64,000 nt of DNA, from contig JAGOUM010000007.1 of NCBI GenBank assembly GCA_018061265.1, forward strand, positions 19,875-83,874, written 5' to 3'. A program made the position numbers and the translations under genes. The DNA is from Rhodoferax sp. GTDB lineage: Bacteria > Pseudomonadota > Gammaproteobacteria > Burkholderiales > Burkholderiaceae_C. Shown piece after piece: positions 1-64,000 of this stretch. Under the pieces are notes generated by a model. That model was not told the DNA's origin and made no database searches. It was given only the letters and a program-made list of their open reading frames with translations. How positions within the stretch are numbered: the first letter of the stretch is position 1; the number at the start of each line of letters is the position of its first letter.

Positions 1-579
1 GCCTACGGACAACGGCTTGACATCGAGCGCGGCCTGATCCGCTTCACCGGCCCGCCCGACAACCCGGCGCTGACCGTGCTGGCGATTCGCCCCAAACTGA
101 CCCAACGTGTGGGGGTTCAAATCAGTGGCACGGCACTGGCACCTATCATCACGCTCTATGCCGACCCGGACCTGCCCGAGGCGGACAAGCTAGGTTGGTT
201 ATTGCTGGGTCGCTCGCCCACAGGTGGTGGGGCCGAGGCGGCAGTGATGCAACAGGCCGCGCTGGCGCTGCTGGGCAAGACCGGGCAGGGCATGACGGAC
301 AGTCTGTCGCAAGCGCTTGGCCTGGACGAAATCAGCTTTGGCAGCGGTGGCAGCGCGACGACCGGCAGCAGCGACACGGCTAACACGGGCAGTGGCTCGG
401 CGTCGATCACCCTCGGCAAACGCCTGTCAAAGGACTTTTATTTGGCCTATGAAAGCAGCTTCAACGGTGCCATGGGTGTGCTGCGCATTTTTTATGACCT
501 TAGTAAAAACCTCACCTTGCGAGCCCAGACCGGGGAAGAAAGCGCGGTTGACCTGATTTATACCCTTCGTTATGACTGA
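1..579 (+). CDS. tamB: TamB (translocation and assembly module) C-terminal fragment
   Basis: The frame is open from base 1, so this is the 3' end of a longer gene. About 192 residues are visible. TamB is an inner-membrane-anchored periplasmic protein that works with TamA in envelope biogenesis and lipid transport. Seen here: the typical C-terminal DUF490 pattern, with a segment resembling ITGTLAAPRVTLYSDPPLPE (here SGTALAPIITLYADPDLPE), then DKLGWLLLGR, then an alternating beta-strand end (LGKRLSKDFYLAYE...LTLRAQTGEESAVDLIYTLRYD). The 5' part lies outside the window. Assignment rests on the C-terminal motif and is fairly safe. Confidence 0.85.
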   Translation, partial: AYGQRLDIERGLIRFTGPPDNPALTVLAIRPKLTQRVGVQISGTALAPIITLYADPDLPEADKLGWLLLGRSPTGGGAEAAVMQQAALALLGKTGQGMTDSLSQALGLDEISFGSGGSATTGSSDTANTGSGSASITLGKRLSKDFYLAYESSFNGAMGVLRIFYDLSKNLTLRAQTGEESAVDLIYTLRYD

Positions 580-626
580 TCGCCGCCACTGAACAACCCA
601 TGCCCCGCCTTTACAATCGCGCCTTC

Positions 627-701
627 CTCGCTGTAGTTCAATGGATAGAACGAGTGCCTCCTAAGTGCTAGATACAGGTTCGATTCCTGTCAGCGGGACC
701 A
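627..701 (+). tRNA. tRNA-Arg (anticodon CCT)
   Basis: A full cloverleaf can be folded. The acceptor stem is CTCGCTG (627-633) with CAGCGGG (691-697), containing one T-G pair. The D stem is GTTC (636-639) with GAAC (648-651). The anticodon stem is 653-657 with 665-669, and the loop CTCCTAA places CCT at positions 34-36. The T stem is ACAGG (674-678) with CCTGT (686-690) around loop TTCGATT. The discriminator A698 is followed by an encoded CCA (699-701). It decodes AGG codons. Confidence 0.95.
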
Positions 702-729
702 CATCGTCGTCAACATCAACTGGCCAGCT

Positions 730-1116
730 TTGAAAAACTCCCCGCCTGTCTCACCCAAACGCCAGGGGTTGGCGCGAATCTGGTTTGCCACGGTCTATTC
801 CTGGCAAGGGCTCTACGCCGCCTGGTTCGAACCGGCTTTCCGTCAGGAGGCCCTGATCTGCCTGGTGGGTGTGCCTGCCGCATTCTGGCTTGGGCAAAAC
901 TGGCTCGAAACCGGGTTTCTCATTGCCTGCCTGGCCTTTGTCCTGGTCGTGGAACTGCTCAACACCGGCATTGAGTCGGCGATTGACCGAATCGGTCCAC
1001 AATGGCACGACCTGTCCAAACGTGCCAAGGACATGGGAAGCGCCGCGGTCCACATCAGCCTGTTGTTGTGTGGTGGCGTCTGGCTCAGCGCCTTGTGGCG
1101 CTGGTGGACCAGCTGA
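730..1116 (+). CDS. dgkA: Diacylglycerol kinase (DgkA)
   Basis: Small integral membrane kinase of 128 aa that phosphorylates diacylglycerol to phosphatidic acid and so recycles the lipid by-product of head-group transfer reactions. The family signature VELLNTGIESAIDRIG is present, followed by KRAKDMGSAAV, which carries the conserved catalytic region. Three hydrophobic segments fit the trimeric DgkA fold. The start is TTG at 730; no better ATG lies upstream. It is convergent with eptA, whose reaction releases diacylglycerol, so the pairing makes functional sense. Confidence 0.93.
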   Translation: MKNSPPVSPKRQGLARIWFATVYSWQGLYAAWFEPAFRQEALICLVGVPAAFWLGQNWLETGFLIACLAFVLVVELLNTGIESAIDRIGPQWHDLSKRAKDMGSAAVHISLLLCGGVWLSALWRWWTS

Positions 1117-1131
1117 AAAAAAACCGTGCAG

Positions 1132-2796
1132 TTAACTCGCCGCAGCGGTGCAGGCAGCAAGGATGTCAAGTTTGGCATCAACTGCTTGTGTCTGAACACC
1201 TGCCATCGGAATCACGGTGTGAAACAAATTGTCGTGTGACCAGGGTTTACCGGCCTGTTCACGCACACAGTCCATACGCATGCCACGTTGACGCTGCAAG
1301 GACCCTGACAACCACAACACCATCGGGACATGGGTTTGCTCCTTGGGTGCCATGCTGTAAGGCATGCCGTGCAGATAAAGTCCTTTTTCCCCCAATGACT
1401 CGCCGTGGTCCGACATATAGACCATGGCCGTCGGGCGAAGTGCCGATTGGGCCTTCAGCCAGTTGATCACCTCGGCCAGGAAGTGGTCGGTGTAAACAAT
1501 TGAGTTGTCATAGGTGTTGACCAACTGTTCAGGTTGACAGTCCTGCAGGGCATTGCTGGTGCACTCTGGCAAAAATCGTTTGAATGGGTCGGGTGATCGC
1601 TTGAAATACGCCGGACCATGGCTGCCCATCTGGTGCAGCACCACCACGGTACCGCGTGCACGGCGTTGTGCGTCCAAGGTGTCGATCCGCCCCGGCAGTT
1701 CGCGCAGCATGGCTTCGTCAAAACAACCGTAAGCACCACAGACCTCCGCAAGCTTCAGATCACTGGTCTGATACTGGGGTATGCGATCACAGACGCCTTT
1801 ACAACCCGACTGGTTATCAAGCCATAGCACTGCCAAGCCAGCACGTTGCAGGACATCAAGCATGTTCTCAAAGCGTGCATCACTTTTCTGATAAGCACTT
1901 CGACCCAAATGAGAGAACATACACGGCACCGAAGTCTGGGTATTGGTGCCGCAGGAGCTGACGTCCGAGAAGTACAGCAGATCACCACCTGCCTGCAGGT
2001 CGCGCAGACGCGGTGTGGTGTCGCGTGCGTAAGCTGCCAGGCCAAAATTGGCGGCGCGCGCCGTTTCGCCCACCACCACCACGATCAATGGCGCGGCCTG
2101 TGGCGCAGTGGCTGGTGCCAGCAGGCGTGCATCTTCCCCCAAAGGCTGCAACGGTTGGCGCGCCTGTGTGGCCTGCCCCAGGGTGTGGCGGGTCAGCGCA
2201 TAAACTGTGTTGAACGGGTTGATCATGTAGCGCAGCGACTTGTGATTACGCATCAAGGAGGCCAGATCCTGGAAGCTCAGCCACAGCAGGAGTACTGCAA
2301 GCAAAAGCGCCAGCGCAGCCAACCCGATCTGCTGCAGTGTCAAGGCAAGCGCACCAACGCGACGCAAGGTCTGACGCCAGAGCCAGACACCCGGCAAAAC
2401 CACGCCCAACAACACGGCCAGCAACATCGACCAGGACAGCAGGTCAAACACCTCACGCGGGTCGGTCTGGGCCACATTGGCAATCATGGTCGGGTCAATG
2501 ACCACGCCATAACGTTGCATGAAGAAACTCGCGGCGGCGCTCATCACCAACAGCAGCAGCCCAACCGGTTTGAGCCAAACCGGCCACAGCAACAAACACA
2601 ACACGGACCAGGTGATTGCCAGCACCGCCAGCCCGAGACTGGTGGTGGTGATTAACCCTTGCCAGCCATGGGTCTCAGGCAAACGCCAGACAGCAAGCCA
2701 CAAGGGGGCGTTGCCCAATGTAGCCAACCAGAGTGCCAGGACAAACAACAGGGCTGACGGGTGCCAGTGCAACCTGGGAGGACGATCAAGGGACAT
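1132..2796 (-). CDS. eptA: Lipid A phosphoethanolamine transferase (EptA family)
   Basis: Inner-membrane enzyme of 554 aa that moves phosphoethanolamine from phosphatidylethanolamine to lipid A, lowering negative surface charge and polymyxin sensitivity. About five transmembrane helices occupy residues 15-185, followed by a periplasmic sulfatase-like domain. Motifs seen: VVGETARAANFGL (about 242-254, metal-binding Glu); CGTNTQTSVPCMF (about 282-294), which contains the predicted Thr nucleophile; a later SDHGESLGEKGLYLHG metal site; and several Cys expected to form disulfides. It is followed on the same strand side by its likely regulators (sensor kinase and response regulator). Exact substrate (lipid A rather than another glycolipid) is family inference. 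Confidence 0.9.
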   Translation of the reverse strand: MSLDRPPRLHWHPSALLFVLALWLATLGNAPLWLAVWRLPETHGWQGLITTTSLGLAVLAITWSVLCLLLWPVWLKPVGLLLLVMSAAASFFMQRYGVVIDPTMIANVAQTDPREVFDLLSWSMLLAVLLGVVLPGVWLWRQTLRRVGALALTLQQIGLAALALLLAVLLLWLSFQDLASLMRNHKSLRYMINPFNTVYALTRHTLGQATQARQPLQPLGEDARLLAPATAPQAAPLIVVVVGETARAANFGLAAYARDTTPRLRDLQAGGDLLYFSDVSSCGTNTQTSVPCMFSHLGRSAYQKSDARFENMLDVLQRAGLAVLWLDNQSGCKGVCDRIPQYQTSDLKLAEVCGAYGCFDEAMLRELPGRIDTLDAQRRARGTVVVLHQMGSHGPAYFKRSPDPFKRFLPECTSNALQDCQPEQLVNTYDNSIVYTDHFLAEVINWLKAQSALRPTAMVYMSDHGESLGEKGLYLHGMPYSMAPKEQTHVPMVLWLSGSLQRQRGMRMDCVREQAGKPWSHDNLFHTVIPMAGVQTQAVDAKLDILAACTAAAS

Positions 2797-2850
2797 ATTT
2801 CAAAAAGCGGAGTAACACGCGTATTGTCCAGCCTGTGCCTTATGCGGGGA

Positions 2851-4236
2851 TTAAGCAGGGTCAGCCAGACCCGTTGCGCGCATTACTTCGGCATCGGGCC
2901 AGGTCAAAGTAAAACTCTTGGTAAACGGGTCCACACCCACGCACTGCTCCATCGTGATGCCGTGCCAGTTGGCAATACGCCGGACCAGGGTCAGCCCGAT
3001 GCCCATTCCGGATCCTGCCGACTGGTCGAGCCCGCCCGTTTCACCATCATCACTGACAGACAGGCAGACGGCCTTGCCGCCAAGTCGCTTGACAGAGACC
3101 TCCACCTGGGTCCCAGACGATGTGTGTCGTATGGCGTTGTCAATCAGGTTGCGCAGCGCGAGCTCAAGCATCAGGCCGTGCCCGTGCACCCAGACGGGCT
3201 CGGCGGGTACATCCAGGGCCAGATCGTGTCCGAGCTGGTGTGCCAGGGGCACATGTTCGGCCACCAGTTGATGGCACATCGCATTGAGATCAAGCCGCTG
3301 GGGTGTCTGCTGGTCCAGCGCCTGTGCCCGAGTCAGATCCATCAGTTGCGCCAGAATCCGTCCGGCGCGCAGGGCGTTTTGCTCTACCTGTTGTAGTGCA
3401 GCGTCACGCTGCTCGTTGCTGCATTGCTCGCGCGCCAGCCTGGCCTGCAAGACCTGTGCCGTCAGCGGCGTTCGCAGTTCATGGGCAACATCGGAGGCAA
3501 AACTTCGCTCTCGCAGCACTTGTGCCTGCAAACGCTGCGCCAGGCTGTTGATGGCCTTGACTGTGCCGGACAGTTCCGCAAAAGGCTGCTGCGACTGCAG
3601 GGTATCGCCTGCGTCGAGGTCAAGTTGGGCCACTTCCGCGGCCAACTGCTCCAAGGGCTGAAGGCCGCGTCGAATGGCCCAAAGCAACAACAGAGCCACC
3701 AGAGGCAGTAACACCATGGCGGGTTGAACAATGTGCCATGCAAAGTCCCGGCCGAGGGCCTCGCGCCGGTCCTTGTCGATCAACACCAGCACCCTGCGTG
3801 GTACTCCTGCAGGATTGTTGCCACTGCCCATCAGGGCACGCCAGACCTGGGTCTGCCCCTTGTACACCAGTCTCAGGTCCTGTGCCGCGGGGCCGGGCAG
3901 GTCAGCCAATGCGCTTGCCAGGCCATGGGTGTCACATACCAACTGCTCACCCTCCCAGATCACCACATGTAGTTCGGGTGCATAGTTGTCCGGGTCGCCT
4001 GCGGCTCGCCCGCCGGGCAGACAAACCACCTGATTGCCGACTTGTAAAGGCGCCTGCGTTTGACGCAGCAACAATTGCACGCTAGATGCAAGCTGGCCGT
4101 CGGTAATCTCATCGGCCTCGTGCAGACCGGTGAAGTAGGCCACCACCACCAAGGTCAGCCAGCTGAAGCCCAGCGCCAGCAAGGACCAGACCCAAAGGTA
4201 TTTCCACAGAGTTCGAGGATGAGTGTGTGCCGTCAT
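2851..4236 (-). CDS. PmrB-like sensor histidine kinase
   Basis: Membrane sensor kinase of 461 aa. Two transmembrane segments (about residues 15-36 and 170-188) flank a periplasmic sensor of roughly 130 residues. The HisKA motif ASDVAHELRTPLTAQ places the phospho-acceptor at His252. HATPase boxes follow: NLIDNAIRHT (N box), SDDGE, and GMGIGLTLVRRI. The gene overlaps the upstream response regulator by 4 bp (ATGA at 4233-4236), so the two are translationally coupled. Position beside eptA suggests control of lipid A modification as in PmrAB/QseBC systems; the signal sensed cannot be told from sequence. Confidence 0.9.
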   Translation of the reverse strand: MTAHTHPRTLWKYLWVWSLLALGFSWLTLVVVAYFTGLHEADEITDGQLASSVQLLLRQTQAPLQVGNQVVCLPGGRAAGDPDNYAPELHVVIWEGEQLVCDTHGLASALADLPGPAAQDLRLVYKGQTQVWRALMGSGNNPAGVPRRVLVLIDKDRREALGRDFAWHIVQPAMVLLPLVALLLLWAIRRGLQPLEQLAAEVAQLDLDAGDTLQSQQPFAELSGTVKAINSLAQRLQAQVLRERSFASDVAHELRTPLTAQVLQARLAREQCSNEQRDAALQQVEQNALRAGRILAQLMDLTRAQALDQQTPQRLDLNAMCHQLVAEHVPLAHQLGHDLALDVPAEPVWVHGHGLMLELALRNLIDNAIRHTSSGTQVEVSVKRLGGKAVCLSVSDDGETGGLDQSAGSGMGIGLTLVRRIANWHGITMEQCVGVDPFTKSFTLTWPDAEVMRATGLADPA

Positions 4237-4934
4237 GGCCGCCCGATGTGTTGACCTGGACTTGTCGGACCCGACTCCGCCGGCGGCACGAAATAGCCCA
4301 CACCACGCACTGTCTTGACCAGTTCATCACCCAGTTTTCGCCTCAGGTGATGAATATGCACCTCCAAGGCATTGCTCTCCAGCACCTCATCAAAGCCATA
4401 CAACGCTTCCTCAAGCCGCCTGCGGGTCAAAACCTGACCACTGCCGCGCAGCAAAGCCAACAGCAAAGCAAACTCCTTGGCGCGTAATTCCACCGTTTCT
4501 CCGCTGCGCCACACCTTGTGGGCAGCCGGGTCCACCAGCAGCGCACCGTGATGCAGTAACGGTGACGCCCGCCCCTCGCTGCGTCGCAACGCGACCCGGA
4601 TGCGCGCCAGCAACTCCTCGAGCTCAAACGGTTTGACCAGATAGTCATCGGCTCCCTCATCAAGACCGGCCACACGATCGGACAAACTGTCTCTGGCCGT
4701 CATGATCAGGACAGGGAGCGTCCGTCCGGAGCTGCGTTGTTGGCGCAGCCACTGCAGGCCATCACCATCGGGCATGCCAAGATCCAACAGCACCAGATCA
4801 AAGGCCTCCACCTCCAGCGCCGCCGTGGCAATTGCCAGCGTGGCGCAAATGTCCGTCGCATAGCCCGCCAGCCTGAGCGTTGCCATCAGCCCGCCAGCAA
4901 TGCCGTTATCGTCCTCAACAATCAAGATCCGCAT
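4233..4934 (-). CDS. OmpR/PmrA-family response regulator
   Basis: Cytoplasmic two-domain regulator of about 233 aa. The receiver domain starts MRILIVEDD and has the phospho-acceptor Asp51 in LLDLGMPDGDGL and the conserved Lys in VKPFELEELLARI. A C-terminal winged helix follows (ALEVHIHHLRRKLG, VKTVRGVGYF). An upstream in-frame start at 4976 would add 14 residues of no family similarity, so the ATG at 4934 is preferred. It forms an operon with the kinase at 2851-4236 and probably drives eptA. Confidence 0.92.
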   Translation of the reverse strand: MRILIVEDDNGIAGGLMATLRLAGYATDICATLAIATAALEVEAFDLVLLDLGMPDGDGLQWLRQQRSSGRTLPVLIMTARDSLSDRVAGLDEGADDYLVKPFELEELLARIRVALRRSEGRASPLLHHGALLVDPAAHKVWRSGETVELRAKEFALLLALLRGSGQVLTRRRLEEALYGFDEVLESNALEVHIHHLRRKLGDELVKTVRGVGYFVPPAESGPTSPGQHIGRP

Positions 4935-5059
4935 TGATTTCTGCTCGCTCCGGGCTGTTGTTCTGCCAGATCGCATTGTCTCAGATGCCTCCGTTGGAGT
5001 TCAATCAACCCATCTGGGGTTTAAGGTTGGCTTAACACGGCACTGCTCCAATCTGGCAC

Positions 5060-5803
5060 ATGCGAACGCCTACCCTGTCTCACAGCCCGCTTTTACCATT
5101 GACGTCGTCGCCCCCGGTTCAAGCAGTCTGGCGCACCACCCTGATGGTTGCCGTGCTCGTCCTGCTCTGGGACGCCAGTGGGCTGGATGTTGTGGTGATG
5201 GGCGGGTTTGCCGACGCCAATGGTTTTGCATTGCGGCACAACTGGTGGCTGGAGCGGGTTTTTCATGACGGCGCCCGACAACTCGCGGTCGTGCTGTTTT
5301 TGGGCCTGTGGCTGACGGTATGGCGTCCCTTGGGTTGGATGGCCAGCATCAGCCGTCTGGAGCGACTGGAAATTGCCATTGGCATCAGCCTGAGTCTTTT
5401 GCTGGTCAGTGGTATCAAGCGATACAGCCTGAGCAGTTGCCCCTGGGACCTGCAAACCTATGGCGGCTACGCGCAGTACCTGTCGCACTGGGCATGGGGG
5501 CTCAAGGACGGTGGCTCTGGCCATTGTTTCCCTGGAGGCCACGCTTCGGCTGCCTTTGCCTACCTGGCTTTGCCCTTGCCGTGGCTGCTTTCGACCTCAA
5601 TGACAAAACAGCAGCGTGGGCAGCGGATTCTTTGGGGGGTTCTGGTCGCTGGAATGTTGCTCGGTGCGACCCAAACCTTGCGCGGCGCGCATTATCCGAG
5701 TCACACTCTCTGGTCGGGAATGCTGTGCTGGCTGACTGCGCTGGCCAATCATCAGATCTTCGCAATGCTGGGTCAATCCAGGCGGTCCACCCGGCTCGCC
5801 TGA
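5060..5803 (+). CDS. PAP2-family membrane phosphatase
   Basis: Membrane phosphatase of 247 aa with about six hydrophobic segments. PAP2 signature parts are visible: SGIKRYSLSSCPWD (Lys120), FPGGHASAAFAY (His161), and LRGAHYPSHTLWS (Arg208, His211, with His rather than Asp at the last motif position). That last variant is common in PAP2 proteins acting on lipid A or undecaprenyl/phosphatidate phosphates. It stands divergently beside the two-component pair and eptA, and may remove a lipid A phosphate or process phosphatidic acid made by DgkA. Substrate is inference. Confidence 0.85.
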   Translation: MRTPTLSHSPLLPLTSSPPVQAVWRTTLMVAVLVLLWDASGLDVVVMGGFADANGFALRHNWWLERVFHDGARQLAVVLFLGLWLTVWRPLGWMASISRLERLEIAIGISLSLLLVSGIKRYSLSSCPWDLQTYGGYAQYLSHWAWGLKDGGSGHCFPGGHASAAFAYLALPLPWLLSTSMTKQQRGQRILWGVLVAGMLLGATQTLRGAHYPSHTLWSGMLCWLTALANHQIFAMLGQSRRSTRLA

Positions 5804-5826
5804 GTCGACCATCAAAGACCACATTA

Positions 5827-5836
5827 CCCATATGGG
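5827..5836. promoter_or_regulatory. Palindrome CCCATATGGG upstream of tusA
   Basis: A perfect 10-bp palindrome within TTACCCATATGGGCTAC, 160 bp upstream of tusA. The TACCCAT half resembles the heptamer recognised by NarL-family regulators and loosely resembles the motifs upstream of dsrA and soeA. The spacing differs from those two, so it is a weaker member, if a member at all. Confidence 0.3.
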
Positions 5837-5996
5837 CTACTCCAAATTACCCTTTGCGGTGATGGACGTACATGAAGGACTGGCAAAAAATCACCCGGTG
5901 CTACCAAGCTGCACTTTTTTGTGCCCTGGTATTTGGCGCACTTTTCAAACCTGAAAAACCTACCGACTGCCTGCAGTCCACCAACGGAGAACTAAA

Positions 5997-6224
5997 TTGG
6001 AATTCAACAAAGAATTTGATGCTTCTGGCTTGTCCTGCCCCCTGCCCATCGTCAAAACCAAAAAAGCACTGGCGGACATGACTTCAGGGCAAGTGTTGCG
6101 CGTGATTTCAACCGACCCGGGCTCGGTTGCCGACATGGCCGCTTTTGCCGAACAGACTGGCAATGCGCTACTGGAGCAAACGACAGAAGGCGGCAAATAC
6201 GTATTTTTCATGAAGAAGGGCTGA
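5997..6224 (+). CDS. tusA: TusA-family sulfur carrier protein
   Basis: Cytoplasmic sulfur carrier of 75 aa that holds sulfane sulfur as a persulfide on a single cysteine. The motif DASGLSCPLPIVKTKKAL has the active Cys14 followed by Pro. TTG at 5997 is chosen because a good ribosome site (ACGGAGA, 5984-5990) sits 6 bp upstream and the protein has normal TusA length. It is followed by dsrE2 after 40 bp; tusA-dsrE2 pairs are a known feature of sulfur oxidizers, where they deliver sulfur to the Dsr system. Confidence 0.92.
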   Translation: MEFNKEFDASGLSCPLPIVKTKKALADMTSGQVLRVISTDPGSVADMAAFAEQTGNALLEQTTEGGKYVFFMKKG

Positions 6225-6264
6225 GCCAACGCGCTCACCACACCCTCATCGGAGCACCAAACGC

Positions 6265-6735
6265 ATGGCTAGCAAAAAAATGGCGCTGATTGCGACCAAG
6301 GGAACGCTCGATATGGCGTACCCCCCCTTCATCCTGGCGTCCACGGCAGCGGCTTTGGGTTGGGATGTGCAGATTTTCTTCACGTTTTACGGCCTGCAGT
6401 TGTTACGCAAGAATCTCGATGACGTGAAGATCAGCCCGCTGGCGAACCCGGCCATGCCAATGCCGGTGCCAATGCCGGTGTTCGTGCAAATGCTGCCTGG
6501 CATGGAGTCGATGGCGACCATGATGATGAAAAACAAGATGAAGTCCAAAGGTGTGGCCACGCTCGAAGAACTGCGTGACCTGTGCCTGGAGGCTGACGTC
6601 AAGTTTGTCGCGTGCCAAATGACGGTGGACCTGTTCGAGTTTGAGACCAGCGAATTCATCAAGGATGTGGAGTATGGCGGTGCCGCCACCTTCATGAAGT
6701 TTGCGGGTGAGTCTGACGTCTGCCTATTTATCTGA
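6265..6735 (+). CDS. dsrE2: DsrE2-family sulfur-transfer protein
   Basis: Protein of 156 aa of the DsrE/DsrF-like (DsrE2) family, which exchanges sulfane sulfur with TusA. Visible: the N-terminal KMALIATKGTLDMAYPPFIL strand-helix unit, a hydrophobic GWDVQIFFTFYG segment, a Pro/Met-rich stretch (ANPAMPMPVPMPVF) and a Met-rich helix, then the two conserved cysteines Cys107 and Cys117. It ends in the normal place. With tusA it likely channels sulfur from thiosulfate or persulfides toward DsrEFH. Confidence 0.9.
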   Translation: MASKKMALIATKGTLDMAYPPFILASTAAALGWDVQIFFTFYGLQLLRKNLDDVKISPLANPAMPMPVPMPVFVQMLPGMESMATMMMKNKMKSKGVATLEELRDLCLEADVKFVACQMTVDLFEFETSEFIKDVEYGGAATFMKFAGESDVCLFI

Positions 6736-6774
6736 GCCCTGGCTCCCCTGTCGCCGCACCACTGGGTGACAAAA

Positions 6775-6804
6775 CGGCCCTTGCGGCCCCGCCGCAACGG
6801 GCCG
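6775..6804 (+). terminator. Strong stem-loop after dsrE2
   Basis: TTGCGGC (6781-6787) pairs with GCCGCAA (6791-6797) around a CCC loop. The stem is extended by CGGCCC (6775-6780) with GGGCCG (6799-6804) past one bulged C. The downstream sequence CTCGTTTGTT is T-rich but not a clean T run, so it may be a terminator, an attenuator or an mRNA-stabilising hairpin between dsrE2 and the next gene. Confidence 0.55.
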
Positions 6805-6841
6805 CTCGTTTGTTCAAGCTAGCCATTTTCCGGGAACCACA

Positions 6842-7714
6842 ATGAAACAATTGATCCTTTGGTGTGTTTTGCTTTTTTGGTCGCAGCTCAGCTTTGCACT
6901 GGCGCCTTACCTCAAAGGCGACAAAGTTGCGGGGGCCGACCTGACCGCCCGCATCGACCAACTTGAGAAGAAGCTGCAAGCTGAGGGCTTCACCCTGGCT
7001 GGCCGCCACTTGCCCAAAGGCATGGCCGATCACGCCACGGTGGTGGTGACTGACGCGGCAATGCTGACGGCCATTCGCAAGGCAGGTGGCTCAACGGTGA
7101 TTGCTTCGGCCATCCGGGTTGGTGTGTTGCCCGATGGTTCAGTGAGTTACATGAATCCCGACTACTGGTACCGCGCGTACCTGCGTGGGCAATTCAAGTC
7201 AGCACAGGCAAGCGCCAAGGCTGTGCAATCACGCCTGGCCAAAGCATTGGGTGATGGCGGCGCAATGGGCGGTGATGTGCCCGAGAGCGACCTGGAAAAC
7301 TACCGCTACATGTTTGGCATGGAGCGTTTTGACTCGCCCAACAGTGAGATTGCAAGCCACGCCAGCTTTGATGCGGCGCTGAAAGCAGTGCGCGCCAACC
7401 TGGCCGCGGGCGTGTCCGATACCGCCCGGGTCTACGAGGTGGTGTCCGCAGAAAACCAGACCGCGGTATTTGGCGTGGCCATGAACAGCGCCACCGATGG
7501 CGAAGCCTGGTGGGTCAACAAGATTGGTGCCGATCACATGGCGGGCTTGCCCTATGAGGTGTTTATCGTCGGCAACAAGGTGTATTCGCTGTATGCGCGT
7601 TACCGCATCGCCTTGGCCTGGCCGGCATTGGGCATGGGCCAGTTCATGGGCATCATCAACGCACCAGACGCCATTCGCGCCACGATGGTTCGTGTCGCGG
7701 GCGGCGGCAACTAA
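6842..7714 (+). CDS. Exported protein of unknown function in the tusA-dsrE2-yeeE cluster
   Basis: Unrecognised protein of 290 aa. The N-terminus MKQLILWCVLLFWSQLSFALA is a clear secretion signal with cleavage near ALA. The mature part starts with a short helical region (ARIDQLEKKLQAEGF) and a segment AGRHLPKGMADHATVVVTDAAML that faintly recalls DUF302-type folds; a hydrophobic stretch near the C-terminus (YRIALAWPALGMGQFMGI) could be membrane-associated. The mature protein has no cysteine. It lies 26 bp before the yeeE-type transporter gene, so it is probably a periplasmic or membrane accessory for sulfur-compound uptake. Confidence 0.7.
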   Translation: MKQLILWCVLLFWSQLSFALAPYLKGDKVAGADLTARIDQLEKKLQAEGFTLAGRHLPKGMADHATVVVTDAAMLTAIRKAGGSTVIASAIRVGVLPDGSVSYMNPDYWYRAYLRGQFKSAQASAKAVQSRLAKALGDGGAMGGDVPESDLENYRYMFGMERFDSPNSEIASHASFDAALKAVRANLAAGVSDTARVYEVVSAENQTAVFGVAMNSATDGEAWWVNKIGADHMAGLPYEVFIVGNKVYSLYARYRIALAWPALGMGQFMGIINAPDAIRATMVRVAGGGN

Positions 7715-7739
7715 ACCTGACTGATCTGGAGAAACAGTC

Positions 7740-8843
7740 ATGAATGAAGCGGTCAATCCTTCAAACATCGTCATTTGGGGTGGCTTTGTGCTGGCATTTG
7801 TCTTTGGTGCACTGGCCAACAAGTCGAACTTTTGCACCATGGGTGCCATCTCGGATGTGGTCAATATGGAGCATTGGGGTCGGGTGCGTATGTGGTTGCT
7901 GGCCATTGCCGTGGCGATGCTGGGTGCCAACCTGCTGCACATGGCCGGTCTGGTCGACCTGAGCAAGTCGGTCTACCAGCGTCCGTCACTGCCCTGGTTG
8001 TCGATGGTGGTGGGTGGTGTCCTCTTTGGTGTTGGCATGACCATGGCCGGTGGTTGCACCAACAAGAACCTGATCCGCGTCGGCGGCGGCAGCCTTCGCT
8101 CGGTGGTGGTGCTGGTGTTCCTGGGCCTGTCGGCATACATGACTCTCAAAGGGCTGTTTGGGCAATGGCGCGCCAGCTTTCTCGACCCGGTCACGATTGA
8201 TCTGGCGAAATTGGGCATGACCAACCAAAGCCTATCGCAACTGCTGGCCAAACTGACCGGTCTGAGTGAATCCGCCGCCCTGATGGCGACACTGGCAGTC
8301 TTGGTGCTGGGTATCCTGGTGTTTGTTTTCAAGGACAAGCGCTTTCGCAGCAACACACTGCAGGTCATCTCGTCCATCATCCTGGGCTTGCTGGTGGTTG
8401 CCGCCTGGTACCTGACCGGACACATTGGATACGGTGAAAATCCCGAGACCCTGGAGACAGTTTATTTCGCGACCAACACCCGCACCATCGAGTCCTTCAG
8501 TTTTGTGGCCCCTGTGTCGTTCGGCCTGGAGTTGCTGATGTTGTGGACGGACACCTCGACCCGCATGACCTTTGGCATTGCCACCGCAGTTGGCGTGGCA
8601 ATGGGCTCATTTGTCTATGCCATCAGTACCAAACAGTTTCGCTGGGAAGGTTTTGCCTCCATTGATGACCTGAAAACCCAGCTAACTGGTGCGATCCTGA
8701 TGGGTTTTGGCGGCGTGACGGCCATTGGTTGCACGATCGGCCAGGGCATGTCTGGCGTTTCAACCCTGGCCATCGGTTCTTTTGTCACGCTTGCCGGCAT
8801 CATTGTTGGGGCTGTGGCCATGATGAAATGGCAGCAACGGTAG
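7740..8843 (+). CDS. YeeE/YedE (TsuA-like) thiosulfate/sulfur transporter
   Basis: Polytopic inner-membrane protein of 367 aa in the YeeE/YedE family, whose characterised members import thiosulfate. Conserved cysteine motifs seen: NKSNFCTMGAISDV near the N-terminus, GMTMAGGCTNKNLIRVG, and FGGVTAIGCTIGQGMSGVS near the C-terminus; these line the transport path in TsuA. Nine or more hydrophobic helices are apparent. A ribosome site (CTGGAGA) precedes the ATG. Context with tusA and dsrE2 supports a role in bringing sulfur substrate to the cytoplasmic Dsr pathway. Confidence 0.88.
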   Translation: MNEAVNPSNIVIWGGFVLAFVFGALANKSNFCTMGAISDVVNMEHWGRVRMWLLAIAVAMLGANLLHMAGLVDLSKSVYQRPSLPWLSMVVGGVLFGVGMTMAGGCTNKNLIRVGGGSLRSVVVLVFLGLSAYMTLKGLFGQWRASFLDPVTIDLAKLGMTNQSLSQLLAKLTGLSESAALMATLAVLVLGILVFVFKDKRFRSNTLQVISSIILGLLVVAAWYLTGHIGYGENPETLETVYFATNTRTIESFSFVAPVSFGLELLMLWTDTSTRMTFGIATAVGVAMGSFVYAISTKQFRWEGFASIDDLKTQLTGAILMGFGGVTAIGCTIGQGMSGVSTLAIGSFVTLAGIIVGAVAMMKWQQR

Positions 8844-8850
8844 GCGCCAA

Positions 8851-8908
8851 ATTTTCATTTTTATAGCTACAAAAGCTTACCTGATATGCGCTTGAAGCCA
8901 TTTTATAT
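8851..8908 (+). repeat. Intergenic repeat, copy A
   Basis: Degenerate AT-rich repeat with the core TTATAGCTAC...GCTTAC...TATGCGCTTGAAGCC, flanked by T-rich and A/T-rich ends. Five more copies lie at 9751, 43431, 44747, 48497 and 59766, all between or at the ends of genes. It separates the yeeE-type gene from the convergent copper operon. Confidence 0.7.
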
Positions 8909-8938
8909 GAGAATAGTCGCCTCACGGGCTTGGCCTGC

Positions 8939-9223
8939 CTAAGGGATGCGCTCCAGTGTCAGGACGGTGTAGGCACCGTTGATTTTGTCGGCCGTGAACC
9001 TGACCTTGTCGCCGGCCTTGACCTGGTCCAGCAGTGCCGGGTCTTTCACCCCAAACACCATGCTCATAGGGGGCATGTCGAGATTTTTGATTTCACCGTG
9101 CTTGAGCGTGATTTTTCCGGCGCTCGGGTCAACCTTGCGCACTTCGGCCTCACTCATGTCAGATGCGGTTGCGCCGGTGGCGAGCACCAGACCTGCCACG
9201 ACCCAGACTGAAAAACGTGCCAT
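8939..9223 (-). CDS. CusF-like periplasmic copper-binding protein
   Basis: Small protein of 94 aa with signal peptide MARFSVWVVAGLVLATGATA. The mature part has the CusF copper-site pattern: LKHGEIKNLDMPPMSMVFGV, with His, two Met and the aromatic-rich strand. It would bind Cu(I)/Ag(I) in the periplasm. The ATG at 9223 is preferred over an in-frame TTG at 9238 because GAGGAG sits 7 bp upstream of it. It is the last gene of a copper operon reading 12527 to 8939. Confidence 0.85.
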   Translation of the reverse strand: MARFSVWVVAGLVLATGATASDMSEAEVRKVDPSAGKITLKHGEIKNLDMPPMSMVFGVKDPALLDQVKAGDKVRFTADKINGAYTVLTLERIP

Positions 9224-9234
9224 CTTGAGGCTCC

Positions 9235-9711
9235 TCAAACGTAGGATTGATAAACCGACGAACTGCCGTCACGCTGCACCAGCAGCACGGCATACGGATC
9301 TTTGCGACCACCGTAGGCCGGGCCGTCCATGCCGGGTGATCCCACTGGCATGCCCGGCACGCTCAGGCCCAGTGCGCGTGGCCGCTCCTTGAGCAGCCTG
9401 CGGATGTCTTGCGCGGGTACATGGCCTTCAAGCACATATCCGCTGATGAGTGCGGTGTGGCACGAGCCAAACTTCTCGGCCAGACCGAGCTTGCTGCGCT
9501 GCGCGGCCCGGGTGGCTTCACTCACCTCGTGGGTCTTGACCTCAAACCCCTGGCCCTGTAGGTGTTTGACCCAGTCTTTGCAGCAGCCACATGTGGCTGT
9601 TTTCCAGACCTCAAGCAGCGGCTTGCTGGCGTTTTGACCGAGCGCGCTGGTGTGCAGTGCGTTGATTCCCAGAAGGGCGACGGCGGATTGAATCAGGGTA
9701 CGTCTTTTCAT
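9235..9711 (-). CDS. DUF411 metal-binding protein
   Basis: Exported protein of 158 aa. The N-terminus MKRRTLIQSAVALLG is a Tat- or Sec-type signal. The hallmark TATCGCCKDWVKHLQGQGF (paired Cys in CGCC) and the later GSCHTALISGYVLEGHVP with C-H define DUF411, a family found in copper and other metal resistance loci. The ATG at 9711, with AAGGA upstream, is chosen over an in-frame start at 9765 that adds an unlikely leader. It lies 11 bp before the CusF-like gene. Its biochemical activity is not established. Confidence 0.88.
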   Translation of the reverse strand: MKRRTLIQSAVALLGINALHTSALGQNASKPLLEVWKTATCGCCKDWVKHLQGQGFEVKTHEVSEATRAAQRSKLGLAEKFGSCHTALISGYVLEGHVPAQDIRRLLKERPRALGLSVPGMPVGSPGMDGPAYGGRKDPYAVLLVQRDGSSSVYQSYV

Positions 9712-9750
9712 GGTGTGGTCCTTGGCTATGAAATGTGTTGAAAAAATGTG

Positions 9751-9805
9751 ATAAAAAAGGCTCAAGCCCTTATTGGAAAAATAATTAAAGCTACTATTTT
9801 GATAA
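9751..9805 (-). repeat. Intergenic repeat, copy B
   Basis: Inverted relative to copy A: AAAAAAGGCTCAAGCCCTTATTGG followed by AAAGCTACTATTTT. It lies in the 109-bp gap between the multicopper oxidase and DUF411 genes, so it interrupts the copper operon without breaking an ORF. Confidence 0.65.
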
Positions 9806-9819
9806 TGTTTATAAAAGCA

Positions 9820-11211
9820 CTAATGCTTGTGCTGGCCGTCTGCCGGTTTCTTGACCCGAAGTTCAGGCGTATTGCTGGCTTCACCCTGGTCTGCTGGAGA
9901 CGCTTGGGAGTGGGCGGCTGGCAGACTGCCCGTCCACTCATAAGCCTGCGTGCCAGCGGGCTGCTTGTACCAGCCGGGGTCGCTGTAATCCCCGGGTTTC
10001 TGGCTTTGCCGCACCTTCAGGGTGGTGAACATGCCGCCCATCTCGATCGGACCATAGGGCCCGGTGCCGGTCATCATCGGCAGGGTGTTGTCGGGCAGGG
10101 GCATGCTCATCTCACCCATGTCGGCCATGCCGCGTTCCCCCATCACCATGTAGTCCGGGGCCACGCGCTGGATCTGGCCCAGTAAGCCACGGTGGTCTAC
10201 TCCGATCATGTTGGGCACGCCGTGGCCCATGGGGTTCATGGTGTGGTGGCTCTTGTGGCAGTGAAAAGCCCAGTCGCCCTCCTCATCGGCCAGAAATTCG
10301 AGCTGGCGCATCTGGCCCACCGCCACATCGGTGGTCACCTCGGGGCAGCGCGCCGCCAGCGGCCAGGGACCGCCGTCACTGCCCGTCACCACAAACTCAT
10401 GACCATGCAGGTGAATGGGGTGGTTGGTCATGGTGAGGTTGCCCACGCGGATGCGCACCTGGTCGCCCAGGCGCACGTTGAGGGTGTCAATGCCAGGAAA
10501 GGCGCGACTGTTCCAGGTCCAGAGGTTGAAGTCCAGCATGGTGTTGGGCTTGGGGGTGCTGGCGCCGGGTTCCACGTCGTAGGCGTTGAGCAGGAAGCAA
10601 AAGTCGCGCTGTACCTCGTTGATCAGCGGGTGTTTGGCCTTGGGGTGCGTGATCCACAAACCCATCATGCCCATGGCCATTTGCGTCATTTCATCGGCGT
10701 GTGGGTGGTACATGAAGGTGCCGGGGCGACGCGCTTCAAACTCATAAACAAAGGTCTTGCCGACCGGAATTTGTGGCTGCGTGAGCCCACCCACGCCGTC
10801 CATGCCGTTGGGCAGGCGCTGTCCGTGCCAGTGCATGGTGGTGTGTTCAGGCAGCTTGTTGGTGAGAAAGATACGCACGCGGTCGCCTTCAACAACTTCA
10901 ATGGTGGGGCCGGGGCTTTGTCCGTTGTAGCCCCACAGGGTGGCTTTCATGCCGGGTGCAATCTCGCGCACCACGGGTTCGGCCACCAGGTGAAACTCCT
11001 TGACCCCGTTGCGCATGCGCCAGGGGCAGGTCCAACCGTTGAGAGTCACCACCGGGTTGTAGGGACGGCCGGTGCTGGGCACCAGCGGTGGCGCGGTGTT
11101 GGCGTGGGTCATGCTGACCGGCTCTGGCACGGCAGCCAGGGCCACTCGGCTCACACTGCTGGCCGCCACAGCGCCCAAAGTGGCGCCTTGAAAAAAGTTG
11201 CGTCGGTTCAT
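9820..11211 (-). CDS. Multicopper oxidase (CopA/laccase-like)
   Basis: Periplasmic multicopper oxidase of about 463 aa. It has a twin-arginine signal (MNRRNFFQGATLGAVAASSV). All four copper-ligand motifs are present in order: MHWHGQ, MYHPHADE, NHPIHLHGHEF, and the C-terminal HCHKSHHTMNPMGH, which fits HCHxxxHxxxxM for the type 1 site. It probably oxidizes Cu(I) to less toxic Cu(II). The ATG at 11211 follows the stop of the efflux gene (TGA 11216-11214) closely, implying coupled translation. A TTG at 11217 is an alternative start. Confidence 0.92.
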   Translation of the reverse strand: MNRRNFFQGATLGAVAASSVSRVALAAVPEPVSMTHANTAPPLVPSTGRPYNPVVTLNGWTCPWRMRNGVKEFHLVAEPVVREIAPGMKATLWGYNGQSPGPTIEVVEGDRVRIFLTNKLPEHTTMHWHGQRLPNGMDGVGGLTQPQIPVGKTFVYEFEARRPGTFMYHPHADEMTQMAMGMMGLWITHPKAKHPLINEVQRDFCFLLNAYDVEPGASTPKPNTMLDFNLWTWNSRAFPGIDTLNVRLGDQVRIRVGNLTMTNHPIHLHGHEFVVTGSDGGPWPLAARCPEVTTDVAVGQMRQLEFLADEEGDWAFHCHKSHHTMNPMGHGVPNMIGVDHRGLLGQIQRVAPDYMVMGERGMADMGEMSMPLPDNTLPMMTGTGPYGPIEMGGMFTTLKVRQSQKPGDYSDPGWYKQPAGTQAYEWTGSLPAAHSQASPADQGEASNTPELRVKKPADGQHKH

Positions 11212-11213
11212 AT

Positions 11214-12527
11214 TCAATGACCTGGGTTGGTGGCTGGGGCACTGCCCGTAGCGCTAGAGATGGATGAAAAGCTGACCACAGCCCCGCTCAGCACGGCTTG
11301 TAGGTCGATATAAGCCAACCAGGCATCGCGCTGGGCTTGGCTGGCAGCCAGCTCGCTTTGCAAGCGGGCGCGGGCGCTGGCCAGCAGGTCCCAAGTGCTT
11401 GACAACATGCCGTTGTAGCGCAGTTGGGTTTCTTCTTGCATGGCAGTGGCCAGGCTTGCGGCTTGGCGCTGATGCTGTGCCATGTCGAGGGCGGTGCGCC
11501 AGCGATAGTAGGCTTCGCGCGCCTGACTGCGGGTGTTAACCGCCAGGGTGTGGGCCTGCGCTTGCGCATGCACGGCACGCTCCAGTGCGTCGGTCAGCGG
11601 GACTTGCCGAGCGTTCAAGACCGGCGCGATGAGATGCTGACCCAAGTCGACATCCGCGGGGCGTTTGGCATCTTGTAATGCTGTATCGACAGCGAGTTGC
11701 CATTGCCGCAAGTGCGACTGTGTCACCCCGGCTGCCGCTTGCCCTGCCTCAATCCGCGCCAGCGCCAGTTCGGGTTGATGGCGCAATGCGGTGGCTTCCA
11801 GGGCAGGCGTTTCCACCGCATCGGTCGGCAGCGCTGGCAAGCGGACAGGCAAATTCAGTTGCGCCGAACTGCCCCACAAGCCCAACAGGCGGACCAGCTC
11901 TTCTGTGGCGCTGAATGACGCTTGCTGCGCCAGCGCCAGTTGGCTTGCGGTGGCAGACTGCACCAGCTGCTCTTGAAGCAGTTGCATCTTGCTCCAATTA
12001 CCGACCCGCGCCATGCGCTGACCCAAGTCGACACCTGCCGTCGCGGCCTGCGCCACTTGACGCAGATGTGACTCGGTTTGGCGGGCGGCCACGGCGTTAA
12101 CCCAGGCGCGCTGCACGCCGTGGGTCAGCGCAAGCACACGGGCGTCGATCTGTGCCCGGGCCAGTGCACTGGCTTGCGGTGGAGCAATCAGGTCGGGCTG
12201 GTGTCTCAGCGCCTGGGCCACGGCCTGCGCGGCCGTCAAAAGTACTTGGGCAGGCGACGTCTCATCGACTTGGCCTGGTGCCGCGTTGGCCAGTTCCCAT
12301 TTCAAAATATCGACGTGACCGTGCAGGTTGCGGCCGACATCGGCGTTGGCCTGTACCCAGTCAGTCAGGTTGATCTCACTGCCGGGATGTACCTGTTGTG
12401 AATCGCCGAACGCCGGGCGGTAGGCCACTGCGGGCACGATCACATCAGGGTCAGCGGCAAAGGGTTGCGCCATGGCGGCGCCGGGCATCGATGCTGCGAG
12501 CAATGCAGCCAAAAAACTTCTTCTCAA
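11214..12527 (-). CDS. Outer-membrane efflux protein (TolC/CusC-like family)
   Basis: Protein of 437 aa with signal peptide MRRSFLAALLAASMPGAAMA and long helical repeats rich in Ala, Gln and Leu, typical of the TolC-type alpha-barrel. It is the first gene of the copper operon (efflux protein, multicopper oxidase, DUF411, CusF-like). No RND pump or membrane-fusion gene is in this operon, so it may either work with a pump elsewhere or be a CopB-like substitute. Family assignment comes from the overall repeat pattern rather than a short motif. Confidence 0.8.
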   Translation of the reverse strand: MRRSFLAALLAASMPGAAMAQPFAADPDVIVPAVAYRPAFGDSQQVHPGSEINLTDWVQANADVGRNLHGHVDILKWELANAAPGQVDETSPAQVLLTAAQAVAQALRHQPDLIAPPQASALARAQIDARVLALTHGVQRAWVNAVAARQTESHLRQVAQAATAGVDLGQRMARVGNWSKMQLLQEQLVQSATASQLALAQQASFSATEELVRLLGLWGSSAQLNLPVRLPALPTDAVETPALEATALRHQPELALARIEAGQAAAGVTQSHLRQWQLAVDTALQDAKRPADVDLGQHLIAPVLNARQVPLTDALERAVHAQAQAHTLAVNTRSQAREAYYRWRTALDMAQHQRQAASLATAMQEETQLRYNGMLSSTWDLLASARARLQSELAASQAQRDAWLAYIDLQAVLSGAVVSFSSISSATGSAPATNPGH

Positions 12528-12593
12528 GGGGGTCTCCTGAACGGTTCAACGGAATCGAACGGTCCGCCAACAGACGGACCACGGGCGTTGTGT

Positions 12594-12998
12594 TCAGGAA
12601 ATGGGCGGTTTGAGGTGTTGCGCGAGGGGCACGCTGACAAAGAGGCTCGGACTACTGCGAACTTCCAGCCTTGGCAAAACCAGCGCTGACCAGCAGTCAA
12701 TCGCCGTGAAAAGCGCCACGCTGTGGCACATCTGGCAGGTGCTGCACTGGGCACAGTCCCCATGGGCCGAAGCTGAATCGCCAGCAACCGCGGGTGGTTC
12801 GGTGAGGTCTGTCGTGTGCGCTGATACCGTGGCTGCCTCGTGGCACGGCAATGGCGTCAATGAAGAACCCGAATTGACCTTGACTCCTGCCAGGGCTGGA
12901 CTTGTGCTGATGGAGGCGGTTTGAATCACCATGGCGTCACCCACCCAGGCACGTATCGGCAACAGCACCATCATGAGGACAAAAAAAGCAGCACGCAT
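12594..12998 (-). CDS. Small membrane/periplasmic protein with Cys-rich metal-binding segment
   Basis: Protein of 134 aa, not named. An N-terminal hydrophobic segment (MRAAFFVLMMVLLPIRAWVG) acts as signal or anchor. A low-complexity linker carries a CHEAAT site, then the cluster CAQCSTCQMCHSV (four Cys and one His within 12 residues), then a second weakly hydrophobic stretch. Such genes are often found directly upstream of copper or heavy-metal efflux genes in Burkholderiales. Start at ATG 12998 is preferred over TTG 13019. A role in metal sensing or binding is inference. Confidence 0.65.
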   Translation of the reverse strand: MRAAFFVLMMVLLPIRAWVGDAMVIQTASISTSPALAGVKVNSGSSLTPLPCHEAATVSAHTTDLTEPPAVAGDSASAHGDCAQCSTCQMCHSVALFTAIDCWSALVLPRLEVRSSPSLFVSVPLAQHLKPPIS

Positions 12999-13061
12999 GG
13001 CCTGAATGATACGGCGCAAGCCGATAAGTTCAATCCGTTTGGGGCTGACCGCTGCGATTTT

Positions 13062-13502
13062 TCAGGTCGAAGGCGGACTCCGGCGGCGAAGCTCCCATGC
13101 CGAGATGCTGGCCACGATCTGATCCCAGGGCAAATCCAGCAAACTGCCGCCATCACGCATCGCCAACTGCACCAGCCCATGCACATCGGCGACGGGTGAC
13201 TCAAGGGCGTGCTGCAGACCACGTAGCCCACCACATTGCAACTTCATGGCCTTGGCATGGGCAATGGGCTCGCCATGGCGTGGCAGACGCAGCGCAAAAA
13301 GGGCACGCTCACGAAACAAGTTGTTCAGCGTGTTGCAATTGATGTGGGCGATCTCGGAGCCACAGGTGATGACTTCGCGCTCAGCCATGGCGGTGTGCCT
13401 GGCCAGCACACACTGCCCACATCCGGCCAGCACGGCTTTGGCGAAGACGCAGGCGGATGGCGTGAGCGCCTGGCGCGCCGCCTGAAAAGCCATCTCATCC
13501 AT
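13062..13502 (-). CDS. Conserved Cys-rich protein, unknown (last gene of dsr-divergent operon)
   Basis: Protein of 146 aa without a recognised domain. Six cysteines stand out: Cys18, Cys28, Cys31, Cys47, Cys56 and Cys90, the second and third forming CGQC. Five within 39 residues is a spacing that could hold an iron-sulfur cluster or zinc. The segment EREVITCGSEIAHINCNTLN looks conserved and non-random. It is the distal gene of the minus-strand operon that starts near 18439 beside the dsr promoter, which suggests a sulfur or redox function. No signal peptide. Confidence 0.6.
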   Translation of the reverse strand: MDEMAFQAARQALTPSACVFAKAVLAGCGQCVLARHTAMAEREVITCGSEIAHINCNTLNNLFRERALFALRLPRHGEPIAHAKAMKLQCGGLRGLQHALESPVADVHGLVQLAMRDGGSLLDLPWDQIVASISAWELRRRSPPST

Positions 13503-13515
13503 GGGCCGAGCTCGG

Positions 13516-13734
13516 TCAGTCGTCGCCCTTGGGTCCGGGTGTACGTACTTGGAGCATCAGATCAAGCGCCTGGTCTTCGTTCTCGGCGAACATGACCTTG
13601 ATTTTTTCAAGTGTCTTGGCCGCTTGTTGCGCACGCAGCATTTTGGCATGCGCCGAAGCCTCCTTGAAAGCATCAAATTCGCAGAGCTTCTTGAACTGTG
13701 CACCGGGATTGACTGAAAAAATGAAGTATGGCAT
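13516..13734 (-). CDS. Small conserved hypothetical protein
   Basis: 72-aa soluble protein starting MPYFIFSVNPGAQFKKLCEF, with a charged helical middle (FKEASAHAKMLRAQQAAKTLEKIKVMFAEN). No known domain is recognised. It sits between the S24-like gene and the Cys-rich gene in the same direction, with 26-bp and 13-bp gaps, so it belongs to the dsr-divergent operon. Confidence 0.6.
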   Translation of the reverse strand: MPYFIFSVNPGAQFKKLCEFDAFKEASAHAKMLRAQQAAKTLEKIKVMFAENEDQALDLMLQVRTPGPKGDD

Positions 13735-13760
13735 GGAGAAAAATCGGTAAATCAGGAAGA

Positions 13761-14105
13761 TCAGATGTAATGCTTGGACGCACGCCGCCTGCCAGGCAAG
13801 GCTTTTTGAATGATCACGCCACGAACATCCGCCAGACTGACCAGCGGCTCATCCGGGAAGGCCGGGTTCAGCGCATGCAAAACCCAGCCATCACCGGCCT
13901 GAAGCAGTTGCCGAAATGTCCATTCTTCGTTGTGCCAGGCCAGTACATACGAGCCATCTTTGGCCAAGCCCTCAGGTTCGATGATGATGATCTCGCCCTC
14001 CTGGAACTCGGGCGTCATGCTCTGGCCCATCACCATCAGCGCAAAGGACTCGCCACCGGCGCAGTCCGGTATCAGCATGTCGTGGTCGGGGGTACTGGTT
14101 TGCAT
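13761..14105 (-). CDS. S24/LexA-like domain protein, probably protease-dead
   Basis: 114-aa single-domain protein resembling the C-terminal half of LexA/UmuD/phage repressors. The Ser motif is clear (VMGQSMTPEFQEGEIIIIEP, Ser29). The Lys that activates this Ser in S24 peptidases should fall in WTFRQLLQ, but Arg65 is there instead. No DNA-binding domain is fused. ATG 14105 is chosen because it overlaps the upstream stop (TGATG) and AGGAG lies 5 bp before it. It may be a binding or sensor module rather than a protease. It is translationally coupled to the flavoreductase gene. Confidence 0.7.
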   Translation of the reverse strand: MQTSTPDHDMLIPDCAGGESFALMVMGQSMTPEFQEGEIIIIEPEGLAKDGSYVLAWHNEEWTFRQLLQAGDGWVLHALNPAFPDEPLVSLADVRGVIIQKALPGRRRASKHYI

Positions 14106-15580
14106 CACATCTCCTGCTTGAAAATCTGGGCGGCAGGTACACCAGCCCGCCGAAGGTCATCAAACAGCGTATCGACAAACAGCGGCGGGCCACACAGGTA
14201 AAAATCACACTCGATGTCGAACAGGTTGGCGTGCATCGCCAGCGCAATTTCTTTGGCACCGGCCACGATGTCGGTATTGGAAAACAATTCGTACTCGAAG
14301 TTGTCCAGCGCCTCCGACCAGGCTCTGCATTGATTGGAATGAAAGTGACCGTCATCGCGCAGGGCGAGCCAGAACAAGGACAGTGATGGCACGGCATCAA
14401 GCGCCAGCGCATGCTCGATCAAGCTCTTGATCGGTGAATAGCCCAGATCACAGGCGGCAAATACCAGCGGTCGGTGCCCCTCGATCAGGACAAATTCACC
14501 CATCGGTCCGCGGACGGTCACCGCGTCGCCCAGGCCAAGCTGATCAGAAAAAACCGCATTCGCCAGAGAACTGCCCTCATCCCGCGCCACAAAAAACAGC
14601 AGGTTGCGGTCATCACAGGGGCAGCTGGCAATGGCCTGGATGCTCTGCACATCGCCTTGCGCCAAGTTGGACCATCCCAACGCGACGGACTGCCCGGCCA
14701 GAAAGCGCAGCCGGTGTGTCCGCGGTGTCTGCAATTGCAACAGCCGCGTGTTGGGTGCCACCGTGGTCAGTGCACGTACCTTGGTAACGATCTCCTGCTC
14801 AGGAATATCTTTTGGTCCGCCAGCTTCAAGCAGTTCGAGCGTTAGTTCACTGCTGCCCGCAGTGTGGCAACACATCAAAGTGTAGCCCTGTGACTTCTCG
14901 TTCTCGGACAAGCAATAGTCGAAATGCTGCGTTTGCACCACGTCGCCAGAGATCACCCTCACCTTGCACATGCCGCAGCTGCCATTGCCGCAACCATAGT
15001 TGAGTCGCAAACCCGAGTGCAGGCCCGACTGCAGCAGATTGGCATGCCCCTCGACTGCAAATTGGTGCCCGCTGGGCTGTACCGTGACCTGAGCCGTCAT
15101 GATTTTGAGCATATCGTCCATCACTTCGAGTAAATCCACTGCATCCGTGGCCAGCACGGACGACAGGCCACGGGTTACCTGCCACTCAAGCGCCTGCCAG
15201 GCCGCATCTTGAGGGTGCAAGGCGTATTGTTCTCGAATCGTCTTTTGTACCGCAACCACCAGTTCGTGGTAACGCTGCAAGTGCAGGCGCACATCGCCAA
15301 GCTCCTGGCTTTGAGCAAACAGGCGCTGCGCCAACACCTCCTGACTGGGCAGAAGACGTTCACGCAACCGTTTGCCAAACGCCTCGTCGCGGATTTGGGC
15401 CACCCGCTCCAGCAGGCCGGATTCCTCAAACGAGGCACTTGGGTACAAGCGCAACAAGGCTTCAGTGGAGACCATGCCATCATTGAGCAGCAAGGCACCG
15501 GTGCGGACCTGCTGTTGCAGCACACCCCGTGCCACTCCCACCAACTGGGCTGCTCGCCAGATGCTCACCTGATGTGCCAT
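14105..15580 (-). CDS. 2Fe-2S ferredoxin / FAD-NAD(P)H reductase with extra N-terminal domain
   Basis: Soluble 491-aa electron-transfer protein. Residues 1-160 are helical, with an HTH-like start (SIWRAAQLVGVARGVLQQQV). Residues 165-250 form a plant-type 2Fe-2S domain with Cys197, Cys202, Cys205 and Cys237 or Cys238. A ferredoxin-reductase-like module follows, with GPMGEFVL and a C-terminal FYLCGPPLFVDTLF motif of the NAD site. The usual FAD-binding RxYS tetrapeptide is not evident (the region reads SIQAIASCPCD). It could supply electrons to the adjacent TauD-like oxygenase or to another partner in the operon. Confidence 0.78.
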   Translation of the reverse strand: MAHQVSIWRAAQLVGVARGVLQQQVRTGALLLNDGMVSTEALLRLYPSASFEESGLLERVAQIRDEAFGKRLRERLLPSQEVLAQRLFAQSQELGDVRLHLQRYHELVVAVQKTIREQYALHPQDAAWQALEWQVTRGLSSVLATDAVDLLEVMDDMLKIMTAQVTVQPSGHQFAVEGHANLLQSGLHSGLRLNYGCGNGSCGMCKVRVISGDVVQTQHFDYCLSENEKSQGYTLMCCHTAGSSELTLELLEAGGPKDIPEQEIVTKVRALTTVAPNTRLLQLQTPRTHRLRFLAGQSVALGWSNLAQGDVQSIQAIASCPCDDRNLLFFVARDEGSSLANAVFSDQLGLGDAVTVRGPMGEFVLIEGHRPLVFAACDLGYSPIKSLIEHALALDAVPSLSLFWLALRDDGHFHSNQCRAWSEALDNFEYELFSNTDIVAGAKEIALAMHANLFDIECDFYLCGPPLFVDTLFDDLRRAGVPAAQIFKQEM

Positions 15581-15655
15581 GGCTGTCTCTTTGTTATGTT
15601 AAATGCAGCATTCAATGTATGCCAGGCATGGGCTGGAGGCATATTTTTCTATAAA

Positions 15656-16570
15656 TCAGGCGGCACATTGCCGTTCAGCGTGCAGCGCGTTTACCCGGTC
15701 CAGGTAGCGCGCACGGTACAACAGGCGCGGGGCGGCCGGATCATCGGTAAAACCCGAGCGGTCGTGCAGAACGTTGTTGCACAACAGGCCCATGCCCGGT
15801 TGCAGTTGCAGCCGAAACACTGCCGGGCTGTTACTGGCCAGCAGGTGTTCCAGAAAGGCCACGGCCGCACGGGTTACCGCGTCGTCGTGCCATTCGACAC
15901 TTCGGGTTCTGGCGGTGTAGCGCATGTGCAGCGCGCCACTGGCACTGTCCACAGAAAAGACCGGCCCGCTCTGCGCAGCTCGGGCAATCCCGTCGTCGTC
16001 AAGACGCTCAGGGATCGTCATGGCATCGGGTTGCATCAATGCCCGGACCCAATCGGGATTGGCATCACGCATGGCAATATAGGCCATGTCATGGTCCATC
16101 AAAGCACTTTGGCCACCCTGCGCCGCCTGGCGCACGCAGTGCAAAATCATGCCACGGATCTTGCGCTCGGGCGGCTGGTAATAACCGTCGGTATGCCACT
16201 TGATGGGCCGGTTGGTGTACGGAATAAACGCCACCCGATCACCCGGCGGCTGCGATACGGCGATGGGAGAGATACCGTCTTCGTCCGCCAGCCAGTTGCC
16301 ATCCAGCTGATGCAGACCAACCTGATGCCCCAACGCACGGGGAATGTTCTTGTCTTCGTCCAGCACCGGGCTGCGGTAGATCGCCATGTTGTTGGCAGTG
16401 CAACGCGCCAAAAGGGCCTGCTTTTCGGTCGCATCAAGGGCGCGCGGATCCTTGATGTCAACCACCAGCCCACCTGCAGTCGCCGGGCAGTTCGCCAGCT
16501 TATCGGCCCGCCAGAGCTGGTAGGCAGCGCTGGCCCGCAGATCAAAGGGTGAAGCATCCATGGCTGTCAA
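15656..16570 (-). CDS. TauD/TfdA-like Fe(II)/2-oxoglutarate dioxygenase
   Basis: Protein of 304 aa (301 if the ATG at 16561 is used instead of TTG 16570). The iron triad is complete: His126-x-Asp128 in IKWHTDGYYQ and distal His269 in CNNVLHDRSGF; the 2-oxoglutarate Arg lies in PRLLYRARYLDR. This family oxidizes taurine, alkyl sulfates, gamma-butyrobetaine and other substrates. Placement in an operon divergent from dsr, next to a 2Fe-2S reductase, suggests a small-molecule or sulfonate substrate, but no substrate can be read from sequence. Confidence 0.82.
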   Translation of the reverse strand: MTAMDASPFDLRASAAYQLWRADKLANCPATAGGLVVDIKDPRALDATEKQALLARCTANNMAIYRSPVLDEDKNIPRALGHQVGLHQLDGNWLADEDGISPIAVSQPPGDRVAFIPYTNRPIKWHTDGYYQPPERKIRGMILHCVRQAAQGGQSALMDHDMAYIAMRDANPDWVRALMQPDAMTIPERLDDDGIARAAQSGPVFSVDSASGALHMRYTARTRSVEWHDDAVTRAAVAFLEHLLASNSPAVFRLQLQPGMGLLCNNVLHDRSGFTDDPAAPRLLYRARYLDRVNALHAERQCAA

Positions 16571-17197
16571 TCAGTCACCCGACAGGACACCGCGGGGTAT
16601 GCGCGACGGGCGTGGCGCACGCGGCTCGGTGCTCAGCACACCATCCATCGACTTTTGCAAATAGGCAATCGCATCAGGAACCTCGGCGGCCATCACTTGA
16701 TCGAGAACCCAGCGCTGGTCTTTCTTGGGCATCAGCAACTCGATGCGGTAACCCAAATACCGGACAAAGTCAAAATCGGGGCCCTGCGCATCAAATCCAA
16801 AATCTGCGTAATGGTCAGCCAGTTCATTAAAAAGATCGATGAACTGCTCGTAATGGCTGGGCTCACCCGCTGCGGGCTGACCCAGCAAACCGTCCTCGTT
16901 GTCCTGCAATATCTCGGCCACCCGCTTGACCAGCGCCGTCACAAACGCCACACGTTCGTCTGCACTCATACGCTCGTAGGCCATGCGGTCCAGCACCTGG
17001 GTGAGAAACACCAGCACTTCGCGGGTGAAGGCAAAGTACTGCTCGCCTATGGCGATGTCAAACTGCGCCACCCGCATCTGCTTAAGCATGTTTTGCGCCA
17101 CCCGCCAGGCGGTAAATGCCACGGCGCTCGCGGTTTGCTCCGGGGTTTTGTCAGCCCCGGGGCGAAACCACTGGCTCTTGATGCGGATCTTGGCCAC
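16571..17197 (-). CDS. Conserved hypothetical protein of dsr-divergent operon
   Basis: 208-aa soluble, helical protein with no recognised domain. It starts MAKIRIKSQWFRPGADKTPE and has a central acidic/aromatic region (NELADHYADFGFDAQGPDFD). No cysteine is present. The gene abuts the TauD-like gene with no gap and follows the DsrC-like gene by 15 bp, so all three are cotranscribed. The conserved look and tight packing argue for a real gene. Confidence 0.65.
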   Translation of the reverse strand: MAKIRIKSQWFRPGADKTPEQTASAVAFTAWRVAQNMLKQMRVAQFDIAIGEQYFAFTREVLVFLTQVLDRMAYERMSADERVAFVTALVKRVAEILQDNEDGLLGQPAAGEPSHYEQFIDLFNELADHYADFGFDAQGPDFDFVRYLGYRIELLMPKKDQRWVLDQVMAAEVPDAIAYLQKSMDGVLSTEPRAPRPSRIPRGVLSGD

Positions 17198-17212
17198 AGT
17201 CTGCCTACGGGA

Positions 17213-17542
17213 TCAGTAGCCGCCCTTGCCCAGGGGTTGCGGTAATCCGGCCACCTTGGGGCCTTGCTTGGCCGGGCCGATGGGGAACAGGTCATAAAGG
17301 TACTTGCTGTCCACACCCGGATGAATCTCGGCAAAACCCTTGAGCATGTTGCGAAAATTGGGCGTGTGGCCGTGCTCACGGTACTCATCGCGCAGGTAAT
17401 TGATCACCTCCCAATGGGCGTCGGTCAGTTCGATGCTCTCTGCCGCAGCTATCACCCGTGGTGCCTCGTCGTCAAACACCGGCTCCACCAGATATCCCTG
17501 ATCGTCGGCTTCGTGCTCCACACCACCAATGTTGTAGCTCAT
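17213..17542 (-). CDS. DsrC/TusE-family protein lacking both redox cysteines (RspA-like)
   Basis: 109-aa DsrC fold protein. The start at 17542 follows GGAGA and gives normal family length; the longer frame to 17644 adds a leader unlike DsrC. The conserved core reads DAHWEVINYLRDEY and KYLYDLFPIGPAKQGPKVAGLPQPLG. Both functional cysteines are gone: position B (ACKIAG in DsrC) is GPKVAG, and the C-terminus ends LGKGGY rather than TGCI. It cannot carry persulfide or trisulfide chemistry. Cys-less relatives have been called RspA and proposed to be regulatory. It lies beside the cas6-like gene and divergent from dsrABC. Confidence 0.88.
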   Translation of the reverse strand: MSYNIGGVEHEADDQGYLVEPVFDDEAPRVIAAAESIELTDAHWEVINYLRDEYREHGHTPNFRNMLKGFAEIHPGVDSKYLYDLFPIGPAKQGPKVAGLPQPLGKGGY

Positions 17543-17573
17543 ACGTTCTTTCTCCAGTTTCAATTGATAAAAG

Positions 17574-18188
17574 TTACACCGCCGCGGCTGATTTGTGGGG
17601 CACAAACACCCCACAACCCAGCAGACGATGTGGTCCAAGGCCAAACTGCTGCAAACGCAGCGACTGGTCTGGCGTCAAGGCGTGCAGCATCAGACTGAAG
17701 GTTTCGAGCACCTGACCCGCCACCACCATCTGGCTGCGCTTGCCGCAAACCCGCTCGCCGCGGATGGACAGTCGGGCCAATTCCTGGTCCATGGTTTCCA
17801 TGAACGCCAATTCACCGTTTCCCGCCGAAGCCACTTTGTAGGCATACAAAGTGGCATGGGGTCGCAGCTCACGAAAGTGCGGTCGATCCAGACGCAGCTT
17901 GCATCCTGCCACCTGCACATCTCGCCCGGCAATCGCCAGCAAATCAGGCGTACGGCTACTCAGCACACGCAGAACCAGCTGCAGGCGCTTGGGCAACACG
18001 GCCATCCCGCCCTCGCCATCAACCAGTTTCAGTGGCATCACCGCCGCAACCCGGTCATCTCGCAGCCAGGGAAACAATGTGCACAGCGACTGTTGCAATG
18101 GCTGTGCATATTCTCTGGGAAGAGATTGCCCCTCAACTGAAAACAGGGCGTCGATCGCTTGATCCACACCCAAGGGGATGGTGTTCAT
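17574..18188 (-). CDS. Cas6/Cmx6-like protein outside a CRISPR locus
   Basis: 204-aa protein resembling the Cas6 Cmx6 subtype (type I-MYXAN) of CRISPR RNA endonucleases. Visible Cas6 features: ferredoxin-like strand-helix units (KRLQLVLRVLSSR, KLRLDRPHFRELRPHATLYAYKV), a C-terminal SLRLQQFGLGPHRLLGCGVF glycine-rich loop, then VPHKSAAA. No CRISPR array or other cas gene is found in this window. It overlaps the upstream small gene by 4 bp and precedes the Cys-less dsrC paralogue, so it is part of a sulfur-linked operon. Whether it cuts RNA is unknown; it could bind or process a non-CRISPR transcript. Confidence 0.75.
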   Translation of the reverse strand: MNTIPLGVDQAIDALFSVEGQSLPREYAQPLQQSLCTLFPWLRDDRVAAVMPLKLVDGEGGMAVLPKRLQLVLRVLSSRTPDLLAIAGRDVQVAGCKLRLDRPHFRELRPHATLYAYKVASAGNGELAFMETMDQELARLSIRGERVCGKRSQMVVAGQVLETFSLMLHALTPDQSLRLQQFGLGPHRLLGCGVFVPHKSAAAV

Positions 18189-18439
18189 TCTTTCGCGTCT
18201 CCACCGCTTGTCGCGCAGACAGCATCAACCGGAGGCTGCGAATTGGCCCAGCGCAGAAGCGCCTCACCCCATTGACGGGCCAGCAGGGGGTCCACCTCAA
18301 AAACCGTGAAACGACTACGCTCCCGGATGCGTGTGCGCAGCAGACTCATGCCGCCGGCGTCGTAGTCAAGCTGCTGCAGCTCAATGACCTGACCACCCAG
18401 GGGGCTGGTGAATTTCTCCAGGGGAATAACGCTGAACAT
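18185..18439 (-). CDS. Small hypothetical protein, first gene of dsr-divergent operon
   Basis: About 84 aa from ATG 18439 (MFSVIPLEKFTSPLGGQVIE...). The frame stays open to 18577, but that longer start would reach within 4 bp of the shared promoter motif at 18581, leaving almost no leader, so the internal ATG is preferred. The gene overlaps the Cas6-like gene by 4 bp. No domain is recognised; it ends ATSGGDAKE. The start is uncertain. Confidence 0.5.
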   Translation of the reverse strand: MFSVIPLEKFTSPLGGQVIELQQLDYDAGGMSLLRTRIRERSRFTVFEVDPLLARQWGEALLRWANSQPPVDAVCATSGGDAKE

Positions 18440-18580
18440 AAGGCCTGATTTCGCTTTGGGGTCAACAGCATACTTGCGATCGGGTCGCAAAAAAACGCAA
18501 AAAAATGAATCTTTGCTTCGAACCGTATTTGGCGCAATCCTGCGCGCCACGTCTATAACCGACTCGGGTGGGCGCATATA

Positions 18581-18596
18581 TACCGAATGGGTAGCC
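18581..18596 (+). promoter_or_regulatory. Candidate NarL-family site shared with soeA promoter
   Basis: TACCGAATGGGTAGCC. Bases 18582-18596 match the complement of 34299-34285 upstream of soeA at 14 of 15 positions. The TACC...GGTA dyad is compatible with a pair of NarL-type heptamer half-sites. It lies about 146 bp upstream of dsrA and about 142 bp upstream of the divergent gene. Confidence 0.45.
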
Positions 18597-18626
18597 TTGC
18601 CTACTCAACGAGGGTGATAGTTAGGC

Positions 18627-18666
18627 AGCATCAGCGGCCCGTAACATTCAGGTCGCTTCTGATGCT
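18627..18666 (+). promoter_or_regulatory. Inverted repeat in dsr leader
   Basis: AGCATCAG (18627-18634) and CTGATGCT (18659-18666) are perfect 8-bp arms separated by 24 bp, 76 bp before dsrA. They could be an operator or, if transcribed, an RNA hairpin. No T run follows, so it is not a simple terminator. Confidence 0.4.
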
Positions 18667-18741
18667 TTAGCGGCATTTCTTGTTGCTACAGCAAAACCCG
18701 TTTTTATCAACGCCCAATTAGCCCCTGACTGGAGATTCGCC

Positions 18742-20022
18742 ATGAGCAAACAACCCCATGACACCCCAATGCTCGATCAGCTCGAAAGCGGTCCATGGCC
18801 GAGTTTCGTGACTGGCCTCAAGCGCCTAGCCAAAGACAACGACTACATGACTGACCTGATGGGTCAGCTGGAACACTCGTACAAAACCCGCAAGGGCTAT
18901 TGGAAGGGTGGCACCGTGGGCGTGTTTGGCTACGGCGGCGGTGTGATTCCGCGTTTTTCCGAAGTTGCAGAAATGTTCCCTGCTTCCAAAGAGTTCCACA
19001 CCCTGCGTATTCAGCCGCCGGCCGGCATGCACTACGACACCAACGTGCTGCGCAAGATGTGTGACATCTGGGAGAAACATGGCTCGGGCCTGATCGCTTT
19101 CCACGGCCAGTCGGGCGACATCATGTTCCAGGGTGCCAGCACTGCCAACGTGCAAGGTGCCTTTGATGAATTGAACGAACTCGGCTTTGACCTCGGTGGT
19201 GCCGGCCCGGCTGTGCGGACCTCGATGTCTTGCGTGGGCGCAGCACGCTGCGAACAGTCCTGCTATGACGAAGCGCGTGCACATCGCGAAGTGGTCAACA
19301 CCTTCCTGGACGACATGCATCGCCCGGCACTGCCGTACAAGTTCAAGTTCAAGTTCTCGGGCTGCCCGAACGACTGCATGAACTCGATCCAACGTGCCGA
19401 CATGGCCGTCATCGGCACCTGGCGCGACAATATCCGCACCGACGAAGGAATGGCCAAAAAGTGGTTCGCCAAACACGGCATGAACGAGCTGGTGAACGAC
19501 GTGGTCAGCCGCTGCCCGACCAAGGCCATCATGCTCAAGGAAATCAAGGACGTTGGTACCGGCGCCAAGATCTCCAGCGTCGCCGTGAACGATACCCAGG
19601 CACTGGAAATTGACAACGGCAACTGTGTGCGTTGCATGCACTGCATCAACGTCATGACTGGTGCCTTGCAAATCGGCACTGACAAGGGTGTGACCGTATT
19701 GATGGGTGGCAAGCGTACCCTGAAGATCGGCGACCTGATGGGCACCGTGGTGATTCCGTTCATGAAGATGGAAACAGACGAGGATTACGAAGCCCTGGTG
19801 GAGCATGCCCAGAAGTCCATCGACTTTTTCGCCGAAAACGCACTGGAACACGAGCGCACCGGCGAGATGATCGAGCGCATTGGCCTGATCAACTTCCTGG
19901 AAGGCATTGGTGTCGAAATTGATCCGAACATGGTTTCCACGCCACGTACCAACCCTTACGTCCGCACCGACGGTTGGGACGACGAAGTCGCCAAGATCAA
20001 CGCACGCAAAGCAGCGGCATAA
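18742..20022 (+). CDS. dsrA: Dissimilatory sulfite reductase alpha subunit (reverse type)
   Basis: 426-aa cytoplasmic subunit of the siroheme-[4Fe-4S] enzyme DsrAB, run in the oxidative direction to convert DsrC-bound sulfane sulfur to sulfite. Cofactor cysteines are visible in SCVGAARCEQSCYDEAR and FKFSGCPNDCMNS. The inserted ferredoxin domain has NGNCVRCMHCINVM. The reading of DsrAB as oxidative is inferred from the linked dsrEFH, dsrL and CBB genes and the absence of dsrD. Ribosome site CTGGAGA precedes ATG 18742. First gene of a collinear operon through 32288. Confidence 0.97.
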   Translation: MSKQPHDTPMLDQLESGPWPSFVTGLKRLAKDNDYMTDLMGQLEHSYKTRKGYWKGGTVGVFGYGGGVIPRFSEVAEMFPASKEFHTLRIQPPAGMHYDTNVLRKMCDIWEKHGSGLIAFHGQSGDIMFQGASTANVQGAFDELNELGFDLGGAGPAVRTSMSCVGAARCEQSCYDEARAHREVVNTFLDDMHRPALPYKFKFKFSGCPNDCMNSIQRADMAVIGTWRDNIRTDEGMAKKWFAKHGMNELVNDVVSRCPTKAIMLKEIKDVGTGAKISSVAVNDTQALEIDNGNCVRCMHCINVMTGALQIGTDKGVTVLMGGKRTLKIGDLMGTVVIPFMKMETDEDYEALVEHAQKSIDFFAENALEHERTGEMIERIGLINFLEGIGVEIDPNMVSTPRTNPYVRTDGWDDEVAKINARKAAA

Positions 20023-20052
20023 AACCCAAGAACTTGTTAAAGGAAGACAAAA

Positions 20053-21123
20053 ATGGCAACCTTGCGTACACCCATTGAAAGTGGCGTGCCAGATAACAAA
20101 CAGTATCTGCACCCGCTGATGGTCAAAAACTACGGCAACTGGAAGTACCACGATCGGCCACGTCCGGGCGTGCTGCACCACGTGGCGCATTCGGGCGATG
20201 AGATCTGGACCGTGCGTGCGGGCACGCAACGTCAGATGGATTTGTTCACCATTCGCAAGCTGTGCGACATCGCCGACAACTTTGCCGACGGTCATGTGCG
20301 ATTCACGATTCGCAGCAATATTGAATACATGGTGTCAGATCAGACCAAAGTTGCCCCCCTGATTGACGCCCTGACCAACAATGGTTTCCCGGTGGGTGGC
20401 ACTGGCAACTCGGTGTCAGCGATTGCCCACACCCAGGGCTGGCTGCATTGCGACATTCCAGGCACCGACGCCTCTGGCGCAGTCAAGGCGCTGATGGATG
20501 AGCTGGTGGTCGAGTTTGTCAAGGAAGAGATGCCCAACCGCGTCCACCTGTCCACCTCTTGCTGCGAAATCAATTGCGGTGGTCAGGCAGACATCGCCAT
20601 CGTGGTGCAGCATACCAAACCACCCAAGATCAACCACGATCTGGTTGCCAACATGTGTGAACGCCCCACTGTGGTGGCGCGCTGCCCGGTGGCTGCCATT
20701 CGCCCGGCCATGGTCAACGGCAAGCCCTCGCTCGAAATTGATGAGTCCAAATGTATGTGCTGCGGCGCATGCTACCCACCCTGCCCCCCGATGCAAATCA
20801 ATGACCCCGATCACAGCAAGCTGGCGATCTGGGTGGGCGGCAAGAACTCGAACGCCCGTGGCAAACCGACCTTCATGAAGATGGTGGCATCGGGTCTGCC
20901 CAACAATCCACCGCGCTGGCCTGAAGTGTCGGCCATGGTGAAGAAGATTCTCTACACCTACAAGGAAGATGCTCGCTCTTGGGAGCGCGTGTCGGACTGG
21001 ATCGAGCGTATTGGCTGGCCACAGTTCTTCGAGAAGTGCGACTTGCCCTTCACCAAGTACCTGATTGACGATTGGCGTGGTTCGCGTTCGAGCTTGAATG
21101 CCTCGACCCACATCCGCTTCTGA
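20053..21123 (+). CDS. dsrB: Dissimilatory sulfite reductase beta subunit
   Basis: 356-aa partner of DsrA; it carries the catalytically active siroheme in known structures. Siroheme/cluster motif HLSTSCCEINCGGQADIA and the ferredoxin insert CMCCGACYPPCPPMQIND are clear. Starts 30 bp after dsrA with AAGGAAG upstream. The C-terminus (DDWRGSRSSLNASTHIRF) is intact. Length and motifs are normal for the family. Confidence 0.97.
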   Translation: MATLRTPIESGVPDNKQYLHPLMVKNYGNWKYHDRPRPGVLHHVAHSGDEIWTVRAGTQRQMDLFTIRKLCDIADNFADGHVRFTIRSNIEYMVSDQTKVAPLIDALTNNGFPVGGTGNSVSAIAHTQGWLHCDIPGTDASGAVKALMDELVVEFVKEEMPNRVHLSTSCCEINCGGQADIAIVVQHTKPPKINHDLVANMCERPTVVARCPVAAIRPAMVNGKPSLEIDESKCMCCGACYPPCPPMQINDPDHSKLAIWVGGKNSNARGKPTFMKMVASGLPNNPPRWPEVSAMVKKILYTYKEDARSWERVSDWIERIGWPQFFEKCDLPFTKYLIDDWRGSRSSLNASTHIRF

Positions 21124-21146
21124 CCTAAAACGGAAATCGCTTCACC

Positions 21147-21506
21147 ATGAAATTTGGCTTACTTGTCAGTGAAGGCCCTTACACGCATCAGGCATCTGAT
21201 AGCGCCTACCAGTTTGTGGCGGCCGCTATCGCCAAAGGGCACGAAATCCAGCGTATCTTCTTCTACCACGATGGTGTCAATAACGCGACCAAGCTGACCG
21301 ATCCACCTCAGGACGACCGACACATTGTGAACCGTTGGTCAGCCCTGGCTGCGGATCACAAGGTGGATCTGGTGGTTTGTGTGGCAGCAGCTTTGCGTCG
21401 CGGCATCCGTGACGAAAATCTGGCGCCTGGTTTTCGAATCTCCGGGCTCGGGCAACTTGTCGACAGTGGCATCAAGGCCGATCGACTGGTCACCTTTGGT
21501 GATTAA
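21147..21506 (+). CDS. dsrE: DsrE sulfur-transfer subunit
   Basis: 119-aa subunit of the DsrE2F2H2 heterohexamer, which passes sulfane sulfur from TusA to DsrC. The active cysteine is Cys78 in VDLVVCVAAALRRG, the position used in Allochromatium DsrE. The presence of dsrEFH marks the oxidative type of Dsr pathway. Lies 23 bp after dsrB. Confidence 0.95.
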   Translation: MKFGLLVSEGPYTHQASDSAYQFVAAAIAKGHEIQRIFFYHDGVNNATKLTDPPQDDRHIVNRWSALAADHKVDLVVCVAAALRRGIRDENLAPGFRISGLGQLVDSGIKADRLVTFGD

Positions 21507-21524
21507 CGCTTAAAGAGACAGCAA

Positions 21525-21920
21525 ATGAGTGAACAGCAAGCAACCCCCGCAAGCGGTCCCAAAGTGAAGAAGTTCATGTTTGTCAACCGCAAGGCACCCT
21601 ACGGAACCATTTACGCGCTCGAGAGCCTGGAAGTGGTGCTGATTACCGCAACCTTTGACCAAGATGTGAGCCTGGTGTTTATTGACGACGGCGTTTATGA
21701 ATTGCTTAAGGGTCAGGAAACCAAGGGCATCGGCATCAAGAACCACTCCAAGACCTACCGTGCGCTGGATGGCTATGACGTTGAAAAACTGTATGTTGAC
21801 CGAGCATCACTTGAGCAGCGTGGTCTGACCGAGAAAGATCTTCTGGTTCCGGTGGAAGTGCTGGACACTGAGGAAATGGGGCAACTCATGGCCGAGCAGG
21901 ACGTGATCCTGAGCTTTTGA
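21525..21920 (+). CDS. dsrF: DsrF sulfur-transfer subunit
   Basis: 131-aa homologue of DsrE/TusC and structural subunit of the DsrEFH complex. The core KKFMFVNRKAPYGTIYALES and the helix-strand pattern LEVVLITATFDQDVSLVFIDDGVYEL are typical. It has no cysteine at the DsrE active position, as expected for DsrF. The first 15 residues are a short polar extension. Confidence 0.94.
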   Translation: MSEQQATPASGPKVKKFMFVNRKAPYGTIYALESLEVVLITATFDQDVSLVFIDDGVYELLKGQETKGIGIKNHSKTYRALDGYDVEKLYVDRASLEQRGLTEKDLLVPVEVLDTEEMGQLMAEQDVILSF

Positions 21921-21949
21921 CCCGCACCCCAAGGAATAGGACCCACCCC

Positions 21950-22249
21950 ATGTTGCATATTGTTAACAAATCACCGTTTCAGTCCACCAGCTTGCAGACT
22001 TGCCTGCGCATGGCCAAGCCAGGCAGCGCCGTTCTGCTGATTGAAGACGGCATATTTGCAGCCACTACAGGCACCAGCGTGGAAGCCATGGTGCGCCAGG
22101 CTGCTGGTGCCATCAAGTTTTACGCCCTGCAGCCAGATGTCGACGCCCGCGGCGCTACCGGTAAGGTGATGGACGGCATTACCCTGGTCGATTACAGTGG
22201 CTTTGTTGATCTGACGCTGGAATACAGCACTTCGCATTCCTGGCTCTGA
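21950..22249 (+). CDS. dsrH: DsrH sulfur-transfer subunit
   Basis: 99-aa TusB-like third subunit of DsrEFH. Starts MLHIVNKSPFQSTSLQTCLR, with Cys20 at the conserved position, and has AVLLIEDGIFAATTGT. The frame is open further up to 21917, but ATG 21950 gives the family start; it lies 29 bp after dsrF. Confidence 0.93.
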   Translation: MLHIVNKSPFQSTSLQTCLRMAKPGSAVLLIEDGIFAATTGTSVEAMVRQAAGAIKFYALQPDVDARGATGKVMDGITLVDYSGFVDLTLEYSTSHSWL

Positions 22250-22287
22250 TCAGCGCCTTCTATTTTTTAACTTTCTGGAGAATACAC

Positions 22288-22620
22288 ATGAGCTTTGAAA
22301 TCAACGGCAAAACCTACGAAACCGACGAAGAGGGCTATTTGCTCAACTTGGCCGAGTGGACAACCGATGCCGCCGGTCACCTGGCCGAAGAAGAAAAAGT
22401 TGTTCTGACCGACAACCATTGGGAAGTGATCAACTTTCTGCGTGAATACTACAACGAGTACCAGATCGCTCCGGCCGTTCGCGTGCTGACCAAAGCGATT
22501 GGCAAGCAGTTTGGTGAAGAAAAAGGCAACAGCAAATACCTGTATGACCTTTTCCCATACGGCCCGGCCAAACAGGCTTGCAAGATTGCTGGTTTGCCCA
22601 AACCCACTGGTTGTATCTAA
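22288..22620 (+). CDS. dsrC: DsrC sulfur carrier, canonical two-cysteine form
   Basis: 110-aa physiological partner of DsrAB. Both redox cysteines are present: Cys98 in PAKQACKIAGLPKP and penultimate Cys109 in TGCI. It receives sulfur from DsrEFH and presents it to DsrAB; the resulting trisulfide or disulfide is handled by DsrK. It is one of three DsrC-type domains in the window; the other two (17213-17542 and the C-terminus of DsrN) lack both cysteines. Good ribosome site (CTGGAGA). Confidence 0.97.
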   Translation: MSFEINGKTYETDEEGYLLNLAEWTTDAAGHLAEEEKVVLTDNHWEVINFLREYYNEYQIAPAVRVLTKAIGKQFGEEKGNSKYLYDLFPYGPAKQACKIAGLPKPTGCI

Positions 22621-22677
22621 GCGCTGCAGCGCCGCTATGACTTCCCAATCAAACGCTGATTAACCGCTGGTCTGACC

Positions 22678-23412
22678 ATGTCGATGTTGTCGATTTTCTA
22701 TGCTGTGCTTTTTAATGTGGCGGCGATTGTCCTGTTTGCCGGATTGGCTAACCGGATTCGCCGTTATGCCGCCAGCCCGGCACCCTTGAAAATCGCCACC
22801 ACACCCGCACCGATCACCCAGAGCGGGGTTTACTGGCGCCTGGTTCGGGAAGTTGTCTATTTCGAGAGCCTGTTTAAGTCCAGCAAATGGACCTGGATTT
22901 TTGGTTGGACATTCCACTTCACGCTGTTCCTGGTCACGCTGCGGCATTTGCGCTATTTTCAGGAGCCAGTCTGGCTTCCCATAGCGATGATTCAGCCGTT
23001 TGGCACCTACGGGGGTTTCGTCATGGTGGCCGCGCTGGGTGGATTGTGGGGCAGGCGGTGGCTGGTTGACCGGGTTCGGTATATCTCTACGCCATCTGAC
23101 CATCTGCATCTGGCACTTTTGATGTTAATTGGCATCTCCGGCTTGACGATGCGATTCGTCTCGCACACTGACATTGTTGCAGTCAAGGCCTTTATGCTTG
23201 GCCTGATGCGTTTTGACTGGCAGCCACTACCTGCTGATCCGATTTTGTTGGTTCACCTCGGTCTGGTGGCCATTTTGATGATTATTTTCCCGCTGAGCAA
23301 ACTGTTGCACGCGCCTGGCCTGTTTTTCAGTCCGACGCGGAACCAGACAGACAACGCCCGGGAGGTCCGCCATGTGTCGGCCTGGGCTGCAGCGCTCGAC
23401 AAACGTCCCTGA
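22678..23412 (+). CDS. dsrM: DsrM membrane cytochrome b subunit
   Basis: 244-aa membrane subunit of DsrMKJOP with about five transmembrane helices, related to NarI-type diheme cytochrome b. Histidines lie in hydrophobic segments (GWTFHFTLFLVTLRHLRYF, HLHLALLMLIGISGLTMRF, LLVHLGLVAILMIIFPLSKLLHAP). It exchanges electrons between DsrK and the quinone pool. Starts 57 bp after dsrC. Confidence 0.92.
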   Translation: MSMLSIFYAVLFNVAAIVLFAGLANRIRRYAASPAPLKIATTPAPITQSGVYWRLVREVVYFESLFKSSKWTWIFGWTFHFTLFLVTLRHLRYFQEPVWLPIAMIQPFGTYGGFVMVAALGGLWGRRWLVDRVRYISTPSDHLHLALLMLIGISGLTMRFVSHTDIVAVKAFMLGLMRFDWQPLPADPILLVHLGLVAILMIIFPLSKLLHAPGLFFSPTRNQTDNAREVRHVSAWAAALDKRP

Positions 23413-23426
23413 GAACCTGCACGACC

Positions 23427-24920
23427 ATGGCTACCGCTGCATTTGAAACGCCCAAGCTCAAGAGTTATCCTGTCATCCCGCTGGTTCAAGCCGGCGCGAT
23501 GTCGCATCTCAAACCTTTCATCGCGCCAGGCCCGATTCAAAAGCCACTGAATTTTCCTGAGCAATTGGTGGACGATTGGCAGGCCAAGGCCATTGCCAAG
23601 ATGGGTGAGCTGCTTGGCAAGTACCGCTCTTTGCAGGTCTACATGGACGCCTGTGTGCATTGCGGTGCATGCTCGGACAAGTGCCATTATTTTTTGGGCA
23701 CCGGCGATCCGAAAAACATGCCGGTCGCGCGTCAGGATCTGATGCGCAAGGTCTACCGGCGCTATTTCACGGTTGCTGGAAAGTACTTTCCCAAGCTGGT
23801 TGGAGCGGTTGACCTCACCCGTGAAGTACTTGACGAGTGGTTTAGCTATTACCACCAATGCTCGGAGTGTCGTCGCTGCTCGGTGTTTTGCCCCTACGGT
23901 ATCGACACCGCCGAAGTGACTATGGCCGCCCGGGAAATCATGGACTCGATTGGCATGGGGCAAAAGTACGCCAACGAGATCATTGGCAAAGTCCACCGCA
24001 TTGGCAATAACCTGGGCATCCCTGGCCCGGCATTGATCAACACGCTGGAAGGGCTTGAAGAAGACACCAAGGACGATACAGGTTTTGACATCAAGTTCCC
24101 GCTCGATGTCAAGGGTGCCGAGGTGCTTTTGATCACACCGTCGGCGGATTTCTTTTCTGAGCCGCATGTCGAAAGTTTGATTGGCTACGCCAAGGTGTTT
24201 CATGCCGCCGGCATTAGCTGGACCTTGAGTTCACACGCCTCTGAGGCCGGCAACTTTGGCATGTTCATAGGGAACTATGAGCAAATGCGTAATATCTCCA
24301 TGCGGGTACGTGAGGCGGCACTGGAATTGGGAGTCAAGCGGATTGTGGTTGGAGAGTGTGGCCATGCCTGGCGGGTCGCCTACAGCTTCTGGAACACGCT
24401 GATTGGCCCGTTTGATTTTCTGGATCAGCGTTACCCGGTCCCGCAGCATATTTGCGAGGTGACGGACGACCTGATTCAGCGGGGCGCATTAACGTTCGAC
24501 AAAGAAGCCAACGACAACCGAATCATCACCTTCCACGACTCTTGCAATGTCGCCCGTGCGTCCCGAATGGGCAGCATGCCGGGTGGACAGTTTGTGATTC
24601 CGCGTCGCATCATCACGTCGGTTGCCAACAATTTCCATGACATGGCACCCGAGACGATCCACGAAAGTACATTTTGCTGTGGAGGTGGCGGTGGACTGCT
24701 GACCGATGACTTGATGGAGCTACGCGTCAAGGGGGCACTGCCAAGAATGGAGGCACTCAAGCATGTGGTAGATGATCACGGCGTCAATTTTATGGCGACG
24801 ATCTGCGCCATCTGCAAGGCCCAGTTCACCAAGGTTTTGCCCTACTATGGCTTCAATATGAGCATGGTGGGCGGCGTTCATCAGTTGGTCAGCAAGGCAA
24901 TTCGCCTGGGTGACAAGTAA
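23427..24920 (+). CDS. dsrK: DsrK iron-sulfur protein (HdrD-like)
   Basis: 497-aa cytoplasmic-side catalytic subunit of DsrMKJOP, thought to act on the DsrC cysteines. Two [4Fe-4S] motifs are visible (CVHCGACSDKCHYF and CSECRRCSVFCPYGID), then two CCG-type regions; the C-terminal one reads STFCCGGGGGLLTDD. It lies 14 bp after dsrM. Normal length. Confidence 0.95.
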   Translation: MATAAFETPKLKSYPVIPLVQAGAMSHLKPFIAPGPIQKPLNFPEQLVDDWQAKAIAKMGELLGKYRSLQVYMDACVHCGACSDKCHYFLGTGDPKNMPVARQDLMRKVYRRYFTVAGKYFPKLVGAVDLTREVLDEWFSYYHQCSECRRCSVFCPYGIDTAEVTMAAREIMDSIGMGQKYANEIIGKVHRIGNNLGIPGPALINTLEGLEEDTKDDTGFDIKFPLDVKGAEVLLITPSADFFSEPHVESLIGYAKVFHAAGISWTLSSHASEAGNFGMFIGNYEQMRNISMRVREAALELGVKRIVVGECGHAWRVAYSFWNTLIGPFDFLDQRYPVPQHICEVTDDLIQRGALTFDKEANDNRIITFHDSCNVARASRMGSMPGGQFVIPRRIITSVANNFHDMAPETIHESTFCCGGGGGLLTDDLMELRVKGALPRMEALKHVVDDHGVNFMATICAICKAQFTKVLPYYGFNMSMVGGVHQLVSKAIRLGDK

Positions 24921-24963
24921 TTCGTCCTTTAGGCAGTCCGTATAAATTTCAGGAGATTTCGAC

Positions 24964-26922
24964 ATGTCAGCAACCACAGAAGCCCCTGCCGTTCAGGCAC
25001 TGAACTTTCGCCGTTTCAAAGACGGCGACAGCAAGGTAAAGTCCCTGCAAAAAGACATTTTTGATGCGGGACACTCTCACAAGTGCCCGACTTACATCCA
25101 GAGCACACCGCCTTGCCAGGGCAGTTGCCCTGCGGGCGAGGACATCCGGGGTTACTTGAATATTGTTCGCGGTGTTGAGAAACCCCCAACTGGCATGAAA
25201 TGGCAAGAATATGCCTTTCGCCGCCTGACTGAAGCCAATCCATTTCCGTCGGTCATGGGTCGGGTTTGCCCGGCACCCTGCGAGTCAGGGTGCAACCGGA
25301 ATCAACTCGAGGATTTTGTTGGTATCAACAGCGTTGAACACTTTTTGGGCGACTACGCCGTACACAACAAATTGGCATTCAATAAACCATCCAACCAGAC
25401 TGGCAAGTCGGTTGCTGTGATTGGTGGTGGTCCCGCCGGGCTCTCGGCAGCCTATCAATTGGCCTTGAAGGGCCATTCAGTGACCTTGTTTGATGAACGG
25501 GCTGAGCTCGGCGGCATGATGCGCTACGGCATTCCCGGGTTCCGTACACCGCGTGACGTGCTGGATGCCGAAATTCAACGTATTCTGGATCTGGGTGTCA
25601 CGGCAAGACTTAACTGCCGTATCGGCACTGACATCACGATGGCCCAGATCCGGGCTGATTTTGATGCGGTGTTCTTGGGCTTGGGAGCCCAAGCTGGTCG
25701 CGCGTTACCGGTTGAAGGCTCTGACGCACCGAATGTGGTCACCGCGACGGCATTCCTGAAAGCCTTTAACGACGGCCGCCTGCGTCATGTCGGCAAACGC
25801 GTGGTGGTGGTGGGTGGTGGTGATACTTCCATTGACGTGGCGACTGTGGCACGTCGGCTCGGCCACATTGACAAGATTCACGAGTCTGATCGCCCTGAAA
25901 ACGTGATTGGCGGAAACATGGCCCATGATGTCGCTGAAGCTTCTGTCCGTCAGGGTGCGGAGGTGACATTGACGTCCATCTTCGCGGTTGAGAAGATGCA
26001 GGCCAGTCGCCATGAAGTGGAGCATGCCCAGTCGGAAGGCATCACCATCCGCGGCGGTATGGCACCCATTGGTGTTGTGCGTGATGCTTCGGGTCGGGCC
26101 ACGGCGTTGCGCGTCATTCAGTGTGAAGCCAAACTGATCAATGGACGCCTGGACATCAAGAACATCGCCGGTACCGAGGAGGACATTGAAGCGGATCTGA
26201 TCGTTTCTGCGATTGGCCAGGCCGTGGACTTTTCCGGGTTGGAGGAATTCAACAATGGCAAGGGTGCTATCAACAGTGATAAGAATTATCAGGTGCAGGG
26301 TCAGCCAGGTGTATTTGTGGGTGGTGACGTTATCCGTCCTCACTTGCTGACCACCGCCATCGGGCATGGTGCAATCGCTGCGGATGGTATTGACAGATTT
26401 CTGCAAAACGAAGCACTTGAAAAGCGGCCAAAAATTGATGTCCATGCCTTCGATCTCAAGCGAAAGATGTTGGAAAAAGGTTACACGTTTGCTGAAGCGC
26501 CTGAACCCATGCGTGGTACCTGTAACAGCAATGTAGCGATTCACAATTTTGATGACCGGTCCGACCGTTACGTCATTTCGCACAAGGAACTATTCCTTGG
26601 CCATTTTTCATATACCGCTCGAAATCGTCGAGGCATCACCTCTTTGACAGCCGCCGAGGCCCTGAACAATTTCCAGGAACGTCTGCAGCCCCTGCTTGAA
26701 GCACAGGCAATGGCGGAGGCCAAGCGCTGCATGAGTTGTGGTCAGTGTTTTGAGTGCGACAACTGCGTGGTGTATTGCCCGCAGGTTGCTGTTTTCAAGG
26801 TGCCCAAGGCCAAAGCGACCACCGGGCGTTATGTGGACACCAACTACAACAAATGTATTGGTTGCCACATCTGTGCAGATGTCTGCCCCACTGGTTACAT
26901 CCAGATGGGCCTGGGGGACTGA
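24964..26922 (+). CDS. dsrL: DsrL NAD(P)H:acceptor oxidoreductase
   Basis: 652-aa GltD-like flavoprotein that interacts with DsrAB and passes electrons from sulfur oxidation to NAD(P)+. Domains in order: N-terminal Fe-S region (CPTYIQSTPPCQGSCPAGED, then CPAPCESGCNR); FAD site VIGGGPAGLSAAYQL; NAD(P) site VVVVGGGDTSIDV; C-terminal ferredoxin with CMSCGQCFECDNCVVYCPQ and CIGCHICADVCPTGYI. DsrL is essential for sulfur oxidation in Allochromatium. It starts after a good AGGAGA site. Confidence 0.96.
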   Translation: MSATTEAPAVQALNFRRFKDGDSKVKSLQKDIFDAGHSHKCPTYIQSTPPCQGSCPAGEDIRGYLNIVRGVEKPPTGMKWQEYAFRRLTEANPFPSVMGRVCPAPCESGCNRNQLEDFVGINSVEHFLGDYAVHNKLAFNKPSNQTGKSVAVIGGGPAGLSAAYQLALKGHSVTLFDERAELGGMMRYGIPGFRTPRDVLDAEIQRILDLGVTARLNCRIGTDITMAQIRADFDAVFLGLGAQAGRALPVEGSDAPNVVTATAFLKAFNDGRLRHVGKRVVVVGGGDTSIDVATVARRLGHIDKIHESDRPENVIGGNMAHDVAEASVRQGAEVTLTSIFAVEKMQASRHEVEHAQSEGITIRGGMAPIGVVRDASGRATALRVIQCEAKLINGRLDIKNIAGTEEDIEADLIVSAIGQAVDFSGLEEFNNGKGAINSDKNYQVQGQPGVFVGGDVIRPHLLTTAIGHGAIAADGIDRFLQNEALEKRPKIDVHAFDLKRKMLEKGYTFAEAPEPMRGTCNSNVAIHNFDDRSDRYVISHKELFLGHFSYTARNRRGITSLTAAEALNNFQERLQPLLEAQAMAEAKRCMSCGQCFECDNCVVYCPQVAVFKVPKAKATTGRYVDTNYNKCIGCHICADVCPTGYIQMGLGD

Positions 26923-26926
26923 GCTA

Positions 26927-27379
26927 ATGTCGCTTTGCACTGTTTGTTCACTCGGGGTGATGAGGCTATTGCTCATGGCAGTACTGCTGACGGTAGCCAA
27001 CTGGTCGGCACTGGCCCAAAGTACGGGCAGCGGTCGTGTGCCAAAGCCGGTGATAGAGCCTGCCCGAGGAGGACAGTGTGTCGAAGACCCGGCTTTCATG
27101 CGCCGCAACCACATGCTGTTGTTGAAGCATCAACGGGTGGATACCTTGCGAGGAGGCATTCGTACCGGCAAGTACAGCTTGCAGGGTTGCATCGAATGCC
27201 ATGCCAGTCAGACGACCAACAGTGTCAGTGCCAGTGAGACCAACTTCTGCCAAAGCTGCCATAGCTACGCTGCCGTATCGCTCGACTGTTTTGGTTGCCA
27301 TGCCAGCAAGCCTGCCTCGAGCGCAGCACAGGTTGCGAAGACCCTGGCAGAACCTGCCGTTCCACAGGCCAAGCCATGA
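26927..27379 (+). CDS. dsrJ: DsrJ periplasmic triheme cytochrome c
   Basis: 150-aa protein with an N-terminal signal or anchor (VMRLLLMAVLLTVANWSALA) and three CxxCH heme sites: CIECH, CQSCH and CFGCH. It is the periplasmic cytochrome of DsrMKJOP. The frame is open upstream inside dsrL, but ATG 26927, 4 bp after the dsrL stop, gives the correct signal peptide. Its stop overlaps the dsrO start (ATGA). Confidence 0.92.
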   Translation: MSLCTVCSLGVMRLLLMAVLLTVANWSALAQSTGSGRVPKPVIEPARGGQCVEDPAFMRRNHMLLLKHQRVDTLRGGIRTGKYSLQGCIECHASQTTNSVSASETNFCQSCHSYAAVSLDCFGCHASKPASSAAQVAKTLAEPAVPQAKP

Positions 27380-28143
27380 ACCCAGAACCATCTCAAACCA
27401 ACCGCAGTGTCAGTGAACCAGCGTCAAGTCGTCGTGGTTTTTTAGGTGTTGCCGCAGCCGGATTGGCAGGTGTCCTGATTGCGCCGGGTGTACATCTGAT
27501 TGAAATCGCCCAGGCAGCACCTGCCAGCGCTGGTGCAAGCAACAAGGTTCGCTGGGGTATGTTGATCGACAGCAGCAAGTGCAGCAGTGGTTGCACCGAC
27601 TGCGTGACGGCCTGCAATACAGAGAACGGGTTGTCCGGCGGCCATGCACCGACTGATTCTCAGTGGATCCGCAAAATTGAGATCAAGGAGATCCGCTCGG
27701 GGGAAGTGCAATCGCTACCAATGATGTGCCAGCATTGCGCCCATCCGCCTTGCGTCGACGTCTGCCCAACGGGCGCCTCGTTCAAGCGTGCTGACGGTAT
27801 CGTGCTGGTTGACAAGCACATTTGTATTGGCTGCCGTTACTGCATGATGGCCTGCCCCTACAAGGCCAGATCTTTTGTGCATTCGCCACAAACCAACCAG
27901 AAACCGGATGTGCCCCGTGGCATGGGAACGGTCGAGTCGTGCACCATGTGTGTCCACAAAGTTGATCGGGGGGAGCTGCCTGCCTGCGTCAGTGCCTGTT
28001 CCAAGGCAGGGCATGAGGCCATCGTCTTTGGCGATCTCAACGACCCGAACAGCGAGATATCCAAGCGTGTGGCCAAGTTCCCGGCTCGACAGATTCGCGA
28101 AAATCTTGATCTTGATACCGGTGTACGTTATCTGGGAATCTAA
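27376..28143 (+). CDS. dsrO: DsrO periplasmic iron-sulfur protein
   Basis: 255-aa protein with a Tat signal (SSRRGFLGVAAAGLAGVLIA) and four clusters of ferredoxin-type cysteines: CSSGCTDCVTAC, CQHCAHPPCVDVCPTGA, CIGCRYCMMACPY, and CTMCVHKVDRGELPACVSAC. It links DsrJ and the membrane subunit DsrP. The start is ATG 27376, overlapping the dsrJ stop; the longer frame from 27295 is inside dsrJ. Confidence 0.94.
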   Translation: MNPEPSQTNRSVSEPASSRRGFLGVAAAGLAGVLIAPGVHLIEIAQAAPASAGASNKVRWGMLIDSSKCSSGCTDCVTACNTENGLSGGHAPTDSQWIRKIEIKEIRSGEVQSLPMMCQHCAHPPCVDVCPTGASFKRADGIVLVDKHICIGCRYCMMACPYKARSFVHSPQTNQKPDVPRGMGTVESCTMCVHKVDRGELPACVSACSKAGHEAIVFGDLNDPNSEISKRVAKFPARQIRENLDLDTGVRYLGI

Positions 28144-28146
28144 GTC

Positions 28147-29373
28147 ATGAAAATCACTCTCAGTGAACTCAAGGGCAGCAGCCCGGGCTATTACATACTG
28201 CTAGGTTCCTTTGCCCTGGTGGCAATGGTTGGTTTGGCCGCAGTCTGGTACATGGAGCATTTTGGTCACATCGTGACAGGGATGAACAACCAGATTGTCT
28301 GGGGTATGCCACACGTATTTGCCGTTTTCTTGGTTGTTGCCGCGTCAGGTGCACTCAACGTCGCCTCAATGGCCTCGGTATTCGGAAAAACCGAATTTAA
28401 GCCCTTGGCGCCGATGTCGGGCATGTTGGCGATCGCTTTGTTGCTCGGTGGTTTGACGGTACTGATGCTGGATTTGGGTCGACCAGACCGTCTGATTGTG
28501 GCGATGACGTATTACAACTTCAAATCGATCTTCGCTCTCAACATCTTCCTCTATTCCGGGTTCATGGGTTTTGTCATTGTCTACCTCTGGACCATGATGG
28601 AGCGCCGCATGAATCAGTTCACGCCGGTCGCCGGGCTGTTCGCCTTTATCTGGCGCATGGCACTGACAACCGGCACCGGTTCAATTTTTGGTTTCCTGGT
28701 TGCGCGTCAAGCCTATGATTCTGCGCTACTGGCACCTTTGTTCATTGCGCTGTCCTTCAGTTATGGATTGGCTGTGTTCCTTCTGGTGTTGATGTGGGCC
28801 GGCATGGGCAGCGGTCGTCGCATCAGCAACCTCATGATGGCGCGGTTCGCACGTTTGCAGATCATATTTATTGCGGCTGGTCTGTACTTTGTCCTGATTT
28901 ACTATTTGACCAATTTTTACTTCACGCGGCATCACGGCTTTGTGCGTTTTATCCTGCTTGATGGCGGCATCTACACTGCACTATTCTGGCTAGGCCCGAT
29001 CCTGCTTGGCGCTGTACTACCCATCATTTTGCTGCTGCATCCACGTATTGCCGAGATGCCCAAACGGGTCGCAGCTTGTGCGGGCATGGTGATTGCGGGT
29101 GGCTTTGCGCAGATGTACGTCACCATTGTGGGTGGCCAGGCTTTCCCCCTGATTTTGTTCCCAGGCAGAGAAGTGACCAGTACGTTTTATGATGGCATGG
29201 TCAACAGCTACTCACCGGCACTGCCAGAGTGGCTTCTTGGGTTCGGCGGTATCGCAATTGTCGGCATCATCGTGATGATTTCCCTCAAGGTACTGGGTTT
29301 TATTCCGGAAAATCTCGCTTCTGAAGACGATGCAAGTACCTTGCATGGTCACGCCACCGCCAAGCAATCCTGA
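28147..29373 (+). CDS. dsrP: DsrP NrfD-like membrane subunit
   Basis: 408-aa integral membrane protein of the NrfD/PsrC family with about ten hydrophobic helices; forms the second quinone-linked module of DsrMKJOP with DsrO. The first helix (YYILLGSFALVAMVGLAAVW) and LGRPDRLIVAMTYYNFKSIF are typical. It begins 3 bp after dsrO. Confidence 0.93.
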   Translation: MKITLSELKGSSPGYYILLGSFALVAMVGLAAVWYMEHFGHIVTGMNNQIVWGMPHVFAVFLVVAASGALNVASMASVFGKTEFKPLAPMSGMLAIALLLGGLTVLMLDLGRPDRLIVAMTYYNFKSIFALNIFLYSGFMGFVIVYLWTMMERRMNQFTPVAGLFAFIWRMALTTGTGSIFGFLVARQAYDSALLAPLFIALSFSYGLAVFLLVLMWAGMGSGRRISNLMMARFARLQIIFIAAGLYFVLIYYLTNFYFTRHHGFVRFILLDGGIYTALFWLGPILLGAVLPIILLLHPRIAEMPKRVAACAGMVIAGGFAQMYVTIVGGQAFPLILFPGREVTSTFYDGMVNSYSPALPEWLLGFGGIAIVGIIVMISLKVLGFIPENLASEDDASTLHGHATAKQS

Positions 29374-29383
29374 CCCATTCGGC

Positions 29384-31114
29384 ATGGCGCGTCTGTTAAT
29401 TTCTGCGGCTCACAAGTCGTCAGGAAAAACTACGGTAACCCTTGGCCTGTGCGCTGCTCTGGTTGCGCGCGGACTAGTGGTTCAGCCGTTTAAGAAAGGT
29501 CCTGACTACATCGACCCGATGTGGCTCGGTCAGGCAAGCCATCGTGCCTGCCTTAATCTGGACCCCTATCTGATGACTGGCCCCCAGATCACTGCGTGTT
29601 TCACTCACAATTCTGCATCGTGTGATATCAGTATCGTCGAAGGCAACAAGGGACTTTATGATGGCCTCGCACTGGATGGCAGCAACAGCAACGCTGCACT
29701 GGCGCATTTGCTGGACTTGCCAGTCGTATTGGTGCTCGATTCGCGTGGCATGACCCGGGGCATTGCGCCCTTGATTCTGGGCTATCAGGCGTTTGACCCC
29801 GGAATCAAAATCGCCGGGGTGATCCTGAATCAACTTGGCGGCTCGCGCCATGAGGCAAAACTGAGGGCCGTGATCGAACATTACACGGATGTCAGGGTCC
29901 TGGGTGCGGTTGCGCACGATCCTCAACTTGGCGTGCTCGAACGCCATCTTGGGTTGATGCCCAGTCGTGAACTGAGCAACCCAGCGGCGCTGGTCGACTC
30001 AATTGGAACGCTTGTGGGTCAACAGGTCGATCTTGACGCGCTCTTGGCAGCTGCCAATGCGGCGACTCCGCTATCCGGTGCGCCACAAGAAATACTTGGT
30101 TTGCCGCAGCATGCCAGTAAGGTGCGGATCGGTCTGGCCTCGGACAAAGCTTTTGGGTTTTACTACCCTGACGACCTGATGGCACTGGAGGCTGCCGGCG
30201 CGGAAATTGTGCGTTTTGACACCTTGCAAGACCAACAATTGCCTGAAATTGACGGCTTGGTGATAGGTGGCGGGTTCCCGGAAGTGTTCATGGCCGAATT
30301 GTCAGCCAACGGTACGATGCGCGAGAGTATCCATGATGCGGTTGAGCAAGGATTGCCGGTGTATGCAGAATGTGGCGGGTTGATGTACTTGGCTCGCAGT
30401 CTGAACTGGAAGGAGCAAACCTGCACCATGGTGGGTGCCTTGCCGGCCGACGTCAAGATGCATATGCGCCCGATTGGCCGGGGATATGTGTCCCTTGAAC
30501 CTACTGATGAGGCCCCATGGTCATCTATTGGAACAGATGCGTTGGTGCGTGGTCATGAGTTCCATTATTCAAGCCTGGAGAACGTTTCTCCTGAAGTCCG
30601 TTTTGCCTACAAGGTCAAGCGTGGGCATGGCATTGATGGGCAGCATGATGGCCTGTTGTACCGTAACGTACTGGCATCGTATTCACATCTGCGCAGCAGT
30701 GCCGGGTCCAACTGGGCTCCGGCGTTCGTGGAGTTTGTTCGATCTGTACAGACATCTGTCACCCAAACCACCGGATCGCACCATGTGCTGGTCAACGGCG
30801 AACCCATAGCGACGGACTCGGAGGGGTATTTGCTCGACCTGAGCCGATGGAGCGAAGATTTCGCCATTGCACGTGCCCGCCTGGAGAAGCTCGAACTGAC
30901 ACCTTCGCATTGGGAAGTCATCCGGTTTCTCAGGGACTATTACGAACAGCACCGGGTGCAGGCTCAGGTGCGTTCTATGATTAAACATTTTGCCGGGCTT
31001 TGGGGAATCGAACGTGGTAACAACCACCATTTACACACGATGTTCCCCATCGGGGGCCCGCAGAAACAAGGCAACCGCCTTGCCGGGTTGATGAAAACCA
31101 AAGGCGAACACTGA
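29384..31114 (+). CDS. dsrN: DsrN siroheme amidase fused to a Cys-less DsrC domain
   Basis: 576-aa fusion. Residues 1-450 are a CobB-type glutamine-dependent amidotransferase: P-loop HKSSGKTTVTLGLCAAL, then a glutaminase domain with VYAECGGLMYLARSL (nucleophile Cys) and a terminal HEFHYS. This half would make siro-(hemo)amide for DsrAB. After a linker, residues about 468-576 form a full DsrC fold: VNGEPIATDSEGYLLDL, PSHWEVIRFLRDYY, FPIGGPQKQGNRLAGL. Both DsrC cysteines are absent (GNRLAG, and the end KTKGEH). The usual DsrN is about 450-470 aa, so the tail is extra. The start at 29384 matches the CobB family; upstream ATGs at 29330 and 29345 overlap dsrP. Confidence 0.92.
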   Translation: MARLLISAAHKSSGKTTVTLGLCAALVARGLVVQPFKKGPDYIDPMWLGQASHRACLNLDPYLMTGPQITACFTHNSASCDISIVEGNKGLYDGLALDGSNSNAALAHLLDLPVVLVLDSRGMTRGIAPLILGYQAFDPGIKIAGVILNQLGGSRHEAKLRAVIEHYTDVRVLGAVAHDPQLGVLERHLGLMPSRELSNPAALVDSIGTLVGQQVDLDALLAAANAATPLSGAPQEILGLPQHASKVRIGLASDKAFGFYYPDDLMALEAAGAEIVRFDTLQDQQLPEIDGLVIGGGFPEVFMAELSANGTMRESIHDAVEQGLPVYAECGGLMYLARSLNWKEQTCTMVGALPADVKMHMRPIGRGYVSLEPTDEAPWSSIGTDALVRGHEFHYSSLENVSPEVRFAYKVKRGHGIDGQHDGLLYRNVLASYSHLRSSAGSNWAPAFVEFVRSVQTSVTQTTGSHHVLVNGEPIATDSEGYLLDLSRWSEDFAIARARLEKLELTPSHWEVIRFLRDYYEQHRVQAQVRSMIKHFAGLWGIERGNNHHLHTMFPIGGPQKQGNRLAGLMKTKGEH

Positions 31115-31134
31115 ATTTTCACTGGAGTCCTACG

Positions 31135-31503
31135 ATGTTTACACTGACCAGCGCAGCAGCGCAACAAATTCAACTGGCCGCCCAGGCCAGCAGCGCCGAA
31201 AACATGGCCTTGCGTCTAGCAGCAAAGCTTGATGCAGATGGTACCGTCCAATATGGCATGGGTTTTGATGAGCCCGACGACGAGGACCTCAAACTCAATC
31301 TGGAAGGCGTTGATATCGTGATCGGTATGCCGTACCAGGCCCTGCTCGAGGACACCACGCTCGATTTCGTTGAGATGGAGCCGGGTGAATTCAACTTCAT
31401 TTTTCTGGATGGCCGCCAGACAGGTGGCGTGACCACCAGCAGTTGCACATCCGGGGGATGCAGTAGCGGTGGCTGCGGGAGCAAAGGTGGAGGCTGCCAT
31501 TGA
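31135..31503 (+). CDS. dsrR: DsrR A-type-like protein with Cys-rich tail
   Basis: 122-aa protein of the IscA/HesB fold. DsrR in Allochromatium is needed for full dsr operon function, probably post-transcriptionally, and lacks the Fe-S cysteines of IscA. Here the fold region (1-97) likewise has no cysteine. A Gly/Ser/Cys tail carries Cys104, Cys109, Cys114 and Cys121 and ends in His122 (CTSGGCSSGGCGSKGGGCH). Such a tail could bind metal. The stop overlaps the cobA start. Confidence 0.88.
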   Translation: MFTLTSAAAQQIQLAAQASSAENMALRLAAKLDADGTVQYGMGFDEPDDEDLKLNLEGVDIVIGMPYQALLEDTTLDFVEMEPGEFNFIFLDGRQTGGVTTSSCTSGGCSSGGCGSKGGGCH

Positions 31504-32288
31504 GTACCAGCGATGAGACTTCCCATCGACCAGGCTGTGTTTATCTGGTCGGTGCGGGTCCCGGTGACGCCGAGTTACTGACCCTGCGCGCGGTTCGTCT
31601 GTTACAGCGTGCCGATGTTGTTGTTTATGACAATTTGGTCTCGACAGAAGTGCTGGATTTCCTGCCAGCAGGGGCACAACGCGTTTACGCAGGAAAACGC
31701 CGCAACGAACACACCATGCGCCAGGAGCAGATCAACGCGCTGCTGGTCAAGCTTGCCCGCGAAGGTAAACAGGTCATACGCCTTAAAGGCGGAGACCCGT
31801 TCATATTTGGGCGCGGTGGCGAAGAACTGCAAACTTTGGCAGCGCATGGGGTCGCATTCGAAGTCGTCCCTGGCGTCACGGCGGCATCCGGCGTTTCAAG
31901 TTATGCAGGCATTCCGCTTACCCATCGGGACTACGCCCAGACCTGCCTTTTTGTGACCGGTCACTTGAAAGACGGAACCGCTGACCTGGATTGGCCGAGT
32001 CTGGTGCGCCCCAACCAAACGGTGGTGATCTATATGGGGCTCAGTGGTTTACCCGACATTTGCCAGAAGATGATGGCGCATGGTGCACCGTCAGAGCTTC
32101 CCGTGGCGGTCGTCCAGGATGGCAGTAGCCGAACACAGGCTGTGGTAACAGGTTGCCTGTCCAACATTGCCGAACGCGTCAGCTCAAAAAAACTGCAGTC
32201 CCCGAGCCTGACAATTATCGGTAACGTGGTCAAGTTGCACAGTGAGCTTGCCTGGTTTAAACCCACATCGAGTTTGCCGACCTCCTAG
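31500..32288 (+). CDS. cobA: Uroporphyrinogen-III C-methyltransferase (siroheme synthesis)
   Basis: 262-aa SAM-dependent methyltransferase making precorrin-2, the first committed step to siroheme. Motifs: VYLVGAGPGDAELLTLRAVR, VVYDNLVS, RLKGGDPFIFGRGGEE, and VPGVTAASG. TTG 31500 overlaps the dsrR stop, so the genes are coupled. Only the methyltransferase module is present, not the CysG dehydrogenase/ferrochelatase part. It supplies siroheme for DsrAB just before or with DsrN and takes the place where dsrS is found in Allochromatium. Confidence 0.93.
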   Translation: MSTSDETSHRPGCVYLVGAGPGDAELLTLRAVRLLQRADVVVYDNLVSTEVLDFLPAGAQRVYAGKRRNEHTMRQEQINALLVKLAREGKQVIRLKGGDPFIFGRGGEELQTLAAHGVAFEVVPGVTAASGVSSYAGIPLTHRDYAQTCLFVTGHLKDGTADLDWPSLVRPNQTVVIYMGLSGLPDICQKMMAHGAPSELPVAVVQDGSSRTQAVVTGCLSNIAERVSSKKLQSPSLTIIGNVVKLHSELAWFKPTSSLPTS

Positions 32289-32308
32289 GCCCACGGGCCG
32301 ATGCGACT

Positions 32309-32998
32309 TTATTTGATAACACCATCGCTACCCGTCTTGTTGCCACCGGTCTCACTGCGAAACTCGAAAGCAAACACGGCTGCTTCAACCCGCGACCGCA
32401 GCTTAAGCTTGTCCATGATGTGATGAACGTGAAGCTTCACCGTGTTGTGGCTGATGTCCAGCGCCTTGGCAATCACCTTGTTACTTTGTCCGTGCGCCAC
32501 GTGGTTGAGCACCTCGCGCTCCCGATCGGTGAGTTGCGCCACCAAATCGCCACGCACCGAGACTTTGGGGCCGGACTGCAGCAATTGCGCCAGTTTTAAC
32601 GTCATGGCGGAGGCCACTACCATCTCTCCCCGTGCGGCGCGACCGATGGCATCAATCATCTCCTCCGGCTCCATGTCTTTCAACAGGTAACCTCGAGCGC
32701 CGGCCCGCAGCGCGGCAGATAAATCAGCATCGCTGTCACTCATGGTCAAGATGACCACTGGCGTCTCGCAACCTTGTGAACGGACGTGGCGCAACAGACT
32801 TAAACCATCGGTATTGGCCAGTCTCAGATCAAACACCGCCAGATCAGGCTGATGTTCACGCAACATCGGCACCACAAGATCCGGATTGCCGGTCGCGCCG
32901 ACCACCTGCATATTGCCGCGATGAATCAACAGTTCAGTCAAGCCGCTTCGACACAGTGCATGGTCATCGACCAGCATCACCCGAATACTCATGCTCAT
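32309..32998 (-). CDS. NarL/FixJ-family response regulator
   Basis: 229-aa regulator. Receiver domain: VMLVDDHALCRSGLTELL, phospho-acceptor Asp57 in LAVFDLRLANTDG, and LKDMEPEEMIDAI. LuxR-type HTH: LTDREREVLNHVAHGQSNKVIAKALDISHNTVKLHVHHIM. It overlaps the upstream kinase by 4 bp (ATGA). The pair lies between the dsr and soe operons and is divergent from soeA. NarL-type heptamer-like motifs upstream of both operons make it a good candidate for their shared regulator. Confidence 0.93.
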   Translation of the reverse strand: MSMSIRVMLVDDHALCRSGLTELLIHRGNMQVVGATGNPDLVVPMLREHQPDLAVFDLRLANTDGLSLLRHVRSQGCETPVVILTMSDSDADLSAALRAGARGYLLKDMEPEEMIDAIGRAARGEMVVASAMTLKLAQLLQSGPKVSVRGDLVAQLTDREREVLNHVAHGQSNKVIAKALDISHNTVKLHVHHIMDKLKLRSRVEAAVFAFEFRSETGGNKTGSDGVIK

Positions 32999-34209
32999 TG
33001 GCGCAGTGTAGGCGACAAAACACTGTCTGGAATAAGCAACCGCACCCGAGTACCACCGCGCTGATTGGTGCCGACTTCAATACTGCCACCCAATTTCTGG
33101 GCACGGCTACGCATGATCTCCAGGCCAAAGTGACTTGGGGTTGTCATTTCTTTTGCCATGGCGACAATCGTCGAAACAGAGGGCGCAGGTACACCCAAGC
33201 CGTCGTCCTCAATGCAAAACTCCAACCCATCGGTGCACTTGCTGATACTAATGAACGCATGCCTTGCCATGGAGTGTTTGGCGGTGTTGGCCAGAGCCTC
33301 CTGGACAATATGAAACACCTGAATCTCCTGTTCGTCATTTAAGCCCAATTGACGCACCGAGTTCCTGATTTCCAGTGTAATCCCTGTGCGGTCAAAGAAA
33401 CCTTTGGAAACACCCTCAATCGCATGCATCAAACCCAGTGGGTCCATACGTGCCCTGAAGTACGTCATCACTTCACGCAAATTATGGTGCACTTCACCCA
33501 CCGCGCTCTTTACATCATTAAAGTACTTGCAAGCACTGGGGTCATCATGTGCCAGCATCGCCGCTTGTAGCAGAGGCAAACGCATCTTCACATACGCCAG
33601 ATTCTGGGCAATCACATCATGCACCTCACCCACCATTTCCTGACGCTCTTTCATCACGGTAATACGCAAGCGTTCGCGCTCAAGACGGGCATTGTGCAAG
33701 GCCAGGCCAAGCAGCTGGCCGATCAGACGCAGCATGGTCTCGGTTTCAGCACTTGGCTGCACTGCATCTTCAAAAAACAGGTTGTAAATTCCTAAAATCT
33801 CTTGGCCGTGAGGCAGAGAAATAACCAGTACCCGCTGGCATTGGACGCCAAAATAGCTTTGCTGACTATGCTGGGCGCAAGCACCCATATCATCCATCCA
33901 GATCAAAGTGTCTTTCGCAGAGGCCACGCCACACATCCCGCAGCCACGCTCCACTTGGCGTTCTGCCGCCACCACGTGATCGGGCAGGCCCAGATGACTG
34001 ACCAAGCGCATCCTTTGACCATCGTCAGTCAACACGCGAACTGCGCCAGCCTTGGCACCAGCCATCGCGATGATGGAAACCAAAAAGCGCTCCAGCAAGA
34101 GTTCAAGATCATTGATATCTGCCATTGCAGTTGCCGCCGAGGCCAATGCGTTGGTCGGCGGGATGCCTGGCACCGCTTGCGTCATCATCATGGTGGGAAC
34201 GTTGATCAT
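32995..34209 (-). CDS. NarX-like soluble histidine kinase with Cys-bearing GAF domain
   Basis: 404-aa kinase without transmembrane segments. A GAF domain (about 30-175) contains Cys90, Cys93 (CGMCG), Cys111 and Cys124, a four-Cys set that could hold an Fe-S cluster or act as a thiol switch. The HisKA_3 motif follows (QEMVGEVHDVIAQNLAYVKM, His in VHD), then the HATPase with VQEALANTAKHSMA, CIEDDGLGVP and GLEIMRSRAQKLGGSI. Coupled to the NarL-type regulator. Being cytoplasmic, it may sense intracellular redox state, oxygen or a sulfur species; the ligand is inference. Confidence 0.9.
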   Translation of the reverse strand: MINVPTMMMTQAVPGIPPTNALASAATAMADINDLELLLERFLVSIIAMAGAKAGAVRVLTDDGQRMRLVSHLGLPDHVVAAERQVERGCGMCGVASAKDTLIWMDDMGACAQHSQQSYFGVQCQRVLVISLPHGQEILGIYNLFFEDAVQPSAETETMLRLIGQLLGLALHNARLERERLRITVMKERQEMVGEVHDVIAQNLAYVKMRLPLLQAAMLAHDDPSACKYFNDVKSAVGEVHHNLREVMTYFRARMDPLGLMHAIEGVSKGFFDRTGITLEIRNSVRQLGLNDEQEIQVFHIVQEALANTAKHSMARHAFISISKCTDGLEFCIEDDGLGVPAPSVSTIVAMAKEMTTPSHFGLEIMRSRAQKLGGSIEVGTNQRGGTRVRLLIPDSVLSPTLRQ

Positions 34210-34265
34210 GGTCTACCCGATGCTAATACATCCACCGCTTGTTATATAGCGTGGAAACCCGTAGC

Positions 34266-34282
34266 TGCACTATTTTGGTGCA
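34266..34282. promoter_or_regulatory. NtrC-like palindrome TGCACTATTTTGGTGCA
   Basis: TGCAC and GTGCA arms around seven A/T-rich bases match the general form of NtrC enhancer sites. It lies in the divergent region between the kinase and soeA. No clear sigma-54 promoter was seen nearby, so function is uncertain. Confidence 0.35.
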
Positions 34283-34284
34283 TT

Positions 34285-34299
34285 GGCTACCCATTTGGT
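34285..34299 (-). promoter_or_regulatory. Candidate NarL-family site shared with dsr promoter
   Basis: On the minus strand ACCAAATGGGTAGCC, 14 of 15 bases identical to 18582-18596 upstream of dsrA. On the plus strand it contains TACCCAT, the classical NarL heptamer form. About 104 bp upstream of the chosen soeA start and 76 bp from the divergent kinase start. Confidence 0.45.
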
Positions 34300-34402
34300 T
34301 TAGCTTAAATTACCCGTGGCGGTTATGGACGCTGCCCAGTTCCTTACATGTAATAAGGGTTATTCATACGTCTCGATTCGTCCTCTTGATCGCACCCTCT
34401 GC

Positions 34403-37324
34403 ATGTCCGCTGTACCACTCCACGATCCTACCCAAACTGTATTGAGCGGTGCCAGCACCGACATACGGACCACCACCTGCTATATGTGCGCCTGCCGTTG
34501 TGGCATCCGCGTCCATCTGCGCGACGGTGAGGTTCGCTACATCGAGGGCAACCCCGAACACCCCCTGAACCAGGGCATCATATGCGCCAAAGGCTCCTCG
34601 GGGATCATGAAACAGTATTCTCCGGCTCGCCTGACCAAGCCGTTGAAGCGCAAGACCGGTACCGAGCGCGGTGACGGTCAGTTTGAAGAGATCAGCTGGG
34701 ACGAAGCGTTCTCCACATTGGAACAGCGGCTACGCCACCTGCGTGCCACCGACCCCAAACAATTTGCACTTTTCACTGGACGCGATCAGATGCAGGCTTT
34801 GACGGGCCTGTTTGCACGCCAGTTCGGCACGCCAAACTATGCGGCACACGGTGGCTTTTGCTCGGTCAACATGGCTGCCGGCATGATCTACACCATTGGT
34901 GGGTCATTCTGGGAATTTGGCGGCCCGGACCTGGAAAGGGCAAAACTGTTTGTGATGATCGGCACCGCCGAAGACCATCACTCCAACCCCATGAAGCGCG
35001 AACTTTCCAAGTTCAAACGCAATGGTGGTCGTTTTGTGTCGATCAACCCGGTGCGCACGGGTTACTCGGCCATTGCTGATGAATGGGTACCCATCAAACC
35101 AGGCACAGACGGTGCGCTGATGCTGGCATTCATTCACGAACTGCTGAAACAAGGTCTTTATGACCGCGAATTTCTAACCCGTTACACCAATTCTGGGCAA
35201 TTGGTGAATCAGGATACAAGCAGCGACGACTTTGGCATGTTTTTACGCAAGGCTGACGGCGACATTGTCAACCCACTGCGACCCGCCAATTTTCAATGGT
35301 GGGACCGACACACCGACAGCGCCGTGGCCGACCACACCGAGGGCGCTGACCCGGCGCTGCTGGGTCGTTTCAAAATGCCTGATGGCACCACCGCCGTGCC
35401 AGCATTCCAGCTCTTGCAAGATCGCGTCAAAGCCTATACACCAGAGTGGGCTGAGGGCATCACCGGTATATCGGCAGCGACCATTCGCCGCTTGGCGCAC
35501 GAAATGGGTATTACAGCGCGCGATCAGAAGATCGAGTTGCCCATTGCCTGGACCGACTGCTGGGGCAAACGCCACGAAACCGTCACCGGCAACCCGGTGG
35601 CGTTCCACTCGATGCGTGGTTTGGCAGCACACTCGAACGGATTTCACAGCATCCGCACGCTGGCGATCCTGATGTCCTTGCTCGGCACCATAGACCGACC
35701 GGGCGGCTTCAGGCACAAAGCGCCCTACCCGCGTGCCGTGCCACCCAATGCCCGCCCACCCAAGGGCCCGCAGGATGTCAAACCCAACACCCCGCTCGGC
35801 GGTGCGCCCCTGGGTTGGCCTGAGTGTCCGGACGACCTGTTTGTGGACGACAAGGGGCAACCGGTACGCATCGACAAAGGTTTTTCGTGGGAGCACCCGC
35901 TGTCCGCCCACGGACTGATGCACAACGTGATCACCAACGCCGTGCGTGGTGACCCCTACCACATCGACACCTTGCTGATCTTCATGGCGAACATGGCCTG
36001 GAACTCGACCATGAACACGTCGGAAGTCCGCAAGATGCTCAACGAGAAACACGTTGACGGCGAAAAACAGGGCGAATACAAGATCCCGTTCCTGGTGGTG
36101 TGTGACGCTTACCAGTCCGAGATGACGGCATTTGCTGATCTGATCCTGCCGGATACCACCTATCTGGAACGCAACGACTGCATGTCGATGCTCGACCGCC
36201 CGATTTCTGAATTTGACGGTCCTGTCGATGCAGTGCGTGTGCCTATTCTGCCGCCCAAAGGCGACTGCAAGCCGTTCCAGGAGGTGCTGATCGAGTTGGC
36301 CGGCCGCCTGCAGTTCCCGGCATTCACGCAGGCCGACGGCGCCCGCAAGTTCAAAAGTTACCCCGACTTTGTTGTCAACTACGAAACCGCTCCCGGATCT
36401 GGCATTGGATTCTTGTCGGGTTGGCGCGGCAAGAGCGGTGAAAAATCCATGCGTGGTGAACCGAACCCCAACCAGTGGGAGATGTACGCCAAGAATAACT
36501 GCTTCTTCCATTACGAGATGCCGCATGAGCACCAGTACATGCGCAACTGGAACAAGGGCTACATGGAATGGGCGCAGAGCATCGGGATCCGTCGCGACAA
36601 GGATCCCATCGTTATCCACATCTACTCTGAATTCATGCAAGGTTTCCGGCGTGCAGCGCAGGGCAAGCGCGCTGGCAAGCAGCCCCCGGATGCATTGCGC
36701 AAACGTGTGGAAACCTACTTTGACCCACTTCCGTTTTACTACGCACCGCTCGAAGAACAGGCCACTGACAAGGCCAAATACCCGCTCAATGCCCTGACGC
36801 AACGCCCGATGGCGATGTACCACTCGTGGGACTCGCAGAACGCCTGGCTGCGTCAGATTCACACCCACAATTACCTGTTCGTCAACCCCAAAACTGCGGG
36901 GCGCGAAGGCATCAGCGATGGGGGCTGGATGTGGGTTGAGTCGCAATGGGGCAAAGTGCGCTGTATGTGCCGCTACTCCGAAGCAGTTGAGCCCGGCACC
37001 GTCTGGACCTGGAACGCGATTGGCAAATCCAAAGGTGCCTGGAACCTGACACCTGATGCCAACGAGTCTCAGCGCGGCTTTTTACTTAACCATCTGATCT
37101 CCGAAGAGTTGCCGGCTTCGGCCGACGGCGCGCACATCTCCAACTCGGACCCGATCACCGGGCAGGCTGCCTGGTACGACGTGCGGGTGCGCATTTACAA
37201 GGCCGAAGCAGGTGAGCCCGCAGAGACATTTCCACAATTCAAGGCCGTACCCGCAGCGCCCGGGGTACAGGCCAGCTTGCCGCGCTGGCAAGCCTGGTTT
37301 GCTGGCAAGGGGATGCAGAAATGA
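34403..37324 (+). CDS. soeA: Sulfite dehydrogenase catalytic subunit SoeA (molybdopterin)
   Basis: About 973-aa cytoplasm-facing molybdoenzyme that oxidizes sulfite to sulfate. N-terminal [4Fe-4S] ligands Cys26, Cys29, Cys33 and Cys61 lie in TTTCYMCACRCGI and IICAKGSSG. Further DMSO-reductase-family features: FALFTGRDQMQALTGLFARQ and GGRFVSINPVRTGYSAI. No signal peptide is present, in line with the cytoplasmic Soe enzyme rather than a periplasmic Psr. The frame is open back to 34316, but ATG 34403 gives the family-like start. First of soeABC. Confidence 0.92.
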   Translation: MSAVPLHDPTQTVLSGASTDIRTTTCYMCACRCGIRVHLRDGEVRYIEGNPEHPLNQGIICAKGSSGIMKQYSPARLTKPLKRKTGTERGDGQFEEISWDEAFSTLEQRLRHLRATDPKQFALFTGRDQMQALTGLFARQFGTPNYAAHGGFCSVNMAAGMIYTIGGSFWEFGGPDLERAKLFVMIGTAEDHHSNPMKRELSKFKRNGGRFVSINPVRTGYSAIADEWVPIKPGTDGALMLAFIHELLKQGLYDREFLTRYTNSGQLVNQDTSSDDFGMFLRKADGDIVNPLRPANFQWWDRHTDSAVADHTEGADPALLGRFKMPDGTTAVPAFQLLQDRVKAYTPEWAEGITGISAATIRRLAHEMGITARDQKIELPIAWTDCWGKRHETVTGNPVAFHSMRGLAAHSNGFHSIRTLAILMSLLGTIDRPGGFRHKAPYPRAVPPNARPPKGPQDVKPNTPLGGAPLGWPECPDDLFVDDKGQPVRIDKGFSWEHPLSAHGLMHNVITNAVRGDPYHIDTLLIFMANMAWNSTMNTSEVRKMLNEKHVDGEKQGEYKIPFLVVCDAYQSEMTAFADLILPDTTYLERNDCMSMLDRPISEFDGPVDAVRVPILPPKGDCKPFQEVLIELAGRLQFPAFTQADGARKFKSYPDFVVNYETAPGSGIGFLSGWRGKSGEKSMRGEPNPNQWEMYAKNNCFFHYEMPHEHQYMRNWNKGYMEWAQSIGIRRDKDPIVIHIYSEFMQGFRRAAQGKRAGKQPPDALRKRVETYFDPLPFYYAPLEEQATDKAKYPLNALTQRPMAMYHSWDSQNAWLRQIHTHNYLFVNPKTAGREGISDGGWMWVESQWGKVRCMCRYSEAVEPGTVWTWNAIGKSKGAWNLTPDANESQRGFLLNHLISEELPASADGAHISNSDPITGQAAWYDVRVRIYKAEAGEPAETFPQFKAVPAAPGVQASLPRWQAWFAGKGMQK

Positions 37325-38046
37325 CCCAACTCGCCTTAGTGATCGACCTGAACGTTTGCGTCGGCTGCCATGCCTGCGTGACCAGTTGCAAGCAGTGGAA
37401 CACCTCGGGTTCGGCAGGTTATCTGACCGACCTGAACCCCTACGGAGCCGACCCCAACGGCACCTTTTTCAACCGGGTGCAAACCTTTGAGGTGGGTGAG
37501 TTTCCCAACACTCAGACCGTGCATTTCCCCAAATCCTGCCTGCACTGCGAAGAACCGCCCTGTGTACCGGTGTGTCCCACTGGTGCCAGTTACAAGCGCG
37601 CCGAAGATGGCATTGTGCTGGTCGACTACGACAAGTGCATCGGTTGCAAATACTGTACCTGGGCCTGCCCTTACGGTGTGCGCGAATTTGACGAACAACG
37701 CAAGGTGATGACCAAATGTACCCTATGTGTGGACCGCGTGACCAGCACGACGCTACCGGAAGCAGAGCGTAAACCCGCCTGTGTCCTTGCGTGCCCAGCC
37801 AACGCGCGCCTTTTTGGTGATGTCCACGACCCAGAATCCGTGGTGTCCAAGGCAATCACTGAGCGTGGCGGTTATCCGTTAATGCCCGAGTGGGGTACCA
37901 AACCGTCGAACCACTATCTGCCGCGTCGCAAGACCGAGATGCGGATCCATCCCGAGGATCTCGAACGTGTGGACAACCCATTAAAGATAGACACCAAGTT
38001 GCCCGAGAGTTATCGCGGCGTCGGACGTGAAGACTTTGCTACCTGA
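37321..38046 (+). CDS. soeB: SoeB iron-sulfur subunit
   Basis: 241-aa ferredoxin-type electron-transfer subunit with four cysteine clusters: CVGCHACVTSCKQW, CLHCEEPPCVPVCPTGA, CIGCKYCTWACPYG, and CTLCVDRV with CVLACPANAR. Transfers electrons from SoeA to membrane subunit SoeC. Overlaps the soeA stop by 4 bp (ATGA). Normal length. Confidence 0.94.
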   Translation: MTQLALVIDLNVCVGCHACVTSCKQWNTSGSAGYLTDLNPYGADPNGTFFNRVQTFEVGEFPNTQTVHFPKSCLHCEEPPCVPVCPTGASYKRAEDGIVLVDYDKCIGCKYCTWACPYGVREFDEQRKVMTKCTLCVDRVTSTTLPEAERKPACVLACPANARLFGDVHDPESVVSKAITERGGYPLMPEWGTKPSNHYLPRRKTEMRIHPEDLERVDNPLKIDTKLPESYRGVGREDFAT

Positions 38047-38070
38047 TTCCCAAAAAGCCACTCATTCATC

Positions 38071-39012
38071 ATGCAACCCGCTTTTTCAGTTATTTTTCTC
38101 ACAACCCTGGCCGGTGCGGCGCAAGGGCTGTTTCTGGCCCTTTACGGCACCGAACTATCGGGTATCGGTGCGCTAGCACCCCAGGACCTGCAGGCTTTCC
38201 TGGTGACCGGCAGCCTGGTGGCACTGGTCTTGACGGTGCTGGGCCTGATTGCCTCATTTTTCCATTTGGGGCACCCGGAGCGCGCCTGGCGCTCGGCAGC
38301 CATGTGGCGCACCTCTTGGCTGTCGCGTGAAGTCATTGCGCTGCCGATATTTATGGGCGGACTGTTTGTCTACGCATTGGCACACCTGTTGGGCTTGCCC
38401 GCCACACCCGTCATTGGCGGCTTGACTGTTCTGGCTTGCCTGAGCCTGTTTGTCTGCACGGCGATGATTTACGCCTCGGTGCGCTTTCTGCAGGAATGGG
38501 CCAGTGTGCTGACTCTGGTCAACTATTTCCTGCTCGGCTGCGCCTCAGGTCTGACCCTGGCGACGGCTTTGGCAGCCATCAAAGGTGTGCCGGGACTGGT
38601 GACACCTTACGCCATGGCAGCCGCCGCGCTCACCCTGCTCGCCTGGGTGACACGCACCGCATCACTCGTCCGAAACGCCCGCTTGAAGCCCAAGTCCAGC
38701 CTGCAAAGCGCCATCGGTATCAAACATCCGCGTATTGTGCAAAAGTCGCAGGGTTTTATGGGTGGCTCGTTCAACACGCGGGAGTTTTTCCATGGCCGCA
38801 CGGCCGACATGCTGCGCTCCGTCAAATGGAGCTTTCTACTGCTGGTCTTCCCGATTCCTTTGCTGCTTCTGGCGCTGGGCGCTTCCTCGGCGTCGGCAGG
38901 CTTCCTGTCGGCTGCCTTTGTTCTGCAATACCTGGGACTTTTGGCTGAGCGCTGGTTTTTCTTTGCCCAAGCCAACCATCCGCAGAATTTGTATTACCAG
39001 ACCATATCCTGA
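38071..39012 (+). CDS. soeC: SoeC membrane anchor (DmsC family)
   Basis: 313-aa DmsC-like integral membrane protein with eight hydrophobic segments; passes electrons from SoeAB to quinone. LGHPERAWRSAAMWRTSWLSREV is the typical DmsC signature. Lies 24 bp after soeB. Confidence 0.92.
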   Translation: MQPAFSVIFLTTLAGAAQGLFLALYGTELSGIGALAPQDLQAFLVTGSLVALVLTVLGLIASFFHLGHPERAWRSAAMWRTSWLSREVIALPIFMGGLFVYALAHLLGLPATPVIGGLTVLACLSLFVCTAMIYASVRFLQEWASVLTLVNYFLLGCASGLTLATALAAIKGVPGLVTPYAMAAAALTLLAWVTRTASLVRNARLKPKSSLQSAIGIKHPRIVQKSQGFMGGSFNTREFFHGRTADMLRSVKWSFLLLVFPIPLLLLALGASSASAGFLSAAFVLQYLGLLAERWFFFAQANHPQNLYYQTIS

Positions 39013-39087
39013 TTTTCCAATCTGCTTCACGCGTCAACCGGTAGCCCTGGCTGTCATGATGCAAGGCAACCATTCTGACCCAGCACC

Positions 39088-40077
39088 ATGACCCATCCAG
39101 ACACTCGTCGTGTCCACACCACGCTAAAAAAACTGGCGCTGCTTGGCAGTGGCGGGGCGATAGTGGCTTTCCTGATGTTCACCGGCACACCCGCTATTGC
39201 GGCGGAAATTAGTGTTGTCCCATCGTCGTCCATGCCCTGGTGGTTCTGGCCACTGGCGCTATTTGTGACCTGCTTTTTGATCGGCATTGTTGCGGTACCC
39301 GCTGGCATTGGGGGTGGCACGCTGTTTGTGCCCATCATTGGGGGGTTTTTTCCGTTTCACCTTGACTTTGTGCGCGGAGCCGGCCTCCTGGTGGCACTGG
39401 CCAGCGCCTTGGCTGCAGGCCCGCTGCTGCTGCGCGGGGGGTTGGCGAGTTTGCGACTGGCATTGCCGCTGGCGCTGCTGGCCGCCATGAGTTCCATTGG
39501 TGGAGCCATGCTGGGGCTGGCAATGCCAGCATCCATGGTTCAGATTCTGCTGGGTGTGATTGTGCTGGGCATCGTGGTCTTGATGTTCACCGCCAAGAAG
39601 TCTGAGTTTCCAGTGGTGCCCAAGCCGGACAGCCTTTCCAGCGCCTTGGGTATTCATGGCATTTTTATCGATGGTGCGTCCGGTAACTCGGTTAACTGGC
39701 AAGTTCACCGTACGCCCATGGGTCTCTTTTTGTTCTTGCTGATTGGTGTGATGGCAGGCATGTTCGGTATCGGTGCGGGATGGGCCAACGTGCCTGCACT
39801 CAATCTATTGATGGGGGCTCCGTTGAAGGTATCTGCAGGTACATCGAGTTTGGTGTTGTCTTTGGTCGATTCATCGGCCGCCTGGGTTTATGTCAACCGT
39901 GGTGCAGTGTTGCCCATGATTGCCGTGCCGTCCGTGGTCGGCATGATGGCGGGGGCCAAAATCGGGGCACGACTTCTGAGCGTCCTCAAAGCGTCCGTGA
40001 TTCGCAAGATGGTCATTGCGCTGCTGCTGTTTGCGGGCATTCGTGCCCTGCTCAAGGGCCTGGGAATCTGGCTTTAA
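39088..40077 (+). CDS. TauE/SafE-family sulfite/sulfonate exporter
   Basis: 329-aa TSUP permease. Family motif GIGGGTLFVPIIGGFFPF and its repeat GMFGIGAGWANVPALNLLMG are present in the two halves. An N-terminal hydrophobic segment precedes. In the soe operon it most likely exports sulfite or a related anion, protecting the cytoplasm when Dsr outpaces Soe. Substrate is inference. Confidence 0.87.
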   Translation: MTHPDTRRVHTTLKKLALLGSGGAIVAFLMFTGTPAIAAEISVVPSSSMPWWFWPLALFVTCFLIGIVAVPAGIGGGTLFVPIIGGFFPFHLDFVRGAGLLVALASALAAGPLLLRGGLASLRLALPLALLAAMSSIGGAMLGLAMPASMVQILLGVIVLGIVVLMFTAKKSEFPVVPKPDSLSSALGIHGIFIDGASGNSVNWQVHRTPMGLFLFLLIGVMAGMFGIGAGWANVPALNLLMGAPLKVSAGTSSLVLSLVDSSAAWVYVNRGAVLPMIAVPSVVGMMAGAKIGARLLSVLKASVIRKMVIALLLFAGIRALLKGLGIWL

Positions 40078-40092
40078 AGAGAGACCAACATC

Positions 40093-40521
40093 ATGATCGC
40101 CCCTACCTCCGAAAATACGCAATTGCAAAAAGGCGAAGCTGCGCTGTACGCCAGATTACTCGATTGGGGCACGCGGCTGGGTCTGCTTGTCTTGATTCTC
40201 GGCTTTGCCGCCTACATGCTGGGCCTGACAACACCCTTGGTGTCATTGCAGGATTTGCCCCAACTGTGGAACCAGCCGGTCGCTGTTTATCTGGAAAAAT
40301 CCGGCACACCCGTGGGCTGGGGCTGGCTCGGCATGCTGGGCAAGGGTGACATGCTCAATCTGCTGGGTATTGCAATTTTGGCAGGCAGTTCCATTCCGCC
40401 ACTGTTGGGCTTGGTGCCGCTCTACCTCAAACGGCAGGACTACATCTACAGCGGACTGTGCGTCGCCATCATACTGGTGTTGGTACTAGCTGCGTCCGGT
40501 GTTCTGACTGGAGGACACTGA
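40093..40521 (+). CDS. Small membrane protein (DUF1634-like)
   Basis: 142-aa protein with three transmembrane segments (LGLLVLILGFAAYMLGL, LNLLGIAILAGSSIPPLLGLVPL, YSGLCVAIILVLVLAASGVL). DUF1634-type proteins commonly follow TauE/SafE genes, and this one lies 15 bp after it. It may be an accessory of the exporter. The family name is tentative. Confidence 0.65.
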   Translation: MIAPTSENTQLQKGEAALYARLLDWGTRLGLLVLILGFAAYMLGLTTPLVSLQDLPQLWNQPVAVYLEKSGTPVGWGWLGMLGKGDMLNLLGIAILAGSSIPPLLGLVPLYLKRQDYIYSGLCVAIILVLVLAASGVLTGGH

Positions 40522-40523
40522 TC

Positions 40524-41348
40524 ATGGCCCAGGTTTTTACACGCCTCTTGTTGGCCACTGAACACACCGAATTTGACACCGGTGCCGAATCCGTAGCTTT
40601 AAGCATGGCAAAGCGTTGCCAACTGCCGCTGGCCGTTGTACTGCCCCTGGCGAGCAACCCTGAGTACGAAGCGCTGGCTCCCGAGATTGCTGCCCGAGCC
40701 GAAGCAGAGGCAGCGACAAAAATTGGCAAGATCCGGGCCGACGCCGAGAAAGTTGGCGTGGCAATTGACCTGCACGTCCGCCGGGGTGAAGAGCCCTATC
40801 AAGAGATCGTTGACGAGGCGCGCGAGCGCACATCCGAGCTGATCATTGTTCGTCGTCGTGGCAAACGGGGCTTTCTGGCCAAGTTGATGATGGGTGAAAT
40901 GGTCAGCAAGGTGCTGGCGCACGCACCTTGCCATGTGTTGTTTGCCCCGCGTGGCGCGCGGATGTGGAGCCAGGGCGTGCTGGTTGCCGCAGAGCCGGGC
41001 GTGCAGGGCTTGCGTCTGGTCAGTACGGCAGCAGCAATTGCCGCTGAATGTGGCCTGCCATTACATCTGGTTTATGTCGGTGCCACCAATGCGCCCAACG
41101 CCGAATCTGAGCGCTTTTTTGAGCAGGCACGAAAAACCGCCATGAACTCCGCCGTCACGCTCCACACGGAGCTGCGCAGTGGCAAAGCCTACTCCGAGAT
41201 TATTGCCGCTGGAGCTGCGGTACAGGCAGATCTGCTGGTGATCGGTAGCCGAAATGACAGCCATGTCGGCCATGCGATGATTGGTGGCGTGGCGCAAAAG
41301 ATCATCGGCTTGTCCGAAAAGCCGGTCCTGGCGCTCAATTTAACCTGA
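40524..41348 (+). CDS. Tandem universal stress protein (UspA)
   Basis: 274-aa cytoplasmic protein with two Usp domains (1-140 and 150-274). The second ends with AGAAVQADLLVIGSRNDSHVGHAMIGGVAQKI, close to the ATP-binding G-x2-G-x9-G pattern. ATG 40524 follows a GGAGGA site; the longer frame from 40458 overlaps the previous gene and is rejected. Part of the soe operon. Confidence 0.85.
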   Translation: MAQVFTRLLLATEHTEFDTGAESVALSMAKRCQLPLAVVLPLASNPEYEALAPEIAARAEAEAATKIGKIRADAEKVGVAIDLHVRRGEEPYQEIVDEARERTSELIIVRRRGKRGFLAKLMMGEMVSKVLAHAPCHVLFAPRGARMWSQGVLVAAEPGVQGLRLVSTAAAIAAECGLPLHLVYVGATNAPNAESERFFEQARKTAMNSAVTLHTELRSGKAYSEIIAAGAAVQADLLVIGSRNDSHVGHAMIGGVAQKIIGLSEKPVLALNLT

Positions 41349-41365
41349 ACTTCTGGAGAACCGAG

Positions 41366-42004
41366 ATGAGTGACGCACTGAACTACCTGATCAAGACCCG
41401 CCCCGAAACCGTCAGCCATTACTTTGCCTTTCTCAAGGAAACCGGCAAACACCTGGACCCGAAAACACGTAACCTGATCTCCGTCATCACCAAGGTTTAC
41501 TCACAGACGGACCGTGGCTTTCGCCAGTACCTGGGGCGTGCACTGCGTGAAGGCTGCACCCCTATGGAGGTGCTTGATGCGCTGCTGATGGCTTTTCCGG
41601 CACTCGGACTGGCCAAAATCACCTGGGCGGTTGACATCATTCTGGACATGAAAATTCCGGGCTTTGACCCTGAAGTGATCACCCAGAAAAACCCTGCTCC
41701 GGCAGAATGGCGCGATGTGATGGCCAGCAGGGATGCCAAGGACGGGCAGGTTCTGCGCACCGAATGCCAGGGCCGTGGCCTGTTCGTCTACCGTGACGGC
41801 AAGACGTTTCAGGTCTACGACAGCCATTGCCCGCACCAGAGTACCAATATTCCGGAGTTGGCCATTGCCGGCACCACGCTGACCTGCCCCAAACACCAAT
41901 GGGAGTTTGACGCCCACGACGGCAGTTGCATCAAGAAAGGCAATACCGGTCTAACCCGCATTGAGTCGAAAGTGGTCAAGGGGCGTCTGCTGGCACGCTG
42001 GTAA
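41366..42004 (+). CDS. Carboxymuconolactone decarboxylase-like / Rieske fusion protein
   Basis: 212-aa two-domain protein. Residues 1-105 resemble the AhpD/CMD fold (TRNLISVITKVYSQTDRGFRQYL...LREGCTPMEVLDALLMAFPALG) but have a single Cys63 and no CxxC. Residues 125-212 are a Rieske [2Fe-2S] domain with Cys155-x-His157 (CPH) and Cys174-x2-His177 (CPKH). No signal peptide. As the penultimate gene of the soe operon it may carry electrons or protect against oxidative or sulfur stress. The domain combination is unusual. Confidence 0.82.
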   Translation: MSDALNYLIKTRPETVSHYFAFLKETGKHLDPKTRNLISVITKVYSQTDRGFRQYLGRALREGCTPMEVLDALLMAFPALGLAKITWAVDIILDMKIPGFDPEVITQKNPAPAEWRDVMASRDAKDGQVLRTECQGRGLFVYRDGKTFQVYDSHCPHQSTNIPELAIAGTTLTCPKHQWEFDAHDGSCIKKGNTGLTRIESKVVKGRLLARW

Positions 42005-42019
42005 GCAGCCGCGCTGGGT

Positions 42020-42382
42020 ATGGCCACACCCGCGTCGATCGACGCATACATCGCCAACGCGCCCGTGGAGGTGCGCCCGGCACTAGCGGCCATTTACGCC
42101 ACAGTGCGGCGGCTTGCGCCGCTGGCGCAGGAACGCATCAGTTACCAGATGCCCGCGTTCTTTCTTGATGGCCCGCTGGTCTATTTTGGTGCCTTCAAGA
42201 AACACATCGGTTTGTACCCGCCCGTGGTCGACCCGGAACTGCAGGCGCAATGTGCCCGCTACGCCGGGCCAAAATGCAATCTGCAATTTCCACTGGACGA
42301 ACCCGTTCCGCTGGCGCTCATCGAAAAAATCGTCGCCGCACGCCTCGCGGGGACCCGTCCCAGGAAGTCAGCTCAGGCGTAA
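42020..42382 (+). CDS. DUF1801 (YdhG-like) protein
   Basis: 120-aa cytoplasmic protein with the DUF1801 pattern: [58 protein letters not shown]. Function of the family is poorly known. It ends 10 bp inside the convergent aldolase gene. The 16-bp gap to the previous gene suggests it can be cotranscribed with soe genes. Confidence 0.85.
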
Positions 42383-43410
42383 CGCCCGGCCATGACATCG
42401 AGGTGAATCGGCTTGATGCGCGAGCCCTTGCCGGCACAGCCAAACGCCTCAAAACGCAGCTTGCAGATACCCATTGCCGCCTTGCGCGCCGCGATCAGTG
42501 ATTTACGCGGGTCAAACTCGCTGGGATTCTTGGCAAAACTTTCACGCATGGCACCGGTCATGGCCAGACGGATGTCGGTGTCGATGTTGACCTTGCGCAC
42601 GCCGTTTTGAATGCCCCGCACAATTTCTTCCACCGGCACACCGTAAGTTTCTTTCAACTCGCCGCCATATTGGCGGATGATGGCCAGCCATTCCTGCGGC
42701 ACCGAGCTTGAGCCGTGCATCACCAGATGGGTGTTGGGAATTTGCGCATGGATTTGAGCAATGCGGTCGATCGCCAGGATGTCACCGGTGGGTTTGCGGG
42801 TGAACTTGTAGGCCCCGTGGCTGGTGCCAATGGCAATGGCCAACGCGTCCACGCCAGTTTTTTCGACGAAGTCCTTGGCCTGTACCGGGTCGGTCAGCAT
42901 CTGGTCGTGGCTGAGTTTGCCTTCGGCGCCGATGCCGTCTTCCTCACCGGCGTCGCCCGTCTCCAGGCTACCGAGACAACCCAGCTCACCCTCAACCGAT
43001 ACACCCACCGCATGCGCCATCTCGCAGACCTTGCGGGTGATGTCCACGTTGTACTCGTAGCTGGAAGGGGTCTTGCCGTCGCCCATGAGCGAGCCGTCCA
43101 TCATCACGCTGGTGAAGCCCGAGCGGATCGACTGCTGGCACACCGCTGCGGTGGTGCCATGGTCCTGGTGCATCACCACCGGAATGTCCGGATAGGTTTC
43201 AACCGCGGCCAGTACCATGTGGCGCAGGTAGGCCTCACCGGCGTATTTGCGGGCACCCGCGCTGGCTTGCAGGATGACCGGGCTGTCGGTCAGAGCCGCG
43301 GCTTCCATGATGGCCTGGATCTGCTCCAGGTTGTTAACATTGAATGCGGGCACACCATAGCCGTTCTCAGCGGCGTGGTCGAGCATTTGACGAAGTGATA
43401 CGAAAGCCAT
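42373..43410 (-). CDS. cbbA: Fructose-bisphosphate aldolase, class II (CBB type)
   Basis: 345-aa zinc aldolase joining triose phosphates to fructose- or sedoheptulose-bisphosphate. Starts [26 protein letters not shown]; metal His residues lie in [10 protein letters not shown] and [16 protein letters not shown] is typical of the proteobacterial CBB clade. ATG 43410 is preferred over the upstream frame extension to 43512, which covers repeat copy C. Last gene of the CBB operon. Confidence 0.95.
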
Positions 43411-43430
43411 GGTTTGTCTCCTGGTTTTAT

Positions 43431-43485
43431 GAAAAAACTGTCTCCAGCGCTTGTCCTGATTGGACAAGCAGCTATATTTATGATG
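43431..43485 (-). repeat. Intergenic repeat, copy C
   Basis: AAAAAACTGTCTCCAGCGCTTGTCC...GGACAAGCAGCTATATTTATGAT. The GCTTGTCC/GGACAAGC arms form a strong hairpin. Lies between pgk and cbbA inside the CBB operon. Confidence 0.7.
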
Positions 43486-43533
43486 AATCAGCCACCCAAT
43501 ATGGCTGGGCACTAACGGCCTGCGCGCGTCAGC

Positions 43534-44727
43534 TTAGCCTGCGGCGCGCTTTTGCAAAATCTCGAACGCCGGCAATGTTTTGCCTTCCAGCACCTCAAGG
43601 AAAGCGCCACCGCCAGTACTGATGTAACCCACGTCCTTTTCGATGCCGTACTTGGCTATTGCCGCCAGCGTGTCGCCACCACCGGCGATGGAGAAGGCGT
43701 CCGACTCGGCGATCGCCATCGCAATCGCCTTGGTACCACCTTCAAACGCAGCAAATTCGAATACCCCCACCGGGCCGTTCCAGACGATGGTGCCAGCTGC
43801 CTTGAGTTGCGCAGCCAGTCTGGCAGCGGTTTGTGGGCCGATGTCGAGAATCATGTCGTCGTCGGCCACATCGGTGGCGGCCTTGACGGTGGCTTCGGCA
43901 TCGGCTGAGAAGGTTTTGGCGCAAACCACGTCAGTGGGAATAGGCACGTCGGCACCGCGTGCTTTCATGGCGGCAATCACTGCCGTGGCTTCGCCCAGCA
44001 GGCTGGGTTCGGCCAGGCTCTTGCCGATCTTCAGGCCAGCCGCAAGCATGAAGGTGTTGGCGATGCCCCCACCCACAATGAGGTTGTCCACATTCTTGGC
44101 CAACGCTTGCAGGATGCTGAGCTTGGTGCTGACTTTGGAGCCGGCCACAATCGCCACCAGCGGGCGTTTGGGATTCGCCAACGCCTTGTTGATGGCGTCA
44201 ATTTCAGCTGCCAACAGGGGGCCGGCGCAGGCGATAGGGGCAAACTGGGCGATACCGTAGGTCGTACCCTCCGCGCGATGCGCGGTCCCAAAGGCGTCAT
44301 GCACAAACACGTCGCACAGGGCGGCCATTTTTTTGGCCAAGTCTTCGTTGTTTTTCTTCTCGCCTTTGTTGACGCGGCAGTTTTCCAGCATCACGAGCTG
44401 ACCGGGTTTGACATCTACACCGTCGACCCAGTTGGCCAGCACCGGCACCTCGAAGCCCAGCAGTTCACCCAGGCGCTTGGCAACAGGTGCCAGCGAATCC
44501 TCAGGCTTGAACTCACCCTCGGTCGGGCGACCCAGGTGGCTGGTGACCATGACGGCGGCACCGGCGTCGAGCGCCATCTTGATACACGGCACACTGGCGC
44601 GGATGCGGGTGTCTTCGGTGATGTTGCCCGCATCGTCCTGCGGCACGTTGAGGTCGGCGCGGATAAATACCCGCTTACCCTTGGCTTGACCCGCAGCAAT
44701 GACATCGGCAAAACGCAAGACTTTCAT
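43534..44727 (-). CDS. pgk: Phosphoglycerate kinase
   Basis: 397-aa ATP:3-phosphoglycerate phosphotransferase. Start [29 protein letters not shown] (Arg/Asp substrate site), [10 protein letters not shown], and C-terminal nucleotide region [16 protein letters not shown]. It provides 1,3-bisphosphoglycerate in the Calvin cycle. No glyceraldehyde-3-phosphate dehydrogenase gene is in this cluster. Confidence 0.96.
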
Positions 44728-44746
44728 ATCAGACTCCAGTAGTTAA

Positions 44747-44794
44747 AAACAAAATGAGGCTCTAGCGCTTACCCAGTATGTATAGCCAGCTATG
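44747..44794 (-). repeat. Intergenic repeat, copy D
   Basis: AAAACAAAATGAGGCTCTAGCGCTTACCCAGTATGTATAGCCAGCTA, overlapping the last codons of the phosphoglycolate phosphatase gene and lying upstream of pgk. Confidence 0.7.
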
Positions 44795-45461
44795 CTTCCA
44801 GAAGCAACGAGCAATCACTGATGATGCGGTCCGGTGCGCAGGCCTCGATCGGTTGACCCATGTTGTAACCGTAGGGCAGCATCCAGACCGTCACGCCGGC
44901 AGCACGGGCAGTGGCCACATCAATGCTGGAATCACCAACAAACAGCGCACGCTGTGGTGCCACGTCGAACTGCTGCAGGCAGTGTGCCACCCCAACCGGG
45001 TCAGGTTTTTTGCTGGCAAAGGTATCACCGCTGATGATCACATCAAAAAGATCGGTGAGTTTTTGCACATCCATCACGATCTGCGTGTAGCGCCCTTCCT
45101 TGTTGGTCACCACCGCCAGCTTGGTACCCAGCGCACGCAGGGCCTCCAGCGTTTTGCGCACCTGCGGGTAGAGATGGCTGCGGGTGCCGCAGCGGCGACC
45201 ATAAAACACGTTGTACTCGCCGACCATGGTGCGCAACAGATCGCTTTTGCGTACCTCTGCCACGGGCCTGCCGGTGGCAAAAGCAACCGCATCCACCAGC
45301 AGCGACAGAGTACCGTGACCAATCCAGTCGTTGACCTGTTGTTGCGACACCAGTGGCAGATCAAAACGCGCAAGTGTGTCGTTGACCGCGTCCATGATTT
45401 CGGGCGCGGTCTCCACCAAGGTGCCATCCAGGTCAAACATGACCAGATCAAACTTGCGCAT
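44790..45461 (-). CDS. cbbZ: Phosphoglycolate phosphatase
   Basis: 223-aa HAD hydrolase removing 2-phosphoglycolate made by RubisCO oxygenase activity. Motif I VMFDLDGTLVETAPEIMDAVN; motif II VVTNKEGRY; motif IV FVGDSSIDVATARAAG. Placement between tkt and pgk in the CBB operon supports the role over other HAD enzymes. Confidence 0.92.
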   Translation of the reverse strand: MRKFDLVMFDLDGTLVETAPEIMDAVNDTLARFDLPLVSQQQVNDWIGHGTLSLLVDAVAFATGRPVAEVRKSDLLRTMVGEYNVFYGRRCGTRSHLYPQVRKTLEALRALGTKLAVVTNKEGRYTQIVMDVQKLTDLFDVIISGDTFASKKPDPVGVAHCLQQFDVAPQRALFVGDSSIDVATARAAGVTVWMLPYGYNMGQPIEACAPDRIISDCSLLLEA

Positions 45462-45475
45462 AAGCCGGCGACGCC

Positions 45476-47557
45476 TTAGTTGCCGGAAGGGACCACGGTA
45501 TCGGGCAGCGGCTCGGCAGCCTTGCTGGCGGCACGGTGCACGATGGTGCGGATGTTGGTCACCACACGGTCCACCGTCAGGCCGAAGTACTCATACAGCT
45601 TGGGCGCGGGTGCCGACTCGCCAAACGTGGGCATACCCAACACCACACCATGACGGCCCACATACTTGCGCCAGAAATCAGGGTGAGCGGCTTCGATCGC
45701 CAAGGCGGGTGTGTTGAACGGAATCACCATTTCCTGGTATGCGGCGGGCTGGCGGTCAAACACGTTGGTGCACGGCATGGACACCACCCGGGCGGCAATG
45801 CCGTCCTCGGCCAGCACCTTTTGCGCCTTCATGGCGATCTCGAGCTCGGAGCCTGTCGCCACAATCACGGCCTGCGGGTTTTCCGCCTCGGACACGATGT
45901 AGCCCCCTTTGCGGATGGATTCAACCATGCTGGCATCGGTCAGGCGCGGCAGGTTCTGGCGCGACAGGCACAGCGCGCTGGGGCCATCTTTGCGCTCAAT
46001 GGCGCTTGCCCAGGCCACCGCGGTCTCCAGACCATCGGCTGGGCGCCACACGTCCAGCCCGGGGATGATCCGCATGCTGGGGATGTGCTCGATGCTCTGG
46101 TGCGTCGGGCCGTCCTCGCCCAGACCGATGGAGTCGTGGGTGAAGACGTGGATGACGCGGATCTTCATCAGCGCCGCCATACGAATGGCGTTGCGGCTGT
46201 AGTCGCTAAAGGTCAGGAAGGTACCGCCGTATGGGATGTAGCCACCGTGCAGCGCGATGCCGTTCATGATCGCAGCCATGCCAAACTCGCGCACACCGTA
46301 GCTCAGGTGGTTGCCCCAGGTGTCGCGGCTGGCACGCACACAGCCCTTGAAGTTGGTCAGGTTGGAGCCGGTCAGGTCGGCACTGCCACCGAAAAACTCG
46401 GGCACCAGCGGCGCAATGGCGTCGAGCGCGTTCTGGCTGCTCTTGCGGGTGGCAAAGGCCGTGGCATTACCAGCAATGGCTTCCAGAACGGAGGGCAGCT
46501 TTTCGGCATAGGCCGGCAGCAGGTCGCCCGCCATGCGGCGCTCAAACTCGGCGGCGTCATCCGGGTACAGCGCCCGGTAGGCATCAAAGCGGTCGCGCCA
46601 GGCGCGCTCAGCGACCACACCACGGGCCACCGCGTTCCAGCTGGCAGCAATGTCGGCAGGGATTTCAAAGGGGGCGGCCGTCCAGCCCAGTGCTTCCCGC
46701 GTGGCCGCCACCTCGGCAGTCCCCAGAGCGGCACCATGCACATCATGGGTGCCGGCCTTGTTGGGCGAGCCCATGCCAATGACCGTCTTGCAACAAATCA
46801 GCGTGGGTTTACCATCGGCATCACCCGACTGGGCTTTGGCAGCCTTGAGGGCCGCATCAATGGCAACCGGGTCGTGGCCGTCCACATCCGGGATGACGTT
46901 CCAGCCATAGGCTTCAAAGCGCTTGGGTGTGTCGTCGGTGAACCAGCCCTCAACGTGACCATCGATCGAGATGCCGTTGTCGTCATAAAACGCCACCAGC
47001 TTGGACAAGCGTAGCGTGCCAGCCAGGGCGCAAGCCTCGTGGCTGATGCCTTCCATCATGCAACCATCACCAAGGAACACATAGGTGAAGTGGTCAACGA
47101 TGGTGTGGTGAACACCGCCTTCTTCGCGGTTGAACTCCTGTGCCAGCAGTTTTTCAGCCAGCGCCATGCCCACGCCGTTGGTAATGCCCTGACCGAGCGG
47201 GCCGGTGGTGGTTTCAACTCCGGGGGTGATGCCGTACTCGGGGTGACCAGCGGTCTTGCTGTGCAGTTGACGGAAGTTTTTGAGTTCTTCCATCGGCAAG
47301 TTGTAGCCGGTCAGGTGCAAAAGTGCGTAGATCAGCATCGAACCATGACCGTTGGAAAGCACAAAGCGGTCACGATTGGCCCATTGCGGGTTGGTTGGGT
47401 TATGGCTCAGGTGGCGGTTCCATAACACTTCGGCGATGTCGGCCATGCCCATGGGGGCGCCGGGGTGGCCGGATTTGGCTTTCTCGACGCCGTCAACGGC
47501 GAGCATACGGATGGCATTGGCCATCTGTTTGGCGAATTCAGGGGTGGGTGTTGTCAT
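45476..47557 (-). CDS. cbbT: Transketolase
   Basis: 693-aa thiamine-diphosphate enzyme of the regenerative phase. Motifs: [38 protein letters not shown] (ThDP/Mg site GDG...), [14 protein letters not shown], and [19 protein letters not shown]. Lies 14 bp upstream of cbbZ on the minus strand. Normal length. Confidence 0.96.
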
Positions 47558-47602
47558 GATTTTGATTGTTGGAGGGGATACGAATCTTAACGCTGCATGA
47601 AA

Positions 47603-48478
47603 TCAGCCGGCCTTTTTCTGCCGCTCCATCATGCGCCAGACAAACGGTGTGAAGATGAGTTGCATGGCCAGTTCCATCTTGCCGCCGGGCACCACAATGG
47701 TGTTGGCACGGCTCATGTAGCTGTCATGAATCATGTTCATCAGATACTGGAAGTCGATACCCTTGGGGTTACTGAAACGGATCACCACCATGCTTTCGTC
47801 AGCACTCGGGATGTCGCGCGCAATGAACGGGTTGCTGGTGTCCACCATCGGCACACGCTGGAAGTTGACATGCGTGTGCATGAACTGCGGGCAAATGTAG
47901 TTCACATAGTCAGGCATACGGCGCAGGATGGTGTCCGTGACCGCCTCGGTGCTGTAACCGCGTTGTTTTTTGTCGCGGTACAGTTTTTGGATCCACTCCA
48001 AGTTGATGACCGGCACCACACCCACCAGCAGGTCGGGGTATTGCGCCACGTTCACATCGTCGGTCACCACCGCGCCGTGCAGGCCTTCGTAGTACAGCAG
48101 GTCGGTCCCGGCGGGCACATCTTCCCATGGTGTGAAAGTGCCAGGGTCCTGCTTGTAGGGCGCCGCCTCTTCGGCGTCATGCAGGTATTTGCGGCGCTTG
48201 CCGGTGCCGGTCTCGCTGTAATTGCGAAACAGGGCCTCCAGATCGCCGAGCATATTGTTCTCAGGGCCAAAATGACTGAAGTTCTTGTTGCCCGCTGCCT
48301 CGGCCTCAGCGGCCTTGAGCTTCATGGCCTTGCGGTCATGGCGATGAAAGCTGTCACCCTCAATCACCGCCGCCTTGACCTTTTCACGGCGAAAGATGTT
48401 CTCGAAGGTACGCGTGACCGAAGTGGTGCCGGCGCCGCTGGAGCCGGTAATGGCGATGATGGGGTGACGGACTGACAT
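47603..48478 (-). CDS. cbbP: Phosphoribulokinase
   Basis: 291-aa proteobacterial class I enzyme making ribulose-1,5-bisphosphate. P-loop AITGSSGAGTTSVTRTFENIF, then VIEGDSFHRHDR and YYEGLHGAVVTDDVNVA. Its presence next to cbbM confirms a Calvin cycle rather than an isolated RubisCO. Confidence 0.96.
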   Translation of the reverse strand: MSVRHPIIAITGSSGAGTTSVTRTFENIFRREKVKAAVIEGDSFHRHDRKAMKLKAAEAEAAGNKNFSHFGPENNMLGDLEALFRNYSETGTGKRRKYLHDAEEAAPYKQDPGTFTPWEDVPAGTDLLYYEGLHGAVVTDDVNVAQYPDLLVGVVPVINLEWIQKLYRDKKQRGYSTEAVTDTILRRMPDYVNYICPQFMHTHVNFQRVPMVDTSNPFIARDIPSADESMVVIRFSNPKGIDFQYLMNMIHDSYMSRANTIVVPGGKMELAMQLIFTPFVWRMMERQKKAG

Positions 48479-48496
48479 GTGAAGCTCTCCTCAAGT

Positions 48497-48557
48497 TTAA
48501 AAATGGGTGAAAAACAGGCTCTAGCCCAATATCCGTATGCGTTTACTGCTACGCAGT
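48497..48557 (-). repeat. Intergenic repeat, copy E
   Basis: AAAAATGGG...AAAACAGGCTCTAGCCCAATATCCGTATGCGTTTACTGCTACGC. Located between fbp and cbbP in the CBB operon. Confidence 0.65.
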
Positions 48558-48568
48558 TTGTTGTCTAC

Positions 48569-49672
48569 TCAGTCACGGAACAGGCTGCGCTCGGCAAACA
48601 GCGGGTTGTGAAGCTCCACTTCAACGGGCTCACGGTGGTAGCGCTCAATACGCTCCACCTCGTTCTTGGAACCAAACACAAAACCAATACGCTGGTGCAG
48701 GCTGGTAGGCTGGACTTCCAGCACCGGCATTTCACCGGTGGAGGCACGGCCACCGGCTTGCTCCATGATCATGCCTACCGGATTGGCCTCATACAGCAGG
48801 CGCAGACGGCCCGGTTTAGACGGATCTTTGGTGTCACGCGGGTACATGAAGACACCGCCGCGCATCAGAATGCGGTGCGCCTCGGCCACCATACTGGCAA
48901 TCCAGCGCATATTGAAGTCTTTGCCACGCGGGCCGGTCTTGCCGGCGAGGCACTCGTCCACATAGCGTTTGACCGGTACCTGCCAGAACCGCGCGTTGGA
49001 GGCGTTGATGGCAAACTCCTGGGTGTCTTCTGGGATACACAGCTTGGGGTGGGTGAGCATGAACTCGCCCAGATTCGGGTCGAGCGTGAAGCCATTGACG
49101 CCATCACCGACGGTCAGCACCAGCATGGTGGTGGGGCCATACAGGGCGTAACCGGCGGCCATCTGTTTGGTACCGGGCTGGAAAAAGTCGGCCTCGACCA
49201 CGTCGCGCCCGGAGTCAATCACCTCTTGCGGCGCGCGCAGCACACTGAAGATACTGCCCACCGACACGTTGACGTCGATGTTGCTGGAGCCGTCAAGCGG
49301 GTCGAACACAATCAGGTAGTTGCCACGCGGGTACTGCTTGGGGATCTGGTAGGGCAGGTCCATCTCTTCCGAGGCCATGCCGGCCAGGTTGCCCGACCAT
49401 TCAGTGCGCTGCATGAAGACGTCGTTGGACAACACGTCGAGTTTTTTCTGCGTCTCGCCCTGCACGTTGACCGAGCCACCCTCGTCGGCCGCGTGGTTAC
49501 CCATCATACCGGCCAGCTCGCCATAGGCCACCGCTTTGGCAATGCCTTTGCAGGCCAGCGCCACATCAAGAATCAGCGCGTTGAAATCACCACTGGCAGA
49601 GGGGAAACGGCGGCGCTCCTCGATCAGGAATTGCGTCAGCGTCGACCGGTTGGAACGAAGTGTCATGGACAT
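48569..49672 (-). CDS. cbbF: Fructose-1,6-bisphosphatase class I
   Basis: 367-aa Mg-dependent phosphatase. Metal and substrate motif [17 protein letters not shown] and C-terminal [14 protein letters not shown] with GKMPV-like [10 protein letters not shown]. The start is ATG 49672, with AGGAG 7 bp upstream; the frame extension to 49813 is not supported. Second ATG at 49666 is less well spaced. Confidence 0.95.
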
Positions 49673-49716
49673 AAAAAGTCTCCTGGTAATTTGAAATTGG
49701 GGATGGCGACCTGAAA

Positions 49717-50415
49717 TCAGACCGGGTGGGCAGCGCGGCGCAGCGCCTGCATCACACCTTTGTACCCGCCATCGGGGTCTTTGGCACCAAAGACGGCGCT
49801 GCCCGCCACACAAGTGTCGGCACCGGCGGCGACAATTTCGCCAATGTTGTCGGTCTTGACACCACCATCGACCTCAAGCCAGATGGGCTGGCCACCGGCG
49901 GCGACATGCGCATCGATCTTGGCACGCACGGTGCGCAGCTTGGCCAGCGTGCTGGGGATGAACTTCTGCCCGCCAAAGCCGGGGTTGACGCTCATCAGCA
50001 AAATCATGTCGAGCTTGTCCATCACATGGTCAAGCACATCCACCGGCGTGGCCGGGTTGAGCACCAGGCCAGCCTTGCAACCCAGTTCACGAATCATTGA
50101 CAGACTGCGGTCCACATGTTTGGAGGCCTCGGGGTGAAAGGTGATGATGTTGGCACCGGCCTTGGCAAACAGCGGGATGATGGCGTCCACGGGTTCCACC
50201 ATCAGGTGCACATCGATCGGGATGGACACATGTGGGCGAATCGCCTCACACACCAGCGGCCCGATGGTCAGGTTGGGGACGTAATGATTGTCCATCACGT
50301 CGAAGTGCACCAGATCACAACCGGCAGCCTCAATGGCACGCACCTCTTCACCCAGGCGGGCAAAGTCAGCAGACAAAATTGACGGGGCCAAACGCAGGAC
50401 AGGGCTGGAACTCAT
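49717..50415 (-). CDS. rpe: Ribulose-phosphate 3-epimerase
   Basis: 232-aa TIM-barrel enzyme interconverting xylulose- and ribulose-5-phosphate. [36 protein letters not shown] (metal His/Asp), [31 protein letters not shown]. Classical motifs, normal length. Confidence 0.96.
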
Positions 50416-50462
50416 GAGGGTGCTTTCAGAAGGTTAAAAATAACTGGCAGCGGGCAGGCGCA

Positions 50463-51191
50463 TCAGGCCCGCGGGAAATTCTGCCACCCGCGCAAGGTGG
50501 CAAGCGTGACATGGCTCAAGTCAGGCACAACTTTGAACGCACCGCTGAAATCGTGGTGGGCGGTGAACGGGTTGGGCGTGATGATGGTGGCCAGCCCCGC
50601 TGCAGTAGCAGCTCGCAGGCCGTTGCTGGAGTCTTCAAACGCCAGGCAGGCAGATGCCGGTAGCTTGAGCGCGGCAAGCATCTGCAAATACACCTGTGGG
50701 TGCGGTTTTTTGATCGGTGCCGTGGAGGCGTCCCCGATGGCCGAGAAGTTCAAGCGCCAGTCGGCACCCACGGCATGGCGCATCAAGGCGGCAATGTTGA
50801 CCGGCGAGGTGGTGGTGGCAATCGACAGTTGCAAACCCGCCTTCAGCGCCTCATCCATGAGTTTGAGCACACCCGGGCGCAGACTGACCGCGCCACTGTT
50901 GACCGCGGCTTCATAGGCTGCGGTTTTGAGCTCGTGAATACGCGCAATCTGGTCTTGCAGCGCATGGGCATCAAGCTCTTTGACACCTGGGTTGACCTGC
51001 TTCCAATAGTGCAGGATGCGTTCTTTGCCGCCTGAGATCTCGAGCAGGCCAATGTACATGTCGGTCGTCCAGACCCAGTCCAGGCCCACTTCAGCAAACG
51101 CATGGTTAAAGGCGGCCATGTGCACACTCTCGGTGTCGGCCAAAGTGCCATCGACATCAAAGATCAGTGCTTGCAGAGCGCCAGTGGCCAT
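50463..51191 (-). CDS. cbbY: CbbY-type HAD phosphatase
   Basis: 242-aa HAD hydrolase. ALIFDVDGTLADTESVHMAAFN, LSIATTTSPVNI, and CLAFEDSSNGLRAATAAG. CbbY proteins degrade xylulose-1,5-bisphosphate, a RubisCO inhibitor. First gene of the minus-strand CBB operon, facing cbbR. Confidence 0.9.
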   Translation of the reverse strand: MATGALQALIFDVDGTLADTESVHMAAFNHAFAEVGLDWVWTTDMYIGLLEISGGKERILHYWKQVNPGVKELDAHALQDQIARIHELKTAAYEAAVNSGAVSLRPGVLKLMDEALKAGLQLSIATTTSPVNIAALMRHAVGADWRLNFSAIGDASTAPIKKPHPQVYLQMLAALKLPASACLAFEDSSNGLRAATAAGLATIITPNPFTAHHDFSGAFKVVPDLSHVTLATLRGWQNFPRA

Positions 51192-51281
51192 GGAAAAATG
51201 TCCTTTTCGGGTGTAAAAGTGAGCCGGTTTGATTCGGCATGGCTTTACTTTAATGGGCCTGACTCATAAACTCTAATCACG

Positions 51282-51313
51282 TTTTATTGAATAATCATCA
51301 GGAACCCCTGATG
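51282..51313. promoter_or_regulatory. Candidate CbbR operator between cbbY and cbbR
   Basis: TTTTATTGAATAATCATCA (51282-51300) is followed by a palindrome CATCAGG-AACC-CCTGATG (51296-51313), ending 11 bp before cbbR. A related sequence, TTTATTTGAATTTTCATGATG, lies upstream of cbbM (54768-54788). A role as LysR-type site is inferred from position and similarity. Confidence 0.45.
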
Positions 51314-51324
51314 TAACTCTGTCC

Positions 51325-52236
51325 ATGCGCCCCTACACCTTCAAACAGATCCAGACTTTCTTGGAGGTCGCTCGCCAGCGCTCGGTTTCCAAAGCAGCCG
51401 AACGCCTCTTTGTCACCCAGCCGGCAGTTTCAATGCAGCTGCGCCAGCTTGAGGACGCGTTTGGCCTGGCGTTGGTCGAGCCACTGGGTCGCAACATCCA
51501 GCTCACCGCAGCCGGCGAGGCATTTCTGACCTATGCCACCAACGCCATGAGCCAGTTCAAGGACCTCGAAGCCCTGATGGCCGAGCATGTGGGGCTGAAA
51601 AAAGGCCGCATCGACCTAGCCGTGGTCAGCACATCCAAGTACTTCATCCCGATGTTGCTGGTGCGCTTTACCAAGCAGCACCCGGGCATTGACGTGCAGC
51701 TCAACATCGACAACCGCGAAAACGTGCTGGGCCTGCTGGCCCGCAACGAGACTGATCTGGTGGTGATGGGCCGCGCACCCAGCCACCTCGACTGCGAAGC
51801 AACTGCTTTTGCCACCAACCCGCTGGTGATGGTGGCACCGCCTGATCACCCGCTGGCCAGGCGCAAAAACCTGCCCTTTGAGGCGCTGGCTGACTACAGC
51901 TTTGTGGTTCGAGAGGAAGGTTCGGGCACCCGCGCGGCGATGCAGCGCCTGTTTGAAGACCACAAGACAACACTCAAGGTGGTGATGGGCATGCCCAGCA
52001 ACGAGACCATCAAGCAGGCGGTGATGGCCGGCATGGGTCTGAGCTTTTTGTCAATGCGGACCATTCGCCACGAACTGGCCAGTGGCCACATTGCCCTGCT
52101 CGATGTGCAAGGCTTGCCACAAATCAACCACTGGTATGTCACCCACCTGAGCAGCAAAAAGTTATCTCCCGCCGCCAAGGCATTCAAAAGTTTTCTTATC
52201 GAACAGGGCGGTGCTCTCATGGACACCTGGAGCTGA
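51325..52236 (+). CDS. cbbR: LysR-type regulator CbbR
   Basis: 303-aa LysR regulator. N-terminal HTH: TFKQIQTFLEVARQRSVSKAAERLFVTQPAVSMQLRQLE; C-terminal effector domain with DRENVLGLLARNETDLVVMGRAP. Divergent from the CBB operon, as is typical for cbbR, and probably also controls cbbMQO 2.6 kb away. Effector is expected to be a cycle metabolite or NADPH. Confidence 0.94.
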   Translation: MRPYTFKQIQTFLEVARQRSVSKAAERLFVTQPAVSMQLRQLEDAFGLALVEPLGRNIQLTAAGEAFLTYATNAMSQFKDLEALMAEHVGLKKGRIDLAVVSTSKYFIPMLLVRFTKQHPGIDVQLNIDNRENVLGLLARNETDLVVMGRAPSHLDCEATAFATNPLVMVAPPDHPLARRKNLPFEALADYSFVVREEGSGTRAAMQRLFEDHKTTLKVVMGMPSNETIKQAVMAGMGLSFLSMRTIRHELASGHIALLDVQGLPQINHWYVTHLSSKKLSPAAKAFKSFLIEQGGALMDTWS

Positions 52237-52355
52237 GCCACTGGTGTCGCAACTCTGCGACGTAATAGCCACAAGAAAATCAGGTGATCACAGCCAACCT
52301 AAGGTTTACCCTATACTGCACTGCACCATTTCTTGTTTTCGAAAGGAACACTGCC

Positions 52356-52631
52356 ATGACCGACACCACATTGCGACCTGCAGACCTGAACCAAGCCTTG
52401 CAGAACGTCGCCACGGCCCTGCACGACCTGACAGTTGCCACAGGCCGGCTTGGCGTTGCCGCATTCTGGCGGCTGGCACGTTATCGTCAGCCACTTCCAG
52501 CGGTCACGGTGCAGCAGCAGGCTGCACAACTGCGTGCCTATGCAGACCGCATTTACCCGCATGACCCGCAGTATGCCCAGGATTTGTACGCTGCAGCCAA
52601 CCGTCATGAACTGGCCGATCCAACTCACTGA
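52356..52631 (+). CDS. Small hypothetical protein
   Basis: 91-aa protein (MTDTTLRPADLNQALQNVA...), helical, Ala/Gln rich, without a recognised domain, cysteine or signal. AAAGGAA lies upstream of ATG 52356. It lies 120 bp after cbbR. The frame is open to 52284, but the ribosome site supports the internal ATG. Confidence 0.5.
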   Translation: MTDTTLRPADLNQALQNVATALHDLTVATGRLGVAAFWRLARYRQPLPAVTVQQQAAQLRAYADRIYPHDPQYAQDLYAAANRHELADPTH

Positions 52632-52641
52632 GCAGCCGACC

Positions 52642-52857
52642 ATGAAGACGAAAACAAGCACTTGCCCTAACGCATCCAGCCTGAGGCGAACCACATCACT
52701 TTGGCTCGGACTGCCGTTTGACCTGGCCAGAGAACACTACGCGCAGGTCGTCCGGTGGGGCTTGATGAAAAACTCTATGCTTGAATCGGCCCGCTTCGGC
52801 CGTGAGCTCGCCAAGGCCGAGCAGCAGGCACTTGGACCATGGGCCAGACGAGTCTAA
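52642..52857 (+). CDS. Small hypothetical protein, possibly phasin-like helix
   Basis: 71-aa protein from ATG 52642 (MKTKTSTCPNASSLRRTTSL). Segment PFDLAREHYAQVVRWGLMKN is an amphipathic helix. It starts 10 bp after the preceding small gene and may be cotranscribed. No domain identified; the phasin-like remark is only a resemblance in helix character. Confidence 0.4.
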   Translation: MKTKTSTCPNASSLRRTTSLWLGLPFDLAREHYAQVVRWGLMKNSMLESARFGRELAKAEQQALGPWARRV

Positions 52858-52946
52858 AGTCGCCAAACCTGCAACCCCCTGGCGCTAAACTGACCAGAAT
52901 CTGACCCTGAGGTCGCGAGTGAATTTCGACCCGACAGGCTGGCCCC

Positions 52947-53879
52947 ATGCTCGACATCTTCTCCATCACCCTGCCCATCTTCCTGATCATCGGCCTGGGT
53001 TACCTGTCCATTCGTTCAGGCCTGTTCGCTCAGGCGGAGGCTCGCACGCTGGGCACCTTTGTGTTGACCTTTGCATTGCCCGCGCTGATTCTGCGCACGT
53101 TTTCCCAGCGTTCGTTTAGCGAGGTGATTGACACCCACTATCTGATCGCATTTGCTCTGGGGTCCATGGTGTCCATGTTGGCCGGGTTGGTGATGGCGCA
53201 TTGGGTGCTTAAAAAACCCATCGATGTCAGCGCCATCAGCGCGATGGGCATGTCATGTGGCAACAGTGGCTACATCGGGTACCCGCTGGCACTGCTGGTG
53301 CTTGGCCCCATCGCCGGCGTGGCGCTGGCACTGAACATGTTGGTGGAAAACCTGCTGATGATCCCGCTGACGCTGGCCTTGGCCGAGATCAGCTTTGGCA
53401 AGGGCCAGCGGTTTTGGCCAGTCCTTCGTGGCATTGCGTCCAGGCTGCTGCGTTCGCCACTCATTTTGGCGATTGCCTTGGGCATTGCACTTTCCCTGAT
53501 GGAATATCACTTGCCCACACCGATCGAGCGGACCGTTGAGATGCTGGCGATGGCCTCAGGGCCAGTGGCATTGTTCGTGATTGGCGCCAATCTGTATGGC
53601 CTGCATCTGGGTGGCATGCTCGGTAATCTGAGCCTTATTGTTCTAGGCAAGCTTTTGCTGCATCCGCTGGCGGTGGCTGCGGCGCTGTGGCTGTTTCCCG
53701 TGGCCAACCCGGATCTGCGCACGGCCGCCATCTTGATGGCCGCCGTGCCAATGCTGGGCATCTACCCACTTTTGGGCCAGCGTTTTGGCCAGGAAAAACT
53801 GTGCTCAGCCTCTCAGCTTGGGGCAACGGTGCTGTCTTTTATCACTTTGAGCGCACTGCTGGCGCTGCTCAAACACTGA
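52947..53879 (+). CDS. AEC-family transporter
   Basis: 310-aa auxin-efflux-carrier-type permease with about ten helices: first segment FSITLPIFLIIGLGYLSIRS, MGMSCGNSGYIGYPLALLVLG (conserved Asn/Gly core), and C-terminal AAVPMLGIYPLLGQRFGQE. Bacterial members export small organic acids. Its link to the CBB genes on both sides is unclear. Confidence 0.88.
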   Translation: MLDIFSITLPIFLIIGLGYLSIRSGLFAQAEARTLGTFVLTFALPALILRTFSQRSFSEVIDTHYLIAFALGSMVSMLAGLVMAHWVLKKPIDVSAISAMGMSCGNSGYIGYPLALLVLGPIAGVALALNMLVENLLMIPLTLALAEISFGKGQRFWPVLRGIASRLLRSPLILAIALGIALSLMEYHLPTPIERTVEMLAMASGPVALFVIGANLYGLHLGGMLGNLSLIVLGKLLLHPLAVAAALWLFPVANPDLRTAAILMAAVPMLGIYPLLGQRFGQEKLCSASQLGATVLSFITLSALLALLKH

Positions 53880-53885
53880 GACCGG

Positions 53886-54653
53886 CTATGAGCGCAAACC
53901 ATCATGCAGTTCAACCAGCGCCATTGTGATCTTGTGGTTGCGGTCCAGGTAAATCATGGGCAGCGACTGCTCGTGTGACTCGCGGATCTTCACTGACGCC
54001 GGCAGATAGGGCTGCAGCACCGGCAGGCCTTCTTCGATGAGTTCGGCCACCATGCGCTGTGGCAAATTGGCCCGGGCCTGAAACTGGTTCACCACAATGC
54101 CCTCAATCTGCAGCCCCGGATTGTGGTCAGCGCGGATTTCCTGCACGTTCTCCAACAGCGCGTACAAAGCCTGGCGCGAAAAACTGTCGCAGTCAAACGG
54201 GATCAGGCAACCGCTGGCGCCAATCAGTGCGGCACGGGTATAGAAGTTCAACGCGGGTGCCGTGTCAATATAAATTCGGTCATAACTTTCGCCCAAAGTT
54301 TTGAGCGCCTCGCGCAGTTTGTAGATCTTCTGACGCGATTCGAGCTTGACCTGCAACTCAGTCAGTGCCGGGCTCGACGGCATCAGGTCAAGATTCTCGA
54401 ACGGGGACTCCACCACAAACTCGATCGGCGCAATGCTCTTGAAGCTGTAGCTGAGTGAGTGCTCAAAAAAGCCCGCGACGCTGGGTTGGTCATCGCTGGC
54501 CGTGTCACCCAGCAGGTAGCTGCTGGAGTTGCCCTGCGGGTCCAGGTCAATGACCAGTGTGCGCAAACCACGGTCGGCACTGATGGCCGCAAGATTGCAG
54601 GTGATGGTGGACTTGCCAACCCCGCCTTTTTGGTTGAACACAACAATGGGCAT
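53886..54653 (-). CDS. Orphan ParA-family ATPase
   Basis: 255-aa cytoplasmic ATPase with deviant Walker A (VVFNQKGGVGKSTITCNLAA), LVIDLDPQGNSSSYLL, IYIDTAPALNF. No parB or parS-like neighbour is seen, so it is not a standard chromosome or plasmid partition locus. It is divergent from cbbM. ParA proteins also position carboxysomes (McdA) and other cargos, but form II RubisCO is not carboxysomal. The cargo is unknown. Confidence 0.88.
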   Translation of the reverse strand: MPIVVFNQKGGVGKSTITCNLAAISADRGLRTLVIDLDPQGNSSSYLLGDTASDDQPSVAGFFEHSLSYSFKSIAPIEFVVESPFENLDLMPSSPALTELQVKLESRQKIYKLREALKTLGESYDRIYIDTAPALNFYTRAALIGASGCLIPFDCDSFSRQALYALLENVQEIRADHNPGLQIEGIVVNQFQARANLPQRMVAELIEEGLPVLQPYLPASVKIRESHEQSLPMIYLDRNHKITMALVELHDGLRS

Positions 54654-54751
54654 GAAGCGCTCCTTTGACGCATGGATGGATTTGTATGGGTGCAGCCGCT
54701 ATTGTCCTTGAACTGGACCGCCTGGTTGAGTCTTGAATTCATCAGTTGAAA

Positions 54752-54788
54752 CTAATTTGATTAGCAATTTATTTGAATTTTCATGATG
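54752..54788. promoter_or_regulatory. Candidate CbbR binding region upstream of cbbM
   Basis: Inverted repeat CTAAT-TTG-ATTAG (54752-54764) followed by TTTATTTGAATTTTCATGATG (54768-54788), related to the sequence upstream of cbbR. It is 60-100 bp before the cbbM ATG in the ParA-cbbM divergent gap (54654-54849). Inference from position and similarity. Confidence 0.4.
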
Positions 54789-54849
54789 AATAAGCATGTC
54801 TATAGTTCAGCCCATCAACAGCTTCAACCCACTCAACAGGAGATAAACC

Positions 54850-56229
54850 ATGGATCAATCGAACCGCTACGCTGACCTGAGCCTCAAGGAAGAAGACCTT
54901 ATCGCCGGAGGGAAACACATTTTGGTAGCCTACAAGATGGCACCAAAACCAGGCTACGGCTACCTTGAGGCCGCAGCGCACTTTGCCGCCGAATCCTCCA
55001 CCGGCACCAATGTGGAAGTCAGCACCACCGACGACTTCACCCGCGGTGTGGATGCGCTGGTGTACTACATCGACGAAGCCACGGAAGACATGCGCATTGC
55101 GTACCCGATTGACCTGTTTGACCGCAACATGACTGACGGGCGCATGATGATCGTGTCTTTTCTGACGCTGGTCATCGGTAACAACCAGGGCATGGGCGAC
55201 ATCAAGCACGCCAAGATTCACGACTTTTACATGCCCGAGCGCGCCATCCAGCTGTTTGACGGCCCATCCAAAGACATCACCGACATGTGGCGCATTCTGG
55301 GCCGCCCGGTGAAAGACGGTGGCTACATTTCCGGCACCATCATCAAGCCCAAGCTGGGCCTGCGCCCCGAGCCGTTTGCCAAGGCTGCCTACCAGTTCTG
55401 GCTGGGTGGTGACTTCATCAAGAACGACGAGCCACAAGGCAACCAGGTGTTCTGCCCGGCCAAAAAGGTTTACCCGCTGGTTTACGATGCCCTGAAGCGC
55501 GCTCAGGACGAAACCGGTCAGGCCAAGCTGTTCTCGGCCAACATCACGGCGGACGACCACTACGAAATGTGCGCCCGTGCCGACTTCATTCTTGAAACCT
55601 TTGGCCCGGATGCAGACAAGGTTGCCTTCCTGGTGGACGGTTTTGTTGGCGGCCCCGGCATGATCACCACCGCCCGTCGCCAGTACCCCAACCAGTACCT
55701 GCACTACCACCGCGCCGGTCACGGCATGATCACCAGCCCCAGCGCCAAGCGTGGTTACACCGCCTTTGTACTGGCCAAAATCTCGCGCCTGCAAGGGGCC
55801 AGCGGCATCCACGTCGGCACCATGGGCTACGGCAAGATGGAAGGCGAAGGCGACGACCGCAACATTGCCTACATGATTGAACGTGACGAGTGCCAGGGCC
55901 CGGTCTATTTCCAGAAGTGGTATGGCATGAAGCCCACCACCCCGATCATCTCGGGCGGCATGAACGCGCTGCGTCTGCCAGGTTTCTTCCAGAATCTGGG
56001 CCATGGCAACGTCATCAACACCGCTGGTGGCGGCTCTTATGGGCACATTGACTCACCCGCAGCCGGTGCGATTTCGCTGCGTCAGTCGTATGAGTGCTGG
56101 AAAGCTGGTGCCGACCCGATCGAGTTCGCCAAAGAGCACAAGGAATTTGCCCGTGCGTTTGAGTCGTTCCCGAAAGATGCTGACCAGATTTTCCCGGGCT
56201 GGCGCGAGAAGCTGGGTGTGCACAAGTAA
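54850..56229 (+). CDS. cbbM: RubisCO form II large subunit (CbbM)
   Basis: 459-aa form II enzyme fixing CO2 onto ribulose-1,5-bisphosphate; no small subunit is needed. Active-site residues: Lys166 in TIIKPKLGL, carbamylated Lys191 with Asp193/Glu194 in [23 protein letters not shown], loop-6 Lys in [14 protein letters not shown], and [18 protein letters not shown] precedes the ATG. Form II enzymes suit high CO2, low O2 settings. Followed by cbbQ and cbbO. Confidence 0.98.
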
Positions 56230-56247
56230 GCCCGAGAGTTGCAAAAC

Positions 56248-56278
56248 AAGAAACCAGATTTAACTCCACTGGTTTCTT
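56248..56278 (+). terminator. Rho-independent terminator after cbbM
   Basis: AAGAAACCAG (56248-56257) pairs perfectly with CTGGTTTCTT (56269-56278), followed by further T's to 56280. The 11-base loop is ATTTAACTCCA. It would reduce read-through from cbbM into cbbQO and set the high ratio of RubisCO to activase. Confidence 0.75.
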
Positions 56279-56300
56279 TTCAGCGACGCGCCTGGCGACG

Positions 56301-56378
56301 GGCTGCCCTGCGCCGCTCATGTCCCCCGGGGCAGACTGCGTCCGCCCCTCCTCCTCTACTTCGCTTTGCAGGGCAACC
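56301..56378 (-). repeat. Hairpin-capped intergenic element, copy 1
   Basis: Arms GGCTGCCCTGC (56301-56311) and GCAGGGCAACC (56368-56378) pair at 10 of 11 positions. On the minus strand the interior reads GCGAAGTAGAGGAGGAGG...GACGCAGTC...CGGGGGACATGAGCG. The same interior, in the opposite orientation, is in copy 2 at 56464-56547, but with unrelated arms. Confidence 0.65.
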
Positions 56379-56463
56379 CATCACCAAGCGCTTGCGTTTT
56401 AGCTAGAAGGCGCGCACTTCGCGTAGGGTGCTCAAATTCCAGAACCAACTACCAGCAGCGTGT

Positions 56464-56547
56464 GTGGGGTGTCTGGCGTAGCGAGGTTAAGGAGGAGGCC
56501 CAGACGCAGTCGGGGCCGGGGGACACGAGCGAAGTCAGACACCCCAC
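56464..56547 (+). repeat. Hairpin-capped intergenic element, copy 2
   Basis: Perfect 12-bp arms GTGGGGTGTCTG (56464-56475) and CAGACACCCCAC (56536-56547). Interior GCGAGGTTAAGGAGGAGG...GACGCAGTC...CGGGGGACACGAGCG closely matches copy 1. Together the two copies fill most of the 400-bp gap between cbbM and cbbQ; the rest (56379-56463, 56548-56629) shows no gene. Confidence 0.65.
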
Positions 56548-56629
56548 GCGCGCTGCGGGTTACAGTTAACAAATCACCCGGCATCCCTTTTTTTCAGCGA
56601 CCGTAAAGTTGACCCCACAGGAATCCGCC

Positions 56630-57436
56630 ATGACGAATCTTGCCCAGCAATACAGCATCACCCAAGAGCCGTTCTATCAAGCACAGACCAACGAAGTGGC
56701 GCTGTACGAGGCCGCGTACAAGGCCAGATTGCCAGTGATGGTCAAAGGCCCCACCGGCTGCGGCAAATCTCGCTTTATCGAATACATGGCCTGGAAACTG
56801 GGCAAGCCACTGATCACCGTGGCCTGCAACGAAGACATGACCGCCAGCGACCTAGTGGGACGCTACCTGCTTGAGGCCAACGGCACCCGCTGGCTCGACG
56901 GCCCGCTGACAACCGCCGCACGCATTGGCGCCATTTGTTACCTGGACGAAATCGTCGAAGCTCGGCAAGACACCACGGTGGTCATCCACCCACTCACCGA
57001 CCACCGTCGCCAGTTGCCACTGGACAAAAAAGGCGAGTTGATCCAGGCACACGCTGATTTTCAATTGGTCATCTCGTACAACCCAGGCTACCAAAGCCTG
57101 ATGAAAGACCTCAAACAAAGCACCAAACAGCGCTTTGTCGGCTTTGACTTTGACTACCCCGCTCCCGAACTGGAGGCCAGCATCATCGCCACCGAGGCTG
57201 GCATCCCGCTGGCCGACGCGGTGCGTCTGGTCAAAGTAGGCGAAACAGCGCGCGCTCTCAAGGGCCATGGGCTCGACGAAGGTATCTCCACCCGCCTGCT
57301 GGTTTACGCTGCTACGCTCATCAAAGGCGAGGTGGATCCGGTAGACGCCTGCCGTATGGCGCTGGTGCGTCCGATCACCGACGACGCTGACATCCGCGCC
57401 ACACTCGACCACGCGATTGACGCCGTGTTTGCCTGA
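56630..57436 (+). CDS. cbbQ: CbbQ RubisCO activase ATPase (MoxR-type AAA+)
   Basis: 268-aa AAA+ ATPase that, with CbbO, removes inhibitory sugar phosphates from RubisCO. Walker A at residues 40-47 (GPTGCGKS), Walker [12 protein letters not shown], and sensor region [14 protein letters not shown] 56630 with AGGA upstream is used instead of the in-frame TTG at 56609. Its 3' end overlaps the cbbO start. Confidence 0.95.
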
Positions 57437-59741
57437 CGCCACCGTCCAACTTGACGCACACCCCGCGAGGCCCGGCGTGTTGACCACTTCTGCTGCTATT
57501 GACGATGCCCAGTTGCAAACCTGGCGCCGCCAGCTCGATTGCAGCTTTGCCCAAATTGACGACGTTTTTGCCGCCTGTATGGCGGAAGCCAGTGCCCACC
57601 TGAGCGCCAATGGTCTGGATGAGTTTCTGGCGCAAGCACGTTTTCTGGGCAAGATGGGCCGCGGTGTCGAGCCAGCGCTGATCTTTTTGCAGGAATGGCC
57701 GCCCATTGCCCAAACCGTGGGCGAAGACGCACTCGATGCCGTGATGCAAACCGTGCGGATCATCAACAAATCACCCAACGGCAAAGCCATTGCGCCGTTT
57801 TTGCAAACCCTGGCAGCGGTTGCGCGGCGCCTGCCTAGCCAGGGGCAGCTGCAACATTATCTGGACCTGTGCGTGATGCTGATGGAGCGCACCAGCGGCT
57901 CGATCCACGGCATCCACAAAACCTACCCCAGCCCGAGCCTGGCCGTGTTTTTTGACAAGGCACCCCAACTGCTCGAAGTGCTGAGCGTGCAGGGCTTAAG
58001 CAACTGGATCAACTACGGCATCCGCAACTACAGCCACCACCCCGAGCAGCAGCGCGAATTTTTCAGCCTGGCCAGCAGCGACAGCCGCGCCGTGCTGCAG
58101 CGCGAACGCCATGGCACCTTGCTGATGGACCACACCCGCGTGCTCGACCTGACGCTGCGCGCCCTGTGGCAGGATGGTGATGTGCTGGTGCCCTACTCCA
58201 CCACCTTTGATGCGCAGCGCCAACCCATGCCGTACTTTGACGCGCACGGCATGCGCCTGCCCGATGTGTATGACGAACGCAATGGCGTCAGCGGCCTGGA
58301 CCGCTACCGTGTCGCGCTGGCGCACATGGCAGCCCACCGGCGCTGGAGCACACCGATCTTTGCCGACAACTACAGCCCGGCGCAGCGCCTGGCCATCGAG
58401 TGTTTTGAAGACGCGCGGGTCGATGCACTGATGCTGCGCGAATACCCGGGCTTGCGTCGCCATTTATTGGCTCTGCACCCGATACCGCTTGATGGGGCTT
58501 GTAACCCTGCTGCACATTCCTGCTTGAGGCACCGGCTGGCGAAACTGTCACGCGCGCTGCTGGACCCGCCCAAACGCTTTGAGCACCCGCAGTTGCAGGA
58601 ATGGGTGCAGCGCTTCTCTGGGTTGATGGCACTGGGCGAATCCAGCACGTCTGACATCGCCGGGCTGGCGCTGAGCTACCTGGGCAAAACCCGGCTGCAA
58701 AGCGACCAGTTGCCCGACACCTGGTTCGAGGACACCGAAGTCGACTACCACGACGACAACCGCCATCTGTGGCGCTTTTACGAACTCAGCGACGACGAAG
58801 AGGACTTTGATCGGCCCACCGCCACGGCCGCCCAGGAGCTGCAGACCCTGCCACCGCGCCACTACCCCGAGTGGGACTACAGCAGCCAGAGCCTGCGCCC
58901 GGACTGGGTCAGCCTGTATGAGCGCCTGCACCCCAGTGGCAACGCCGCTGACATCGACAACCTGCTGGCCAAACACGCCGCACTTGCCAAACGCCTGAAA
59001 CGCCTGCTGGATGCCCTGAAACCGCAAGACAAGGTGCGCCAGCGCTATCAGGAAGAAGGCAGCGAGTTGGACCTGGACGTCGCTATCCGCTCGCTGATTG
59101 ACCTCAAAAGCGGCTCCAACCCCGACATGCGCATCAACATGAGCCACACCACCGACGGGCGCAGCATCGCTACCACGCTGCTGCTGGACTTGTCGGAGTC
59201 ACTCAACGAAAAAGCCCGTGGCTCAGAGCAAACCGTGCTGCAGCTCAGCCAGGAGGCGGTCTCGCTGCTGGCCTGGGCGGTGCAGCAACTCGGCGACCCA
59301 CTGGCAATAGCCGGATTTCACTCCAACACCCGCCACGACGTGCGCTACCTGCACCTCAAAGGCTTTGCCGAGGCGTGGGACGACACGGTCAAAGCCCGCC
59401 TGGCCGCCATGCAGGCCGCCTACAGCACCCGTATGGGTGCCGCGCTGCGCCACGCCGCACGCACTTTGTCAGCGCAAGCCGCCGACAAAAAGCTGCTGCT
59501 GGTGCTGACCGACGGCCAGCCCGCTGACATTGACGTGAAAGATGAGCGTCTGCTGATTGAAGACGCCAAAGAAGCCGTGCGCGAGCTGGACCACCAGGGC
59601 ATCTTCACCTATTGCATCAACCTGGATGCCGCCGCCGACGCCTATGTAGCCGACATCTTTGGCAAGCGCTACACGGTAATTGACAACATCGCCCGGCTGC
59701 CTGAGCAGTTGCCCAAGCTGTTTATGGCGTTGACGCGGTGA
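57417..59741 (+). CDS. cbbO: CbbO RubisCO activase adaptor (von Willebrand A)
   Basis: 774-aa adaptor that links the CbbQ ring to RubisCO. C-terminal vWA domain has the MIDAS motif [12 protein letters not shown] (DxSxS) and [13 protein letters not shown] large helical N-terminal part is typical. TTG 57417 overlaps cbbQ by 20 bp; GTG 57477 is an alternative start. The pair QO fits form II RubisCO. Confidence 0.92.
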
Positions 59742-59765
59742 GGTGGTGATGAGCGCTGATTGCTT

Positions 59766-59818
59766 CCTTTTTTGTATCTGTTAGCGCTTGTGGATATTGA
59801 GCTAGAGGCAATTTATAT
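59766..59818 (+). repeat. Intergenic repeat, copy F
   Basis: TTTTTTTGTATCTGTTAGCGCTTGTGG...GAGCTAGAGGCAATTTATA, plus orientation, just after cbbO. The rest of 59742-60014 has no convincing gene; an open minus-strand frame there (59722-60123) overlaps cbbO's end, the repeat and an attC site and looks spurious. Confidence 0.65.
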
Positions 59819-59933
59819 ACCCAACTCGTTGCGAAATGGGTTGCTGCGCTGCGGCCGCGATGCAACGACCGCCGCCGGTCTGAAGCAAAGCTGCACACTC
59901 GATTGTGGCCAGTCGCAGACAGTCGAGGTGGCG

Positions 59934-59977
59934 GCTTAACGTTGGCGCTGTCCGGCACGCAGTAAGCGCCGTGAAGC
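59934..59977 (-). other. Integron attC site 1 (3' of DUF2442)
   Basis: On the minus strand GCTTCAC-GGCGCT...AGCGCC-AAC-GTTAAGC. R' box GTTAAGC fits the GTTRRRY core; R'' is GCTTCAC, one mismatch from RYYYAAC; the inner L arms GGCGCT/AGCGCC pair. 24 bp of it (59934-59957) match the third site at 61031-61054 with three differences. Confidence 0.6.
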
Positions 59978-60014
59978 GGCAACCTGATGCTGCGGGTCCG
60001 TGACGAGCAACCTG

Positions 60015-60272
60015 CTAGCCCGCTGCGCCCGAAACCAGCGGGAATGAGGATGGGTTTCGAATGGACTGCACCGATAAGTCGATGTCCAACCCCGGCCAGT
60101 ACAGATGATCGGGGGTCGGCCACTGAACTTCGGAAACCTGTTCGATCGTCCCCTTACGAAACCATGGAAATTGATCGAAGGGCACGAGCAACTCCTCGTC
60201 AGCAAGCAGAAGCCAAAAACCGTGCTTCGAAATATGGGTAACTTCAGCCGCCAAAGTGGTGGTTCCAGGCAT
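60015..60272 (-). CDS. DUF2442 protein
   Basis: 85-aa protein of the DUF2442 family: FWLLLADEELLVPFDQFPWF, HLYWPGLDIDLSVQSIRNP. DUF2442 genes usually pair with DUF4160, as here. Such pairs have been suggested as toxin-antitoxin-like or phage/mobile cargo. It is intact and is the distal gene of an integron-type cassette. Confidence 0.88.
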   Translation of the reverse strand: MPGTTTLAAEVTHISKHGFWLLLADEELLVPFDQFPWFRKGTIEQVSEVQWPTPDHLYWPGLDIDLSVQSIRNPSSFPLVSGAAG

Positions 60273-60482
60273 CTTGGATCTCCTTCAAATGTGCATTGAC
60301 AACTGCTTGCGCTTGTCGAAGTTGTGTAACAGAAAGACCAGTATGGGTGGCTAGAACCACTTGTGGTGTAAGCCAGAACTTCGCTTCACCGTCCACGTGC
60401 GAAACATGGACATGAACGCGTGTCTCCTCCCGCGAAAAAAAGAAGAGCCAAATTTGCCGTCACGAACAATGGTAGGTGCCAT
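60244..60482 (-). pseudogene. DUF4160 gene with frameshift
   Basis: From ATG 60482 the frame reads MAPTIVRDGKFGSSFF, then breaks. One base gained in the run of seven T's (plus-strand A's 60435-60441) restores SREETRVHVHVSHVDGEAKF and the rest of a DUF4160 protein ending WNHHFGG at 60244. Total length 239 is one short of 80 codons. It overlaps the DUF2442 start by 29 bp. Either a pseudogene, a homopolymer sequencing error, or slippage. Confidence 0.8.
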
Positions 60483-60513
60483 ACCGCTACTGTAACCAAC
60501 TCGTCTTCCAGCG

Positions 60514-60571
60514 GCTTAACGCCTGAGTTCACGCGCCGCAGAAGTCGATCGCATGGAACGAAATGTTAGGC
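60514..60571 (-). other. Integron attC site 2 (3' of cupin gene)
   Basis: On the minus strand it begins GCCTAAC (R'', RYYYAAC) and ends GTTAAGC (R', GTTRRRY), 58 bp, with inner GTTCCATGCG/CGCGTGAAC arms. The layout TAACATTTCGTTC...TGAACTCAGGCGTTAAGC is like the attC of classical cassettes. The cupin stop codon TAA lies inside GCCTAAC, as is common in cassettes. Confidence 0.8.
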
Positions 60572-60970
60572 TCCACTCGCGTCCATTCCGGCGCTGGAAC
60601 TCTTGCGCTGAAGCTTCTCCACTTCTTCAGGGACGCTCACCAACACCACGCAGCCTGCGTCCGACTGCACGGCATGTATGTTGCCGGGGGCGGTGAAGAG
60701 ATAGTCGCCCGCATGCAGACGGTCTTTGCCCAGGCGGATGTCGCCCTCCAAAACGAAGATCTCCTCGCCTCCGGGATGAGTGTGACCAGGGTAGGTGGCG
60801 CCGGGGTCGAACTTCAGAAGAATCGTTGGTGCCCTGAGGGCCGACCTGTCGAATCGCAGAACCTTCACGTAGACGCCGCTGACTCCGGGCTCATCGAGAG
60901 GTTGCCACTCTATTGAACTGCTACGAACCATTTGATTGAGTTTTGGGTCAGGTTTGATCTTGACTTCCAT
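60566..60970 (-). CDS. ChrR-like cupin protein (integron cassette)
   Basis: 134-aa cupin. Metal-binding motif GATYPGHTHPGGEEIFVLEGD and second motif GDYLFTAPGNIHAVQSD. Resembles the C-terminal cupin of ChrR anti-sigma factors but stands alone. ATG 60970 follows AAGGAG; the longer frame to 61063 runs through an attC site and is rejected. Function unknown; typical adaptive cassette cargo. Confidence 0.87.
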   Translation of the reverse strand: MEVKIKPDPKLNQMVRSSSIEWQPLDEPGVSGVYVKVLRFDRSALRAPTILLKFDPGATYPGHTHPGGEEIFVLEGDIRLGKDRLHAGDYLFTAPGNIHAVQSDAGCVVLVSVPEEVEKLQRKSSSAGMDASGA

Positions 60971-61030
60971 GCCACGCTCCTTCGGATTCGGTTCAGTGCT
61001 TTGGGTCTGCCGCGATGCTCGTTGTGTGGG

Positions 61031-61054
61031 GCCCAACGTTGGCGCTGCCCGGCA
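61031..61054 (-). other. Integron attC site 3 (half-site visible)
   Basis: On the minus strand TGCCGGGCAGCGCCAAC-GTTGGGC, R' box GTTGGGC (GTTRRRY). It matches the R'/L' part of site 1 at 21 of 24 bases. The R'' half cannot be drawn clearly; it would lie in the 3' end of brnA. Marks the boundary between the brnTA remnant and the cupin cassette. Confidence 0.5.
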
Positions 61055-61059
61055 AATTG

Positions 61060-61359
61060 TCAAATTTCACTACTTGCCCGCACGACATGAGCCAGAGCAA
61101 GACGTTCTGCCATGCGGGTTTGCCAACCAGGCCCGGTCGCTCGCCACTTGGAAATAACATCCACCGGCAAACGCAAGGAAATAAGTTGCCTGGGACTTGC
61201 AGACTTGGGGCGGCCACCTTTTTTAACCACAGCACGGCCAAGTAGGTCATCGGTGAGTTCTGGCAGATCTTTGTATTCCACAGGCTTTACAACATGCGCA
61301 TCTACACGCGCAAGGTCAGAGCCCAAAGTACGGGGCGAGGCGTGTTTGTTCACGATCAT
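61060..61359 (-). CDS. brnA: BrnA-family antitoxin
   Basis: 99-aa antitoxin of the type II BrnTA system: MIVNKHASPRTLGSDLARVD, DLLGRAVVKKGGRPKSASP, QLISLRLPVDVISKWRATG (ribbon-helix-helix DNA-binding part), GWQTRMAERLALAHV. ATG 61359 is inside the 3' end of the toxin remnant, as usual for brnTA. The frame extends to 61449 but that part is not BrnA-like. Intact, unlike its toxin. Confidence 0.88.
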   Translation of the reverse strand: MIVNKHASPRTLGSDLARVDAHVVKPVEYKDLPELTDDLLGRAVVKKGGRPKSASPRQLISLRLPVDVISKWRATGPGWQTRMAERLALAHVVRASSEI

Positions 61360-61499
61360 TTGCCTTTCGCATACTAAAAATGTGGCGCACCGTGCCCCCG
61401 CGGGGTGTCGCCGACAACCACCATACGTCCGGCCAGCAGGCCGTAACAAATGATCCGCTTTTCACCATAGTCCTTGCGCGTATCTTCAACCTCGACTGT
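61316..61499 (-). pseudogene. brnT: BrnT toxin remnant, truncated and frameshifted
   Basis: In one frame VEVEDTRKDYGEKRIICYG...GRMVVVGDTPRG resembles the BrnT middle; in another frame GGTVRHIFSMRKANDREQ (to stop 61316) is the BrnT end. They join through a one-base shift near the G/C run at about 61394-61408. The N-terminal third of BrnT is not found upstream; the open frame continues to 61661 but with unrelated sequence. Toxin is probably inactive. Confidence 0.75.
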
Positions 61500-61701
61500 C
61501 AGGCCATCAGTACCCTGTTCAGGTGTTTCCCCGACCAGCCTCAGGTGATTGCCTGATGTATTTTGCGCGGGGCTTGGACTATCGTAAGGCATGCTTAAAG
61601 ACAACTTCGATCTTCGAGCAGTTATGTCCTGACGGTCATAGAGTTTTTGCTTGATGACCACGTGTACATTTCTTGTCGATTGTCGTATCCACCCCTATGC
61701 C

Positions 61702-62499
61702 ATGCGAATCATCCCTTTACTCCTGACCCTTGCCTGCTCTGGCTTGCCGCTTCTTTCGGCAGCTGAAACTGTGACAACAAGCCACCTCGACAGGATCATG
61801 GCAGCCAAGGTGATCCGTGTGTGCATTTGGCCTGATTACTTCAGCATCACCTATCGCAACCCCAAGACGCAGCAGCTTACGGGCATCGATATTGATATGG
61901 CCCAAGCGTTGGGAAAGGACCTTGATGTCAGGGTGGTGTTTATTGACAGTTCATTTGCCAAACTGGTCGACGATGTTACTCAGGATCGGTGCGACGTTGC
62001 CATGTTTGCCGTTGGCATTACACCCCAACGTGCGGCCAAGCTGCGCTTCACTTCTCCGCACTTGGCCAGCGACATCTACGCTGTCACCACACAAACCAAT
62101 CGCCGTATAAAGGGATGGGATGACATCGACAAGCCTGGGGCAGTTATCGCAGTAGCCAAGGGTACATTGCATGAGGGTGTCATGAAAGACAAACTCAAGC
62201 TTGCAAAACTTCTGGTTCTTGACACCCCCTTTGCCCGGGAGCAAGAAGTGCAATCGGGGCGGGCAGATGTTTTCATGACCGACTACCCCTACAGCCAGCG
62301 CTTCCTGGCCAACGCCGACTGGGCTCGTCTGGTTTCTCCACCCGGAACTTACCACCTGACGCCTTACGCCTATGCAGTTAAACCAGGTGATGACAGGTGG
62401 CACGCGCGACTTCAACGCTTTGTCAGCGACGTTAAGAGCGATGGCCGCTTGTTGGCCGCTGCCAGACGCCACAAGCTTGACCCCATAGTCGCACCATAA
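61702..62499 (+). CDS. Periplasmic amino-acid-type substrate-binding protein
   Basis: 265-aa SBP_bac_3 family protein with signal MRIIPLLLTLACSGLPLLSA. KVIRVCIWPDYFSITYRN, LTGIDIDMAQALGKDLDV and the later VKPGDDRWHARLQRFV are typical of polar amino acid binding proteins. No ABC permease or ATPase gene follows; instead it overlaps a PAS sensor by one base (TAATG), so it may be a ligand-sensing partner of that sensor rather than a transporter part. ATG 61702 gives the clean signal peptide. Confidence 0.88.
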   Translation: MRIIPLLLTLACSGLPLLSAAETVTTSHLDRIMAAKVIRVCIWPDYFSITYRNPKTQQLTGIDIDMAQALGKDLDVRVVFIDSSFAKLVDDVTQDRCDVAMFAVGITPQRAAKLRFTSPHLASDIYAVTTQTNRRIKGWDDIDKPGAVIAVAKGTLHEGVMKDKLKLAKLLVLDTPFAREQEVQSGRADVFMTDYPYSQRFLANADWARLVSPPGTYHLTPYAYAVKPGDDRWHARLQRFVSDVKSDGRLLAAARRHKLDPIVAP

Positions 62500-63914
62500 T
62501 GGCACAAGCTCGTCGGTCGCCATGGGCGTTCTTCGCGGCGTTGGCACTTTTCATAGTTGCAGTTCTGAGCATGACTGCCTATACCCTGTGGTTGCTGCGC
62601 TCAGATGCCATCAAGAGCGGACTCGCAATATCGGCGATATTTACACGCAGCTTCGAAGATCATTTGACGCAAAGTCTTCGTGTCACCGAACTTGCCGGTG
62701 TGAATGCGGCGTCATCAGAAACAGGACAACTCAATCTTCGTCAGATGGAGACGCATTTTGTTTTCATATTGCGCAACTCCCCTTTTCTGCGGTCCGTGTC
62801 ACTTTTGGACGAGAGCAACCTCATCATCGCCAGTTCAAACTCCGCCAATCTAGGCATCACAGTTTCGACCAAGGACTTCTTTCCTGTTGCCGCAGGCACG
62901 CAGTCATTTCTTCGCCTTGGTACACCCTGGGCGGGGCGAGACTTCGCTGACGGCCATGCGATCGGCAACCAAATGCCAGAAGATACATCAGGGCGCTTCC
63001 TGCCTGCAACGCATGGGGTAGACATAGGACCGCGAAACTTGAGCCTGCTCGTTGCGCTCAATCCCGATTATTTTTTGAACTTCATGTCGAGGCAGTTTGA
63101 CACCAGGTCAGGCTCAGTGGAGGTGCTGCGCCTCGATGGCATCCAACTGATGTCCACCGACTATGAACAACGTTTCGGTGCACCAAAAAATGAATTTACC
63201 AATAATGGACTCTTGTACGAAGTGGAGTTTGGTGAATTCGAGCAGTCTCTGCATGGCGAACGACCCGTATTGACAACTTTTCGTGTCTCGCCGCTTTACC
63301 CTCTAGCGGTGGTGACCCACATCCAACGCGACTATGCATTAAGTCAATGGGAAACCGAGACCAAGACCATTCTTGGCATCGTTGTTCCAACCCTGCTGAT
63401 CGTCAGCTTGATGTCGATTTCCCGTTATCGACGTCAGCAGCTGCTGGAGGCCAAGACGAACGAATCGAACCGGCTACAGCAAATCAATGCGGCACGTGTG
63501 TTCACCAACAGTCATGAAGGGATCATGATGTGCGCGGCTGACGGCAACATTCTCGACGTCAACGACGCATTTACCCGCATTACTGGCTATGGCCGAGATG
63601 AGATTTTGGGTCAGAACCCCCGCATTCTGACGTCTGGGCGGCAGACCAAAGAGTTTTATGCAGACCTTTGGCGCGATTTGAGCGAGCACGGTTTTTGGAG
63701 CGGAGAGCTATGGAATCGTCACAAAAATGGCGAAGTCTATGCAGAGATGTTGACCATTAGCGCCGTATCAGACTCGCGAGGTGTCGTTCAACAATTTGTG
63801 GGCCAGTTTGCTGACGTTACCAAGCGCAAGATGCTGGATGACCAGGTTCGCCTGATGGCTTTTTTTGATCCGCTCAGGGAGTGTCCGGATTTTTGTGTTC
63901 GAGGCGCGGGGTGA
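62499..63914 (+). pseudogene. PAS-domain sensor (diguanylate cyclase type), 3' truncated
   Basis: 471 codons are open. Two transmembrane segments (FFAALALFIVAVLSMTAYTLW and TILGIVVPTLLIVSLMSISR) flank a periplasmic sensor of about 250 residues. A PAS domain follows (ARVFTNSHEGIMMCAADGNI...NDAFTRITGYGRDEILGQNP). Then VRLMAFFDPL, which in full-length relatives opens a GGDEF domain (DPLTGLPNR), changes abruptly to RECPDFCVRGAG and stops. The GGDEF is lost, apparently to an insertion at about 63877, so cyclic-di-GMP output is probably gone. Confidence 0.8.
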
Positions 63915-64000
63915 GGACTTATCCATGCAGTTGTTCGCTTGTGGGTAACGTGCTGGCCCTTCAAGGCCAATGGCACGTTATCCACATGAGCGGGCAACTG
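63877..64000. mobile_element. Likely insertion-element end
   Basis: Sequence changes from GGDEF-gene coding to GGGAGTGTCCGGATTTTTGTG, which resembles IS256-type terminal repeats, exactly where the protein homology ends. No transposase gene or second end is within the window, so the element is inferred from the break and the terminus alone. Confidence 0.5.
63928..64000. repeat. Large imperfect palindrome at window edge
   Basis: Arms starting CAGTTG (63928) and ending CAACTG (64000) pair over about 33 bases, including TAACGTGC with GCACGTTA and TGGCC with GGCCA around a CTTCAA loop. It lies inside the putative insertion element and may be a subterminal regulatory or binding structure. It may continue past the window. 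Confidence 0.6.

Follow-up and report, generated by a model that had tools for sequence, protein, structure and literature searches.

Why a siroheme amidase should be continued, within one open reading frame, by a DsrC domain devoid of cysteines is the question raised by the dsr operon of this Rhodoferax sp. genome. To our knowledge, it is still open how siroheme amide enters DsrAB and why siroheme is amidated. The gene was analysed within a stretch of 64,000 nucleotides, referred to here as the window. DsrN is reported to be required for the amidation of siroheme and to be widely conserved in Dsr organisms (PMC10504309), and in known structures the arm of DsrC occupies the DsrA-DsrB cleft close to siroheme (PMC3397948). 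The partners of DsrC named in the latter source are the DsrAB cleft and DsrEFH, the contact with DsrEFH strictly needing the terminal cysteine (PMC3397948), and the DsrMK complex is described as acting on DsrC trisulfide (PMC10504309).

The fused gene and its place in the dsr operon

Positions 29384-31114 (+) were occupied by a single stop-free open reading frame encoding an amidase, a short linker and a complete DsrC domain; the DsrN-DsrC fusion claimed by the sequence-only reading was found to be real, both domains lying in one open frame. An alternative in-frame ATG was present upstream, at 29330; the matches in relatives begin at residue 1 and support 29384 as the probable true start of the fusion. 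The dsrN part (29384..30748, +; residues 1-455) matched the GATase_3 (Pfam E 4.2e-37), CbiA and cobB profiles, the last (TIGR00379, NCBIfam) with 451 bits, over its cut-off, and both domains of the CobB/CbiA amidase expected of DsrN, one ATP-binding and one a glutamine amidotransferase, were detected by the Pfam and NCBIfam profiles. A P-loop, HKSSGKTT, was present in this part, as were the motifs AECGG and GHEFHYSS. The linker (30749..30787, +; residues 456-468), which differed in length and sequence among fusions, was followed by the Cys-free DsrC-like domain (30788..31111, +; residues 469-576) and by the stop codon (31112-31114, +). In the same protein as GATase_3, DsrC PF04358 was matched over residues 470-572 (E 2.5e-29, 102 bits against a cut-off of 24.9), and the NCBIfam model dsrC_tusE_dsvC TIGR03342 scored 91.8 bits against a cut-off of 53.5.

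The gene lay between dsrP and dsrR, in a dsr operon with dsrAB. The name DsrN was given to the amidase part by this position in the operon, and siroheme amidation would be its reaction by analogy with A. vinosum (PMC10504309). A separate CobB-like gene, 36% identical, was found elsewhere in the same genome (G000:C131). The open reading frames at 18742..21123 (+), which by family and synteny would be dsrA and dsrB, encode the proposed docking target; the dsrA family TIGR02064 scored 531 bits at the dsrA place of this genome. A dsrR-like gene and a uroporphyrinogen-III methyltransferase gene (31135..32288, +; Pfam and NCBIfam) lay directly downstream of the fusion and formed the siroheme end of the operon, the Fe-S_biosyn match of the dsrR-like gene being slightly under the Pfam cut-off. 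The dsrR-like A-type carrier protein (31135-31503) had a Gly/Ser/Cys-rich tail, TSSCTSGGCSSGGCGSKGGGCH.

The cysteine count of the fused domain was 0, whereas the true DsrC of the window, encoded in the same operon (22288..22620, +) and used for comparison, contained both cysteines. The canonical product ended in ...QACKIAGLPKPTGCI and the fused domain in ...GGPQKQGNRLAGLMKTKGEH. In the C-terminal arm of the latter (31049..31111, +; residues 556-576, IGGPQKQGNRLAGLMKTKGEH) Asn and Glu stood at the two DsrC cysteine positions, which bore out the earlier claim that both redox cysteines are missing.

Further DsrC-family genes were observed in this genome. A second Cys-free DsrC paralogue was encoded at 17213-17539 (-), divergently and upstream of dsrA, with the end AKQGPKVAGLPQPLGKGGY; opposite-strand matches near dsrA were also seen in relatives, e.g., G010 and G032. 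A fourth DsrC-family gene of the same genome (G000:C167:730-1008) scored 75 bits.

The domain had also been read as a complete DsrC fold, and the predicted structure agreed. The AF2 model of the domain alone had a pLDDT of 94.4, and its eight best Foldseek matches were all DsrC-family chains, the ninth match having an E of 1.8. The top match was A. vinosum DsrC 1yx3 (TM 0.88), and the DsrAB-bound DsrC chains 2v4j, 2xsj, 3or1 and 3or2 gave TM values of 0.75-0.79. The whole fusion was modelled with a pLDDT of 92.2 and a pTM of 0.80, the mean pLDDT of residues 571-576 being 54; Foldseek with this whole model returned CTP synthases and class I amidotransferases, and DsrC was absent among the matches listed.

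Recurrence of the fusion and a separate DsrC subfamily

A full-length open fusion was found in 6 of 60 relatives (G020, G002, G010, G003, G011 and G032), and a further fusion, with an internal TAG, in G022. Six other relatives had a close DsrN match without the DsrC domain, namely G012, G049, G009, G055, G059 and apparently G033, where the absence is uncertain because the contig ends 123 bases beyond DsrN. In two genomes of the same genus in which DsrN was seen without the fused domain, a TGA was noted inside the dsrA match (G012:C176 and G033:C306).

The species-genome collection was scanned with a 12-row domain alignment, which gave 402 stretches and 361 relatives, and the best 80 were kept; as these were chosen by similarity to the window's domain, the fused fraction is not a population rate. 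Among the best 80 of 361 loci, the domain was fused to DsrN in 34 (L062 and L070 being cut by the contig end inside dsrN), encoded by a separate gene directly behind dsrN in 35 (L063 with a stop inside dsrN, L088 with a stop at the junction), located behind narI and far from dsrN in nine, and found in other contexts in two (L098, where it diverges from dsrA; L100, where it precedes dsrR at the edge of a contig). The separate pair was present, e.g., in Hydrogenophaga aromaticivorans D2P1 (L114) and Ramlibacter lithotrophicus RBP-1 (L083), whose records carry no MAG label. By record titles, the 34 fused loci belonged to Rhodoferax (19), Polaromonas (2) and Hydrogenophaga (1), the rest being without a genus. 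CobB-DsrC fusions, which the sequence-only reading had advised seeking in other dsr operons, were thus recovered repeatedly.

A frameshift or a chimeric contig at the junction was ruled out by the 34 fused loci in other records; together with the open fusions in 6/60 relatives, they therefore excluded an artefact. A chimeric junction was also rejected by DNA identity, which varied along the operon with no abrupt jump in the comparisons with L045, L046 and L050. The protein identity of L050 to the window was 97-100% from dsrC to dsrL and 71-86% from dsrJ to dsrN; the recombination breakpoint suspected from these values was discarded, since the DNA identity shifts gradually. In a tree of 98 rows and few columns, the fused label changed 5 times (4-5 in bootstraps); the tree would also be compatible with a single origin of the fusion and later splits.

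In the order sample, consisting of 63 DsrC-family-bearing genomes of the order, the domain-profile matches split into 11 matches in 10 genomes at 195-217 bits and the rest at 118 bits or below. Judged by this gap, the fused domain belongs to a sharply separated DsrC subfamily. A second Cys-free dsrC with 195 bits was observed at G236:C2:22477-22815 (-), in a genome that also has a narI-linked copy.

The arm motif GGPQKQGNRxAGxxxTKGEH was complete and nearly frozen in 80/80 loci (best 80 of 361). In all 80, Asn stood eleven residues before the penultimate position, at the place of the second DsrC cysteine, and the penultimate residue, a cysteine in functional DsrC, was Glu, followed by a terminal His; a cysteine was present in the last 25 residues of 0/80 loci and elsewhere in the stretch examined in 10/80. 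In the 20 loci of the class sample described below, the strict arm motif was found in 13/20, the last His in 19/20, and GGPQKQGNR with the penultimate Glu in 20/20, where GGPQKQGN itself is present by selection. The subfamily breaks the rule of a strictly conserved penultimate DsrC cysteine as published in PMC3397948.

Over the whole DsrC, 70 columns showed an invariance of 95% or more among 42 canonical sequences; the subfamily kept 24 of them, had 18 fixed to another residue and had 28 below 95%. Its own columns of at least 95% invariance numbered 49, and by these counts the subfamily is under constraint, but of another pattern than canonical DsrC. The mean pN/pS of 11 fusions (55 pairs), a rough measure as pS was near saturation, was similar in DsrN (0.26) and the domain core (0.24), high in the linker (0.83) and lowest in the arm (0.06). 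On these ratios, selection within the fusion is strongest on the arm, and the linker evolves almost freely and behaves as a tether.

With DsrC (PF04358, TIGR03342) the fused domain shares the fold and the arm residues F, P, G, P, K, Q, A and G; it differs from it in having Asn and Glu for the cysteines, one inserted Gly and 18/70 invariant columns fixed otherwise, and it would be unable to carry sulfur. TusE, of the tRNA thiolation relay, is likewise matched by PF04358, but the NCBIfam TusE model scored 85 bits, under its cut-off of 191, and its family is described as keeping the penultimate cysteine (PMC3397948), which is absent from the fused domain. The N-terminal 455 residues and the place behind dsrP agree with DsrN, a siroheme amidase of the CobB/CbiA family, whereas the DsrN proteins of the six relatives listed above carry no DsrC domain, that of G033 only apparently. 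The viral dsrC_1 of SUP05 phages, compared by description only, is also a DsrC variant without a C-terminal cysteine and with a function left open; it differs in being stand-alone and viral and in having no 7-8 residue insertion (PMC4164917). The literature searched gave no report of the fusion, of this subfamily or of a DsrC linked to nar genes, which is weak evidence of absence.

A different DsrC-like gene was found between dsrN and dsrR in G306, a genome of another family of the order (L028 4606-4917, -). Its product kept the inner Cys and had no terminal Cys, its start shared one base with the dsrN stop (the last of the stop codon), and its score with the subfamily profile was 90 bits, well apart from those of the members. 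Thus dsrN is paired, apparently independently, with two DsrC variants that lack the sulfur-accepting cysteine.

Copies beside nitrate and nitrite reductase genes

In the best 80 of 361 loci, the neighbour of the nine copies far from dsrN was identified as narI by Pfam, Nitrate_red_gam scoring 254 bits in L030, where the preceding gene contained a nitrate-reductase beta C-terminal domain (Pfam). For a wider sample, 369 genomes of the class Gammaproteobacteria were searched with an exact 24-base pattern for GGPQKQGN, by which variants are missed; it matched 21/369, own genome included, and the reversed control matched 0. DsrN was sought in the fetched stretches (7.5-14 kb) of the 20 other class loci, and none was found in them.

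In 7/20 class loci (L146, L152, L153, L155, L156, L157 and L164) the gene lay behind narI, and NarH was confirmed by TIGR01660 at all seven. In 6/20 (L147, L148, L149, L161, L162 and L165) it lay behind an iron-sulfur/DmsC-type subunit, which was adjoined by a Pfam-confirmed molybdopterin oxidoreductase in L147, L149, L161 and L165 and by a same-looking molybdopterin-type open reading frame in L162, the stretch of L148 beginning too late to tell. The molybdopterin protein of L147 was nearest to formate-dehydrogenase and NasC models, whose cut-offs it did not reach, whereas the NirD cut-off was passed by a small Rieske protein of the same locus; NirB was on the same contig in 5/6 of the DmsC-type-linked loci, the exception being L148. 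Neighbours of nitrate- or nitrite-reductase type were thus present in 13/20 class loci. In L161 (4049-6995, -), the Cys-free dsrC behind the molybdopterin genes was followed by genes for a MoxR-type AAA ATPase and for a VWA protein, and L162 was similar.

A second fusion, in which a different N-terminal stretch of ~100 residues was joined to the Cys-free DsrC, was found in L150, L151, L154, L158 and L163, all from gammaproteobacteria outside the own order. This stretch had no Pfam match in the five proteins, no convincing NCBIfam match in three and no meaningful match to a solved structure in one. In L159 the copy starts the contig and precedes a phosphatase-kinase, and L160 had no telling neighbour. 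The nitrate linkage of a wider subfamily, occurring beside dsrN, narI and molybdopterin/DmsC genes with NirB, was absent from the sequence-only reading.

The tie of the domain to dsrA-bearing genomes held, as carriers almost always had dsrA. In the order sample it was present in 10/10 carriers, as in each of the 63 genomes searched, and it was also present in 18/18 handles of nar-linked or other copies, representing 16 distinct genomes. In the class sample it was found in 19/20 carriers beyond the own genome, with only fragments in G551 and G562; all 20 match dsrA at E 0.001, and 19/20 is our reading, the match of G529 (81% complete) being weak and nitrite-reductase-like and its congener G389 having dsrA. 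Motif carriers made up 19/117 class genomes with dsrA (E 1e-60) against 2/252 others (G529 and G562; Fisher p 1.3e-8, kinship ignored).

NarH was present in 9/10 carriers and 15/53 others of the order sample (Fisher p 4e-4, kinship ignored), at a threshold of 300 bits that was set after the scores had been seen. For the class sample, the 20 carriers were compared with 60 of the 98 remaining dsrA genomes, taken in the order of their handles: NarH was found in 9/20 against 12/60 (p 0.04), NirB in 16/20 against 39/60 (p 0.27, no clear difference), and NarH or NirB in 20/20 against 40/60 (p 0.002), kinship being ignored. The NarH association partly restates the linkage, because 7/9 NarH carriers in each sample have the Cys-free gene behind narI itself. 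The genome G299, 100% complete and with a dsrN-linked copy, had no NarH.

Possible role of the cysteine-free domain

It was proposed, as the likeliest reading and at rather less than an even chance, that a non-redox DsrC tethers DsrN to DsrAB for on-site siroheme amidation. The fused domain would be such a non-redox DsrC, in which the fold and the conserved arm are kept and both cysteines are exchanged, and it would bind in the manner of DsrC and accept no sulfur. On its loose tether it would hold DsrN at DsrAB, or at an apo or assembly form of DsrAB, and siroheme would be amidated and delivered at its site of use; free-standing copies would act likewise in trans. Having no cysteines, the arm cannot transfer sulfur but may still dock, and for that reason a domain holding DsrN at DsrAB was preferred. 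We infer DsrAB as the bound partner and cofactor amidation and delivery as the purpose.

Docking is supported by the genes fused to dsrN (34) or directly behind it (35) among the best 80 of 361 loci, and by the near-restriction of carriers to dsrA genomes. The apparently convergent pairing in G306 and the strong constraint on the arm against that on the linker (pN/pS 0.06 vs 0.83) would also favour it. Against it, the canonical DsrC surface seems not to be simply kept: with 18 columns fixed otherwise and 28 below 95%, the domain may have another partner, or another site, than DsrC. Many Dsr genomes also do without the Cys-free domain, namely 53/63 in the order sample and 98/117 in the class sample by the exact pattern. 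Amidation alone leaves the narI-linked copies (9/80 and 7/20) and the class loci with no DsrN in the fetched stretch (20/20) unexplained. Since subfamily members stand by narI, molybdopterin and NirB genes, their role may extend to Dsr during nitrate metabolism, besides amidation at the site of use.

Nitrite may harm DsrAB, and these copies could belong to a guard or governor linked to nitrate, in which the Cys-free DsrC would be an unreactive plug in the DsrAB cleft during cytoplasmic nitrate reduction, shielding siroheme from nitrite or NO or slowing down sulfur oxidation; the DsrN fusion would then be a local arrangement that places the plug on newly finished DsrAB. The genes behind narI in nine of the best 80 of 361 loci and in 7/20 class loci, the molybdopterin oxidoreductase and/or DmsC-type neighbours in 6/20 (with NirB in 5/6) and the excess of NarH, or of NarH or NirB, in carriers argue for such a plug. 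It is nevertheless doubtful, as dsrN is the commonest neighbour among the best 80 of 361 loci, the NarH association is not independent of the linkage and was scored with the post hoc threshold, NirB alone does not differ clearly, the tests ignore kinship, and G299 lacks NarH. The 69 of the best 80 of 361 loci in which the gene is fused or adjacent to dsrN would suit a domain that works on DsrN itself, its arm reaching the active site or substrate to regulate or aid amidation with no DsrAB contact. That is unlikely, given the copies located away from dsrN in narI- and NirB-linked genomes and the low confidence of the last six residues in the AF2 model (mean pLDDT 54), where no docked tip was seen.

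The domain might instead be a dominant-negative or assembly factor whose arm binds another classical DsrC client, i.e., DsrK of DsrMKJOP, DsrEFH or DsrL. The client genes are in the same operons wherever the contig is long enough, so co-occurrence cannot tell them from DsrAB; for DsrEFH the contact depends on the terminal cysteine (PMC3397948), which is absent in 80/80 loci (best 80 of 361), and this makes it an unlikely client. An alternative client was altogether considered decidedly improbable. Several sulfur- and nitrogen-metabolism operons are linked to the gene, as might be expected of a DNA-binding regulator of dsr and nar genes, and DsrC reportedly binds the dsr promoter. This role is very improbable for a domain fused to a soluble metabolic enzyme, with an arm more constrained than its helical core. 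The loss of both catalytic cysteines could also reflect a decayed, functionless DsrC copy captured by dsrN, an explanation that can scarcely be credited and was rejected by the pN/pS of the core (0.24) and arm (0.06) in 11 fusions and by the full arm motif in 80/80 loci.

The Cys-free domain suggests that an old sulfur carrier was reused as a docking or control module. A broader proposal, which we regard as a serious though minority possibility, is that the Cys-free DsrC subfamily serves as an adaptor common to reverse-Dsr sulfur oxidation and to nitrate/nitrite reduction in the cytoplasm. It would bind DsrAB without redox chemistry in order to finish, protect or gate the siroheme-amide site, being often encoded with nitrate or nitrite reductase outside Burkholderiaceae and built into the siroheme amidase in the Rhodoferax group. 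The fusion and the conserved pairing of the two genes point to a candidate partner of DsrN. If the nitrate linkage is causal, it would identify a protein by which sulfur oxidation is connected with denitrification.
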